Source: Terriglobia bacterium | GTDB taxonomy: Bacteria > Acidobacteriota > Terriglobia > Bryobacterales > Bryobacteraceae | Length of the DNA: 43,942 bases | Direction: 5' to 3' | Assembly (NCBI GenBank): GCA_020073265.1 | Contig: JAIQFN010000048.1 | Location: forward strand, 1-43,942 | Shown: positions 1-43,942 of the stretch, one piece after another | Layout: each line of letters starts with the position of its first letter | Position numbering within the stretch: the first letter of the stretch is position 1 | Translations under genes and position numbers: made by a program | Notes under the pieces: generated by a model | Databases searched by the model: none | What the model was told of the DNA's origin: nothing | What the model saw: the letters and a program-made list of their open reading frames with translations, nothing else

Positions 1-168
1 AAGAGAATCGTTCGGGAGATCGCATCCGTCGATAGAGCGTGCACGGCATCAAGATCCGGCAAACGCCACTCTGATCCGCGGGTTATGCGTTGCAGCAGAA
101 CGCGGTCGGGCTCAGGCGCCCGCCGGGGTTCAATCGCAAGACGTTTCTCTACCTGAAAGAGCGATTCT
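1..168. other. Left edge, no gene supported
   Basis: Two forward frames stay open through this stretch, but neither gives a recognisable protein. It may hold the tail of a gene that begins outside the window, or the decayed 5' end of the hydrolase gene that follows. A CTG-AAA-GAG-CGA-TTC-TTT run just before position 170 would join the hydrolase frame (Glu-Pro-Glu-Thr-Gly) if one G were removed. The original start may therefore lie near 154 behind a frameshift; this is weak inference. Confidence 0.3.
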
Positions 169-942
169 TTGGAACCCGAGACAGGCGGGATCGTCCGGGA
201 TCAGGTGGTTTCCCTGTCCGGGGCCGGATTCCACGACATGGTCTCCGTTCTGAGGGGTGGCGACGAAGCCCGAGCTAAGATCGAAGACTGGATCTACCAT
301 CCGCCTCAGGGCGCCAGCTCGGCGCTAGACTCAGTGCGACTCCTCGCGCCCATCCCCCGTCCGCCCAGGTTGATCTGCATCGGTCTCAACTATCGCGACC
401 ACGCTCTGGAAGCCAAGATGGAAGTCCCCCAGGTTCCGACCGTCTTCTCGAAATTTCCCAGCTCAGTCATCGGACCCGGCCAGCCCATCGTCCTGCCGAA
501 AAATTCCGCCGAGCCGGACTATGAGGCCGAGTTTGCATTTGTCATTGGCACGGGTGGCCGACACATCGCCGCTGTGGATTGGAAGCGCCACGTCTTCGGC
601 TACACGATCGTCAACGATGTGAGCGCGCGCGACTTTCAACGCGCCAGCACGCAGTGGCTCATGGGCAAGACTTTCGACACCTTCGCGCCCATGGGCCCGC
701 ACATCGTGAGTGCGGACGAAATCGCCGACCCGCACGCTCTCGACATCAGCCTACGCATCAACGACCAAGAACTGCAGCGCTCCAATACTCGCGAGCTGAT
801 CTTCAAGATCCCTGAACTGGTGGCGTATCTGTCCAGCGTAATCACACTCGAACCCGGCGACGTAGTCTCCACCGGCACGCCAGCTGGAGTGGGCTTCGCA
901 CGCTGGCCGCGCCGCTACCTAAAGCCCGGAGATGACGTCGTC

Positions 943-984
943 GTCAGCCGGGTTGCGCAGTTCGCCGATTCCGGCCACGGTAGT
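943..984 (-). other. Micro-inverted segment of the FAH gene
   Basis: The minus strand of this roughly 42-nt block encodes TTVAGIGELRNPAD, which matches the canonical C-terminal strand of FAH proteins (a GIG-L-NP pattern). It sits exactly where that strand is missing from the plus-strand gene. Flipping the block after codon 940-942 gives KPGDDVV followed by TTVAGIGELRNP. The local sequence is rich in GTC/GAC repeats and in GGCCACGG/CCGTGG matches that could serve as short inverted repeats. Exact breakpoints are uncertain by a few bases. Confidence 0.65.
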
Positions 985-997
985 TGCCGAAGCGTGA

Positions 998-1057
998 AGC
1001 GTGAAAGTGGCCGTGGTTGGACTCGGGGTAATCGGTCTATGTACTGTTGGCGTGGCT
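998..1057 (+). pseudogene. Fragment of a medium-chain (zinc-type) dehydrogenase
   Basis: About 20 codons read SVKVAVVGLGVIGLCTVGVA, the dinucleotide-binding turn (GxGxxG) of medium-chain alcohol/polyol dehydrogenases, where it lies in mid-protein. The frame differs from that of the hydrolase upstream, and a TGA precedes it, so no protein is made. The fragment ends at GTGGCT, which is also the first six bases of the tRNA-derived repeat, so the two may be joined by microhomology. Assignment rests on this one motif. Confidence 0.5.
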
Positions 1058-1081
1058 CCCCGGCATGGATTCGAACCACGA
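1052..1081 (-). repeat. Partial tRNA-Gln 3' end, candidate left attachment site
   Basis: The 30 bp match the 3' end (T-arm, acceptor strand and CCA) of the complete tRNA-Gln at 9022-9095 in the same orientation. There are two mismatches, both at the edge of the T-loop, so the T-stem is still paired. No anticodon or D-arm lies next to it. A directly repeated tRNA 3' end is the hallmark left by tyrosine-recombinase integration. Confidence 0.7.
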
Positions 1082-1163
1082 ACTTGACAGGTTTTTGAAG
1101 TCTCACAACTTATTGATTCTACAAAGTCGTGGAAGTCGCCAAAGGTATCAAAAGCAGGTATCT

Positions 1164-1183
1164 GGTACAAAATCGGTACAAAA
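1164..1183. repeat. GTACAAAAT motif near left island end
   Basis: Two tandem GGTACAAAA units are separated by TC. A close relative lies about 40 bp inside the right end of the island. Placement just inside both tRNA-derived repeats suggests recombinase binding sites, but this is inference from position only. Confidence 0.35.
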
Positions 1184-1247
1184 CGCATTTCAGTGACGAC
1201 CAGCTGTTTCCACTCTAGACTGCTCTTTCTGAATGCGGACGGATGGA

Positions 1248-2015
1248 CTACTTCGCTGTATATCCACCGTCGATGATAAGCTCACTGCCCGTGATGAACT
1301 TCGCCTCGTCGGAGGCGAGGAAGACGACGGCCCAACCAATATCATCCGGCTCCCCTATGTGACCGAGGGGATGCAGCGCATCGATTTGTTTGCGGACTTC
1401 ATCGACAGCACCTTTATCGGACGCAAAAGTCTCGACCATGGGTGTCCAAATGAAGCCCGGGTGGATCGAGTTGACTCTGATCTTGTCCGCAGCGTAAATC
1501 AGTGCATCATTTTTTGTCATCAACCGCACCGCTCCTTTTGAGGCGTGGTAGGGAGGGACGTCGCCCGCACCGACGATTCCATAGATCGAGGACAAGTTGA
1601 TGATGCTGCCGGCTCCTGCGCGCTTCATGCATGGGATGACATGCTTTGTGCAGAAGAATACTCCCTTAACATTGACGGCCATCAGTTTGTCCCACTCCTC
1701 TTCGGAGACCTCGTGAGTGGGTTTGTTCGCGCCCGAGATGCCCGCGTTATTCACGAGTACATTGATTTGACCGAATGTCCGCTCCACATCGCCGAATACA
1801 GACTTCACCTCGGATTCCCTGCTGACATCCAAATGCCAGAATTACGCTCTTCCGCCAGCTCCCACTATTTCGTCAACCGCGCGACGTCCAGCGCCGTCGA
1901 GAACGTCTGTGAGCGCAACAGTTGCTCCTTCGCGAGCGAGGAGGTTGCAAGCCGAGCGTCCGATGCCTTGCGCGCCTCCAGTTACGACTGCCACTTTTCC
2001 AGCTACCCTGCTCAC
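1248..2015 (-). pseudogene. Short-chain dehydrogenase/reductase, broken by a nonsense codon
   Basis: Read from GTG at 2015, which has GGAGGGG eight bases upstream, the frame gives a full 255-residue SDR interrupted only at codon 58 (1842-1844) by TAA. The N-terminal part carries the NAD(P)-binding TGGAQGIG motif. The downstream part carries NNAG, the catalytic Ser (INLSSIYG) and Tyr-x3-Lys (YHASK), and the C-terminal IDGGYTAK. The context GGRA-stop-FWHLDV suggests a single change from GAA to TAA. The long downstream frame (TTG at 1832) lacks the cofactor motif, so it cannot replace the whole enzyme. A sequencing error or readthrough cannot be excluded. Confidence 0.8.
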
Positions 2016-2292
2016 GTATTACCCCTCCACCAGGCTGCGGTTCGATCGGCTGATTCGGTCACAACGCTGCCGCGTCCAGTGTCCCACTTGGGACGACTCC
2101 TTTGCGGAAGCATTCGCCTGCTCATTCAATCTCTACCACAGGAGAGGAAATAACATAGATCCTCACGGAAGGCAATTCAGGGGCGGGACACCGGCAGAGC
2201 GATTCGGGGTCCAGAGCATCAGGAAGAGCCTTGATGGCGTATTCCTGATGTGCTCGAATGGAAATGTCGGCCTAACGATGGGAGGCGGAATC

Positions 2293-2697
2293 ATGGCGGC
2301 TGAGGAAAATCCACAAACAGGACGAGAACACGAAGTCGGGGTTCTAGCCGCGCCGCTTCTGACACTGGACCTTAACCGCGAGATCGAACAGCTACGATCC
2401 GAAGGGCGCTGGCAGTCTGGACATACGGCAAGGACGCTCGCTAAATATCCCGATCTCCGCGTGGTGCTGATCGTTGTGAAAGCAGGCGGCCGCTTGGAAA
2501 AACATCGAGCCGAGGGCCGTATCTCAGTCCAGACTCTCGACGGACGAATCCGGTTCAATACAGCCGAACGGTCCGTAGAGCTTGCGGCTGGCCAAATGCT
2601 AATGCTAGAACGCGGTATTCCTCATGATGTTGAAGGCATCTTAGATAGCGCTTTCCTATTGACCATTGCTTGGCGCGATGCATCTTCGATCCGGTAG
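2293..2697 (+). CDS. Cupin-domain protein, intact copy
   Basis: This is a 134-residue single cupin of unknown substrate. ATG at 2293 is preceded by GGAGGCGG with good spacing; an in-frame ATG at 2278 lies upstream of that site and is less likely. The barrel is visible from VVLIVVKAGGRLEKHRAEGR (cupin motif 1, with one clear metal-type His) to AGQMLMLERGIPHDVE (motif 2). The DUF2945-type gene starts 10 bases after the stop, so the two are probably cotranscribed. A degraded second copy of this gene lies at 4933-5220. Small cupins of this kind are known in proteobacteria and acidobacteria, but a function cannot be assigned. Confidence 0.75.
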   Translation: MAAEENPQTGREHEVGVLAAPLLTLDLNREIEQLRSEGRWQSGHTARTLAKYPDLRVVLIVVKAGGRLEKHRAEGRISVQTLDGRIRFNTAERSVELAAGQMLMLERGIPHDVEGILDSAFLLTIAWRDASSIR

Positions 2698-2982
2698 CGA
2701 CGGAAAGATGCCCAAGACGTTCAAACGCGGTGATCACGTCGAATGGAATTCGGAAGCAGGTCGAGTTCGCGGCACTGTCATGAAGAAAGTCGTTTCCGAT
2801 GTGACGTTCAAGGGCTACACCCACCACGCCACCAAAGAAGAACCCCAGTATTTCATCAAGAGCGATAAAACGGACCACGTCGCAATTCACAAAGCCTCAG
2901 CGCTCCGGCTTTTGAAATTACCGGCCACCAAGAACCAGATGAGAACATCCCGAAAGCGAAGAACGAAACTTTGAGCGGTGTA
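2395..2982 (+). repeat. Direct repeat, copy 1 (cupin-DUF2945 module)
   Basis: This covers the last two thirds of the cupin gene and all of the DUF2945 gene. It aligns along its length with 4933-5517 as a diverged duplicate. Most differences are third-codon changes in the DUF2945 part, while the cupin part of copy 2 carries indels. Confidence 0.85.
2708..2974 (+). CDS. DUF2945 (HVA1/TUDOR-like) small protein
   Basis: This 88-residue protein starts at ATG 2708 just after GGAAAG. The KTFKRGDHVEWNSEAGRVRGTV opening and the TFKGYTHHATKEEPQYFIKSDKT core are diagnostic of DUF2945, a small beta-barrel fold related to Tudor/SH3 modules. Its bacterial role is unknown. The C-terminal tail is basic (SRKRRTKL). 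It sits directly behind the cupin gene, and the pair is duplicated downstream of the ABC transporter genes. Family assignment is confident; function is not known. Confidence 0.8.
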   Translation: MPKTFKRGDHVEWNSEAGRVRGTVMKKVVSDVTFKGYTHHATKEEPQYFIKSDKTDHVAIHKASALRLLKLPATKNQMRTSRKRRTKL

Positions 2983-3000
2983 AGCATATAAAGCTGCACT

Positions 3001-3081
3001 TCAATCGCGGCGTCCTTCTACTGTCGATCCGAGCAGGAGCACTCCACAGAGGATATGGCAGTCCCGCGATCCGATTGGCCG
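3001..3081 (-). pseudogene. Stray copy of the HPP-family gene 3' end
   Basis: The minus strand encodes NRIAGLPYPLWSAPARIDS, nearly identical to the C-terminus of the HPP-family protein at 6447-7067 (NRLAGLPYPFWSAPAQIDS). The nucleotide match extends over about 80 bp against 6433-6513. No other part of the HPP gene is present here. It is a remnant of a duplication that probably also produced the two cupin-DUF2945 copies. The rest of 2975-3261 shows no gene. Confidence 0.75.
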
Positions 3082-3261
3082 GCCGCGACATTGCATATCG
3101 ATACGCCATTGGCGATTCGCCATTGTTTTGGATTTCCGGCAGAGGTATACAGGTGCGGATTGGTGGCGGGGCGAGGTTGGGCGCACCGGCCACCCACATC
3201 ATGCAGAAGACCTCGTTACCGGCAATGATGGAGATAGCTCAGTGAAAGGCGTAGCCTTGCT

Positions 3262-4080
3262 TTGAACGGTTCGTTATCAGAAAGAAATGTCATTGATCCG
3301 AAGCTTGTCGTCGAGACATCCATGCTCACCCGCCGATTCGGTGCCTTCACCGCTGTCGACAGCGTCTCCTTTTATGTGCGGGCGGGTGAGATATTCGGTC
3401 TCATCGGGCCGAACGGTGCTGGCAAGACCACTCTTGTCAAGATGTTGACGACGATGCTCCCGCCGAGTTCGGGGCAGGGTCTGGTCGCCGGATTCGATAT
3501 CGCTAAACAGCCGGCACAGGTGCGCAAGCGCATCGGTTACGTGCCGCAGCTCCTGTCCGCGGACCGCGAACTGACCGGATACGAGAACCTTCTCCTCTCT
3601 TCGCGCCTTTATCTGATTCCCGCCGCCGAACGCGAAAAGAAGATCGAGCTCGCCCTTAACATGATGGGACTTACGGAGGTGCGCGACCGTCTCGCGCGCG
3701 ATTATTCGGGAGGCATGCTGCGCCGCCTCGAAATCGCACAAAGCACGATGCACCAACCGGCGATCCTCTTCCTCGACGAGCCGACCGTGGGCCTCGATCC
3801 CGACGGGCGCAATACTGTTTGGGACCACGTCCGTTCGCTACGTCAGCAAACCGGAGCCGCGATTGTCATGACGACGCATTACATGGATGAGGCTGAGGAG
3901 CTGTGCGACCGCGTTGCGGTGATGCACAATGCGCGCTTTGCGGCAATCGGCACGCCGAAGGAGCTCTGCGCGCTCGTCGGTCCGCAGGCCACGCTCGACG
4001 ATGTCTTCGTCGCGCTGACCGGTCATGAGGTGAAGAAAGGAGATGAGCACGATGCAGGGCGCCCCAGCCTTAACCGGTGA
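3262..4080 (+). CDS. ABC transporter ATP-binding protein, DrrA/NodI-like
   Basis: This is the cytoplasmic ATPase of an ABC-2-type exporter of unknown substrate. In the 272-residue frame, Walker A is GPNGAGKTT (49-57), the Q-loop region is GYVPQ, the signature is YSGGM (148-152), Walker B is ILFLDEP (168-174), and the H-loop is TTHYMDEAEELCDR. This order and the short C-terminal tail fit the DrrA/NodI exporter group. The listed start is TTG at 3262; ATG at 3322 (residue 21), just before the conserved LTRRFGAFTAVD strand, is a good alternative. The frame overlaps the permease gene, as is usual for coupled exporter pairs. The pair lies between the two cupin-DUF2945 repeats and may have arrived separately. 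Confidence 0.9.
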   Translation: MNGSLSERNVIDPKLVVETSMLTRRFGAFTAVDSVSFYVRAGEIFGLIGPNGAGKTTLVKMLTTMLPPSSGQGLVAGFDIAKQPAQVRKRIGYVPQLLSADRELTGYENLLLSSRLYLIPAAEREKKIELALNMMGLTEVRDRLARDYSGGMLRRLEIAQSTMHQPAILFLDEPTVGLDPDGRNTVWDHVRSLRQQTGAAIVMTTHYMDEAEELCDRVAVMHNARFAAIGTPKELCALVGPQATLDDVFVALTGHEVKKGDEHDAGRPSLNR

Positions 4081-4876
4081 ACCGGACAGACGTTTTGTTT
4101 ACACTGCGCGTGATTACGCGACCCACATCATGGCCGTCGCAGACGCGGAAATTCGCAAATTGCGCCACGATCCCTGGGAACTAGTGAGCCGCGCCGTCCA
4201 ACCGATCCTCTGGCTCGTGCTGTTCGGCGAAGTCATGGCGCAGGTCCGCGGACTTTCGTCGGACTCGCAACGATATTTGGATTTTCTTGCACCGGGTATT
4301 CTGGCGCAGAGCGTCTTGTTTGTGGCCATCTTTTACGGAATATCGGCCATTTGGGAGCGCGATCTCGGGGTGCTTCATCGCTACATGGTCAGCCCGGCGC
4401 CACGCAGCGCGCTTGTGATCGGCAAGGCCCTGTCCTCCAGCATCCGCGGCCTGTCGCAGGCGCTCGTGATCTACTTTTGCGCGGCCCTGATGGGCGTGGC
4501 CCTTAACTTTGATCCGGCTCATATCATCGTTGTCGTGCTCCTGATTGTCATCGGTTCGGGCCTGTTTTCGACGTTTTCGCTGATCATCGCCTGCATTGTC
4601 AAAACCCGTGAGCGTTTCATGGGCATTGGGCAGGTCCTGACCATGCCGATTTTCTTCGCCAGCAACGCCATCTATCCTATAAGCCTGATGCCTGGCTGGC
4701 TTAAGACGGTTTCATCGCTCAATCCGCTCACCTATGAGGTTGACGGTCTGCGCGCGATGATGCTCAAGGGCGGCGTGAGCAGCTTCGGTATCGCCACCGA
4801 CTTTTCGGTATTGCTCGCCTGCGCTGCGATCGTTACGATGGTTGCCACTGCGATGTACCCGCGCATGACACGGTGA
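4052..4876 (+). CDS. ABC-2 type permease, DrrB/NodJ-like
   Basis: This is the membrane partner of the preceding ATPase. About six hydrophobic segments are visible, starting with IQ-LWLVLFGEVMAQV and ending near the C-terminus. The ABC-2 signature is present: LAPGILAQSVLF, a central RERFMGIGQVLTMPIFFASNAIYP, and LNPLTYEVDGLR. I chose ATG 4052 because AAAGGAG (4036-4042) sits nine bases upstream; ATG 4043 abuts that site. From 4052 the protein is 274 residues. It overlaps the ATPase frame by 29 bases, consistent with translational coupling. The substrate may be a drug, lipid or polysaccharide; nothing in the sequence decides this. Confidence 0.88.
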   Translation: MQGAPALTGEPDRRFVYTARDYATHIMAVADAEIRKLRHDPWELVSRAVQPILWLVLFGEVMAQVRGLSSDSQRYLDFLAPGILAQSVLFVAIFYGISAIWERDLGVLHRYMVSPAPRSALVIGKALSSSIRGLSQALVIYFCAALMGVALNFDPAHIIVVVLLIVIGSGLFSTFSLIIACIVKTRERFMGIGQVLTMPIFFASNAIYPISLMPGWLKTVSSLNPLTYEVDGLRAMMLKGGVSSFGIATDFSVLLACAAIVTMVATAMYPRMTR

Positions 4877-4932
4877 CGGCTTTATAGCCTTCTCACGCGC
4901 GTGGATTGCCACCACGGCCTCTTACGATTAGC

Positions 4933-5220
4933 CGATCCGAAGGGCGCTGGCAGCCTGGGCATACAGCAAAGACGCTCGCCAAATATCCCGACCTCCGCGT
5001 CGTCCTGATCGTTATGAAGGCTGGCGGGCGCTTGGAAAACATCGAGCCGAGGGGCGTATCTCAGTCCAGACTCTCGACGGACGAATCCGGTTCAATACAG
5101 CCAACGGTCCATAGAGCTTGCGGCTGGCCAAATGCTAACGCTAGAACGCAGTATTCCTCATGACGTTGAAAGCGCGGCTGACAGCGCTTTTCTCCTGACC
5201 ATTGCTTGGCCGCATGGATC
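4933..5220 (+). pseudogene. Degraded second copy of the cupin gene
   Basis: This aligns with 2395-2690 of the intact cupin gene but lacks the first third, including the start. One A is missing from the AAAAA run (near 5037) and one G near 5103, so the frame is shifted twice. SEGRWQ-GHTAKTLAKYPDLRVVLIVMKAGGRLE is still readable before the first shift, and the final strand (FLLTIAW) survives in another frame. It is non-functional and marks the duplicated module. Confidence 0.85.
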
Positions 5221-5244
5221 TCCCGCTCGGTAGCGACGCAAGAG

Positions 5245-5451
5245 ATGGCCAAGACGTTCAAACCCGGCGATCATGTAGCCTGGAATTCGGAAGCAGGCCG
5301 AGTCAGCGGCACTGTCATAAAGAAAGTGTTTTCCGACGTGAAATTCAAGGGCTACACCCACCACGCCACCAAAGAGGAGCCCCAGTATTTCATCGAAAGC
5401 GATAAAACCGATCACGTCGCAATTCACAAAGCTCAGCACTTCGGCTTTTGA
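5245..5451 (+). CDS. DUF2945-like protein, second copy with shifted C-terminus
   Basis: The 68-residue frame from ATG 5245 keeps the whole conserved DUF2945 core (FKPGDHVAWNSEAGRVSGTV to YFIESDKTDHVAIHKA). A one-base deletion near 5432 relative to the first copy replaces the basic tail with QHFGF and an early stop. Upstream there is only the decayed cupin copy, but GCAAGAG before the ATG could act as a weak ribosome site. Most differences from copy 1 in the core are synonymous or conservative, so the product may still fold. Confidence 0.6.
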   Translation: MAKTFKPGDHVAWNSEAGRVSGTVIKKVFSDVKFKGYTHHATKEEPQYFIESDKTDHVAIHKAQHFGF

Positions 5452-5656
5452 AATCATCGGCCCGAAAGAACCCGACGGGAACATCTCGAAAACCAAGAAC
5501 AAAAACTTGAGGAGGTGAGCCTGCCGGACCGAGGTCACACAGGTTGAGTTTGCCAAACGCTGCTGATTTTCTCGGGCCTGGCAATTTAAGCTCCGGCAGG
5601 GATTCCGTCGAGATGTTGCGAGGCTCGAAGGCGAGAGGAATAATGGGAGGAGGCGT

Positions 5657-5920
5657 ATGGATATTCTCGACTCAATCGCGATCTTGATTCCGTGTGTCGT
5701 CTGCGGCGGGCGTTACGAGGTGACTCTTAAACAGGTGGCACTCTCACAGAAGATGATGCACGATGGATGCCCGGTCCATGATGAAAGGGAATGCCCTCCC
5801 CTGTATTATGCTCCGCTGATCGACCGCCAATTGGCCCAGGACTTTCGGGAACTCTGGGCACGCCTCGAACAGGAAGCGCAGGCGGCAGGCGGCGAATTGA
5901 GACTGCACGGCACATTGTAA
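5657..5920 (+). CDS. Small Cys-containing hypothetical protein
   Basis: This 87-residue protein starts at ATG 5657 with GGGAGGAGG upstream, an excellent ribosome site. The N-terminus is hydrophobic and leads into PCVVCGGRYEV, followed by DGCPVHDERECPP. Together these give a CxxC plus two further Cys and a His, a pattern that could bind a metal. The second half is a predicted helix (DFRELWARLEQEAQAAGGE). I do not recognise the family. It lies between the DUF2945 copy and another cupin gene on the same strand. Confidence 0.6.
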   Translation: MDILDSIAILIPCVVCGGRYEVTLKQVALSQKMMHDGCPVHDERECPPLYYAPLIDRQLAQDFRELWARLEQEAQAAGGELRLHGTL

Positions 5921-5941
5921 TTGAGCGGAAAGATTCCGAGT

Positions 5942-6289
5942 ATGGACTTGCAAAAAGGACAGAGCAAGGCAGAAATGCCTGCCGCAGAAGTCATCGGTAT
6001 CGCAGGCCTGGTGAGTTATCAGGACGGGTCCGTTATCAGCCGAACACTGCTCAAACGAACGACCGGTACGGTCACACTGTTCGCCTTCGACGAGGGCGAA
6101 GGGCTCAGCGAACATTCTGCGGCATTTGATGCATTGGTACACGTTCTGGAGGGCGAAGCGGACATCACGATTTCCGGCAAGATGCTGCGTATTCACGCCA
6201 CCGAGGCGGTGCTCCTGCCGGCGAACCAGCCACATGCGGTCAAGGCGATCACCAGGTTCAAGATGCTGTTAATAATGATCCGATCCTGA
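5942..6289 (+). CDS. Cupin-domain protein (quercetinase-like fold)
   Basis: This is a 115-residue single-domain cupin. ATG 5942 is preferred over a TTG at 5921 because family members begin MDLQKGQSKAE. Cupin motif 1 is EGEGLSEHSAAFDALVHVLEGEADI, and motif 2 is AVLLPANQPHAVKAI. The His residues present could bind one metal, but the substrate is unknown. It is unrelated in detail to the cupin at 2293, so the island carries two different cupin types. The preceding gene ends about 20 bases upstream, so cotranscription is likely. Confidence 0.75.
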   Translation: MDLQKGQSKAEMPAAEVIGIAGLVSYQDGSVISRTLLKRTTGTVTLFAFDEGEGLSEHSAAFDALVHVLEGEADITISGKMLRIHATEAVLLPANQPHAVKAITRFKMLLIMIRS

Positions 6290-6446
6290 CCAGAGCACCG
6301 ATATCAGTTGCTCTGCGCAGGGACAGCCTAGCTTTTCCCAGTTTCCTCCGGAAATCGTGGAAGGCAAGCGCATCGGGCAACAGGGCGGATCAGCGGAGTG
6401 AATTCATGATGCTGTCGAGCAAAGGGGTGAGCTCAATATAGCGGCG

Positions 6447-7067
6447 TCAATCACTGTCGATCTGAGCGGGAGCGCTCCAGAACGGATATGGCAGTCCTGC
6501 GAGCCGATTGATCGCGAGAGCCTGGGCAACGAGCAGGAACACCGCCACCTCGATAATGGCCAGTTCGCTCGGTTTCGAAATAATTCCGAGGGAAACGATC
6601 AGCGTTGTCGCGCCGGCCGGCGGATGGCTAACGTCGAGAAGAACCATGAACGCGCCTGTCGCTGAGAGTGAAAGAGCCGCTGCCAGCACTCTTGGCCAGA
6701 AGATTCCCGGATGCTCTCCGAATGGCAGTGCGCCGGCGCCGGTGACAGCAAATGCCGCATAACCGCAGACGAGGCCAATAACATGGCCAATGATAGTATT
6801 TCGCGGACTCGACGTCCTTCCAAGAGGGGTAAAGAACAGAAGATATGCCGTGGGTCCGAGTGAGGGGAAGACAAAGGGGTTCCGGCTCACGAGCGCGAGA
6901 ACCGCTAACAGGCCGATGGTGACGAACCCGTTCACAAACACGTAGAGAGAGTGAACAAGTCGCGGCGGAAAGTGGAGCAACAGCCAGTCGAGTCTTAATT
7001 TTCGGAAGAACGAAACGACATGATCGGCGCTCGCCTCTTGCTGCGCGAAAGAATCGCGGTTCTGCAT
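6447..7067 (-). CDS. HPP-family integral membrane protein
   Basis: This 206-residue protein has an N-terminal cytosolic stretch and four to five hydrophobic segments. The signature FPSLGPTAYLLFF and the SHPPAGATTLIVSLG motif that names the HPP family are both present. Some HPP proteins have been linked to nitrite transport in cyanobacteria and plastids; whether this one transports an anion is unknown. ATG 7067 overlaps the TGA of the upstream oxidoreductase gene by one base (TGATG), which indicates coupled translation. A stray copy of its last 20 codons lies at 3001-3081. Confidence 0.85.
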   Translation of the reverse strand: MQNRDSFAQQEASADHVVSFFRKLRLDWLLLHFPPRLVHSLYVFVNGFVTIGLLAVLALVSRNPFVFPSLGPTAYLLFFTPLGRTSSPRNTIIGHVIGLVCGYAAFAVTGAGALPFGEHPGIFWPRVLAAALSLSATGAFMVLLDVSHPPAGATTLIVSLGIISKPSELAIIEVAVFLLVAQALAINRLAGLPYPFWSAPAQIDSD

Positions 7068-8734
7068 CAAATATTCGGCAGCAGGTCGAAATACTCATCG
7101 TCTTCGTTTTTGCCGCCTTCTCCTTTGCCAAGCGATTTTTCCGATGCGATGAATTCTATCCGCTCGATCCACTTGACCATCTTGTAGCCAAGCTGGTTTT
7201 CCACTCGCAGCCGCAGAGGTGCCCCGTACACCTCCGAAAGCGGTTGCCCGTTCATTCTTGAAGCCAGCAGACATTGGGGCTTTTGCACGTTCTCCAGGCT
7301 CTGGGTATCGTAATAGGGTCCGCCATAAAGAGCTTCGCCGAAGGAGAAGAAAGCGACGACTTTCGCTTCCGCTTTCGGCTGCACGAGATCAATCAGCTGC
7401 TGCATAGGAATCCCGCCCCACTTGGCGATGCCACTCCACCCCTGGATGCAATGATGCATCGTGATGTGTTCAACCTCACCCAGGCGCTCCAAATCGGCGA
7501 TAGAAAGCTCCACCGGATTATTGACCAGCCCTCCCACCTTCAACCGGAAACTGTCAAATCCACTTTCGGCGAGGTGCTTCCAGTCGTCGCGGATCGGCAT
7601 CTTTCCATTCGGCCAGAAGTAAGGAGAGATTTCGTCCTCCGCATACCTCTGCTGTGGCAACAGCCGGTTCAGCGTAAGAAGCTGCATGGGATACGTCACC
7701 GACTTCAGGGCATGTTGCAGTCCCCGCGGATGGTTCCAGGAAATGTAGTGCGCCACGATCCACGAGAGCACGACGACACCAATTCCAATGAACCCCAAGT
7801 ACATTCCGGCAGGGTTCTGATCGTCGGTGCCCATCACAATGTGATTCATATTGCGCGCGAAACCCGTCATCACGATCAGGGTCACGTGCACGACCAAAAA
7901 TGCAAGGAAACTGAACATTGTCAGGAAATGGATAGAACGGGCGGATTGCCGTCCCCCGAATATCCGCGCATACCAAGGAAACCTGTTGACCACCGCCGGA
8001 GACATCGCGATCCCGGTCGCTATCGCGAGCACTCCGAATACAAACACGACCGTGAAATAGGCGATCTGTTGCAGTGCATTGTAGCCATAGAACCCGTTTG
8101 GCTCCGGTGGCAAATGAAATGTCGCGTAGTGCACGAAGGTATTCCATGCCTGCAGGAGAACCAGCGGAGAAGCAGGCACTATGCGTTTCCACTGTTCCGT
8201 TGTGAAGAGCATGACGATAAAAACGATGCCTGTGGCAATGAAACCGTGCACATCAATGAAATGCCACACTCGGGCAAGACCAATCGTGTGGCGGTAGCCT
8301 GGCGTGCCAACGAGAGGCGAGATGTAGCGCGCATCATCTTTCGCGGTCCAGATACGGTCCCGCGGAACTCTCACGGGCGTACACCGAATCCATTCGCTCC
8401 CCGGTGTGCAGCCGTCATTGAAATAAAGACGAGGATGGTCCATCAGGATCGACAGCCCGCTACGGATCAGGATCATCACAAAAAGAAAATTGAAGAAGTG
8501 GCAGTAGCGTACCCATACGGGAAAGCCATGCGGTCCTGCGAAGTTGTTGGGGTATATCTGGGGAATAGCCGGAACAGGCGGCATTCCCGTTACTGCGACC
8601 TCGATCCAGGCCGCTGCAATTAACGCCACGATTGCAACGGCGACGCCGATAAGGATTGATGGCCGAATCCAGATCCTAAACCGACGATCGGGCGGATAGT
8701 GAACAGCTCGGTGTGCTGCATCGAATGCAATCAT
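7067..8734 (-). CDS. Cytochrome b561-molybdopterin oxidoreductase fusion
   Basis: This 555-residue two-part protein starts at ATG 8734; AAAGGAG lies upstream, although with wide spacing. The N-terminal half has several membrane segments with His pairs typical of di-haem b561/formate-dehydrogenase-type cytochromes (RYCHFFNFLF, RVWHFIDVHGF, RSIHFLTMFSFL). The C-terminal 200 residues are a sulfite-oxidase-type molybdopterin domain with the cofactor Cys in HHCIQGWSGIAKWGG and a closing LGYKMVKWIERIEF. The fold would place the molybdenum site next to a quinone-linked cytochrome, so electrons could go directly to or from the membrane pool. The substrate is unknown. It forms an operon with the HPP gene. 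MsrPQ, two kb away, solves the same problem with two separate genes. Confidence 0.85.
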   Translation of the reverse strand: MIAFDAAHRAVHYPPDRRFRIWIRPSILIGVAVAIVALIAAAWIEVAVTGMPPVPAIPQIYPNNFAGPHGFPVWVRYCHFFNFLFVMILIRSGLSILMDHPRLYFNDGCTPGSEWIRCTPVRVPRDRIWTAKDDARYISPLVGTPGYRHTIGLARVWHFIDVHGFIATGIVFIVMLFTTEQWKRIVPASPLVLLQAWNTFVHYATFHLPPEPNGFYGYNALQQIAYFTVVFVFGVLAIATGIAMSPAVVNRFPWYARIFGGRQSARSIHFLTMFSFLAFLVVHVTLIVMTGFARNMNHIVMGTDDQNPAGMYLGFIGIGVVVLSWIVAHYISWNHPRGLQHALKSVTYPMQLLTLNRLLPQQRYAEDEISPYFWPNGKMPIRDDWKHLAESGFDSFRLKVGGLVNNPVELSIADLERLGEVEHITMHHCIQGWSGIAKWGGIPMQQLIDLVQPKAEAKVVAFFSFGEALYGGPYYDTQSLENVQKPQCLLASRMNGQPLSEVYGAPLRLRVENQLGYKMVKWIERIEFIASEKSLGKGEGGKNEDDEYFDLLPNI

Positions 8735-9020
8735 AGTGACGCCGTCAGCTCCTTTTCGACGCGCGCCACCATTGTACGAATGATTTACGTTCCAGAAGCA
8801 CCTTCGTTGTTGCGACGCCGCCGTCCGGCTTTTGGGCTTCCCGCAGCTCACATAGCCCTGGTTCGAGCCATTGCCCGGCGGAAATCAAACGGATTCCATT
8901 TTCGAATCCATGCCGTAGGGGCTATGTGCAAGAGGTACAGAGGGTTACGCGTAGTAGGCCGTTGTACAAAATCTGTACAACGTCCTAAAAAATCTCTTGT
9001 AAGCTGCTGAAACAAAAGGT
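8735..9020. other. Right end of island, no gene
   Basis: This holds the upstream region of the b561 fusion gene and the right arm of the island. The only notable element is TTGTACAAAATCTGTACAA (8962-8980), a 7-bp perfect inverted repeat around AAATC. Short open frames here have no coding character. Confidence 0.4.
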
Positions 9021-9050
9021 GTGGCTCCCCGGCATGGGCTCGAACCACGA
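9021..9050 (-). repeat. tRNA-Gln 3' end repeat, candidate right attachment site
   Basis: This is the copy of the 30-bp repeat that is embedded in the intact tRNA-Gln gene. It pairs with 1052-1081, with 28 of 30 bases identical. Confidence 0.7.
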
Positions 9051-9095
9051 TTCACGGCTCCAAAGGCCGCTGTCCTACCATTAGACGACCGGGGA
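9022..9095 (-). tRNA. tRNA-Gln (anticodon TTG), CCA encoded
   Basis: The minus strand folds into a complete cloverleaf. The acceptor TCCCCGG pairs with CCGGGGA, followed by discriminator G and an encoded CCA (9022-9024). The D-arm contains TAATGGTAGGA, and the anticodon loop CTTTGGA reads TTG. The T-loop is TTCGAGC. Without CCA the gene is 9025-9095. It borders the candidate island on one side and dut on the other. Confidence 0.95.
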
Positions 9096-9167
9096 ACTGC
9101 GGGAATTGCTACGACCCAGTTTAGCATTGCCTGACTGCGCCGCCACTCGTGGCACTATATCTGAAGC

Positions 9168-9593
9168 ATGATAATCCGAATCAAGAAGCTGCACTCAGAC
9201 GCCATCCTGCCCGGCTACGCGCATGGCCCCGAAGAAGACGCCGCGCTGGACCTGCGCGCGCTCGAACGCGTGGTGCTTTCGCCCGGCGCCGCGCAGGCCG
9301 TGCCCACCGGCATCGCCATCGAGCTGCCGCCCGGCCATGAAGCCCAGGTCCGGCCCCGCAGCGGCCTGGCTCTCAAACATTCCATCACCGTCAACTTCGG
9401 CACCATCGATCCCGGCTACCGCGGCGAGATCCGCGTGGTGATGTTCAACCTCGGCCGCGCCGACTACACCGTCGAAAAAGGCGACCGCATCGCGCAATTG
9501 ATCGTCGCTCCCTACGACGCCGTCCAGTGGGAAGAAGGCGAGCTGGGCGATTCGGCTCGCGGCGCCGGCGGCTTCGGCTCCTCCGGCCGCTAG
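9168..9593 (+). CDS. dut: dUTP diphosphatase (dUTPase)
   Basis: This enzyme hydrolyses dUTP to dUMP, keeping uracil out of DNA and supplying dTMP synthesis. The 141-residue protein has all five trimeric-dUTPase motifs in order: DAALDLRA, PRSGLA, GTIDPGYRGEIRV (with the catalytic Asp), GDRIAQLIV, and the P-loop-like GAGGFGSSG at the C-terminus. Length is normal. The gene stands alone after tRNA-Gln and is followed by msrP after about 56 bases. Codon use is much more GC-rich than in the island to its left. Confidence 0.97.
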   Translation: MIIRIKKLHSDAILPGYAHGPEEDAALDLRALERVVLSPGAAQAVPTGIAIELPPGHEAQVRPRSGLALKHSITVNFGTIDPGYRGEIRVVMFNLGRADYTVEKGDRIAQLIVAPYDAVQWEEGELGDSARGAGGFGSSGR

Positions 9594-9649
9594 ACCAGCG
9601 CCCGCCAACCGCCACGCACCGGGAATACCGGGAGCGCTAACATGGATAC

Positions 9650-10585
9650 ATGGCTATGGTCACCCGAAAACCGTCTGATCTCCGCTATTCCCAGGTCACT
9701 CCCAAGCAGGTGTACTTGAACCGCCGCCGGTTCCTGGCCGGCTCCATCGCGCTGGGAGCTCTTGCCGGGGCATCCTCGGCACTCGCCACCACCAAGCTGA
9801 ACGGCGTCAAGAAAAGTCCTTTCAGCACCGACGAACAGGCCACTCCCTTCGACGCCATCACACACTACAACAACTTCTACGAATTCGGCACCGATAAGGA
9901 AGATCCCGGACGCAACGCCGGCAAATTCGTCACCTCGCCCTGGTCCGTCAAGGTGGACGGCGAAGTGGCCAAACCGCTGACGCTCGATCTGGACGCCATC
10001 TTCAAGCTCGCTCCACTCGAAGAACGCATCTACCGCCACCGCTGCGTCGAGGCGTGGTCCATGGTGATTCCCTGGATCGGATTCCCGCTGAACGCGCTGC
10101 TCAAGAAAGTAGAACCCACCTCCAAAGCCAAGTACGTCGCGTTCGAGAGTTACTTCGACCGGAAACAGATGCCGCAAGGTGTGTGGGCCGGCATCCCATT
10201 CCCGTACGTCGAAGGCCTGCGCCTGGATGAAGCCATGAATCCGCTGGCGCTGCTGGCCGTCGGCCTGTACGGCGAAACGTTGCCCAATCAGAATGGCGCG
10301 CCCTTCCGCCTGGTGGTGCCGTGGAAGTACGGTTTCAAGAGCATCAAGTCCATCGCCAGGATTCGCCTGGTGGAGAAACAGCCTCCCACCACCTGGAACC
10401 TCTCTGCTCCGCAAGAGTACGGCTTCTACTCCAACGTCAATCCCGAGGTCGACCATCCGCGCTGGAGCCAGGCCAAAGAGCGGCGCATCGGCGAGTTCGC
10501 CAAGCGCCTCACCGTCAAGTTCAACGGCTACGGCAGCGAGGTGGCCAGTCTCTATTCCGGGATGGACCTTCGGAAGAACTACTGA
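9650..10585 (+). CDS. msrP: Protein-methionine-sulfoxide reductase catalytic subunit MsrP
   Basis: This periplasmic molybdopterin enzyme repairs oxidised methionines, using electrons from MsrQ. The 311-residue precursor has a Tat signal with NRRRFLAGS (24-32) and an Ala-rich hydrophobic stretch. The molybdenum-ligating Cys lies in [14 protein letters not shown] (Cys132). The C-terminal half has the family's [16 protein letters not shown] and [17 protein letters not shown]. The msrQ gene follows after five bases. A GGGAG about 15 bases upstream is a weak ribosome site; an in-frame ATG at 9656 is also possible. Confidence 0.95.
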
Positions 10586-10590
10586 GGGGC

Positions 10591-11268
10591 ATGAACCGGG
10601 TCCTCTCCAGCCGCTGGACGAAGGTCGCCGTCTTCCTGCTGTGCCTGACTCCGATTCTTCTGCTCGGCTGGCGCCTGCTGGGGCTGGCGCGACAGGGCTG
10701 GCAAGGTTACGATCCGAAACTGACCGCCGACCCGATCGCCTACATCACGCATTACACCGGCGACTGGACCATTCGCTTCCTGCTCATCGCCCTCGGCGTC
10801 ACGCCGCTGCGCAAACTGCTGGATCTTCCCAAGCTAGCCCGCTACCGGCGCATGCTCGGCCTGTTCGCTTTCTTCTACGGATTCCTGCACCTGATGACCT
10901 GGGTGTGGCTGGACAAATTCTTCGATCCGCATGAAATGGTCAAGGATGTCATCAAGCGCCGTTTCATCACCGCCGGGATGACGGCGTTCGCATTACTGAT
11001 TCCGCTGGCCGTCACCTCGACTTCCGGCTGGGTGCGGCGGCTCGGGTTCCTACGCTGGCAACGGCTGCACCGCCTGGTTTACTTCAGCGCGCTGGCTGCC
11101 GTCATCCACTACTACTGGCTGGTCAAGTCCGACGTGCGGCTGCCGCTGATGTACGGAGGGATTCTCGCGGTGCTGATGCTCTATCGCGCCGCGGCCTGGC
11201 TGCGAAGCGCGCCCCGGCGCGAGCGCGCCAAAGCTACCAGTCCGAATACGGTGTCCCTTCGAGACTGA
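10591..11268 (+). CDS. msrQ: MsrQ, haem-binding membrane subunit
   Basis: This 225-residue membrane protein passes electrons from the respiratory chain to MsrP. The start is ATG 10591, with GAGGGG just upstream; longer frames run back through msrP and are not meaningful. Six hydrophobic segments are visible. The ferric-reductase-like core includes ITHYTGDWTIRFL, ALGVTPLRKL, RYRRMLGLFAFFYGFLHLMTW with a haem-type His, and WQRLHRLVYFSALAAVIHYYW with further His residues. Its last 35 bases overlap the 3' end of a pseudopilin gene on the other strand, so any transcription stop must lie within coding DNA. Confidence 0.94.
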   Translation: MNRVLSSRWTKVAVFLLCLTPILLLGWRLLGLARQGWQGYDPKLTADPIAYITHYTGDWTIRFLLIALGVTPLRKLLDLPKLARYRRMLGLFAFFYGFLHLMTWVWLDKFFDPHEMVKDVIKRRFITAGMTAFALLIPLAVTSTSGWVRRLGFLRWQRLHRLVYFSALAAVIHYYWLVKSDVRLPLMYGGILAVLMLYRAAAWLRSAPRRERAKATSPNTVSLRD

Positions 11269-11707
11269 TCTTGTCGGACCCGCTGCGTACGTCGAAGATG
11301 CCAGGCTGGGTCTGATTCACCGTGTTGGTGGCGTCCTCCTGAATGATCTTCCAGGAATCGGCCGATCCCGTCATCGGATCCACGGGAACCGTCCGCAGGT
11401 AGCCGTCGCTCACCAGGTCCTGCAGCGTTTGCGGCGCCTTCTGCTTGTCGTAGGTGTACTCGTCGATCACGGTGCGCAGCGTGAACAGGTTGTTCTTGAG
11501 CACGCTCTCCTTGGAGCGCGTGATGGACCGGCTGTAAATGGGAATGGCCACCGACAGCAGAACCGCGATGATCGCCATCACGATCATCAACTCGACAAAC
11601 GTAAAACCCCAGGTGGCGCACGCACTCCTGCGTGCCGCGTTCACACTCGTGTGAACGCTTGATCTCGCAGCCCGCCTCCGCATCCGTGCTCTAAGCCGCT
11701 CTACCAT
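11234..11707 (-). CDS. Type II secretion-like pseudopilin (GspG-type), long leader
   Basis: The protein is 157 residues. The prepilin peptidase site and helix are clear: G-FTFVELMIVMAIIAVLLSVAIP, with Glu at +5, followed by a GspG-like body ending in TPYSDW. The leader before the cleavage Gly is 34 residues, whereas typical leaders are about 6-15. Most of the extra length is encoded by a double-hairpin repeat (11621-11658). ATG 11707 overlaps the end of the preceding pseudopilin gene. Later starts would give a more usual leader, but none is well placed. With the neighbouring pseudopilin and secretin it may form part of a secretion or pilus-like system; the ATPase and assembly genes are not in view. 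Confidence 0.85.
   Translation of the reverse strand: MVERLRARMRRRAARSSVHTSVNAARRSACATWGFTFVELMIVMAIIAVLLSVAIPIYSRSITRSKESVLKNNLFTLRTVIDEYTYDKQKAPQTLQDLVSDGYLRTVPVDPMTGSADSWKIIQEDATNTVNQTQPGIFDVRSGSDKISLEGTPYSDW
11621..11658 (-). repeat. 38-nt double-hairpin repeat, copy A
   Basis: On the minus strand this reads GCGTTCACAC-GA-GTGTGAACGC followed by a second small stem (GCAC/GTGC). The first stem is a perfect 10-bp palindrome. It aligns without gaps to copy B at 19771-19808. The seven differences include two compensated base pairs in stem 1. It lies inside the leader-coding part of a pseudopilin gene. Confidence 0.75.
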
Positions 11708-12165
11708 TCCGAATACGCCGTCCCGTCCCTGGCCTTGTCAGTGCTCTTGGTATACACATCGAACACGTTCTGCCCACCCCAGGCTTGCGCTGTTGGATCG
11801 TCGCGCGTGCTGCGTTTACCCCAATCGGTTGTATTGGTCATGGGGTCCTTGGGAATGCGCCGCAGATACTTGATCTTTTTGTCCACCGAACCAGTGGCCT
11901 TCACGCCCTCCACCAGTTGCTCCAGGCTTTCCGGATAGTTGTCGCTATCCAACTTGGCCGGCCCGATCTTGCCCGTATCCATGTCGTCCTTGAATTTATC
12001 GATCGCGTTGCGGATCTCTTCGAGCGAATGCACCAGGCTGCGTTCCTTGTCGCGCTGCACCTTGTAGCGTGCCAGCGGAACCGCCATGGTGGACAGCACC
12101 AGCAGAATGGTGAAAGCCACGATCAGCTCCACCAGAGTCATGCCACGCTGTCGAGCGCGTCTCAT
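11701..12165 (-). CDS. Type II secretion-like pseudopilin
   Basis: This 154-residue pseudopilin has a normal short leader, MRRARQRG, then MTLVELIVAFTILLVLSTMAVP with Glu at +5. The body has a long amphipathic helix (RDKERSLVHSLEEIRNAIDKFKDD), then a GspG-like RIPKDPMTNTTDWG and a C-terminal YSEW. It starts six bases after the secretin gene's stop and overlaps the next pseudopilin gene. The two pseudopilins share overall layout but are quite different in sequence, so they are old paralogues. Confidence 0.88.
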   Translation of the reverse strand: MRRARQRGMTLVELIVAFTILLVLSTMAVPLARYKVQRDKERSLVHSLEEIRNAIDKFKDDMDTGKIGPAKLDSDNYPESLEQLVEGVKATGSVDKKIKYLRRIPKDPMTNTTDWGKRSTRDDPTAQAWGGQNVFDVYTKSTDKARDGTAYSEW

Positions 12166-12171
12166 TTTCTT

Positions 12172-14514
12172 CTACTGCACCGTAACGGACACCGACGGAG
12201 CGGACACGGCGATAGCCTGCTGCTTGGAGTCCCGCAGGTTCACCGCCGTAACGCTGAGGTTAGTGGTTCCCTGCCCCACCGCGGTAAATGTAAATTGCAT
12301 CAAAGCGCCGGAGCCGTTGACGCCCGCCGCGCCCGCGACCCGGCTCACGTCGATGGACGCCTCTCCGGCATCATTGCGAATGTCCAGGCTGGGCGGATTC
12401 ACGCCGCCGCTCTGAACCAGAAGGCTGCCCGGTGTCACCTGGTTCAACCGCAGGATCTTGGGATCCCATTTGACTTTGATGGGCGCGGCCCACAGGTCCG
12501 ACACGCCGTCGGCCTGTAGAGTGACCACCACCGGCCCGGACAACTGTGCCTGGGCCCCAGGCGGAACAAAGGAGAGCCTGGCTGAGCCGGCGGGCGCGCT
12601 CGGAGCAGGCGCAGCCGGAGCCGCTGGAGCAGCCGGACTCGCCGGAGCGGGCGCAGCAGCCGGCGCACTTTCGTCCGGTCGCGGCCCATAATTCAACTTC
12701 ACGTTCGCATCCGTTCCCGCCGCCACGCCCCGCAGATCCAAACCGGTGATGTCCGGCCTACGCACGATGTGCGGTATCAGCGCAATCAGCAGCTCCCCGC
12801 GCGACCGGTCCTTGTTCGTCGACCCGAACAGGTACTTGCCCAGAACCGGAATGTTGGTAAGGCCCGGAATTCCGCTGATCGTCAAGGTGTCCTGCGACTG
12901 CATCAACCCGCCCAGCAGGCTCACCTCGCCGTCGCGCAGGCGAATGTCCGCTTCGTTCTTGCGCTGCGAGATCACTGGCTGGTCCAGACCGCCCAGGTTC
13001 ACGGTCCGGCTCACGTTGGAAATGTCCACGCTGACGTGCAGCGTCACTTCATCGTTGCCATGAACGTGCGGCGTGATGGTCAGGTTGACGCCGGTATCGA
13101 CGAACTGAAACTGGGTGCTGACCAGCGGGCTCACTCCCACCGTTCCAATACCAGGCTGGAAGCTGCCGGTGGCGTACGGCACGCGGTCGCCGATCTTCAA
13201 GTCCACCTTCTGGCCGTCGGAAACTCGCACTTCCGGAGACTGCATGACTCGCGTATTGTTATCTGTCATCACCGCCTGCAGCAGGGCCCCGGGCAGCGTG
13301 GTCGAAAAATCAGCGCTGCTGATGTGACCCAGTTGCGCCAGCGAGACCGCGCTCGTGCTGCTGCTGCCGGTGCTGGGGTTACCGCTGGCGTCGGTCCCGC
13401 CGCCGGTGGCCGGTTGCGTGATCGCATTGCGCGGCGTGAAACCGAACGGCACCACCAGTCCGTTGGTGGTGCCGGATACCAAGGTCGCCGCCAGATTCCG
13501 CGTCCTTTCGCTGTTGGCCTCCATCACGATCAAGTCCACCACAACCTCGGCCTTGGGTTTATCCAGATCGTGCAGCAGCTTTTCCACCAGCGCCACCTTG
13601 TCCGTCGTGTCGCGCACGATCACCGCGTTCTGCGCATTGAACGGGAACATGCGGCGGACATCGGACACCGACCGCACCTGCGTCACCAGCTCCTGAAATT
13701 CCTGCACCGAAGTGGGATTCTTCAGGTAGAACACCTTGACCACCTCGTCCTCGTAATCGCGCCGCTTGGTGACGTTGTCCTCGGTGACGAAAATCGCGTT
13801 CGTGCTGATGGGCTTCCAGAAGGTCTTGGTCAGCAGTGCGATGTAGTCCAGCGCCTGGTCAAGCGTGACGTTGTTCAGGTCCAGGTTCGAATTTCTGCCG
13901 GGCTGCATCTGCGGATCGAACAGGACATTGACACCCGCCAGCTTGCCCACCGTCTCATAGAGCACGCGCAGCGGCTGGTTGTTCATCTTCAATTGCGGAA
14001 TCAGGTTGGTGATGGGCTTCAGCTCGGGCACCGGAAGCAGCGACTCGATCATCGCCAGGCTTTCCTTGCGGGCTTTCTCGACCGAAGTCAGCGGAGTCTC
14101 GCCGGGACGCACGGCTCCCTTGGTCACCTGATCCAGAGCTTCCTTGGTTTGCTGGATCTCCTGCAGGGCCACGGCCGATCCGGGGTCGATGCTGAAGGCC
14201 CTCTGGAATTCAGCCAGCGCCTGGTCCAGCTTGCCATCTTTGCGAAGTTTCACGCCGGCGTCGACGTGCTCCTGGGAGGCTTGAAATCGCAGCCGGCGCG
14301 ATCCTAACTGGTAGCCCGGATCCTGCGGATCCTGGCTGAGCGCCTGCTCGTAATAGTCCAGCGCCTTGTCGTATTGCTTGAGAGCCTCCGCATCGCGAGC
14401 CAGCTTCACCAGCTTGTCGCCCTTGCGGGTGCGAGCCTCCAAGGTGTTGGCGGGCACGACGAGCAACAGCGCCATGAACCCCGCTAAACCTCGTAACCTA
14501 TTGCAAGCAATCAT
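12172..14514 (-). CDS. Secretin (GspD/PilQ-like) with TPR and cohesin-like domains
   Basis: This is the outer-membrane gate of a type II secretion or pilus-like system, 780 residues. ATG 14514 has AAGGA five bases upstream. The order of parts is: signal peptide (LAGFMALLLVVPANTLEA); TPR-like repeats (about 35-135); an STN-type domain with LDLNNVTLDQALDYIALLT; an N1-like domain (YLKNPTSVQEFQELVTQVRS); a secretin domain with VPYATGSF, DTGVNLTITPHVH and SLLGGLMQSQ; and a Pro/Ala linker. The last 140 residues resemble a cohesin (VTLQADGVSDLWAAPIKVKWDP; LMQFTFTAVGQG). Secretins with an added cohesin-like end are known in acidobacteria. The two pseudopilin genes follow directly. Confidence 0.9.
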   Translation of the reverse strand: MIACNRLRGLAGFMALLLVVPANTLEARTRKGDKLVKLARDAEALKQYDKALDYYEQALSQDPQDPGYQLGSRRLRFQASQEHVDAGVKLRKDGKLDQALAEFQRAFSIDPGSAVALQEIQQTKEALDQVTKGAVRPGETPLTSVEKARKESLAMIESLLPVPELKPITNLIPQLKMNNQPLRVLYETVGKLAGVNVLFDPQMQPGRNSNLDLNNVTLDQALDYIALLTKTFWKPISTNAIFVTEDNVTKRRDYEDEVVKVFYLKNPTSVQEFQELVTQVRSVSDVRRMFPFNAQNAVIVRDTTDKVALVEKLLHDLDKPKAEVVVDLIVMEANSERTRNLAATLVSGTTNGLVVPFGFTPRNAITQPATGGGTDASGNPSTGSSSTSAVSLAQLGHISSADFSTTLPGALLQAVMTDNNTRVMQSPEVRVSDGQKVDLKIGDRVPYATGSFQPGIGTVGVSPLVSTQFQFVDTGVNLTITPHVHGNDEVTLHVSVDISNVSRTVNLGGLDQPVISQRKNEADIRLRDGEVSLLGGLMQSQDTLTISGIPGLTNIPVLGKYLFGSTNKDRSRGELLIALIPHIVRRPDITGLDLRGVAAGTDANVKLNYGPRPDESAPAAAPAPASPAAPAAPAAPAPSAPAGSARLSFVPPGAQAQLSGPVVVTLQADGVSDLWAAPIKVKWDPKILRLNQVTPGSLLVQSGGVNPPSLDIRNDAGEASIDVSRVAGAAGVNGSGALMQFTFTAVGQGTTNLSVTAVNLRDSKQQAIAVSAPSVSVTVQ

Positions 14515-14628
14515 CTTAGTCCTTAAGAGCGCCCTATCTATGCTAGAATGAACCTAGCCGACTACAGCCACCACATAAACGCTTGACGTTAGGGGCTTTC
14601 CCGGCGTTGAGTACAAAAGCGGCCCTCC

Positions 14629-15090
<462 letters not shown>

Positions 15091-15179
15091 ATCCAAACTA
15101 GTAGCACGCCTGCCAGCACCACACCCTGCGAGTGGGTGCATGAGGCTGCTATCCTGGACGGTTTGAGGATTGGGGGAAA

Positions 15180-16622
15180 ATGGACATCCGCGTAGAAGCC
15201 AAGCCGATTCAAGAAGTGGAGTGCGACGCGATGGTGGTGGTGGGATTCGAAGGGCAGCCGCCCCAGGGCGCAGCGGCCGATCAGATCAAGGACCTGTACG
15301 ACAGCGGCGAATTTAGCGGAAAATCGCTCGAAATATCCGTGCTCCACCGCCCCAATGGCCTGAAGGCCAAGCGGCTGGTTCTGGCGGGCGGCGGCAAACG
15401 CGACCGCTTCGATTCCGCCGAGCTGCGGAAAATCTCCGGCGCCGCGCTTCGCTCGCTCAAACCCAAGGGTGTACGCGGCATCGCCCTCGCGCTGGACGAT
15501 CCATTCCGTGCCCCCGAGTTCGCCGCCGCGGCGGTAGAAGGCGCGATGCTCGCCGACCTGGAAGCCGACCGCTACAAAACCGATCCCAAGAAGAACGAAA
15601 AGCAAGTGGCCTGGTTCGCGGTGCTGGGCGCTTCCGAATCCGCGGTAAGTCGCGGCCGCGTGGTGGCCGAGTCGCAGAACTTCACGCGCAACCTCGCCAA
15701 CGAACCGTCCAACGTCTTGACTCCCACCCAACTGGCCGAGCGCGCGCGCGAAATGGCGGCCCAGCAGGGTCTGGAATGCGAGGTTCTGGATCAGGACCGC
15801 ATGCGGCAGCTCGGCATGGGCGCGCTGCTGGGCGTCGCGCAAGGCAGCGCCGAACCTCCCGCGCTGATCATCGTGCGATACAAGCCCGCCAATCCGTCGA
15901 CGCAGGATCACCTGGGCCTGGTCGGAAAAGGCGTGACGTTCGACACCGGCGGCATATCGATCAAACCCGCCGAAGGCATGGAGAAGATGCGCTACGACAT
16001 GGCGGGCGGCGCCGCGGTGCTGGGAGCCATGCGGGCCATCGCGCAGCTCAAGCCCTCGGTCCGCGTCACCGCGCTGGTTCCGGCGGTCGAGAACATGCCC
16101 GGCAGCCGCGCCCAGCGGCCCGGCGACATCGTCACCACGCTCAACGGAAAAACGGTCGAGGTGCTCAACACCGACGCCGAGGGACGCCTGATCCTGATCG
16201 ATACTTTGACCTACGCGCAGCGGCTCGGCTGCACGCACCTGGTGGATGCGGCCACGCTCACCGGTGCCATCGTAGTCGCGCTCGGAGCGGTGAACGCCGG
16301 AGTTTTCACCAACAACGACGCGTTCGCCGCGAAGCTCATGACCGCAGCCAAAACCGAAGGCGAGAAAATGTGGCGCATGCCGATGGATGAGGAATACAAG
16401 GAAGCTCTCAAGACTCCCTTCGCGGATCTCCAGAACATCGGCGGACGCCCGGCCGGGTCGGTGACGGCTGCGATGTTCCTGCGCGACTTTGTCGGCGATA
16501 CGCCCTGGATCCACCTGGACATCGCCGGCACGGCCTGGCTGGACGACCCCAAGCCTTACATGGCCAAGGGCGCGTCCGGCATCGGGGTCCGCACGTTCGT
16601 TCAACTGGCCGAGAGCTGGTAG
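15180..16622 (+). CDS. pepA: Leucyl aminopeptidase (M17 family)
   Basis: This cytosolic dizinc exopeptidase releases N-terminal residues from peptides and is usually hexameric. The protein is 480 residues, normal for the family. ATG 15180 follows GGGGGAAA. The N-terminal macro-like domain (1-160) leads to the catalytic half, with GKGVTFDTGGISIKP (metal Lys and Asp), MRYDMAGGAAVLG, and the family signature NTDAEGRLILID. The C-terminal motif NIGGRPAGSVTAAMFL is also present. It is cotranscribed, if at all, with smpB; on its other side it faces the convergent radical-SAM gene. Confidence 0.96.
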   Translation: MDIRVEAKPIQEVECDAMVVVGFEGQPPQGAAADQIKDLYDSGEFSGKSLEISVLHRPNGLKAKRLVLAGGGKRDRFDSAELRKISGAALRSLKPKGVRGIALALDDPFRAPEFAAAAVEGAMLADLEADRYKTDPKKNEKQVAWFAVLGASESAVSRGRVVAESQNFTRNLANEPSNVLTPTQLAERAREMAAQQGLECEVLDQDRMRQLGMGALLGVAQGSAEPPALIIVRYKPANPSTQDHLGLVGKGVTFDTGGISIKPAEGMEKMRYDMAGGAAVLGAMRAIAQLKPSVRVTALVPAVENMPGSRAQRPGDIVTTLNGKTVEVLNTDAEGRLILIDTLTYAQRLGCTHLVDAATLTGAIVVALGAVNAGVFTNNDAFAAKLMTAAKTEGEKMWRMPMDEEYKEALKTPFADLQNIGGRPAGSVTAAMFLRDFVGDTPWIHLDIAGTAWLDDPKPYMAKGASGIGVRTFVQLAESW

Positions 16623-16625
16623 AAG

Positions 16626-17708
16626 TTATTTCCGCCCGCCGTCGATCTGCACCAGCTCGTCCTCCGGCGCGGTCTTCTTCGGTGGCGTCAGCAGCCCTCG
16701 CGGGAGCTTCGAAAAATATACCAGCCGCTCGATGCGCGGCAGCCAGCGCCGCACCGTGCGGCCGTGCAGCAGCAGGCTTCCCACTACCAGCAGCGGGTGC
16801 GGGATGGTGGTGCAGCAGCGCGCGCACATGTCGATCTCGTTCGCGCGCCCTGCGATGTGCAGCTTGCGCAGCCGCTGCATCTCTTCGGAATTCCAGATTT
16901 CGCTCAACGGTTCCTCGCCGATGTTGCCGATCGGACGCCCGTCCAGCATGTAGCTCTGGCAGCACGGATAAACATCGCCGTTGTGCTTCACGTACGCCGC
17001 ACCGCGCCATAGGTAATGGCAGGGATGCTTCCAGTCCTGCGGTGAATGCCGCGCCTCGGGTTGCAGCACGTTGGTTTCGTCTTCCTTGATGCGAACCTGG
17101 TCGACGCCCGGCACGGCCGACCAGAAGCGCACGAAATCGTCCACTTCTCCGGCGTTGCGCTGCATTCGCACCATCTGGACCACCACTTGCATTTTCGACC
17201 CGCGTTCCTGCTTCATGCGCGCGAAGCGCACGAAGTTGTCGCGCACTTTCTCGAAATTCGCGCCCTTGCGGTAATACTCGTAGGATTCCTTGGTGGCGCC
17301 GTCGAAGCTGAGCGTCACGTGCTCGAGCGGCGTATCCAGCAGCCGCGCGCAGGTCTTTTCGTCGAAGAACGTCCCATTCGTGGATAGCAAGGTCGAAATG
17401 TTGTGTTGCTCGCAATACTCGATGCGGTCGAAAATCTTTCGGTCCATGAACGGCTCGCCCAGGCCGATCAGCATCATGTGCTCGGCGCTCGCGCCCGACT
17501 CCTCCACCAGCCGCGTGAAGATCTCGTCGGTCATGTCCTCCTTGGGTTGCTTGTGCGTTTCGCGAGGACACATCGGGCAATACAGATTGCACTTGGCGGT
17601 GGTCTCGACGATGTACTCCACCGGCAGTGCGTTCACCGTGGACTTTTGCCGCAGGTACCCCCACAGCAATTTGGCACGATTCCAGGCGCGCATGGCAGCA
17701 GATTTCAT
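16626..17708 (-). CDS. Radical SAM/SPASM domain protein
   Basis: The N-terminal radical-SAM cluster motif is CNLYCPMC (Cys40, 44, 47, spacing CX3CX2C). It is followed by GLGEPFMD and the barrel strand LSTNGT. The C-terminal half carries a SPASM-type Cys set (PCHYLW, DVYPCCQSYMLDG, IDMCARCC) that would hold additional Fe-S clusters. Proteins of this layout modify peptides or small molecules; no precursor peptide gene was found next to it. The product is 360 residues. It is transcribed away from the epimerase gene at 17750, with a 41-base shared upstream region. Confidence 0.9.
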   Translation of the reverse strand: MKSAAMRAWNRAKLLWGYLRQKSTVNALPVEYIVETTAKCNLYCPMCPRETHKQPKEDMTDEIFTRLVEESGASAEHMMLIGLGEPFMDRKIFDRIEYCEQHNISTLLSTNGTFFDEKTCARLLDTPLEHVTLSFDGATKESYEYYRKGANFEKVRDNFVRFARMKQERGSKMQVVVQMVRMQRNAGEVDDFVRFWSAVPGVDQVRIKEDETNVLQPEARHSPQDWKHPCHYLWRGAAYVKHNGDVYPCCQSYMLDGRPIGNIGEEPLSEIWNSEEMQRLRKLHIAGRANEIDMCARCCTTIPHPLLVVGSLLLHGRTVRRWLPRIERLVYFSKLPRGLLTPPKKTAPEDELVQIDGGRK

Positions 17709-17749
17709 TGTAGCCGCAGCGCGGAACCAGTCATTATAGGAGGTGCACG

Positions 17750-18655
17750 ATGAACGTCACCATGACCGGAGCCAGCGGCTTTCTCGGGAGCCGCGTGATC
17801 CAGAAGCTGCTCGACGGCGGGCACAGCGTGCACGTGCTCGGAAGAAAGCAGACCGCGGATCTCCCGGTCTCCGTCGCGTTCTCGGAATGGAACACGGCCA
17901 CCGAGCCGCCGCCGGAAAGCCTCGCCGACGCCCGCGCCGTTATCCATCTGGCCGGCGAGCCGGTGGCGCAGCGTTGGACCCCCGAAACGAAGCTGCGTAT
18001 CCGCAACAGCCGCGTGGAAGGAACCCGCCATTTGATCAACGCGCTGTCGGTCCTCCCGCGCCGGCCCGGGGTCCTGGTGTGCGCTTCCGCGATCGGAATC
18101 TACGGCTCGCGCGGCGATGAGGTCCTCGCGGAATCTTCGAGCGCAGGCGGGTCGGACTTCTTGTCGCGCCTGGTGATCGAGTGGGAAAACGCCGCCCAGC
18201 TCGGCGAAGCGCTCGGCATCCGCGTCGTCCGGCTTAGATTGGGCGTGGTGCTCGGACAGGGCGGCGCGCTGGCGAAAATGCTACCGCCGTTCCGGCTCGG
18301 CGTCGGAGGGCGCATCGGCTCAGGCCGCCAGTGGATGTCGTGGATCCACATCGAAGACGCCGCCAACCTGGTGCTGTTTGCGATCGAAAACCCCTTGCTC
18401 CACGGCCCCGTGAATGCCACGGCACCGAACCCGGTCACCAACCGAGAGTTCACTCGCGAGCTGGCCGCCGCGCTGCATCGTCCCGCTGTGTTGCCCGTTC
18501 CCCGTGTCGCGCTCCGGCTTCTATTTGGCGAAATGTCCGACGTTGTGCTCGCGAGCCAGCGAGTGGTCCCTCAATCCGCCGAACGAGCCGGCTTCCATTT
18601 CCAATACCCCGAACTGGCGCCGGCCTTGGCCAATGTGCTGGCACGCCGCGACTGA
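17750..18655 (+). CDS. TIGR01777-type NAD-dependent epimerase/dehydratase
   Basis: This extended SDR of 301 residues is close to the YfcH/SULA group. The nucleotide-binding motif TGASGFLGS lies at residues 6-14. The group-specific features are VIHLAGEPVAQRWTPETK, IRNSRVEGTRHL, SAIGIYGSRGDE and GVVLGQGGALAKMLPPFRLGVGG, plus SWIHIEDAANLV. AGGAGGTG precedes ATG with ideal spacing. The substrate of these proteins is generally unknown. The following secreted-protein gene begins 17 bases later and may be cotranscribed. Confidence 0.93.
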   Translation: MNVTMTGASGFLGSRVIQKLLDGGHSVHVLGRKQTADLPVSVAFSEWNTATEPPPESLADARAVIHLAGEPVAQRWTPETKLRIRNSRVEGTRHLINALSVLPRRPGVLVCASAIGIYGSRGDEVLAESSSAGGSDFLSRLVIEWENAAQLGEALGIRVVRLRLGVVLGQGGALAKMLPPFRLGVGGRIGSGRQWMSWIHIEDAANLVLFAIENPLLHGPVNATAPNPVTNREFTRELAAALHRPAVLPVPRVALRLLFGEMSDVVLASQRVVPQSAERAGFHFQYPELAPALANVLARRD

Positions 18656-18672
18656 GGCACAATAGTAGATAT

Positions 18673-19758
18673 ATGAGGTACCTGCTCTTCCTGGCGGCCG
18701 CCGCAGGTCTTATGGTCGCCGCGGACATGCGCCTCACCGTCGGACAATTGAAGTCTTTCATGGCTTCGACTGTTCAGCTCAAGCAGCCCGACGCGACGGT
18801 GGCCCAGTATCTGCGCCACGTCAAGATGACCGAGAAGCTGGACGACCGCACCGTCGAGGAACTGCAAAGCCAGGGTGCTGGGCCCAAGACCGTCGCGGTG
18901 CTGCGCGAGCTGGTGGAAGCTTCCGCGAATCTACCGGAAGCCGCGCCGCCGCCGCCCAAGCCGGTCTACGTGCCGAAGCCGGAACCCAATTCCGTCGAGC
19001 AAGCCAAGATCATCGACGAGGCGCGCGAATACGTCTTGAACTACACCAAGAGCTTGCCGAATTTCATCTGCGTGCAGGTGACGCGGCGCGACGTGGATCC
19101 CAGCGGGTCCGGCAAAAGCTGGTATCACCGCGACACCATCACCACGCGCCTCAGCTACGACGGCCAGAAGGAAGATTACCAGGTCGCGCTGGTGAACAAT
19201 CAGCCGGTCACCAACATGACGATGGAGCAGCTCGGCGGCACGGTTTCGGCGGGCGAGTTCGGAACCATGATGAAGGAAATTTTCGAACCCGACAGTCACG
19301 CCAGCTTCGCGTGGGATCACTGGGGCAAGCTGCGAGGCCGCTTGGCCTACGTGTTCGCCTATCAGATCGAGCAGCAGTACTCGAAATACCATATCGAGGA
19401 AAAGGAATCCAAACGGACCATCGTTCCGGCCTATCGCGGCCTGATCTACGTCGATCTCGACACCAAAACAATTACCAAGGTCACGCTGGTTCCTTTCAAC
19501 ATTCCCGCCGACTTCCCGATCCATGACGTAAACGTTTCGCTGGACTACGATTTCGCCAAGATCGGCGACGGCGACTACATGCTTCCGCTGAAGGCCGAGC
19601 TGACTTCCAGGATCGACCGGGCCGCCACCAAGAACGATATCGAATTTCGCCTGTATCGCAAATTCGAAACCGGCAGCAGCATCAAGTTCGACACGCCCGA
19701 GCCGCTGCCGGACGACACCACCAAAGATAAGCCGGTCGAAGACAAGCCTAAGAAGTAG
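18673..19758 (+). CDS. Secreted protein of unknown function
   Basis: This 361-residue protein starts at ATG 18673. A short signal peptide (RYLLFLAAAAGLMVAADM) is followed by a helical segment, a proline-rich linker (EAAPPPPKPVYVPKPEPN) and a domain beginning IIDEAREYVLNYTKSLPNFICVQVTRR. That FICVQVTRR pattern recurs, to my knowledge, in acidobacterial secreted proteins of unknown role. The C-terminus is charged (KDKPVEDKPKK). The predicted beta-rich core, with a YRGLIYVDLDTKTITKV segment, resembles outer-membrane lipoprotein-sorting folds, but only loosely. Its stop overlaps the end of the convergent glycosyltransferase gene by 11 bases. Confidence 0.75.
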   Translation: MRYLLFLAAAAGLMVAADMRLTVGQLKSFMASTVQLKQPDATVAQYLRHVKMTEKLDDRTVEELQSQGAGPKTVAVLRELVEASANLPEAAPPPPKPVYVPKPEPNSVEQAKIIDEAREYVLNYTKSLPNFICVQVTRRDVDPSGSGKSWYHRDTITTRLSYDGQKEDYQVALVNNQPVTNMTMEQLGGTVSAGEFGTMMKEIFEPDSHASFAWDHWGKLRGRLAYVFAYQIEQQYSKYHIEEKESKRTIVPAYRGLIYVDLDTKTITKVTLVPFNIPADFPIHDVNVSLDYDFAKIGDGDYMLPLKAELTSRIDRAATKNDIEFRLYRKFETGSSIKFDTPEPLPDDTTKDKPVEDKPKK

Positions 19759-20950
19759 CCGGGAAGCCTAGCGTCGACAAGAGTGTCGACGCGGCACGCA
19801 CCAGTGCGCGCGCCACGCTCGAATCCCCGCGCAGGACATGCGCTCCAGGAGGGCTCCAGCGTTGCAGCATTCGCTCGCAGGCGAATCCGGCAAATATGAT
19901 GATCGACGGGACGCCGCACGCCGACGCCACGTGACCGCCGGCCGAGTCATACCCGACATACAGCCGGCTGCGCGCGACGTGTTCGGCGAAGCCGGCGAAG
20001 GAGCCTTCCCACATTTCGATGCCGCCGCCTGCTTTTGCGACCGCCCGTTCCACGCGCTGGGCCTCCTCGCCGCCGGCGCCCTTGTCGATCAGAACCGGGC
20101 GCGGGAGTTTTTCGAGCAATTCCTCTTCGAACGGATCCGCGATTCGCTTGTCCGGATTCTCACCAACCCCGAAGCTCACCGTCGTGGCGAAGCGCGCGGC
20201 GTCGAGGCCGGTCGCGATGTACGGCCGCGGATCACGAGATCCGAAGGTCTCCGCCGCCCAACGGCTCGCCAGCACCGGCAGCGGTTCATCGCTGGAAGCG
20301 CCTCCGTACGCCCGGCTTTCGAAGAAGTAGTAATCGTCCTCCGTGCAGACGGGGAGCAAGCCAAGCTGCGTCAACCGCGAATCGGGATCGATCACGATGC
20401 TGGCTGGTTTGGAAACAGCCTCGCGCAGCTCGCGCCAGATCGACAGCCGGTCGTCCAGCGTTCCGCTTCGGCCGTAGGCGATGGCAAGGTGGCTCAACCG
20501 GGGATCGGCCTGAAAAAGTTCCCAGTTCTTGCGCGGCCCGGCGAACCAGATGCGCGCGCCTGGAAAACGCTGCTTGGCAGCGTCCAGCATGACGCTGGTG
20601 ATCGCGACGTCGGCGCCCAACGTCACGCGCGAGAGCACGAAGACATCCTGGATCGCGGCCGGATCGCGGTCGAAAACGCGCGGCCGGCGTACACGCTGGT
20701 AGCGCGCGGCCAGGTGTTCGGCATGCAACTCGGAGATGCGCCGCGCGATCACTTCGGAAAAAAGCTCCGCGTAGACGCTCGACAAATGCGGCTCGAACAG
20801 ATCGCCCAGCCGCTCCACCACGATGCGGAACAAGGCGCGGTCGCCCGAGCCATCCAGCAGTCCCGCGAGCAGGTGCTCCGGCCACGGCCTGCCCGCCAGG
20901 CAATCCTCGAGCAGTTCCCGAGCCAGCCGGTCAGCCGAGGTACTTTCCAA
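19748..20950 (-). CDS. GT9-like glycosyltransferase (heptosyltransferase fold)
   Basis: This 400-residue protein has an extended N-terminal helical region and then a GT-B-like half. The acceptor-side strand is DVFVLSRVTLGADVAITSVMLDAAKQRFPGARIWFAG, as in heptosyltransferases. The donor side has SRLYVGYDSAGGHVASACGVPSIIIFAG, the equivalent of the GDSG-HIA-A-G-P motif. It could act in envelope glycan assembly, but the donor is unknown. It is the last gene of the five-gene operon and overlaps mtnP by 20 bases. The C-terminal codons cover the 38-nt repeat copy B. Confidence 0.75.
   Translation of the reverse strand: MESTSADRLARELLEDCLAGRPWPEHLLAGLLDGSGDRALFRIVVERLGDLFEPHLSSVYAELFSEVIARRISELHAEHLAARYQRVRRPRVFDRDPAAIQDVFVLSRVTLGADVAITSVMLDAAKQRFPGARIWFAGPRKNWELFQADPRLSHLAIAYGRSGTLDDRLSIWRELREAVSKPASIVIDPDSRLTQLGLLPVCTEDDYYFFESRAYGGASSDEPLPVLASRWAAETFGSRDPRPYIATGLDAARFATTVSFGVGENPDKRIADPFEEELLEKLPRPVLIDKGAGGEEAQRVERAVAKAGGGIEMWEGSFAGFAEHVARSRLYVGYDSAGGHVASACGVPSIIIFAGFACERMLQRWSPPGAHVLRGDSSVARALVRAASTLLSTLGFPATS
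19771..19808 (+). repeat. 38-nt double-hairpin repeat, copy B
   Basis: GCGTCGACA-AGAG-TGTCGACGC forms stem 1, and a GCAC/GTGC stem follows. It aligns with copy A (11621-11658), with paired substitutions at stem positions 5/18 and 6/17. It lies in the last codons of the glycosyltransferase gene, just past the stop of the convergent secreted-protein gene, and might assist transcription termination. Confidence 0.75.
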
Positions 20951-21791
20951 CCAGCAGCTCCAGCTTCTTTCGAGTGCTCACCGGCACGGTGTTGGGATCG
21001 GTGATCAACGCATGCGCCAGCGCCGATCCACACTTGCATTCGCGCGCCGCCGGCATGCCGGCCACCGAAGCGGCCACAACTTTCGCGGCGTTCGCGGCGT
21101 TGCGCTGCAGATTGGCGAGAATGTCGGTCACCGTGACGGCGTCGTGCTCCTCGTGCCAGCAGTCGTAGTCGGTCACCATCGCCACGGTGACGTAGCAGAT
21201 CTCGGCTTCGCGCGCCAGCTTCGCTTCCTGCAGGTTGGTCATGCCGATCACGTCCATGCCCCAGCTTCGATACACGTTCGATTCCGCCTTGGTGGAAAAC
21301 GCCGGCCCCTCCATGCACAGATAAGTTCCGCCCTGAAAGACGTCGACGCCGCTCTGAAAACAAGCCTCCCGCACGACTTCGGAAAGCTGCGGGCATACCG
21401 GATCGGCGAAGCTGATGTGCGCCACCAGCCCTTCGCCGAAAAATGTCGAGACGCGCCCACGCGTACGGTCGAAAAACTGATCAGGGATAACGAACCGCAG
21501 CGGCGCATGCTCTTCCTTGAGCGATCCGACCGCGCTCAACGAAATGATCCGCTCGACGCCCAGCGATTTGAACCCGTAAATGTTCGCGCGGAAGTTGAGC
21601 TCCGACGGCGAAATGCGATGCCCGCGCCCGTGACGGCTCAGGAACGCGACTTCCTTGCCCGCCAGCCGCCCGACGATGTATTCGTCCGAAGGCCGGCCCC
21701 ACGGGCTGTCCAGCAGCACTTCCTCCTGCGCTTCAAAACCCGGCATGGAATACAAGCCGCTGCCGCCGATAATGCCGATAGTTGGTTTCAT
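20931..21791 (-). CDS. mtnP: S-methyl-5'-thioadenosine phosphorylase
   Basis: This enzyme splits methylthioadenosine, a polyamine/autoinducer by-product, into adenine and methylthioribose-1-phosphate for methionine salvage. The 286-residue protein has IGIIGGSGLYSMPG at the N-terminus, the phosphate site SRHGRGH, the PNP/MTAP family segment YLCMEGPAFSTKAES, GMTNLQEAKLAREAEICY and the base-site DYDCWHE. ATG 21791 overlaps the stop of the methylmalonyl-CoA epimerase gene by four bases (ATGA). No other salvage gene is nearby, so its place in this operon is unusual. Confidence 0.95.
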   Translation of the reverse strand: MKPTIGIIGGSGLYSMPGFEAQEEVLLDSPWGRPSDEYIVGRLAGKEVAFLSRHGRGHRISPSELNFRANIYGFKSLGVERIISLSAVGSLKEEHAPLRFVIPDQFFDRTRGRVSTFFGEGLVAHISFADPVCPQLSEVVREACFQSGVDVFQGGTYLCMEGPAFSTKAESNVYRSWGMDVIGMTNLQEAKLAREAEICYVTVAMVTDYDCWHEEHDAVTVTDILANLQRNAANAAKVVAASVAGMPAARECKCGSALAHALITDPNTVPVSTRKKLELLVGKYLG

Positions 21792-22195
21792 TCCTGTATC
21801 AGTTCGAGCAGCACGCCGCCGGTGGAAGAGGGGTGGACGAAAACGTACAGATGCCCGCCGGCGCCCGGCCGCGGATCGTTCAGCAGGCGCGCGCCGCTTT
21901 GCTTGAGACGCTGAGCTGTCGCGGCGAGATCGGGAACCTTCACCGCCACGTGATGCAATCCCTCGCCTCTTTTCTCGATGAACTTCGCGATCGCCGAATC
22001 CGGCCCGGTGGCTTCCAACAGCTCGATGCGAGGACCGCCGGCGGGCAGCATCGCGACCTTCACCTTTTCCTGCTCCACCGTCTCGCGCAGGCCGACCCGG
22101 AACCCGAGCTGCTTCTCATAAAATTCCAGCGCGCCGTCGAGCGACCGCACCGCGATGCCCAGGTGATCAATGTGAAATTCGTTCGAGCCAGCCAT
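21788..22195 (-). CDS. mce: Methylmalonyl-CoA epimerase
   Basis: This VOC-fold metalloenzyme interconverts (R)- and (S)-methylmalonyl-CoA. The 135-residue protein begins MAGSNEFHIDHLGIAVRSL; the upstream in-frame codons are Arg-rich and not part of it. Metal ligands are visible as His in HIDHLGIAV, His in GLHHVAVKV, and Glu in GVLLELIQE. The start lies inside the end of meaB (29-base overlap), which fits the shared methylmalonyl-CoA mutase pathway. The mutase itself is not in the window. Confidence 0.95.
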   Translation of the reverse strand: MAGSNEFHIDHLGIAVRSLDGALEFYEKQLGFRVGLRETVEQEKVKVAMLPAGGPRIELLEATGPDSAIAKFIEKRGEGLHHVAVKVPDLAATAQRLKQSGARLLNDPRPGAGGHLYVFVHPSSTGGVLLELIQE

Positions 22196-23081
22196 CGATG
22201 ATCGTGTACGGGTCCTTCCGCCGCGCGGCCACATCCTCGGCCGCCGCCTGAAAATTCAAATCCGTGAAGCGCTCCAGCATGCGCTCCCGCAGCATTTCAT
22301 GCAGGCGCTGATTCCAGTTCGCCACCGCGCGATCCTTGCCATCGCCGCGCGCAAGAAACGATCGTACCGCGGACAGCGCTTCGGCGATACCCTGCCCTTC
22401 GGTGGCCACGCTTCGCACTACCGGCGGAACCCAGCCGTCCTTGCGGGTCGACAGGCTCTGGATGGCTTTTATCTCGCGCTCGAGCCGGTCCGCGCCGGGC
22501 TGATCCGACTTGTTGATGACGAAAACGTCGGCGATCTCCATGATACCCGCTTTGATGGCCTGCACATCGTCACCCATGCCGGGCACCAGCACCACCATGG
22601 TGGCGTCGGCGAGCTTGGCGATTTCCACTTCATCCTGGCCGACGCCGACGGTCTCCACCAGCACGACGTCCTTGCCCGCGGCGTCGAGCAGCACGGTCAT
22701 GTCGGTGGTGGCGGCCGCCAGTCCTCCCAGCCATCCGCGCGTGGCCATGGAGCGGATGAACACACCCGAATCGGCGTGATGGCTGAGCATGCGAATGCGA
22801 TCGCCCAGGATGGCGCCGCCGGTGTACGGGCTGGTGGGATCGACGGCGATCACGCCAACCTGCTTGCCTTCCCGGCGCAGCTCGTGAATCAGCCGGTCCA
22901 CCAGCGTGCTTTTCCCCGCGCCCGGCGATCCCGTGATTCCGAGAACCGTGGCGCGTCCGGTGTGCGGAAACAGTTCCTTGAGCAGCGACTCGGCGGACGC
23001 CTGCCGGTTCTCGATCGCTGTGGCGGCGCGGGCCAGCGCTCGCGGATTGCCGCCTAGGATTTCCTGGGACCAGTCCGCCAT
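22167..23081 (-). CDS. meaB: MeaB/ArgK-type G protein (methylmalonyl-CoA mutase chaperone)
   Basis: This G3E-family GTPase protects and reloads adenosylcobalamin in methylmalonyl-CoA mutase. From ATG 23081 the protein is 304 residues. Walker A is GSPGAGKST at about 50-58, followed by VIAVDPTSPYTGGAILGDRIRM, FIRSMATRG, the ETVGVGQDE switch, and NKSD for guanine recognition. Its ATG overlaps the stop codon of the acyl-CoA dehydrogenase gene. Older databases call relatives ArgK, a lysine/arginine/ornithine transport ATPase, which is not supported here. The mce gene directly follows. Confidence 0.95.
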   Translation of the reverse strand: MADWSQEILGGNPRALARAATAIENRQASAESLLKELFPHTGRATVLGITGSPGAGKSTLVDRLIHELRREGKQVGVIAVDPTSPYTGGAILGDRIRMLSHHADSGVFIRSMATRGWLGGLAAATTDMTVLLDAAGKDVVLVETVGVGQDEVEIAKLADATMVVLVPGMGDDVQAIKAGIMEIADVFVINKSDQPGADRLEREIKAIQSLSTRKDGWVPPVVRSVATEGQGIAEALSAVRSFLARGDGKDRAVANWNQRLHEMLRERMLERFTDLNFQAAAEDVAARRKDPYTIIDGWLERISH

Positions 23082-24223
23082 CAGCTCTTCAGCAGTTGCC
23101 GCGCGATCACCATGCGCTGGATCTCGCTGGTCCCTTCCCCGATGGTGCACAGCTTGACGTCGCGATAGAATTTCTCGACCGGATAATCTTTGGTGAACCC
23201 GTAGCCGCCGTGGATCTGGACCGCTTCGTTTGCAACGCGCACCGCAACCTCGGAAGCGAACAGCTTGGCCATGGACGATTCCTTGGTGACGCGCTCGCCC
23301 TGGTCCTTCATCCACGCGGCGCGATAGTTGAGCAGGCGCGCGGCGTCGATCTCGGTGGCCATGTCGGCCAGCTTGTTCTGGATCGCCTGAAACTCCGAGA
23401 TCGGCCGGCCGAATTGTTTGCGCTGCTTGGAATACTTGAGCGCCGCTTCGTAAGCGCCTTGCGCGGTGCCGACCGAAAGCGCCGCAATCGAGATGCGCCC
23501 GCCGTCCAGAACGCGCAGGCTGTCGATGAATCCTTCGCCCTGCTTGCCGAGCACTTGCGATTCAGGCAGCCGGCAATCGGTGAAGAGGACCTCGCCGGTG
23601 GCGCTGGCGCGCATCCCCATTTTGTTTTCTTTCTTGCCGACGTGATAGCCGGGGATGCCGCGTTCGAGAATGAACGCCGAGATGCCGTGATGCGATGCCG
23701 CGCGATTGGTGACGGCCATGGCGACGCAGACGTCGGCGTACTGGGCGTTGGTGGTGAAAGTCTTTCCGCCGTTCAGCACCCAGCAAGCGCCGTCCTTCAC
23801 CGCTCGGGTGCGCGTTCCGGCGGCGTCGGAGCCGGCCTCGGGCTCGGTCAGCGACCAGCACCCGATCCACTCGCCGCTGGCGAGCTTCGGAACGTACTTG
23901 CGGCGCTGCTCCTCTGAGCCGGCGACAAAGATGTGGTTGGTGCACAGCGAGTTGTGCGCGGCCACGATCAGCCCGACCGATGGGTCGACGCGCGAAAGCT
24001 CCTCGATGATGATGGCGTAGTCGATGTAGCCGAGGCCGCCGCCGCCAAGTTCTTCGGGAAAGATCGACCCCAGGAAACCCAGTTCGCCGGCCTTCTTGAT
24101 GGTCTCGAGCGGAAAAGTCTGGTCCTCATCCCACTCGAGAACGTGGGGCGCCATCTCCGCTTCCGCAAAGTCGCGGACGGCCTTGCGAAGCTGTATCTGC
24201 TCTTGCGTGAATTCAAATTCCAT
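23081..24223 (-). CDS. Acyl-CoA dehydrogenase
   Basis: This FAD enzyme introduces a double bond next to the CoA thioester; length is 380 residues, typical. It has an N-terminal helical domain ([24 protein letters not shown]), then the FAD strand [20 protein letters not shown], then a C-terminal domain with [37 protein letters not shown] and [20 protein letters not shown]. The base-Glu region is [17 protein letters not shown]. It heads a tight operon with meaB and mce, suggesting degradation of branched or odd-chain acyl-CoA toward methylmalonyl-CoA. The chain-length preference cannot be read off. Confidence 0.95.
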
Positions 24224-24300
24224 GTGACGTCAAAGTGTGTCGCTCAACTACTAGCATCGCATGACGCGCTATTCAGGCAAATCGGCAACCAAAATCTCGA

Positions 24301-24306
24301 TACAAT
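24301..24306 (+). promoter_or_regulatory. Candidate -10 box for a leaderless transcript
   Basis: TACAAT lies six bases before the GTG start at 24313, so transcription would begin at or next to the start codon. No ribosome site exists in the interval. The -35 is not convincing. Confidence 0.35.
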
Positions 24307-24312
24307 AGGGTT

Positions 24313-24741
24313 GTGTATGTAGCAAGGAATGTTCTGGAAGGACACACGGTTCATGTTCTACCCGGCAAAGGCGGGGTGTGGCTTGTGTCGGACCTGAAGG
24401 GCAACGTTGCCACTTTCCCATCCAGGGCCACCGCGCTCGAGCAAGCGCGGCGGCTGGCGGCGGCCGGCAAGCCGGCGCAAGTAGTTCTGATTGACGAATA
24501 TGGGCAAATTGTGCCAATCGCCCGCTATCGGCTGCCTGACTATCCCAGTCCTCAGCTGGGACGGGATAACGGGGGTTCGGTTTTCGAAGCTGCCGTGAAG
24601 TCCCTGGTCATCGGAGGCTTCTTGGCAGCAGGCGTCGCAGTGCTTGGAGATCTGGTCGCCAGCGTCGATCGTCAGCTGAAGGAAGAGACCGCAAAATCCA
24701 AAGACTCTAGAAAGCGAACCCGGCGGCGACGCGCCGCCTGA
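24313..24741 (+). CDS. DUF2188-like protein with a C-terminal membrane segment
   Basis: This is a 142-residue protein with a GTG start. The N-terminal half follows the DUF2188 pattern: VHVLPGKGGVWLVSDLKGN, then a helix SRATALEQARRLAAAG, then VVLIDEYGQIVPIARY. A linker leads to one hydrophobic segment (AAVKSLVIGGFLAAGVAVLG) and a strongly basic tail (KRTRRRRAA). DUF2188 domains are small and of unknown role. The next gene, a TIR-like protein, starts about 10 bases after its stop, so the two form a likely operon, possibly a membrane-attached regulator and an effector. Confidence 0.65.
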   Translation: MYVARNVLEGHTVHVLPGKGGVWLVSDLKGNVATFPSRATALEQARRLAAAGKPAQVVLIDEYGQIVPIARYRLPDYPSPQLGRDNGGSVFEAAVKSLVIGGFLAAGVAVLGDLVASVDRQLKEETAKSKDSRKRTRRRRAA

Positions 24742-24751
24742 ACGTAACGAT

Positions 24752-25393
24752 GTGCCCTCGCATGCTCGCCCCCGCGTAGACGCTGCTCGCCAAAGGCCCT
24801 CGGTTTTTATCAACTGTCCATTTGATCCTTCGTATCGCCGCATGTTTGATGCGATAGTCTTCGCGGTGATCGCGCTGGGGTTCGAGGCTCGCTGCGCGCT
24901 GGAGCGGGATACCGGCGGACAAGAGCGACTGTACAAGATCCTCGACATCATTCGTCATTGTAAATTTGGAATCCACGATATCTCCTTCATGAGGGTTGAC
25001 CCCAAGATTCGATTGCCTCGCTATAACATGGCATTCGAGCTCGGTGTTTTTCTTGGCTGCTATGAATTCGGCGGACGCCAGCACGCCGCCAAGAGTTGTT
25101 TGATTCTGGATCGTGACCGCTTCCGTTACCGCAAATCGATATCGGATCTAAGCGGTCGAGACATCAAGGAACACAAAGGAGATCCCAAGCAGGCCATCGT
25201 GCGGGTGCGGGATTGGTTAGCTACCGAGTCAGGCCCCGAAACGCTGGTGGGTGGCCGGTTCATTGCCGAGCAGTATGAGAGGTTCCGAAAACAGCTTCCG
25301 CGATTGTGCACCCGGTCAAAGCGTAGGACAAGGGAGCTTACCTTCATCGAATATCGCGGGATAGTCGCGAGTTGGCTTCGGGCAAATTCCTAG
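24752..25393 (+). CDS. TIR-like domain protein, putative nucleotide hydrolase
   Basis: This 213-residue protein starts at GTG 24752, the first start codon in the frame. The fold reads like a TIR/Rossmann domain. A first strand and loop SVFINCPFD (17-25) precede helix FDAIVFAVIALGF, then RCALERD, then a long helix KILDIIRHC. The next strand is KFGIHDIS, followed by PRYNMAFELGVFLG. Glu96 in that last motif aligns by position with the catalytic Glu of NADase-type TIR domains. A C-terminal helical part (FIAEQYERFRKQLP) follows. Relatives are usually annotated only as hypothetical. An NAD- or nucleotide-cleaving defence effector is my inference; a non-catalytic ligand-binding role is also possible. 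Confidence 0.6.
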   Translation: MPSHARPRVDAARQRPSVFINCPFDPSYRRMFDAIVFAVIALGFEARCALERDTGGQERLYKILDIIRHCKFGIHDISFMRVDPKIRLPRYNMAFELGVFLGCYEFGGRQHAAKSCLILDRDRFRYRKSISDLSGRDIKEHKGDPKQAIVRVRDWLATESGPETLVGGRFIAEQYERFRKQLPRLCTRSKRRTRELTFIEYRGIVASWLRANS

Positions 25394-25448
25394 CGGGTTC
25401 GTCGCGAGTGAGTGGCTCGACTCTCGGCAGGTCCGACCCGGCCCGGAG

Positions 25449-26036
25449 TCACCGGCTCAGATCGATGCCGAACTTCTTCAGCTCCTCGGCATAGTAGCGG
25501 CGGTGCAGCAGATCCCATTCCTCGGTGCCTTCGGGGATTTCCTTTTTCTGGGAGCGGATCTTGGTGCGCGCGGCGCGGTCGACTTTTTCCTCCACCGCCA
25601 GCAACTCGGTCATGGAGCGCACGATCTCCAGGCGCACGTCGTTGGGATCCTTCTTCAGCCGAAACTCGCGCGCCTTGCGGAACCCAGCCACCAGCTTGTG
25701 CGAGATATCGTTGATCTTGTCGCGCGACAGCTTCATGTTGTCGCCGGTATCGCGGCCCGACGCGCGGATCACCTTGCGCTGCGAGATGAGGGTGTTCTTG
25801 ATGCGGCGGAACATCTCCTGATAGCTGACGCCCTCGCGCCGCATATAGTCGCTGTATTGGCTCAGCAGTTCCCGTACCTCGTCGTTCAGGCGGTCCTCCA
25901 CCTGCAGCTCATCCTGAATGGTGTTGCTGATCAACTCGATGGCGGTGTTGGGGTCGCTGGTTTCGATGATCTGCGGAGTCATCCGCGCCACGAGTTGCCT
26001 GGACAGGTACGCTATGAATTCTCGGCTCAGCAGCAT
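25449..26036 (-). CDS. DUF507 family protein
   Basis: This 195-residue protein matches the DUF507 pattern: an N-terminal LSREFIAYLSRQLVARM followed by long helices and a C-terminal YYAEELKKFGIDLSR. It is about twice the length of the basic 90-residue unit, and the two halves share a similar start and end plan, suggesting an internal duplication. DUF507 is known mainly from Aquificae and Acidobacteria and has no assigned function. It is the last gene of the yjbQ-DUF2203-DUF507 set, with a 55-base gap that contains an inverted repeat. Confidence 0.8.
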   Translation of the reverse strand: MLLSREFIAYLSRQLVARMTPQIIETSDPNTAIELISNTIQDELQVEDRLNDEVRELLSQYSDYMRREGVSYQEMFRRIKNTLISQRKVIRASGRDTGDNMKLSRDKINDISHKLVAGFRKAREFRLKKDPNDVRLEIVRSMTELLAVEEKVDRAARTKIRSQKKEIPEGTEEWDLLHRRYYAEELKKFGIDLSR

Positions 26037-26040
26037 GCTT

Positions 26041-26093
26041 GAATATGAGAGATCGATCGGTTAAAGACGACTGCTCCCAATTCTCGCATATTC
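26041..26093. repeat. Inverted repeat between DUF2203 and DUF507 genes
   Basis: GAATATGAGAGA (26041-26052) is answered by TCTCGCATATTC (26082-26093), with one mismatch, leaving a 29-base loop. No T-run follows on either strand, so it is not a standard terminator. It could be an mRNA processing or regulatory stem. Confidence 0.45.
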
Positions 26094-26541
26094 AGTTGGG
26101 CCGCTCGCCTTGATGGTTGTCGAGGAACTCCCGGTCGATCGGCTTCCGACCGCGAAATCCCTCGTGAACGCCGTGCCAGAAGCTGATTCCGGTCTCGCCG
26201 AGCTTCCAGCACAGATAGACCTCCTCGCCGTGCAGCAGGGTGGGAAAGTCGATCAGACCGACGTCCAGGTCTTTCACCAGGCAACCGTATTCCTGGATCT
26301 TTTCCAGCGCCTCCTTGAGGTGTTGCACGCTGACCTCGCGGCGATTTTTTCGGTCCAGCAATTGGGCGTGATCCACCAGGACGCCGCCTTGCATCATGAC
26401 GCGGCGCTGGAAGTCCTGCCAGGCGGTCTCCGCCTCCTGGTACTCGGATTTGAAAGCGATGGCGTCGCGGATGACCGACTCCACCTGGGGAAGCAGCTCG
26501 AGCGCCTGCTGGAATGTAAAGAATCGGGGCACGAGCTTCAA
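26092..26541 (-). CDS. DUF2203 family protein
   Basis: The 149-residue protein begins at TTG 26541, in the sequence TTGA that also contains the stop of yjbQ, giving MKLVPRFFTFQQALELLPQVESVIRDAI. That opening, followed by helices and a conserved C-terminal block VKDLDVGLIDFPTLLHGEEVYLCWKLGETGISFWHGVHEGF, is diagnostic of DUF2203. Its function is unknown. A GTG three codons later is an alternative start. Overlap with yjbQ implies coupled translation. Confidence 0.82.
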   Translation of the reverse strand: MKLVPRFFTFQQALELLPQVESVIRDAIAFKSEYQEAETAWQDFQRRVMMQGGVLVDHAQLLDRKNRREVSVQHLKEALEKIQEYGCLVKDLDVGLIDFPTLLHGEEVYLCWKLGETGISFWHGVHEGFRGRKPIDREFLDNHQGERPN

Positions 26542-27029
26542 ACGCCGGACACCTGCACCGCCAGCGAGCGGCTGCGCGGGCCGTCGAACTCCGCGAAGAT
26601 GATGCTCTGCCAAGTGCCCAGCAGCACGGAGGCGTTGCGTACCTGCAGGCACAATGTCTGGCCCATGAGCATGCCGCGCAGATGTGAATCGGCGTTCTTG
26701 CGCTCGCAGTCCGAGTGTTGCGGATCGTTGTGGCGGTAATAGCCGTCGCGCACCACCAGTTGCTCCAGGAAGCTCTTCACATCGTGGAGCAGGGCTTCCT
26801 GCCATTCGTTGAGAAACACGGCCGAAGTGGTATGCAGCGACTGCAGGTGGACCAGGCCGTCGCGGACGCCGCTCTTACGAACGATCTCGTTGATCCGTTC
26901 GGTGATGTTGATCAATTGCAGGCGATCGCTGCTGATCCAGTCAATGATCCGATTGAAGACCTTGTAAGTGCCGAGCGAGTCGGCCTCCGACGGACCTCCG
27001 TCGATCGGTTGAAGCTTGGGTGTGCTCAT
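26538..27029 (-). CDS. YjbQ/UPF0047 family protein
   Basis: This 163-residue protein has the UPF0047 core: INITERINEIVRKSGVRDGLVHLQSLHTTSAVFLNEWQ with conserved His, then NDPQHSDCERKNADSHLRGMLMGQTLCLQV and GTWQSIIFAEFDGPR. E. coli YjbQ shows weak thiamine-phosphate synthase activity, and the family has been annotated that way, but its physiological role is unsettled. ATG 27029 lies at a clean boundary with GGAAAAAT upstream. It leads the operon with DUF2203 and DUF507. Confidence 0.88.
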   Translation of the reverse strand: MSTPKLQPIDGGPSEADSLGTYKVFNRIIDWISSDRLQLINITERINEIVRKSGVRDGLVHLQSLHTTSAVFLNEWQEALLHDVKSFLEQLVVRDGYYRHNDPQHSDCERKNADSHLRGMLMGQTLCLQVRNASVLLGTWQSIIFAEFDGPRSRSLAVQVSGV

Positions 27030-27182
27030 TCAGGATTTTTCCTTGTTACAGAGACGCGGCCCGACCGCTAAGGGATTCAAGTTTGAGTTTTGCTATCTCG
27101 CTTGATTATAGCGCGACCCCAAGAGCTCCAGCCGGCTGCTGTGCGCGGCGGGAACCGGTGTAACTTGGAACATGGTTGCCTG

Positions 27183-28010
27183 GTGAAACTCAGCTCCCAG
27201 TCGCGTGCGTTCGTTCCGCGAGCGTTGCAGCCTGCCGCGCGCAGTGTCTATCACGGCCTGTTCCGTCTGCAACTGCGCGCGCGCTGCTGGTACGCCGACC
27301 ATTCGGGCGCCGCTGATGTCACCGGTCTGCCGCTGCCTCCCGCCCTGCTTCGATACCGGGTGAGCGAGCTGCTGGGCCGGGACGAATTCCTGAACATCGG
27401 TGAAGGCTGCGCGCGCTTGATCGAAGAACACCTCGGCTCGATGGGAGTGGACCTGGCCCGAACCCGGCGCGTGCTCGATTTCGGGTGCGGGTGCGGCCGC
27501 ACGCTGCGTTGGTTCCTGCGGGAGTGTCCAGACGTCGAGTTTCATGGCGCCGACGTCGATGAGGAAGCCATCGAGTGGTGCCGCGCCAACCTGAAGAGCG
27601 CGCGCTTTCTTCGAAACGATCCTCTGCCGCCGCTGCCTTATCCCGACCTGCATTTCGACGTGATCTACTGTCTCTCAGTGTTCACCCATCTCGACGAGGA
27701 CATGCAGGATTCGTGGCTCGCGGAGCTCAGCAGGCTGCTCGCGCCCGGCGGCGTCCTGCTACTCACCGTGCATGGCGATCGCGCCGCTGACGCGCTGGAT
27801 CCCGACGGCCGGGCGACGCTCCAAACGTCCGGCTTCGTGCACCGCCGGTCGCGCAAGTTGAAGGGCATGGTGCCGGACTGGTATCAAACCACCTGGCACT
27901 CCCGCGAATACATCGAACGGCGGCTCGCCACCTGGTTCGACGACATTCGCTACGAAGCGCTGCCCGGCGGCATGCAGGCGATCGTTCTGGCGCGGCAGAA
28001 AGAATTTTAG
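27183..28010 (+). CDS. SAM-dependent methyltransferase
   Basis: This class I Rossmann methyltransferase is 275 residues from GTG 27183; the upstream in-frame part lacks family features. Motif I is RVLDFGCGCGRTLRW, followed by an acidic GADVDEEAIEWC (motif II), FDVIYCLSVFTHLDE (motif IV), and LAPGGVLLLTVHG. Type 11/12-like small-molecule or sugar methyltransferases look like this. The substrate is unknown. It stands between divergent yjbQ and a convergent membrane-protein gene. Confidence 0.82.
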   Translation: MKLSSQSRAFVPRALQPAARSVYHGLFRLQLRARCWYADHSGAADVTGLPLPPALLRYRVSELLGRDEFLNIGEGCARLIEEHLGSMGVDLARTRRVLDFGCGCGRTLRWFLRECPDVEFHGADVDEEAIEWCRANLKSARFLRNDPLPPLPYPDLHFDVIYCLSVFTHLDEDMQDSWLAELSRLLAPGGVLLLTVHGDRAADALDPDGRATLQTSGFVHRRSRKLKGMVPDWYQTTWHSREYIERRLATWFDDIRYEALPGGMQAIVLARQKEF

Positions 28011-28091
28011 CTGGACCGCTTCCTCACGGTCGTTCGGTAACAGCTGAGCCGCGCGTCAGCAAGCGGTTATACGGGGATTCAGCGGGATCAA

Positions 28092-28514
28092 CTATTCCGC
28101 AGCCGCGAAAAAACGCCTCACATTGGCCCGGTTGAGATAGAACAGAAAGACTGCCGCGATCGCAAGTCCCGAGCCGCTCCGCACGAAGTCTCGAATCATA
28201 AAGAAGCTGACGATCTCTCCACAGCCATTGACGGTGAACAACAGCACCGCGAGCCACCAGGCCCATCTGCGGCCGCGCCAGAGTCCCATGCCGGTGAGGG
28301 CGGTTCCGACGCCCAACGCGATGAGCACCGCTCCCAAAGCGCTGCCCAGCGGCCGGAGCATCGTGCGCGCGGGCCGGTTGAGTTCCCAAAGCCAATCCGA
28401 GAACCGGCTCGGAAATATCAACGTTGTTCCCGCCACAACTGCGATCAGGGTGGCGGCGAACAGAAATGCCGCTATGACCAGCACCGGCGGCGGACGGGTG
28501 GGATGGGCAGGCAT
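28092..28514 (-). CDS. Small integral membrane protein
   Basis: The protein is 140 residues with about four hydrophobic segments: LVIAAFLFAATLIAVVAG, LGSALGAVLIALGVGTALTG, WAWWLAVLLFTVNGCGEIVSFF and GLAIAAVFLFYL. WRGRRWAWWLAV is a common motif in small four-helix bacterial membrane proteins of unknown role. The product starts at ATG 28514 and is transcribed away from the hydrolase gene at 28550. No function can be assigned. Confidence 0.7.
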   Translation of the reverse strand: MPAHPTRPPPVLVIAAFLFAATLIAVVAGTTLIFPSRFSDWLWELNRPARTMLRPLGSALGAVLIALGVGTALTGMGLWRGRRWAWWLAVLLFTVNGCGEIVSFFMIRDFVRSGSGLAIAAVFLFYLNRANVRRFFAAAE

Positions 28515-28549
28515 GCCACATTGTACAGGCTATTGATAGAATCAAACCT

Positions 28550-30049
28550 ATGCCACGTTTGCTATTCCGATTCACGCTCCCGCTGATCCTCGCTGGAGGA
28601 TTGGTCCTTTCCGCCCAGGACGCCGGCATGGCACTGCGGACGTCCGTCGGCTACAACACTCAGAAAGCCAGCCTGCCGCTTTCCGACGATCAGCGCAAAG
28701 AAGCGGACCGGCTGGGCATGGAGGCTCAGCGCGCGGCGCAGGCCGGCAAGTACGGCGAAGCGATGCGCGATTACAACCAGGGCACCGCGGTGATGCGGAA
28801 CCTGGCGTGGACGCCCGCCTTCGAACTGGCGACGTCGCTCGAAGGACGGCTGGATCACGCCGTCGCGGAGCCTGGCAAAGCAGTGAACGTCACGCTGACT
28901 CCGCTCTATCCGGCCGATCGCGCACACGGGTTGAAGGTGACTGCCGCGGTGGTGCTGGTTCCCGCCAAGCGAGGCGCCACCGAGGAGAAGACCCTGGCGA
29001 CTGGATTGAAGCTCGATCCTGCCGCGCTGCCATTCTCGACGCGCGTGACGCTGCCGGACGGCACGACGGGCGACTACAATCTGGTGGTCCGGCTGTCGGC
29101 CGAAGGTGAGACTCCGGCGGAGGGCGCGCGCGGCGCCTTCGCGAAGAATCTGCCGGTGCACATCGAAGCGCTTTCGAGCGAGGCGCAGCAGTTGAAGGAC
29201 CGGCTGGCGAAGGAAAAGAAGAACGCTCCGGCGCTCACCACCGCCGAGTATGCGCTGGCGCTTTACGAGCGCGCCGACAAGGGCGAGATCAATCCCACGC
29301 GGGTCAACTTCCGGGAGGAATTCACGAATGCCGTATCGATCGTCGATGCGGTGGACTGGGGCCGCGATCCGTTCGCGGGCAAGCAAGGCGATTTCCACAA
29401 GGCTTATCGTTCGGCTGTGGACAACACGCTGCAGCCTTACCGGGTGTTCGTTCCCACGTCGTACGATGCGAGCAAGACGACGCCACTAGTGGTGGCGCTG
29501 CACGGCATGGGCGGCGATGAGAACAGCATGTTCGACGGATATGGCGGCACGCTCAAACGCGAGGCCGAGCGCGAAGGCTTCCTGGTGGTCTGCCCCAAGG
29601 GCCGCGAGTCCGCTTCGATGTATCGTGGGTCGGCCGAGCAGGACGTGCTGGACGTGATGGCGCAAGTGGAGCGCGATTACAAGGTCGATCCGAAGCGCGT
29701 TTACCTGATGGGCCATTCCATGGGCGGCTACGGCACCTGGAGCGTGGCCATCGCACATCCCGATCTGTTCGCGGCGCTGGGACCGATCTCGGGCGGAGGC
29801 GACGTCAATGGGATGGCGAAGATCAAGAGCATTCCTGAATACGTAGTGCATGGCGACAACGACAAGACCGTGAACGTCAGCCAGTCGCGACGGATGGTGG
29901 AAGCCGGCAAGAAAGACGGCGCGCCCATCACTTACGTGGAAGTGCCAGGCGGAAGCCACGTGAGCGTGGCCGAGCCGAACTTCGCGCCCATGCTGGAATT
30001 CTTCGCCAAGCAGAAGCGCTCGGATGCTTCCGAGATCAGGACGCAGTAG
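28550..30049 (+). CDS. Secreted alpha/beta-hydrolase (esterase/feruloyl-esterase type)
   Basis: This 499-residue protein starts with a signal peptide (LLFRFTLPLILAGGLVLSAQ). An N-terminal region of about 250 residues resembles a helical plus Ig-like part. The hydrolase domain begins at YRVFVPTSYDASKTTPLVVALHGMGGDE (oxyanion strand). The nucleophile is Ser in YLMGHSMGGYGTW; the acid is probably Asp in VVHGDNDKTV and the base His in EVPGGSHVS. This order matches the polyhydroxybutyrate-depolymerase/feruloyl-esterase group, acting on polymers or esters outside the cytoplasm. It ends 14 bases inside the convergent CoA-transferase gene. Confidence 0.85.
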   Translation: MPRLLFRFTLPLILAGGLVLSAQDAGMALRTSVGYNTQKASLPLSDDQRKEADRLGMEAQRAAQAGKYGEAMRDYNQGTAVMRNLAWTPAFELATSLEGRLDHAVAEPGKAVNVTLTPLYPADRAHGLKVTAAVVLVPAKRGATEEKTLATGLKLDPAALPFSTRVTLPDGTTGDYNLVVRLSAEGETPAEGARGAFAKNLPVHIEALSSEAQQLKDRLAKEKKNAPALTTAEYALALYERADKGEINPTRVNFREEFTNAVSIVDAVDWGRDPFAGKQGDFHKAYRSAVDNTLQPYRVFVPTSYDASKTTPLVVALHGMGGDENSMFDGYGGTLKREAEREGFLVVCPKGRESASMYRGSAEQDVLDVMAQVERDYKVDPKRVYLMGHSMGGYGTWSVAIAHPDLFAALGPISGGGDVNGMAKIKSIPEYVVHGDNDKTVNVSQSRRMVEAGKKDGAPITYVEVPGGSHVSVAEPNFAPMLEFFAKQKRSDASEIRTQ

Positions 30050-31259
30050 TAGTCTGCGGTAGCAGCGACCGGATCGCGCCGGCCGACTCAAGTTCGTCGA
30101 GGGCGGCCGGCGTGAGGCCCAACAGCTCCGTCAAGATGTCGCGAGTGTGTTGGCCCAGCATGGGCGGACCTTTTCGCATTTCACCCGGAGTCTCCGAAAA
30201 CTTGACCGGCAGGCCGGTGGCGAGCGTCTTGCCCGCGACATCCGGCAATTGCGGAAACAACTGGCGGACTGCGGACTGCGGATCGCTCACCACTTCGTCG
30301 ATGGTCCGGACGGGCGAGCAAGGCACGCCGGCGGCATTCAGCTTGTGGAACCAGTGGTCGGCGTCCTCGGAGCGGAAAATTTCGGCCAGCATCGGCTCCA
30401 GCACGCCGCGATTCTTCACGCGCAGGGCGTTGGTGCGATAGTCCGGGTGGTCGATCAACTCGGGATGCCCGATGGCCCGGCAAAACGTGGCCCACAGTTT
30501 TTCACTTCCCACCGCCATCGCGACTTCGCGGTCCTTGGTGGGAAACGTTCGGTACGGCACGATGGTGGAGAAGGTGGTGCCGAGCGGGCGGGGCACATTG
30601 CCGCTCCCCAGATAGTTGGCGAACACCGACGCCATGGCTGAAATCATGGAATCGAACATGGACACGTCGACGAACTGGCCCGCGCCGGACTGGGTGCGAG
30701 AGTGGAGCGCCATCAGGATTCCGATCAGGGCGAACATTCCCGCGGTCACGTCGGCCACCGAGTGCCCGCAGCGCACCTGCTCGCCGGCCATGGTGCCGGT
30801 CATACTGATGAGGCCGGTGGAGGCTTGCAGGATCAGGTCCATGGCGGGAAAATCGCGGGCCGGGCCATTCTGGCCATATCCGGAAATGGAGCAGTAAATC
30901 AGCCGTGGATTGCGGGCCCGCGCCTGCTGGTAGCCGAGGCCGAGCTTCTGGAGCGTGCCGGGGCGGAAATTCTCGAGCACCACGTCGGCTTTTTCCATCA
31001 TCTGCAGGGCCAGTTCGCGGCCCTGGTCGCTTTTCAGGTTCACCGAGATGCTGCGTTTGCCGCAGTTGAGGCCGAGGAAGAAGGAGGCATTTTCGCCGGT
31101 GAATGGAGGTCCCCAGCCGCGGCCGATGTCGCCGCCTTCGGGCGTTTCCAGTTTGTAGACGGAGGCCCCGTAGTGAGCCAGCAGAAGACTGCAATATGGT
31201 CCGGCGAGAGCATGGGAGAAGTCAAGCACGCGGACGCCGTTGAGCGGAGGATTTGCCAA
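30036..31259 (-). CDS. Family III CoA-transferase (CaiB/BaiF type)
   Basis: This enzyme moves CoA between carboxylic acids; the protein is 407 residues. The N-terminus LNGVRVLDFSHALAGPYCSLLLAHYGASVYKLE is the family's Rossmann start. The CoA-linked catalytic Asp is likely Asp141 in FPAMDLILQASTGL. Later blocks include GHSVADVTAGMFALIGILMAL, a C-terminal domain with GVPCSPVRTIDEV, and a final LGQHTRDIL. The acid substrates are unknown, since no catabolic partner gene is adjacent. ATG 31259 is preceded by a short A/T-rich stretch. Confidence 0.93.
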   Translation of the reverse strand: MANPPLNGVRVLDFSHALAGPYCSLLLAHYGASVYKLETPEGGDIGRGWGPPFTGENASFFLGLNCGKRSISVNLKSDQGRELALQMMEKADVVLENFRPGTLQKLGLGYQQARARNPRLIYCSISGYGQNGPARDFPAMDLILQASTGLISMTGTMAGEQVRCGHSVADVTAGMFALIGILMALHSRTQSGAGQFVDVSMFDSMISAMASVFANYLGSGNVPRPLGTTFSTIVPYRTFPTKDREVAMAVGSEKLWATFCRAIGHPELIDHPDYRTNALRVKNRGVLEPMLAEIFRSEDADHWFHKLNAAGVPCSPVRTIDEVVSDPQSAVRQLFPQLPDVAGKTLATGLPVKFSETPGEMRKGPPMLGQHTRDILTELLGLTPAALDELESAGAIRSLLPQTTTAS

Positions 31260-31324
31260 ATAAAAATGATAGCGCGAACCGGTGGCCGCGCTTCAGGGGG
31301 TGGCGTCTGGCCGCGTGATCTGCT

Positions 31325-31651
31325 CTATCCGGGCAGCACGGTTACGACTTTGATGCGGCGGCGATAACGGCTGAGCAGATAGTCGACAAAATCGCCGATG
31401 ATGAGGTTCGGGCGGCCCGAGCCGCGGTTGATGACGCGGCAGGTGAGGATGGTGGTGGCGCCGTCCCACTGGATGTTCATGGAGCCGCCGCGGTCGCTTT
31501 CGGTGGAGCGCACTTTGGTCCAGCCGGGCGAGCGGCCTGGCTTTTTCTCCTGGATGACTTCGAGTCCGTGCCTGGCCAGTCTGGGATCGTTCGCGATGGC
31601 ATCGCGCAAGCTGCGGCCGCGGGTACACACGACTTGGACAACGGTTTGCAT
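31325..31651 (-). CDS. Small conserved hypothetical protein
   Basis: The 108-residue protein starts MQTVVQVVCTRGRSLRDAI with AGGAGGG six bases before ATG. It is basic, with a central WTKVRSTESDRGG and a C-terminal IIGDFVDYLLSRYRRRIKVVTVLPG. I do not recognise the family; the length and composition suggest a soluble cytosolic protein. Its start and ribosome site are also found, in decayed form, at 34877-34912 on the far side of the TonB receptor gene. Confidence 0.65.
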   Translation of the reverse strand: MQTVVQVVCTRGRSLRDAIANDPRLARHGLEVIQEKKPGRSPGWTKVRSTESDRGGSMNIQWDGATTILTCRVINRGSGRPNLIIGDFVDYLLSRYRRRIKVVTVLPG

Positions 31652-31660
31652 CCGGCCCTC
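31629..31660. repeat. Flanking repeat, copy 1 (start of the 31325 gene)
   Basis: It shares GTTTGCATCCGGCCCTC exactly, and about 32 bases in total imperfectly, with 34881-34912. It includes the ATG and ribosome site of the small gene on the minus strand. Confidence 0.6.
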
Positions 31661-31747
31661 CTGTTACTGAGGGTACCTGGGAGTGGGGCGCCAGCGGGAG
31701 GCGGAGGTCGACCGAGCGCAATTCTCATGAAACCTGAGCCATCTCCC

Positions 31748-32089
31748 ATGCGTCTTGAGGAATTCGTCGTGTATATTGCCCATCCAGCGCCGGATCGGCC
31801 CGCGGGACACCGCCAATCAAAGTGGCGGACTGTCCTGGCGCTGATCGTTCTCGCGAGCTTTGTACTGATCCAGGACCCGGGCGCGGAAGTTCTTCACAAT
31901 CATTCACACTCCGGCAGTCACACTCACTGTTGCCCGGCCTGTCATGGTGGACATCTGGCGGCGCTTCAAACGGCGAGTGTGCCAATTCCAGCTCCATCCA
32001 CCGCCGAGTGGCATCCCATCTCGAGTGAGCTTCCTGCTGCTGTCGGGCTGACTTATTCGCCGTGCTCCTCGCGGGCTCCCCCAGCTTAG
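31748..32089 (+). CDS. DUF2946-like His/Cys-rich small membrane-anchored protein
   Basis: A 113-residue frame (120 if ATG 31727 is used) has one hydrophobic segment, TVLALIVLASFVLIQ. The periplasmic cluster LHNHSHSGSHTHCCPACHGGHL follows, with six His before the CCPAC. The C-terminus SSRAPPA resembles the terminal RAPPA found in DUF2946-type proteins encoded next to TonB receptors. Metal binding (copper, zinc or nickel) is a plausible inference from the cluster. A TonB-dependent receptor gene begins 113 bases downstream. No clear ribosome site marks either start. Confidence 0.6.
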   Translation: MRLEEFVVYIAHPAPDRPAGHRQSKWRTVLALIVLASFVLIQDPGAEVLHNHSHSGSHTHCCPACHGGHLAALQTASVPIPAPSTAEWHPISSELPAAVGLTYSPCSSRAPPA

Positions 32090-32201
32090 GCTCTCCTCAC
32101 CACCTGTTCTCTTCGCCGGCTCTGGCTAGCGCTGTTCGCGCTGCCGGTTCCGAGCGTTCATCCATCTATTACTAACAAGCAGTCAGGAAAGGGAAGAGCT
32201 T

Positions 32202-34865
32202 ATGCAATTGAATAGAACTACACATGAATTCATCCAGGTGGCGCTGGGCTTGGCCGCAGTCATCGGGTTCACGGCGTCAGCAGGAGCGCAGTCGCTTGGC
32301 AATGCCGGAACGATTGAAGGAAGCGTGGTCGACCAAAGCGGCGCTTCAATTCCCAAGGCCGAGATTCACCTTACCAACGCCGTCTCCGGGTACAGCCAGT
32401 CAACGACAACGGCTCAAGACGGCTCATTCCGGCTGGTGAATGTTCCGCAGAATCCATACCACCTCGAAGTCACCGCCCCCGGCTTTAATGCCTTTTCGCA
32501 GGACGTCAACGTTCGGAACTCGATACCGGTTCAGCTCAAGGCGACTTTGACGGTGGGGCAAGAGAAGACCAGCGTGACCGTCGAGGCTGCCGGAGCGGAT
32601 CTGCTGGAGAACGATCCTTCCGCGCACGTGGACGTCGACCGGAGCCTGATCCTGAAAATCCCCACCTCCGATCCTGGCGCCGGCTTGAGCGAGGCGATCA
32701 CATATAGCACCGGCGGAGTTGCCGCAGACGCGAATGGTTTCTTTCATCCCCTCGGCGACCATGCCCAAGTCAGCTTCGTGATCGATGGCCAACCGATTAG
32801 CGATCAGCAGAGCAAATTGTATTCGACCCAGCTTCCCACCAGCGCCATACAGAGCATGCAGGCGACCACGGGCACGCCCAGCGCGGAGTTTGGCGATAAG
32901 AGCAGCCTGGTTGCGCAAATCACCACTCGGTCCGGGCTTGGGGCCGGGAGGACCTTTGGGAATATCGACGCCACTTATGGTTCTTTCGGAACCGCTGGCG
33001 GCAGCATCGGGCTCGGGTTTGGCAACACGAAATTTGGGAACTTCATTACCCTTGATGGACTCAGAACGGGGCGCTTCCTGGACGCTCCGGAACTGACCGC
33101 GTTCCATGATAAAGGGAATAACCAAACCATTTTCGATCGCATGGACTACCAGCCAGGCGGAAAAGATGTCTTTCATCTCGACCTGTTCACGGCACGGAGC
33201 TGGTTTCAAATCCCGAACGACTACGATCAACTGGGCCAGGACCAGCATGAGCGCGTCCTGACTTGGAACATAGCCCCTGGATACCAGCATACGTTCAGCG
33301 CCCACACGCTCTTGACAATCAATCCGTACATCCGAAAAGACCAAGTGAACTACTACGCCAGCCGGGATCCCTTCGCCGACACGCCGGCCACACAAAGCCA
33401 GAACCGGCAGCTCTTGAATTGGGGTGTCAAGGCTGATATTTCGACGGTCAAAGGCCATCACAACATCAAGTACGGTGTCGATTTGAAGCAGACCCGGTTG
33501 CTCGAGAATTTCGGATTTGGCGTCACTGACCCGGGGTTCAACTCACCTTGTATTGATAACACCGGAGCTGCCATCCCCGATGCTACTCTGAGCAATCCGG
33601 GACAGTGCGTGGGGGCCGGATTCGAGCCGAACACGGGCGACAATCCGGATCTCACTGGCGCGCCGTTCTCGCCCGCTCTTCTTCAATACGACTTGACTCG
33701 CGGGGGAAGTCTATTTGGGTTCCACGGGACTCAAAACATCAATCAATACGCATTCTACGGTCAGGACGAGATCAACTGGCGCAACCTCCAGTTCAACATC
33801 GGATTCCGTCTGGACCGCTACGACGGAATCGTATCGAAGACCGGTCCTGAGCCGCGGGCCGGAATTTCGTACAACATCAAGGGCACCGGGACCATTCTGC
33901 GCGCAGCCTACGCCAGGACGTTCGAAACGCCCTTCAATGAAAACCTCATCCTGTCCAGCGCGACGGGGACAGGCGGCCTGGCCCAGAATGTGTTCGGGTC
34001 GAATTCGGTGGCGATTGAGCCTGGCTTTCGCAATCAGTTCAACACCGGATTCCAACAAGCCGTTGGAAAGTTCCTGCTCATCGACGCGGATTACTTTTGG
34101 AAGTACACGCACAACGCATACGACTTCGGCACCCTGTTGAACACCACCATCGCCTTTCCAATCGCATGGCACAACTCGAAACTGGACGGTGTGACGGGTC
34201 GGGTGAGCACGACGAACCTTCACGGCTTCCAGGCGTACTGGACCTTCGGACACACGCGCGCCCGATACTTCTTCCCGGAAGTCGGTGGGCTGATCCTGCA
34301 GGGAACGCCTCTGAACGGGAGCGTATTTCGGATCGACCACGATCAGGTCTTCCAATCGACGTTGAATCTTCGTTACCAGCGGCCGAAGAATGCGGAATGG
34401 GTGTCGTTGATTTACCGTTACGACAGCGGTCTGGTTGTGAGTGGCGTGCCGGACGCCGGCGCAACGCTGGCGCTGACTCCGAATCAGCAGGTATCGATCG
34501 GCCTGGCCTGCAACGGCGTGTTCGCAACGGTCGCGAATCCGCTGTCCAACTGTGTCTCCGCGGGAGGCCAAATGGGCACGGTCACATCCAAGCTGATTGC
34601 GCTTCCGCAGGGCGGCTACGGTAATTTCCCGAGCCAGGAAAACGACGACCACAACCCCGATCGAGTGAAGCCGCGCAATGTCTTCAACCTCGGCGTCGGC
34701 ACCGACAATCTGCTTCACTCCGAGGGGCACGTTCGCTATACTGCTTCGCTCGAGATCGATAACTTGACAAATGTTACGGCGCTTTACAACTTTCTGTCGA
34801 CGTTCAGCGGGACGCACTTCCTGCAGCCCAGGACGCTGATCGCACACGTCGGGATCGCGTTCTAG
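32202..34865 (+). CDS. TonB-dependent receptor with carboxypeptidase-regulatory-like domain
   Basis: This 887-residue outer-membrane receptor would import a ligand using TonB energy. After a signal peptide (ALGLAAVIGFTASAGAQ) comes a CarboxypepD-reg-like barrel (GTIEGSVVDQSGASIPKAEIHL to PVQLKATLTVGQEKTSVTVEA). A plug domain follows (HAQVSFVIDGQPISDQQ; ATTGTPSAEFGDKSS), and then a long beta-barrel ends HVGIAF, with the terminal Phe typical of outer-membrane proteins. GGAAAGGGAAGAG lies before ATG. The preceding His/Cys-rich protein suggests a metal or metal-chelate ligand, but this is contextual only. Confidence 0.9.
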   Translation: MQLNRTTHEFIQVALGLAAVIGFTASAGAQSLGNAGTIEGSVVDQSGASIPKAEIHLTNAVSGYSQSTTTAQDGSFRLVNVPQNPYHLEVTAPGFNAFSQDVNVRNSIPVQLKATLTVGQEKTSVTVEAAGADLLENDPSAHVDVDRSLILKIPTSDPGAGLSEAITYSTGGVAADANGFFHPLGDHAQVSFVIDGQPISDQQSKLYSTQLPTSAIQSMQATTGTPSAEFGDKSSLVAQITTRSGLGAGRTFGNIDATYGSFGTAGGSIGLGFGNTKFGNFITLDGLRTGRFLDAPELTAFHDKGNNQTIFDRMDYQPGGKDVFHLDLFTARSWFQIPNDYDQLGQDQHERVLTWNIAPGYQHTFSAHTLLTINPYIRKDQVNYYASRDPFADTPATQSQNRQLLNWGVKADISTVKGHHNIKYGVDLKQTRLLENFGFGVTDPGFNSPCIDNTGAAIPDATLSNPGQCVGAGFEPNTGDNPDLTGAPFSPALLQYDLTRGGSLFGFHGTQNINQYAFYGQDEINWRNLQFNIGFRLDRYDGIVSKTGPEPRAGISYNIKGTGTILRAAYARTFETPFNENLILSSATGTGGLAQNVFGSNSVAIEPGFRNQFNTGFQQAVGKFLLIDADYFWKYTHNAYDFGTLLNTTIAFPIAWHNSKLDGVTGRVSTTNLHGFQAYWTFGHTRARYFFPEVGGLILQGTPLNGSVFRIDHDQVFQSTLNLRYQRPKNAEWVSLIYRYDSGLVVSGVPDAGATLALTPNQQVSIGLACNGVFATVANPLSNCVSAGGQMGTVTSKLIALPQGGYGNFPSQENDDHNPDRVKPRNVFNLGVGTDNLLHSEGHVRYTASLEIDNLTNVTALYNFLSTFSGTHFLQPRTLIAHVGIAF

Positions 34866-34880
34866 CTGGCGGATTTCATA

Positions 34881-34912
34881 CGACTTGAACGAACGTTTGC
34901 ATCCGGCCCTCG
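34881..34912. repeat. Flanking repeat, copy 2 (decayed)
   Basis: This is the partner of 31629-31660. The shared GTTTGCATCCGGCCCTC core is exact, but the small gene's frame ends after eight codons. Confidence 0.6.
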
Positions 34913-34943
34913 ATGCGCGAGTGGTAGAATGTGGCCCCGCGTT

Positions 34944-34958
34944 AGAGTTGCCAACTCT
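34944..34958. promoter_or_regulatory. Perfect palindrome, candidate operator
   Basis: AGAGTTG-C-CAACTCT is a perfect 7-bp inverted repeat with a one-base centre, about 220 bases before the CapA-like gene. No regulator is identified. Confidence 0.3.
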
Positions 34959-35177
34959 CCGCAGCTTAGGCACTTCTAATCGCGGGATTTCCACTGGTTC
35001 CCGTCATCCTGACCGAGTGGCCGGTCTGACCTATTTGGATGCGGCATTCCGGTTACGCATTCGATATCCGACCGGCAAGCGTTGGGGAGCGTTTGTCGCT
35101 TGCAACGAGCAGGCGATGTATGATTACCTTTGCAATTGCCGAGTGTTGTCAAGCATCCGGTTTGGAGGAGAACGCAG

Positions 35178-36365
35178 ATGTCAACAATATTGACAGGTGG
35201 CCGGCTCGCGCTGGCGGCAGCGGGCCTCGTCGTATTCGCTCTGCCAGGCACTCTTAGCGCGCAGTCCACTGCGCTCAGCATCACACTTACCGGACAATCG
35301 ATGATCCGATCGGATATTCGCGTGCACACGCCATCCGCCGCATCGACCATAGCGCCGCTGTTGAAAGGCGATGTGGTGTTCACGAATTTTGAAGCGACCA
35401 TCGTTGATGAACGAAAAGGCCAGTCGCACATGGACGGCAGGTTTCTCTCTCCGCCGGAAGCGCTGGATACGTTGAAGGCGTTAGGCTTCAACCTGGTGTC
35501 GCTTGCCAACAACCACGCCTGGGATCTCAAGGTTCCGGGCATTCAGAACACGCTCCGCGAGGCGGGTCGCTTGAACCTGGCTCATGCCGGGACCGGGAAC
35601 ACGGTGGCCGAAGCCGCCGCTGCGGGCTACTTGCGCACGCCGAAAGGCACAGTCGCTTTGGTGGCGATGGCATCCGGCCTGGTTGCGGAGGGAGGATCGG
35701 CCACCGCAAGCAGGCCGGGCGTGAATGAACTTCGCGTCGAACCCGGCAACAAGCCGAACGAAGAAGATGCGCAGCGCATTCTTCAGAGTATCCGAGACGC
35801 CAAAAAACGAGCCGATCTCGTCATAGTGTACGAACACAATCACGTGTTCGATAAGCCGTTCAGGACGATCATGCTCGAAGAGCTGCCGGAGCGCCTGGCG
35901 CCGCCGGAGTGGCTCAAGAAATGGACGCACGCGGAGGTCGACGCGGGCGCGGATATCATCGTCATGCATGGTGCGCCTCTGCTGCACGGTGTCGAGATTT
36001 ATCACGGCCGCCCTATCTTTTTCGATCTGGGTAATTTCATCTTTCAGGCGCCGCCGGTGGACATATTGCTCGACGAACCGATTGTCTGGGAAAGCGTGGT
36101 CGCCTATGCCGAGTTCCAGGGAAAGACTCTGAAATCGGTTAAGTTTCGGCCTATCGCCCAGAACAAGATCGGCCAAGGTCAGGCCGACACACAGGACGAG
36201 CATACCAACAACCTCTTCCTTCAGACCCGCGGCTTGCCATCGCTGGCCACCGGCGAGCAAGCGCAATACATCCTCGAACGGCTGGCTGAATTGTCACGGC
36301 CTTTCGGAACAACTGTTGAAGTAAAGGGCGATACGGCGGAGATCAGGCTGAAGGGCGGCAACTAG
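35178..36365 (+). CDS. CapA-family metallophosphatase-like secreted protein
   Basis: This 395-residue protein has a signal peptide (GGRLALAAAGLVVFALPGTLSAQ). The CapA/PgsA-type fold is visible in FTNFEATIVDE (metal Glu/Asp), FNLVSLANNHAWDLKVPGI, VIVYEHNHVFD and ADIIVMHGAPLLHGVEIYHGRPIFFDLGNFIFQ. Named relatives take part in capsule or poly-gamma-glutamate synthesis, but many copies act elsewhere. The rest of a capsule operon is not in the window. It is convergent with the sigma-54 activator gene. Confidence 0.85.
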   Translation: MSTILTGGRLALAAAGLVVFALPGTLSAQSTALSITLTGQSMIRSDIRVHTPSAASTIAPLLKGDVVFTNFEATIVDERKGQSHMDGRFLSPPEALDTLKALGFNLVSLANNHAWDLKVPGIQNTLREAGRLNLAHAGTGNTVAEAAAAGYLRTPKGTVALVAMASGLVAEGGSATASRPGVNELRVEPGNKPNEEDAQRILQSIRDAKKRADLVIVYEHNHVFDKPFRTIMLEELPERLAPPEWLKKWTHAEVDAGADIIVMHGAPLLHGVEIYHGRPIFFDLGNFIFQAPPVDILLDEPIVWESVVAYAEFQGKTLKSVKFRPIAQNKIGQGQADTQDEHTNNLFLQTRGLPSLATGEQAQYILERLAELSRPFGTTVEVKGDTAEIRLKGGN

Positions 36366-36384
36366 TGCGAACCGGTGGAATGGC

Positions 36385-38352
36385 CTAGGCGGGGCGCTGG
36401 ATACCCAGACGCTTCATGCGGCTGCGCAGCGTGCTGGCGTTGAGACCGAGTATCGCGGCGGCGCCTTGGGATCCTTCCAGCACCCAACGCGTGGAGGCGA
36501 GCGCGTTCTCGATGTGCCTTCGTTCGGCTTCTTGCAGCGTGCGCGGAGGCGCTTCGGAAGGCCCGGCAGCCGACGCGAACAAAGGCTCATCCAACACGGC
36601 GCCCTGACACAAAACCATGGCGCGCGCCAGGACGTTTTCCAATTCCCGTATGTTGCCAGGCCAATGGTGGGCCAACAACTGCTGCATCATGGAAGTCGAG
36701 ATCCCCTCAAAGCGCCGGCCAAACTGGCGGTTGTGACGTGCGATGAAGTGGGCGGCCAGGGCCGGAATATCTTCCCGCCTGTCCCGCAACGGTGGGACCT
36801 CCACGGGCACCACCAACAGACGGTAATAAAGATCCATGCGGAAGCGCCCTTCGCGCACCACCTCGGCCAAGTCGCGGTTGGTGGCGGCCAGCAGCCGCAC
36901 GTCCACCTGGACCGTTCGATTCGAACCCACCGGCTCGAATTCCTGTTCCTGCAGCACGCGCAGCAGCTTGGCCTGGGTTTCGAGCGGCAGCTCGGTTACT
37001 TCATCCAGGAACAGCGTGCCGCCGTTGGCATACTCGAAGCGCCCGATGCGCCGCTCGGTAGCGCCGGTGAAGGCTCCTTTTACGTGGCCGAACAATTCGC
37101 TTTCCACCAGGCCGGCGGAAATGGCCGCGCAGTTGATTTTCACCAGCGGACGCTGGCGGCGTTCGCTGAGATTGTGGATGGCGCGCACCACCAACTCTTT
37201 TCCGGTTCCCGTTTCTCCGCAGATGAGCACCGTCGCCGAAGTGGAAGCCACCAGTTGAATGCGGCTGACCAGCTCGACAAAACGCGGGCTCGATCCCACC
37301 ATTTCGTCGATGGGATGCTCCGCGCGGATTTCCTCCTGCAGGTAGGCGTTGTCCTGCTCCAGGCGCGCCCGCAGCTCGCTGAGTTCCTGCACCCGTTGCT
37401 CCAGTTCGCGATTCAGGGTCCGCACCTGTGCTTCGGCTTCTTTCAACGCCGAGATGTCGCGCCCGGTGACCCAAGCTCCCCAGAGTTTTCCATCTGCGAC
37501 GATGCCGTCGCGCGTCATTAGAATAGTTCGGCCGGCAAGTGTCCGCTCCACTTGCGAAAAACGGCAGCCCGCCCGGATGAAGGCAAGGAGACGCTCCATC
37601 TGTTCGGAGTCCGCTCGCGGGCTGACGAGCTCCAGACGGGCGCCGATCAACTCCGGCGCACCGGCCAAGCCGAACAGCGCGGCCGCCTGATCGTTGCAAT
37701 CGGCGACGAAGCCGTAGTGGTAGCAGTGTTCGATCTTCTCGTCCTCGGAGGCATCCAAAGAAATGGGCTGCTCCAGCGCCACGCGTATCATAGCCTCGTT
37801 GCCGTGGGTGACAAAACCGTGCCAGCGTTGTTCGGTGCGAGCCAGGGCTTCCTCGTACTGCTTGCGTTCCAGTTCGGCGGCGGCGCGCGCGCCGAAAATC
37901 TGAAGCACGGCTTCGGCCAGCTTGGGATTCGCCAGAGGCCGGCGAGTGACGGCGAGAATCAATCCCAGGCATCGGCCGCTGGAATCCACCAAGGGCGAGC
38001 CGACATATCCCTCGGCGCGCATCTTCACCAATTGGGCGTCGGTGGGGAATAGCCGGTGAACGCCTTCCGCGTAGGTGCATAGCTGCTGCTTCTGGATGAC
38101 GCCCGCGCAGGGTGTGCCGGCCAGATCGTACTCGAATAGAGCGATTTCGCGATCGGGTGCGTGAACCGCCAAGGCGCCGATCCGATCGCGGCCGGGCAAC
38201 CGAGCGCCGACTAAGACGAGATCGGCCTGAAGCGCACGGGACAGCTGGTGCACCAGCGAGCGGAAAAAGCCTTCTCCGGTGTCGCTCCAGGCGCCTTTGG
38301 CGATCTCAAAGACAATGTGTTCAAGATCGCCGCTGGTTTCTACTGCATTCAT
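36385..38352 (-). CDS. Sigma-54-dependent transcriptional activator with GAF and PAS domains
   Basis: This 655-residue bacterial enhancer-binding protein has a GAF-like domain (about 10-165), a PAS-like domain (about 170-310), and a short coiled coil (ALKEAEAQVRTLNRELEQRVQELSELRARLEQ). The AAA+ domain has Walker A GETGTGKE, the sigma-54 contact GAFTGATERR, Walker B LFLDEV, and the arginine-finger region RFRMDLYYRLLVV. A Fis-type HTH closes the protein (GAAAILGLNASTLRSRMKRLGI). It has no receiver domain, so its signal is probably a small ligand sensed by GAF or PAS. A single-domain response regulator gene lies just upstream on the same strand. Confidence 0.95.
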   Translation of the reverse strand: MNAVETSGDLEHIVFEIAKGAWSDTGEGFFRSLVHQLSRALQADLVLVGARLPGRDRIGALAVHAPDREIALFEYDLAGTPCAGVIQKQQLCTYAEGVHRLFPTDAQLVKMRAEGYVGSPLVDSSGRCLGLILAVTRRPLANPKLAEAVLQIFGARAAAELERKQYEEALARTEQRWHGFVTHGNEAMIRVALEQPISLDASEDEKIEHCYHYGFVADCNDQAAALFGLAGAPELIGARLELVSPRADSEQMERLLAFIRAGCRFSQVERTLAGRTILMTRDGIVADGKLWGAWVTGRDISALKEAEAQVRTLNRELEQRVQELSELRARLEQDNAYLQEEIRAEHPIDEMVGSSPRFVELVSRIQLVASTSATVLICGETGTGKELVVRAIHNLSERRQRPLVKINCAAISAGLVESELFGHVKGAFTGATERRIGRFEYANGGTLFLDEVTELPLETQAKLLRVLQEQEFEPVGSNRTVQVDVRLLAATNRDLAEVVREGRFRMDLYYRLLVVPVEVPPLRDRREDIPALAAHFIARHNRQFGRRFEGISTSMMQQLLAHHWPGNIRELENVLARAMVLCQGAVLDEPLFASAAGPSEAPPRTLQEAERRHIENALASTRWVLEGSQGAAAILGLNASTLRSRMKRLGIQRPA

Positions 38353-38454
38353 CGCACGCCGCGCCAGTCCCTCTCGCGGAGCGCGGCTTAGTGCACTATT
38401 TTAGTCGAGGTGGCGATGTGCCCGCAAACTATGCAGAACTACACAGGGAGGCGT

Positions 38455-38853
38455 TTAGCGCTCCAGACCATTCTCGTGTTTTTCGTCCCAGTGGGTCCAC
38501 TTCGACAACTCCAGCTTCAGCTTTTTCCGTAGGAAGGGCTTGGGCATGACGTCATTCATGCCGGCCGCCATGCACTCCAGGCGAGTCATGTTGGCGGTGG
38601 TGCCGAGAATGGGAGTAACGCGGCCACGCGGCATGCTGCGGATTCTCGCAGTTGTCTCGAAGCCATCCATATGCGGCATCTGCCAGTCCATGAGGATCAG
38701 GTTATAGATTTCCTGACGGAAGAGCTTGATGGCTTCCACTCCGTTAGTGGCCGCGTCTACCTGGCATCCAAGTTTTTCCAACATGCTGCGAGCAATCTGC
38801 ACGCTCACTTCATCGTCTTCGACAACCAGGACCCGGATCTGCCCGATGGACAT
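38455..38853 (-). CDS. Single-domain response regulator (CheY-like)
   Basis: This 132-residue receiver has the acidic pair VVEDDE, the phosphoacceptor Asp56 in LILMDWQMPHMDG, the conserved Thr region PILGTTA, and Lys105 in VMPKPF. No output domain follows, so it acts by contacts with other proteins. The extra C-terminal tail (KLELSKWTHWDEKHENGLER) is not part of the fold. Its kinase is not in the window. It may be cotranscribed with the sigma-54 activator gene, 102 bases downstream. Confidence 0.92.
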   Translation of the reverse strand: MSIGQIRVLVVEDDEVSVQIARSMLEKLGCQVDAATNGVEAIKLFRQEIYNLILMDWQMPHMDGFETTARIRSMPRGRVTPILGTTANMTRLECMAAGMNDVMPKPFLRKKLKLELSKWTHWDEKHENGLER

Positions 38854-39027
38854 GGATCACCTCGGCATCGGTAAGGCACACCGAAGTCCATCGCTAAGCA
38901 CTTGAAAGCGAATGAGCCGGCCGGTTCAAGGCCGCGCGATCTCGCGGCTACAGGCGTCCAGGCCGCGACGGGTCGCGGGTGTCACGGGCGGCCAATGAAG
39001 CGGCCCCCAGGAGTGCACACTACGGTT

Positions 39028-39663
39028 TCAGCGTCCGGAGCCGTTGAGGGGCTTCCCGTTGTGAAGCGCGGCGCTTGCGGGAAGCTCGCGCTTGCTGATG
39101 ACGCGGTCGATCATCCCATACTCCAACGCCTGTTGCGCATCCATGATGTAGTCGCGGTCCACGTCGCGTTCGATTCTTTCGAGCGGCTGGCCCGTGGCGT
39201 TCGCCAGAATCTTGTTCAGGATTTCCCGCGTTCGGAGGATCTCGCGCGCGTGGATGTCAATGTCGGACGCCTGCCCGCCCAGTCCGGTGGCATGCGGTTG
39301 GTGGATCAGGATTCGGGAATAAGGCAAGCTATAGCGCTTCCCCTTGGCGCCGCATGCCAGCAAGGTGGCAGCCATGGAAGCTGCCTGGCCGACGCAATAG
39401 GTCACGATGTCAGGTTGAACCAGGTTCATGGTGTCGAGAATCGCCAGGCCGGCCGTGGTGGAGCCGCCCGGTGAGTTGATGTACAAGGAGATGTCCTTCT
39501 CGGGATCCTCGGCCGCAAGAAAGAGCATTTGTGCGATGACCAGGTTCGCGACATTGTCGTCGATCGGCGTGCCGACGAAGACGATGTTTTCTTTCAACAG
39601 GCGAGAGTAGATGTCGAAGGCGCGCTCGCCGCGCGCGGTCTGCTCGACAACCATGGGGATCAT
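39028..39663 (-). CDS. clpP: ATP-dependent Clp protease proteolytic subunit
   Basis: This barrel-forming serine protease works with a Clp ATPase. From ATG 39663 the protein is 211 residues, [31 protein letters not shown], a canonical ClpP start. The triad is Ser96 in GQAASMAAT, His121 in LIHQPHA, and Asp in the [10 protein letters not shown] segment near 171. The usual SPGGST is also present. No clpX or tig gene is adjacent, so it may be a second ClpP outside the standard tig-clpP-clpX operon. A start three codons later is possible. Confidence 0.95.
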
Positions 39664-39685
39664 ATTGCCTGCCTTCCTTCGGCGG

Positions 39686-40132
39686 CTATACTGCCACCAG
39701 CATCTGTTCGGCGACAAACGACGAGAAGGATTGCGCTGAGCAGGCGCAAACCTCGACGCCCGCCTGATCCCAACCGCTATGCGTCAGCGTGACACGCGTT
39801 CCGTCCGCTTCCACGCAGAACTCGACGTCCACGGTTTGGTCCCGATCAGCGGGCGCTCCGGGATTCCAGGTGAACTGAACATGCTCGGGAGGGTCCCAGG
39901 CGGTCACGGATCCCCAGTCGCGTTCTTCCCCGGATCGGCTGCGCTCGAACACTCTTCCGCCCGGCCAAGGCTCGATGACGCAGTTCTCCGCCTCCTCGCC
40001 CGCAATCGAATACTGAGCCAGCGGCCACCATTCCGCGAGCCGTTCGGTGAAGAGCCGGAAGGCGTCCTCAATCGGGCAGTCGACGCGGACGCTTTGCCGT
40101 ATGGGTGCGTGTTTTCTTTCTGCTTCTGGCAT
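39686..40132 (-). CDS. AHSA1/SRPBCC-domain protein
   Basis: This 148-residue helix-grip protein has [22 protein letters not shown] at the start, then [32 protein letters not shown] and VTLTHSGWD. Such proteins, often paired with an ArsR regulator, bind a hydrophobic ligand or act as an Aha1-like partner, but the function is generally unknown. Its start lies inside the ArsR gene, overlapping by 65 bases, so the two are a coupled unit. Confidence 0.88.
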
Positions 40133-40439
40133 GTTCGGCCTCCTTATTTGCGAAATCAGAGAATGCAGTCAACGCGTCGCGCCACATGGAATCGATGTGG
40201 CTGCGCAGCTCGGCCAGGCTCTTGGGGTTGAGACGAAAGTAGTGGCGAGTGCCGCGCCGTTCTTCTTGGACCAGACCGGCGGACTTCAGCACCTGCAGAT
40301 GTTGCGACACGGCAGGCCGGCTCACAGGCAGCCGCGTAGCCAACTCGCCGACCGTGGCAGGGCGCTGCCGGAGCAGGTTTAGAACAGCCTGGCGGGTGGG
40401 GTCCGAGAACGCCCCCAGCAACTCCTGTCTGTCAGTCAC
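40068..40439 (-). CDS. ArsR-family transcriptional regulator
   Basis: This 123-residue winged-helix protein reads MTDRQELLGAFSDPTRQAVLNLLRQRPATVGELATRLPVSRPAVSQHLQVLKSAGLVQEERRGTRHYF, a full ArsR DNA-binding domain. The alpha3 metal motif ELCVCDL is absent, so it probably does not sense arsenic or other thiophilic metals. The C-terminal tail is basic. GTG 40439 lies six bases downstream of a -10-like box, so the transcript may be leaderless. It is paired with the overlapping AHSA1 gene, a common combination. Confidence 0.92.
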   Translation of the reverse strand: MTDRQELLGAFSDPTRQAVLNLLRQRPATVGELATRLPVSRPAVSQHLQVLKSAGLVQEERRGTRHYFRLNPKSLAELRSHIDSMWRDALTAFSDFANKEAEHARSRKKTRTHTAKRPRRLPD

Positions 40440-40443
40440 AACT

Positions 40444-40474
40444 TACGGTAACTCCGTACTTACCAAAAGTCAAG
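40444..40474 (-). promoter_or_regulatory. Promoter and likely operator of the arsR-AHSA1 unit
   Basis: On the minus strand TTGACT (40469-40474), a 17-base spacer and TACCGT (40446-40451) form a promoter with a strong -35. The palindrome TACGG-TAACT-CCGTA and a repeated ACTTAC lie across the -10, where an ArsR dimer could block polymerase. Autoregulation is inferred. Confidence 0.5.
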
Positions 40475-40516
40475 ACCCAAGAAGCCCGGCGGCCACGGCA
40501 GGCTGATTGTCACGCG

Positions 40517-41455
40517 CTACTTCGGCCGGTTCTTCGAAGCGTCCGCCGTGGCTTTCTCCTCGCGGCGCGCGCCGGCCAGGATGGCCGGCATGGCGTAGTT
40601 GCCTTCGTGGCAGGCGTATTCGTAAATCTGATCCGGGCTCCTGGTCATGTAGAGCTGGCCGGACCAGGGCCGGGTCCAGATGCTGGGATCGTCGACCGTG
40701 TACTGGTACAGCAGCGTTTTATCGTCCAGCAGCGAGAAGCGTTCCACCAGGTGCAGGTTCTCGTCCATGGGCACGGGCAGCAGCAGCGTGCCGGTGCCCT
40801 GGTCCTTGAACTTGACGGAATCGACCACCAGCGTGTCGCCTTCCCAGCGGCCGCGCGGATCGCCGTTCCACTGCTGGAGGGCTCCATGCGGGCGGCCGTC
40901 CATCGGCACCAGGCGCGTGGTGTGGATCATCTCGGTGTAGAGCGCCACGGTCGCGCGCGTTTGCACGATCTCAAGATTCTGGTTGTAGCCGCCGGGGATG
41001 ATCGGCGGGCCGCTGTTGAATCCCAGGATGCAGCGCTCATACAGCGCGCGGTCCTCGGGGCCGGTGGCCGGGCGCAACATCTTTTCGGCGAAGGCGGCCT
41101 GCCGCCTCTGCGCGGCGGGAGTCAGCGGAGGCAGATGGCCGTCTGGCGGATCCACAACCTGCGAGGTAGGCCGGTCCTTGGGGCCGCGCGGGATGGTGTC
41201 GTAAAACAAATTGTTGTAGCCGCCCACGGGATTCTCGGCGTCCTCACGGGCATAGATATTGCCGCGGCTGCCGCCGGGCTTTTCGAGAGGCGTCGCGGTG
41301 ATGTAGCTCCAGATTCCCTGAAGGTCGGGATGGCCGTCGGGGGTGCGCGGCGCGGTCCAGATCTTAGAGGTCTTGGCGGCCGGCGCTTGAGCGGCCAGCG
41401 GCGCCACGCTCAGGATCGCCAGAACGCCGGTGGCTGTCAGAAATCGGTGCGGCAT
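40517..41455 (-). CDS. Secreted protein of unknown function, paralogue 1
   Basis: This 312-residue protein starts at ATG 41455, with AAGGAGG eight bases upstream. The signal peptide (LTATGVLAILSVAPLAAQ) is followed by the motif RTPDGHPDLQGIW. Later blocks are GRWEGDTLVVDSVKF, LHLVERFSLLDDKTLLYQYTVDDPSIWTRPW and YEYACHEGNYAM. This arrangement is found in many paralogues in acidobacteria. The function is unknown; the pattern suggests an extracellular or periplasmic beta-rich protein. It follows its paralogue after 11 bases. Confidence 0.8.
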   Translation of the reverse strand: MPHRFLTATGVLAILSVAPLAAQAPAAKTSKIWTAPRTPDGHPDLQGIWSYITATPLEKPGGSRGNIYAREDAENPVGGYNNLFYDTIPRGPKDRPTSQVVDPPDGHLPPLTPAAQRRQAAFAEKMLRPATGPEDRALYERCILGFNSGPPIIPGGYNQNLEIVQTRATVALYTEMIHTTRLVPMDGRPHGALQQWNGDPRGRWEGDTLVVDSVKFKDQGTGTLLLPVPMDENLHLVERFSLLDDKTLLYQYTVDDPSIWTRPWSGQLYMTRSPDQIYEYACHEGNYAMPAILAGARREEKATADASKNRPK

Positions 41456-41466
41456 GTCTTGCCTCC

Positions 41467-42303
41467 TTACTTCTTCCGAAATTGCCCGTACAACAATTCT
41501 TCCACGAACTCGACGCAATTGAACTCGACGAGCTGCGCGTTTTTCTCCACATGGCGGTAGAGCGGCATGCTCATCTTCCAGGGACGCGTGAACACTTTGG
41601 GATCCTCGATGGTGACTTCGTACAGCATGGTATCGGGGCTGCGCGGCGTGTAGCGCTCCACCACGTGCAAGGCTTCGCTGTGGAAGTTGCCGGCGCGATC
41701 GAACCAGGTCTGGTCGTTCTGGCCGGTGACGTCAACCACCAGCGTGTCGCCCTCCCAGCGTCCATTCGACCATCCCATCCAGCTTTCGGTCTGCGCCTCG
41801 GTGGGTTTGCCCATATTGACGGTGCGGGTGGCGCCGGCGAACTCGTAGCTCATCAAGATGACTTTGGCTGACTGCACGATCTGGAACGGCAACGGCATGT
41901 AGGTGGCGCGGGGCACACCGGGGAGATAACACTTGATCTCGGGGTCGGCGGTCAGCCAATGCTCGGCGTTTTGCTTTTTTTTCGCAGCAGCCCAAGGCTG
42001 GTAGGGAATCTCGTCGCCTTCCACCACGCCCAGGCCGCCCGGGACCGAGCCGACCGCGCCGAACGTCAGCACGGGTGGAGCGGGGATGGGAGCAACTGGA
42101 CCAGGCACGGTCATTAGCGCGGGCCGGGCAGAGTGGGTTTGAATATCCCAATTGGCGGTGTTGAGGGCCTGCCAGATTCCGTTCAAATCGGGATGGCCGT
42201 CGGGGGTGCGCGGCACCCGGTAGGCAGGCTGCGCGGCGGCGGGAATTCCGGCCAACGCAAGGATGGCCGCCAGCAGCATCGAACAGCTAAGGCAGCGTTG
42301 CAT
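41467..42303 (-). CDS. Secreted protein of unknown function, paralogue 2
   Basis: The 278-residue protein has a signal peptide (CSMLLAAILALAGIPAAAQ) and the same RTPDGHPDLNGIW start, followed by GRWEGDTLVVDVTGQND and HVVERYTPRSPDTMLYEVTIEDPKVFTRPWKM. It ends CVEFVEELLYGQFRKK. It is shorter than paralogue 1 and differs most in the middle. The two are a tandem pair in one operon. No catalytic site is recognised. Confidence 0.8.
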   Translation of the reverse strand: MQRCLSCSMLLAAILALAGIPAAAQPAYRVPRTPDGHPDLNGIWQALNTANWDIQTHSARPALMTVPGPVAPIPAPPVLTFGAVGSVPGGLGVVEGDEIPYQPWAAAKKKQNAEHWLTADPEIKCYLPGVPRATYMPLPFQIVQSAKVILMSYEFAGATRTVNMGKPTEAQTESWMGWSNGRWEGDTLVVDVTGQNDQTWFDRAGNFHSEALHVVERYTPRSPDTMLYEVTIEDPKVFTRPWKMSMPLYRHVEKNAQLVEFNCVEFVEELLYGQFRKK

Positions 42304-42527
42304 CGAATCGATTCACTCTGAACCCGGTTCGGTTCATCAGTCAGTATATACCAAGGGTTTTGGAATGAAGCGGATAAAGACGGCTCCGGGGCGAAAGGGA
42401 TGAATCAAACACCTTTACGTAACGCCCACCGGAGGAGTGAGGCGACGAAGCAGTTTTCATCGCGGCCGTGGGTCCGGCGAGAGCATTAAACGTATGAACT
42501 GGTACAGTAGGAGTGAAGGCGGTCAGC

Positions 42528-42953
42528 ATGGCGTTCCAGCCTGACATTCTCGTCACCAGCCCGGATGAACCGGGAGTCACGCTGGTCATCGAAGCCAAGG
42601 TGCACCTGCCCAACCTCGACCGGACTGAGGCAGAACTCAAGCGGTACATGGTTCGCATGCAGTGCCCCATCGGCATGCTTATCACACCCGAGCGCATGTG
42701 GCTGTACCGTGACACCTACGCCACGAGGTTGCCTGACTCGATAAGGCGCGTAGGCGAATACGACATAAAGTCGCTATGGCGCGAACCGCCGCCGACCCAG
42801 GGAACCCAGTTCGAAGCGTTCGTACAGCGCCGTCTCGAAGACCTCGCCAAGACACCAGTGGAAGAACTCCCGGGTGATCTCCGCGACGCTCTGCGAGAGT
42901 ATATCCTGCCCGCAATCGTGGCCGGCGACGTGCGCGCCGCTCACCCCAGATAA
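42528..42953 (+). CDS. PD-(D/E)XK-like nuclease domain protein
   Basis: A 141-residue protein from ATG 42528 (GTG 42513 is also possible) reads MAFQPDILVTSPDEPGVTLVIEAKV. This gives Asp6, then Glu22-x-Lys24 at the spacing of the PD-(D/E)XK active site. The helix KRYMVRMQCPIGMLITPERMWLYRD fits the restriction-endonuclease fold. It is followed 12 bases later by a PIN-like gene, so the two may form a module. Family name and partners are unknown; a nuclease role is inferred from the motif. Confidence 0.6.
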   Translation: MAFQPDILVTSPDEPGVTLVIEAKVHLPNLDRTEAELKRYMVRMQCPIGMLITPERMWLYRDTYATRLPDSIRRVGEYDIKSLWREPPPTQGTQFEAFVQRRLEDLAKTPVEELPGDLRDALREYILPAIVAGDVRAAHPR

Positions 42954-42965
42954 CTCCTAAGAGCA

Positions 42966-43616
42966 GTGTCACACGTCTTCGTAGAAACCAACTGGCTTTT
43001 CGCGTATGCCGCACCGGCACACCACCAAGTCCCCGCGGCAGCGGAACTCCTGGAACGAGCACAGCGCGGCGAATTCTTGCTTCACCTTCCCAACGTCTCC
43101 ATTGGTGAAGCACGGCAGGCTATCCACGCGAAGTGCCAACCACGAACCGAAGCCAACGCCATCCGACGATTCCTTTCCTGGGCAACCCCGGCAGGCAACG
43201 TCACACGCCAGAACTCGAGCATCGCAAGGACCATCCTGGATCAGTATGAGAGCCGCATCCAAGAAGACCTCAACAAACTCGACGACAGCCTCCGGGCACT
43301 CGCCGGCCTCCCTTGTATCGATGTTTTCGGCTTCGATGACGCGATGCTCGGCCACGCCACAACCCTCGCCCTTGGAGGCATCGCGCCCAAACCATTCGAC
43401 CACGCCATACTCGCTGGCATCCTCGTCACGGCACAACGACTCTGGGAAGGCGGGGAACGGCGACTCTCTTTCTGCGAAGCAGACACTGACCTCCAGCCCT
43501 GGGGGCGATACGGTGACCCCAAGCCAGAACTCCGCGCAGCGTACGATCAAGCACACCTCTGGGTTTACGGCGACTTCACCCTCACGCAACCCACACGACG
43601 ACCAGACTTCGAATAA
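42966..43616 (+). CDS. PIN-like nuclease domain protein
   Basis: The 216-residue protein (GTG start) begins SHVFVETNWLFAYAAPAHH, a PIN-type first strand with Glu where Asp is usual. Conserved acids follow at Glu48 (VSIGEARQ), Asp145 (PFDHAILAG) and Asp173/175 (FCEADTDLQPW), which would form the metal centre of an RNase. PIN domains act as toxins or RNA-processing nucleases. No antitoxin-like gene is adjacent; the upstream partner is the PD-(D/E)XK protein. Confidence 0.6.
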   Translation: MSHVFVETNWLFAYAAPAHHQVPAAAELLERAQRGEFLLHLPNVSIGEARQAIHAKCQPRTEANAIRRFLSWATPAGNVTRQNSSIARTILDQYESRIQEDLNKLDDSLRALAGLPCIDVFGFDDAMLGHATTLALGGIAPKPFDHAILAGILVTAQRLWEGGERRLSFCEADTDLQPWGRYGDPKPELRAAYDQAHLWVYGDFTLTQPTRRPDFE

Positions 43617-43693
43617 CAGCCCTCGCGCCTAGCGAGGTGGGTTACGGACCCAGCAGCAATACACTCGGATAAGCAAGGGAAGTTGTCGCGTTT

Positions 43694-43942
43694 CTAGTGT
43701 CCTGAGTCAGAAGTTCGCATACAAAAGCGGGCGATCTTTTTGAGGATGGAGTCAGCGTCCGCGGTCCAGGCGAAGGGTTTGGAGTTCTGGTTGTGATGAG
43801 TCAGGTATTCGCCAATCGCGGTCTCCAGTTCACGAACGCTGCCGAAGGTGCCGCGCCGGATACGTTTGTCTGTAAGCAGGCCAAAGAACCGTTCGACTTG
43901 GTTGAGCCAACTGGCGCTAGTGGGAGTAAAGTGCACGTGATA
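43694..43942 (-). CDS. IS630-type transposase, C-terminal part (runs off window)
   Basis: The last 80-odd codons read HVHFTPTSASWLNQVERFFGLLTDKRIRRGTF, the terminal DDE-domain segment of IS630-type transposases, in which the third acidic residue lies in the NQVE motif. The gene continues beyond 43942, so its N-terminus and integrity are unknown. The sequence near 43697, after the stop, may hold the element's end. Confidence 0.85.
   Translation of the reverse strand, partial: YHVHFTPTSASWLNQVERFFGLLTDKRIRRGTFGSVRELETAIGEYLTHHNQNSKPFAWTADADSILKKIARFCMRTSDSGH

Follow-up and report, generated by a model that had tools for sequence, protein, structure and literature searches.

To our knowledge, the TIR systems CAP12/Pycsar, SPARTA, Thoeris and CBASS either fuse the sensor to the TIR domain or rely on one fixed partner. 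SAVED, STING or transmembrane receptor domains belong to the CAP12/Pycsar TIR effectors (PF10137; CBASS Cap12 and PycTIR), while SPARTA (short prokaryotic Argonaute TIR-APAZ) is presented in abstracts as a TIR effector that acts together with a sensor on a different protein. We analyzed a window of 43,942 nucleotides, which is one whole contig of a 6.4 Mb genome, and focused on a pair of open reading frames that the initial annotation had placed about 10 bases apart. Both frames were found, with the stop of the DUF2188 gene ending at 24741 and the GTG of the TIR-like gene at 24752, leaving a gap of 10 nt. The features of the pair are as follows:

24301 to 24306, plus strand: TACAAT, the proposed -10 box (sequence; promoter scan found 0)
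24313 to 24741, plus strand: partner gene encoding a basic DUF2188 protein of 142 aa (open reading frame; GTG start uncertain)
24349 to 24510, plus strand: DUF2188 domain, predicted b-b-b-a-b-b (family match; model m57412b2064a6)
24574 to 24627, plus strand: helix of residues 88-105, at the alignment position of the adapter motif described below, diverged (alignment; model)
24697 to 24738, plus strand: Lys/Arg-rich C-terminal tail of the partner (translation)
24752 to 25393, plus strand: gene of the putative TIR-like effector, 213 aa (open reading frame; AlphaFold2 model; TIR fold matches)
24800 to 25162, plus strand: predicted TIR-like domain, about residues 17-137 (model secondary structure; hhalign to CAP12-PCTIR)
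25019 to 25045, plus strand: putative active-site motif R90-Y-N92-M93-A-F-E96-L-G98 (counterpart of RQNVIFExG; invariance; hhalign)
25184 to 25387, plus strand: C-terminal helical region, residues 145-212 (model helices 145-160, 168-188 and 198-212)

The window protein shares the R-x-N-x3-E-x-G and SD..G motifs and the TIR fold with the CAP12/Pycsar effectors; unlike them, it has a separate small basic partner, a Pfam score below the cut-off and, at 213 aa, no room for an additional receptor domain of the kinds named above. SPARTA provides its best PDB fold match, whereas the window pair has no Argonaute or APAZ: the protein ends after the TIR and helical regions, its partner is a DUF2188 protein, and the partners across the family are variable and about 100-140 aa long. 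Our leading reading, which we hold at even chances, is that the pair forms a two-gene module of immune type in which an abortive-infection TIR NADase is controlled by an exchangeable partner. The readings weighed below overlap, and the probabilities attached to them need not sum to one.

Sequence searches barely recognized the TIR-like protein. Its Pfam match to CAP12-PCTIR_TIR (PF10137) had E=0.19 and 12.2 bits, below the cut-off of 24.7; NCBIfam and PADLOC gave no match, a PDB sequence search returned one chance match to a thioredoxin reductase (E=0.63), and a PDB profile search with alignment A3 of TIR-like proteins returned no TIR. An AlphaFold2 model built from a 91-row alignment (the window protein plus 90) reached a pLDDT of 91.1 and a pTM of 0.88, and the top Foldseek matches of this model in the PDB were a SPARTA TIR (E=1.4e-4) and TIR-STING, with a probability of 1.00, followed by NDT and by plant and bacterial TIRs. 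Only 10 PDB fold matches fell at E<=0.001, and their TM-scores were modest (0.4-0.5 of the query). Among the viral fold matches, the top one was annotated as a CAP12/Pycsar TIR, and NDT was again present. When aligned by hhalign with a profile built on 12 CAP12-PCTIR domains taken from relatives, the TIR-like family scored E=1.6e-4 at a probability of only 51%, with R90, N92, E96 and G98 set on the RQNVIFExG of the CAP12/Pycsar TIRs and SD..G set on its counterpart. The model, the fold matches and the profile alignment together bear out the TIR-type topology that the initial annotation had proposed, and the same alignment puts Glu96 on the Glu of the CAP12/Pycsar TIRs, in keeping with its assignment to the glutamate position of NADase TIRs.

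The NDT structures among the PDB and viral fold matches raise the alternative that the protein is an NDT-like nucleotide-processing enzyme instead of a NAD-cleaving TIR, which we consider very unlikely. In Pfam there was no match to NDT (PF05014), hhalign against the PF05014 profile returned a probability of 1.0 and E=0.053, against the far lower E-value for CAP12-PCTIR, and the R-x-N-x3-E-x-G and SD..G motifs match the CAP12-PCTIR pattern. On the hhalign result this candidate was dropped. The TIR assignment withstood the refuting condition set in the initial annotation, a confident match to an unrelated enzyme.

Glu96 lies within YNMAFELG, and residues N21, D25, R59, D76, R90, N92, M93, E96, G98, S131 and G135 are the same throughout alignment A2, which comprises 96 sequences with the window included. 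Given that these loci came from two scan patterns, one of which contains the Glu and so biases the alignment toward it, we rechecked the residue in loci found by profile. R90, N92, M93, E96 and G98 were invariant in all 54 uninterrupted profile-found relatives, 40 of them new and 14 from places already seen; Glu96 was kept in 29/29 Poribacteria and 25/25 Acidobacteriota loci of this set, while D25, R59 and G135 varied in one to three of the 25 Acidobacteriota loci. Loss of Glu96, which would have spoken against a NADase, was therefore seen in none of the 96 aligned or the 40 new sequences. The starting set of 108 loci contains two identical pairs (L002/L054 and L017/L018), and 11 loci that failed an ORF-length filter were left out of alignments A2 and A3; the filter proved too strict, since at least three of these 11 (L046, L058 and L069) are intact loci that retain the Glu. 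We also chose to exclude L005 and L097, and A3 was built without five plasmid loci. By prediction, the protein is a TIR-fold enzyme of a CAP12/Pycsar-like branch, most likely a NAD(P)+-cleaving effector with Glu96 as the catalytic residue. The effector chemistry is predicted to be of a known kind, with NAD+ the probable substrate by analogy with the family, and the C-terminal helices of the model offer a possible candidate site for partner binding.

The DUF2188 identity given to the first protein held, with a Pfam match to PF09954 at E=4.3e-6 and 27.2 bits against a cut-off of 22. DUF2188 had no PDB sequence match, and the partner model (pLDDT 84, pTM 0.67, from 14 sequences) had no PDB fold match at E<=0.001. 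The initial annotation had also described this protein as membrane-anchored. Residues 98-116 are indeed hydrophobic in the window partner (Kyte-Doolittle 2.18), whereas the corresponding region of the relative L028 reaches 1.12 and four other DUF2188 partners tested have maxima of <=0.82; the AlphaFold2 model moreover splits the stretch into helices 88-105 and 112-141. Membrane anchoring was dropped as a defining feature on these two grounds. Besides DUF2188, the window partner has a longer tail that is helical and basic. It carries a net charge of +9, and partners picked by position and length only average +0.154 per residue (n=82), compared to +0.011 for the TIR-like ORFs. Such basic partners fit contact with nucleic acid without proving it, and because the partners are strongly basic and one has an HU-type domain, they may sense nucleic acid. 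As for expression, TACAAT does sit six bases before the GTG at 24313, where it had been read as the -10 box of a leaderless, tightly started transcript; however, a sigma-70 scan of 24100-25700 returned 0 sites, and the start codon of the DUF2188 gene is uncertain. The leaderless sigma-70 promoter was dropped on the scan.

Among the small genes beside the TIR-like gene in the 108 loci, we spotted a motif of about 25 residues, like SGTVSxxxIRKAVxxVxxxR, that recurs in many small basic partners and that we call the adapter. A first adapter HMM was trained on 30 upstream seeds, hand-picked by eye and none from Poribacteria, and found 27 of the 30 held-out seeds upstream, 26 of them as the best match of the locus (E 3e-5 to 7.5). 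Unexpectedly, in ten Poribacteria loci the adapter opened the gene that follows, 723-739 nt from where the TIR-like core begins, and eight of the ten had no candidate ORF upstream. When Poribacteria loci were retrieved by profile, the adapter was downstream in 33/33 cases (E 5e-5 to 6.3), comprising 21 new places and 12 re-fetched. In the reverse direction, an HMM trained on Poribacteria was run on the 95 other loci; at E<=10 it gave 40 matches beside the TIR-like gene, spread over 39 loci, against 3 at other sites, and at E<=0.1 it gave 18 against 0, with the adjacent zone making up about 2.5% of the bases. The first HMM detected an adjacent adapter in only 7 of 29 Acidobacteriota loci, one of which (L151) is a training seed re-fetched. 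In the window partner, A94 and V95 align with the conserved AV of the adapter, and the adapter HMM match was not significant, as 65 of 1000 shuffles scored as high; the match in the nearest relative, L028, was no better. A functional adapter in the window partner is thus suggested by position, while the linkage of DUF2188 to the TIR-like gene at the window is solid.

Across 84 Poribacteria genomes, an adapter lay within 1 kb downstream of 43 of 44 full-length TIR-like matches (the exception is G079; an in-frame stop interrupts 5 of the 44). Of 80 adapter matches, by contrast, 22 lacked a TIR-like match in the 1 kb upstream of them, although for two of the 22 such a match lies at a distance of about 1 kb on the opposite side. 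This asymmetry leans toward inhibition, rather than activation, of the TIR-like protein by its partner. It also suits a toxin-antitoxin module, in which a constitutively dangerous NADase would be held by a partner acting purely as antitoxin and the variable domains would be autoregulatory or stabilizing. We rate this as unlikely, if well short of negligible. The resemblance to type II systems is plain in the two short adjacent genes, the small basic partner beside the enzyme gene and the rarity of the effector without a partner in Poribacteria, and broken TIR-like copies occur as well. The same asymmetry, however, would also arise if bacteria retained partner genes for some other purpose, and the adapter fusions to CD-NTase and ThsB-TIR described below bring in signaling enzymes that are not usual parts of an antitoxin. 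No antitoxin family appeared among the Pfam matches of 92 partners. As a separate observation, L220, L221, L229 and L235 hold adapter-partner genes without a TIR-like gene, and upstream of these partners lie large genes that look like R-M methylases by eye. An adapter fused to a large region was seen at 8608-9861 of L070 and likewise in the partner of L221; the L070 protein gave no Pfam or PADLOC match and is a candidate for a new sensor.

Closer inspection of the partners revealed that the adapter is joined to several different domains. In Poribacteria it is N-terminal, where it either stands alone or precedes one of several regions: DUF2188, a GIY-YIG-like domain, a CD-NTase, a ThsB-type TIR with a winged helix, an unnamed VGRDxxTGRFIS segment or an unnamed large region. 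Among seeds outside Poribacteria the adapter is mostly C-terminal, and in L091 it precedes DUF2188 in the upstream gene. No natural fusion of TIR-like protein and adapter was found in the loci examined. The CD-NTase fusion of L082 (the same place as L119) matched DncV-like at 3.3e-10 and PADLOC Cyclase at 1.3e-127, and it and the fusions of L136 and L139 keep GS..DxD as judged by eye. This is the likeness to CBASS, from which the window pair differs in having no CD-NTase and in consisting of two genes between opposite-strand genes. The CD-NTase was seen only in Poribacteria relatives and was apparently gained or lost within one clade of their effector tree. On that tree of 29 effectors, partner type (labeled by eye) required 8 changes compared to 14-20 in 300 shuffles, so partner type and effector have largely been inherited together. 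A Pfam scan of 92 partner ORFs gave 23 DUF2188, 2 GIY-YIG and 1 DncV-like NTase, so that DUF2188 accounts for a minority of this wider set; these ORFs were chosen by position and charge, with four reassigned and L029 dropped by eye, and the set includes 16 partners from plasmid and viral loci, the choice of several having been guided by DUF2188. A second effector branch, starting FLNIPYD and grouped by eye (L006, L011, L162, L163, L164, L168 and L175), has partners that begin with a different HTH-like segment, like TPVPTLEEFGxxLGLSKxR; L163 joins this segment to DUF2188 (4.2e-11), and L006 joins it to a domain of HU type (1.2e-11).

DUF2188 linkage was evaluated in 396 Acidobacteriota genomes. 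Of these, 49 contain DUF2188, with 54 matches in all, and 23 contain the TIR-like profile, at 30 places, a count that may be low because at most 7 first-look candidates were scored per genome. Nine genomes hold both genes, and in eight of them (all except G316) a comparison of positions by hand showed the DUF2188 match preceding the TIR-like match by 54-277 nt, with both on one strand; the remaining 46 of the 54 DUF2188 matches are therefore not beside a TIR-like match. The pairing put forward in the initial annotation consequently survives as a conserved linkage but not as a fixed combination, since other partner domains can take the place of DUF2188. That the TIR is kept while the extra domain of its companion changes suggests an immune module with exchangeable inputs. 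In such a module, the partner would comprise an exchangeable domain for sensing or docking, which at the window is DUF2188, and a helical segment that binds the TIR-like protein. At rest, the partner would hold the TIR-like protein inactive or unassembled; phage infection would perturb the sensor domain, the TIR proteins would then assemble, and NAD+ would be destroyed or turned into a messenger, upon which growth would stop. Binding by the partner, its inhibitory action and the anti-phage role are all inferred steps of this scheme. Several observations weigh against it: the Pfam-checked genes around the pair are housekeeping genes, the hhalign probability is low, the adapter is not significant in the window partner or in L028, DUF2188 has no PDB fold match at E<=0.001, no natural TIR-adapter fusion turned up, an adjacent adapter was seen in few Acidobacteriota loci, and even at E<=10 the Poribacteria-trained HMM found one in only 39 of the 95 non-Poribacteria loci.

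A broader proposal, which we put at somewhat below even chances, is that one TIR effector family is driven through a short portable adapter peptide joined to many inputs (DUF2188, GIY-YIG-like, CD-NTase and ThsB-TIR, with an HU-type domain in the sister branch), an architecture that would be undescribed. A portable adapter of this kind was absent from the libraries searched and, at the level of abstracts, from the literature searched, in which we found neither the pair nor the adapter described and DUF2188 mentioned but never together with TIR. If the proposal is true, a single executioner serves several distinct sensing pathways, among them CBASS and Thoeris. One effector family is seen here with many domains on the same short motif, including the signal enzymes of two known defense systems. 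Should the adapter truly connect them, this would account for the wiring of new sensors to an old effector, open a way into DUF2188 and provide a sequence tag for finding undiscovered phage sensors.

The defense or signaling role suggested in the initial annotation gains support from the CD-NTase and ThsB-TIR adapter fusions and from relatives that are phage-borne or embedded in Thoeris. At 3459-8394 of the viral contig L112, PADLOC and inspection gave the order ThsA-Macro, ThsB, ThsB, DUF2188-like (identified by eye), TIR-like, ThsA-Macro and TIR-TM, with the second ThsA-Macro about 60 nt downstream of the pair, and in L135 the adapter is fused to ThsB_TIR (1.1e-22). The TIR-like gene of L112 may be a signal producer, and the window protein, which also has a TIR domain, could be a Thoeris-like generator of an ADP-ribose-derived messenger for a separate effector. 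This we regard as improbable: L112 is one locus, and Pfam recognized no ThsA-like gene among the 8 genes neighboring the window pair. The window protein differs from Thoeris in having no match to PADLOC ThsB up to E 10. Four further viral loci carry a small gene before a TIR-like gene as moron-like cargo among phage structural genes. The TIR-like gene lies between major head and tail proteins in L109 (2863-3656), between major head and portal genes in L113 (5630-6603), between the tape measure gene and a stretch of major tail protein in L114 (5681-6615), and next to a tape measure gene in L115 (728-1597), where the upstream phrog is the same as in L114. With the window TIR-like protein as query, 50,697 phage records yielded no relative at E<=1e-3. 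In a comparison meant to gauge defense-island enrichment, PADLOC matched 163 distinct models in genes near the family and 84 in controls (133 versus 131 genes, 19 windows each), counts in which several models fall on one gene and the near set still includes a few of the partner genes; defense matches occurred on both sides, with R-M in the near set and AbiE, CRISPR and ZorD in the control set.

The TIR-like gene is single-copy in its own genome, absent from 4 of 4 same-genus genomes and present in 8 of 61 genomes of the relatives set, its own counted. Its closest named relative among the matches listed is L028, from a Solibacteraceae bacterium (an Acidobacteriota family), at 66% identity, and the scan confirmed at least 560 relatives. 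The distribution is patchy: besides the 23 Acidobacteriota genomes of the 396 noted above, relatives occur in 44 of 84 genomes of the phylum of the Poribacteria locus and in 7 of 392 genomes of the phylum to which the Planctomycetaceae record G541 belongs. Among plasmid records, 17 of 72,556 carry a relative. The possibility that the pair is a remnant, non-functional or neutral in the window genome, seems slight: the adapter of the window partner is diverged and same-family copies in G017 and G036 are split over frames or carry stops, whereas the two ORFs at the window are open and the window keeps all 11 invariant positions, the latter by definition as it is part of alignment A2. The pair is flanked on the minus strand by acyl-CoA dehydrogenase and MeaB genes on one side and DUF507, DUF2203 and UPF0047 genes on the other, and the 8 neighbors checked by Pfam are housekeeping genes. 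A clean empty site was sought in the three genomes of the same genus that yielded DUF507 and was rejected; because the acyl-CoA dehydrogenase gene is not within 1.5 kb of DUF507 in these genomes, no insertion boundary could be drawn. Elsewhere in the window, ARAGORN called a 95-nt tRNA-Phe at 42107-42201, with no report from an Rfam scan, which is probably a false positive. Near the contig end, at 42513-43613, lies a second pair of small, adjacent ORFs, the latter of which resembles a PIN-type toxin by eye.
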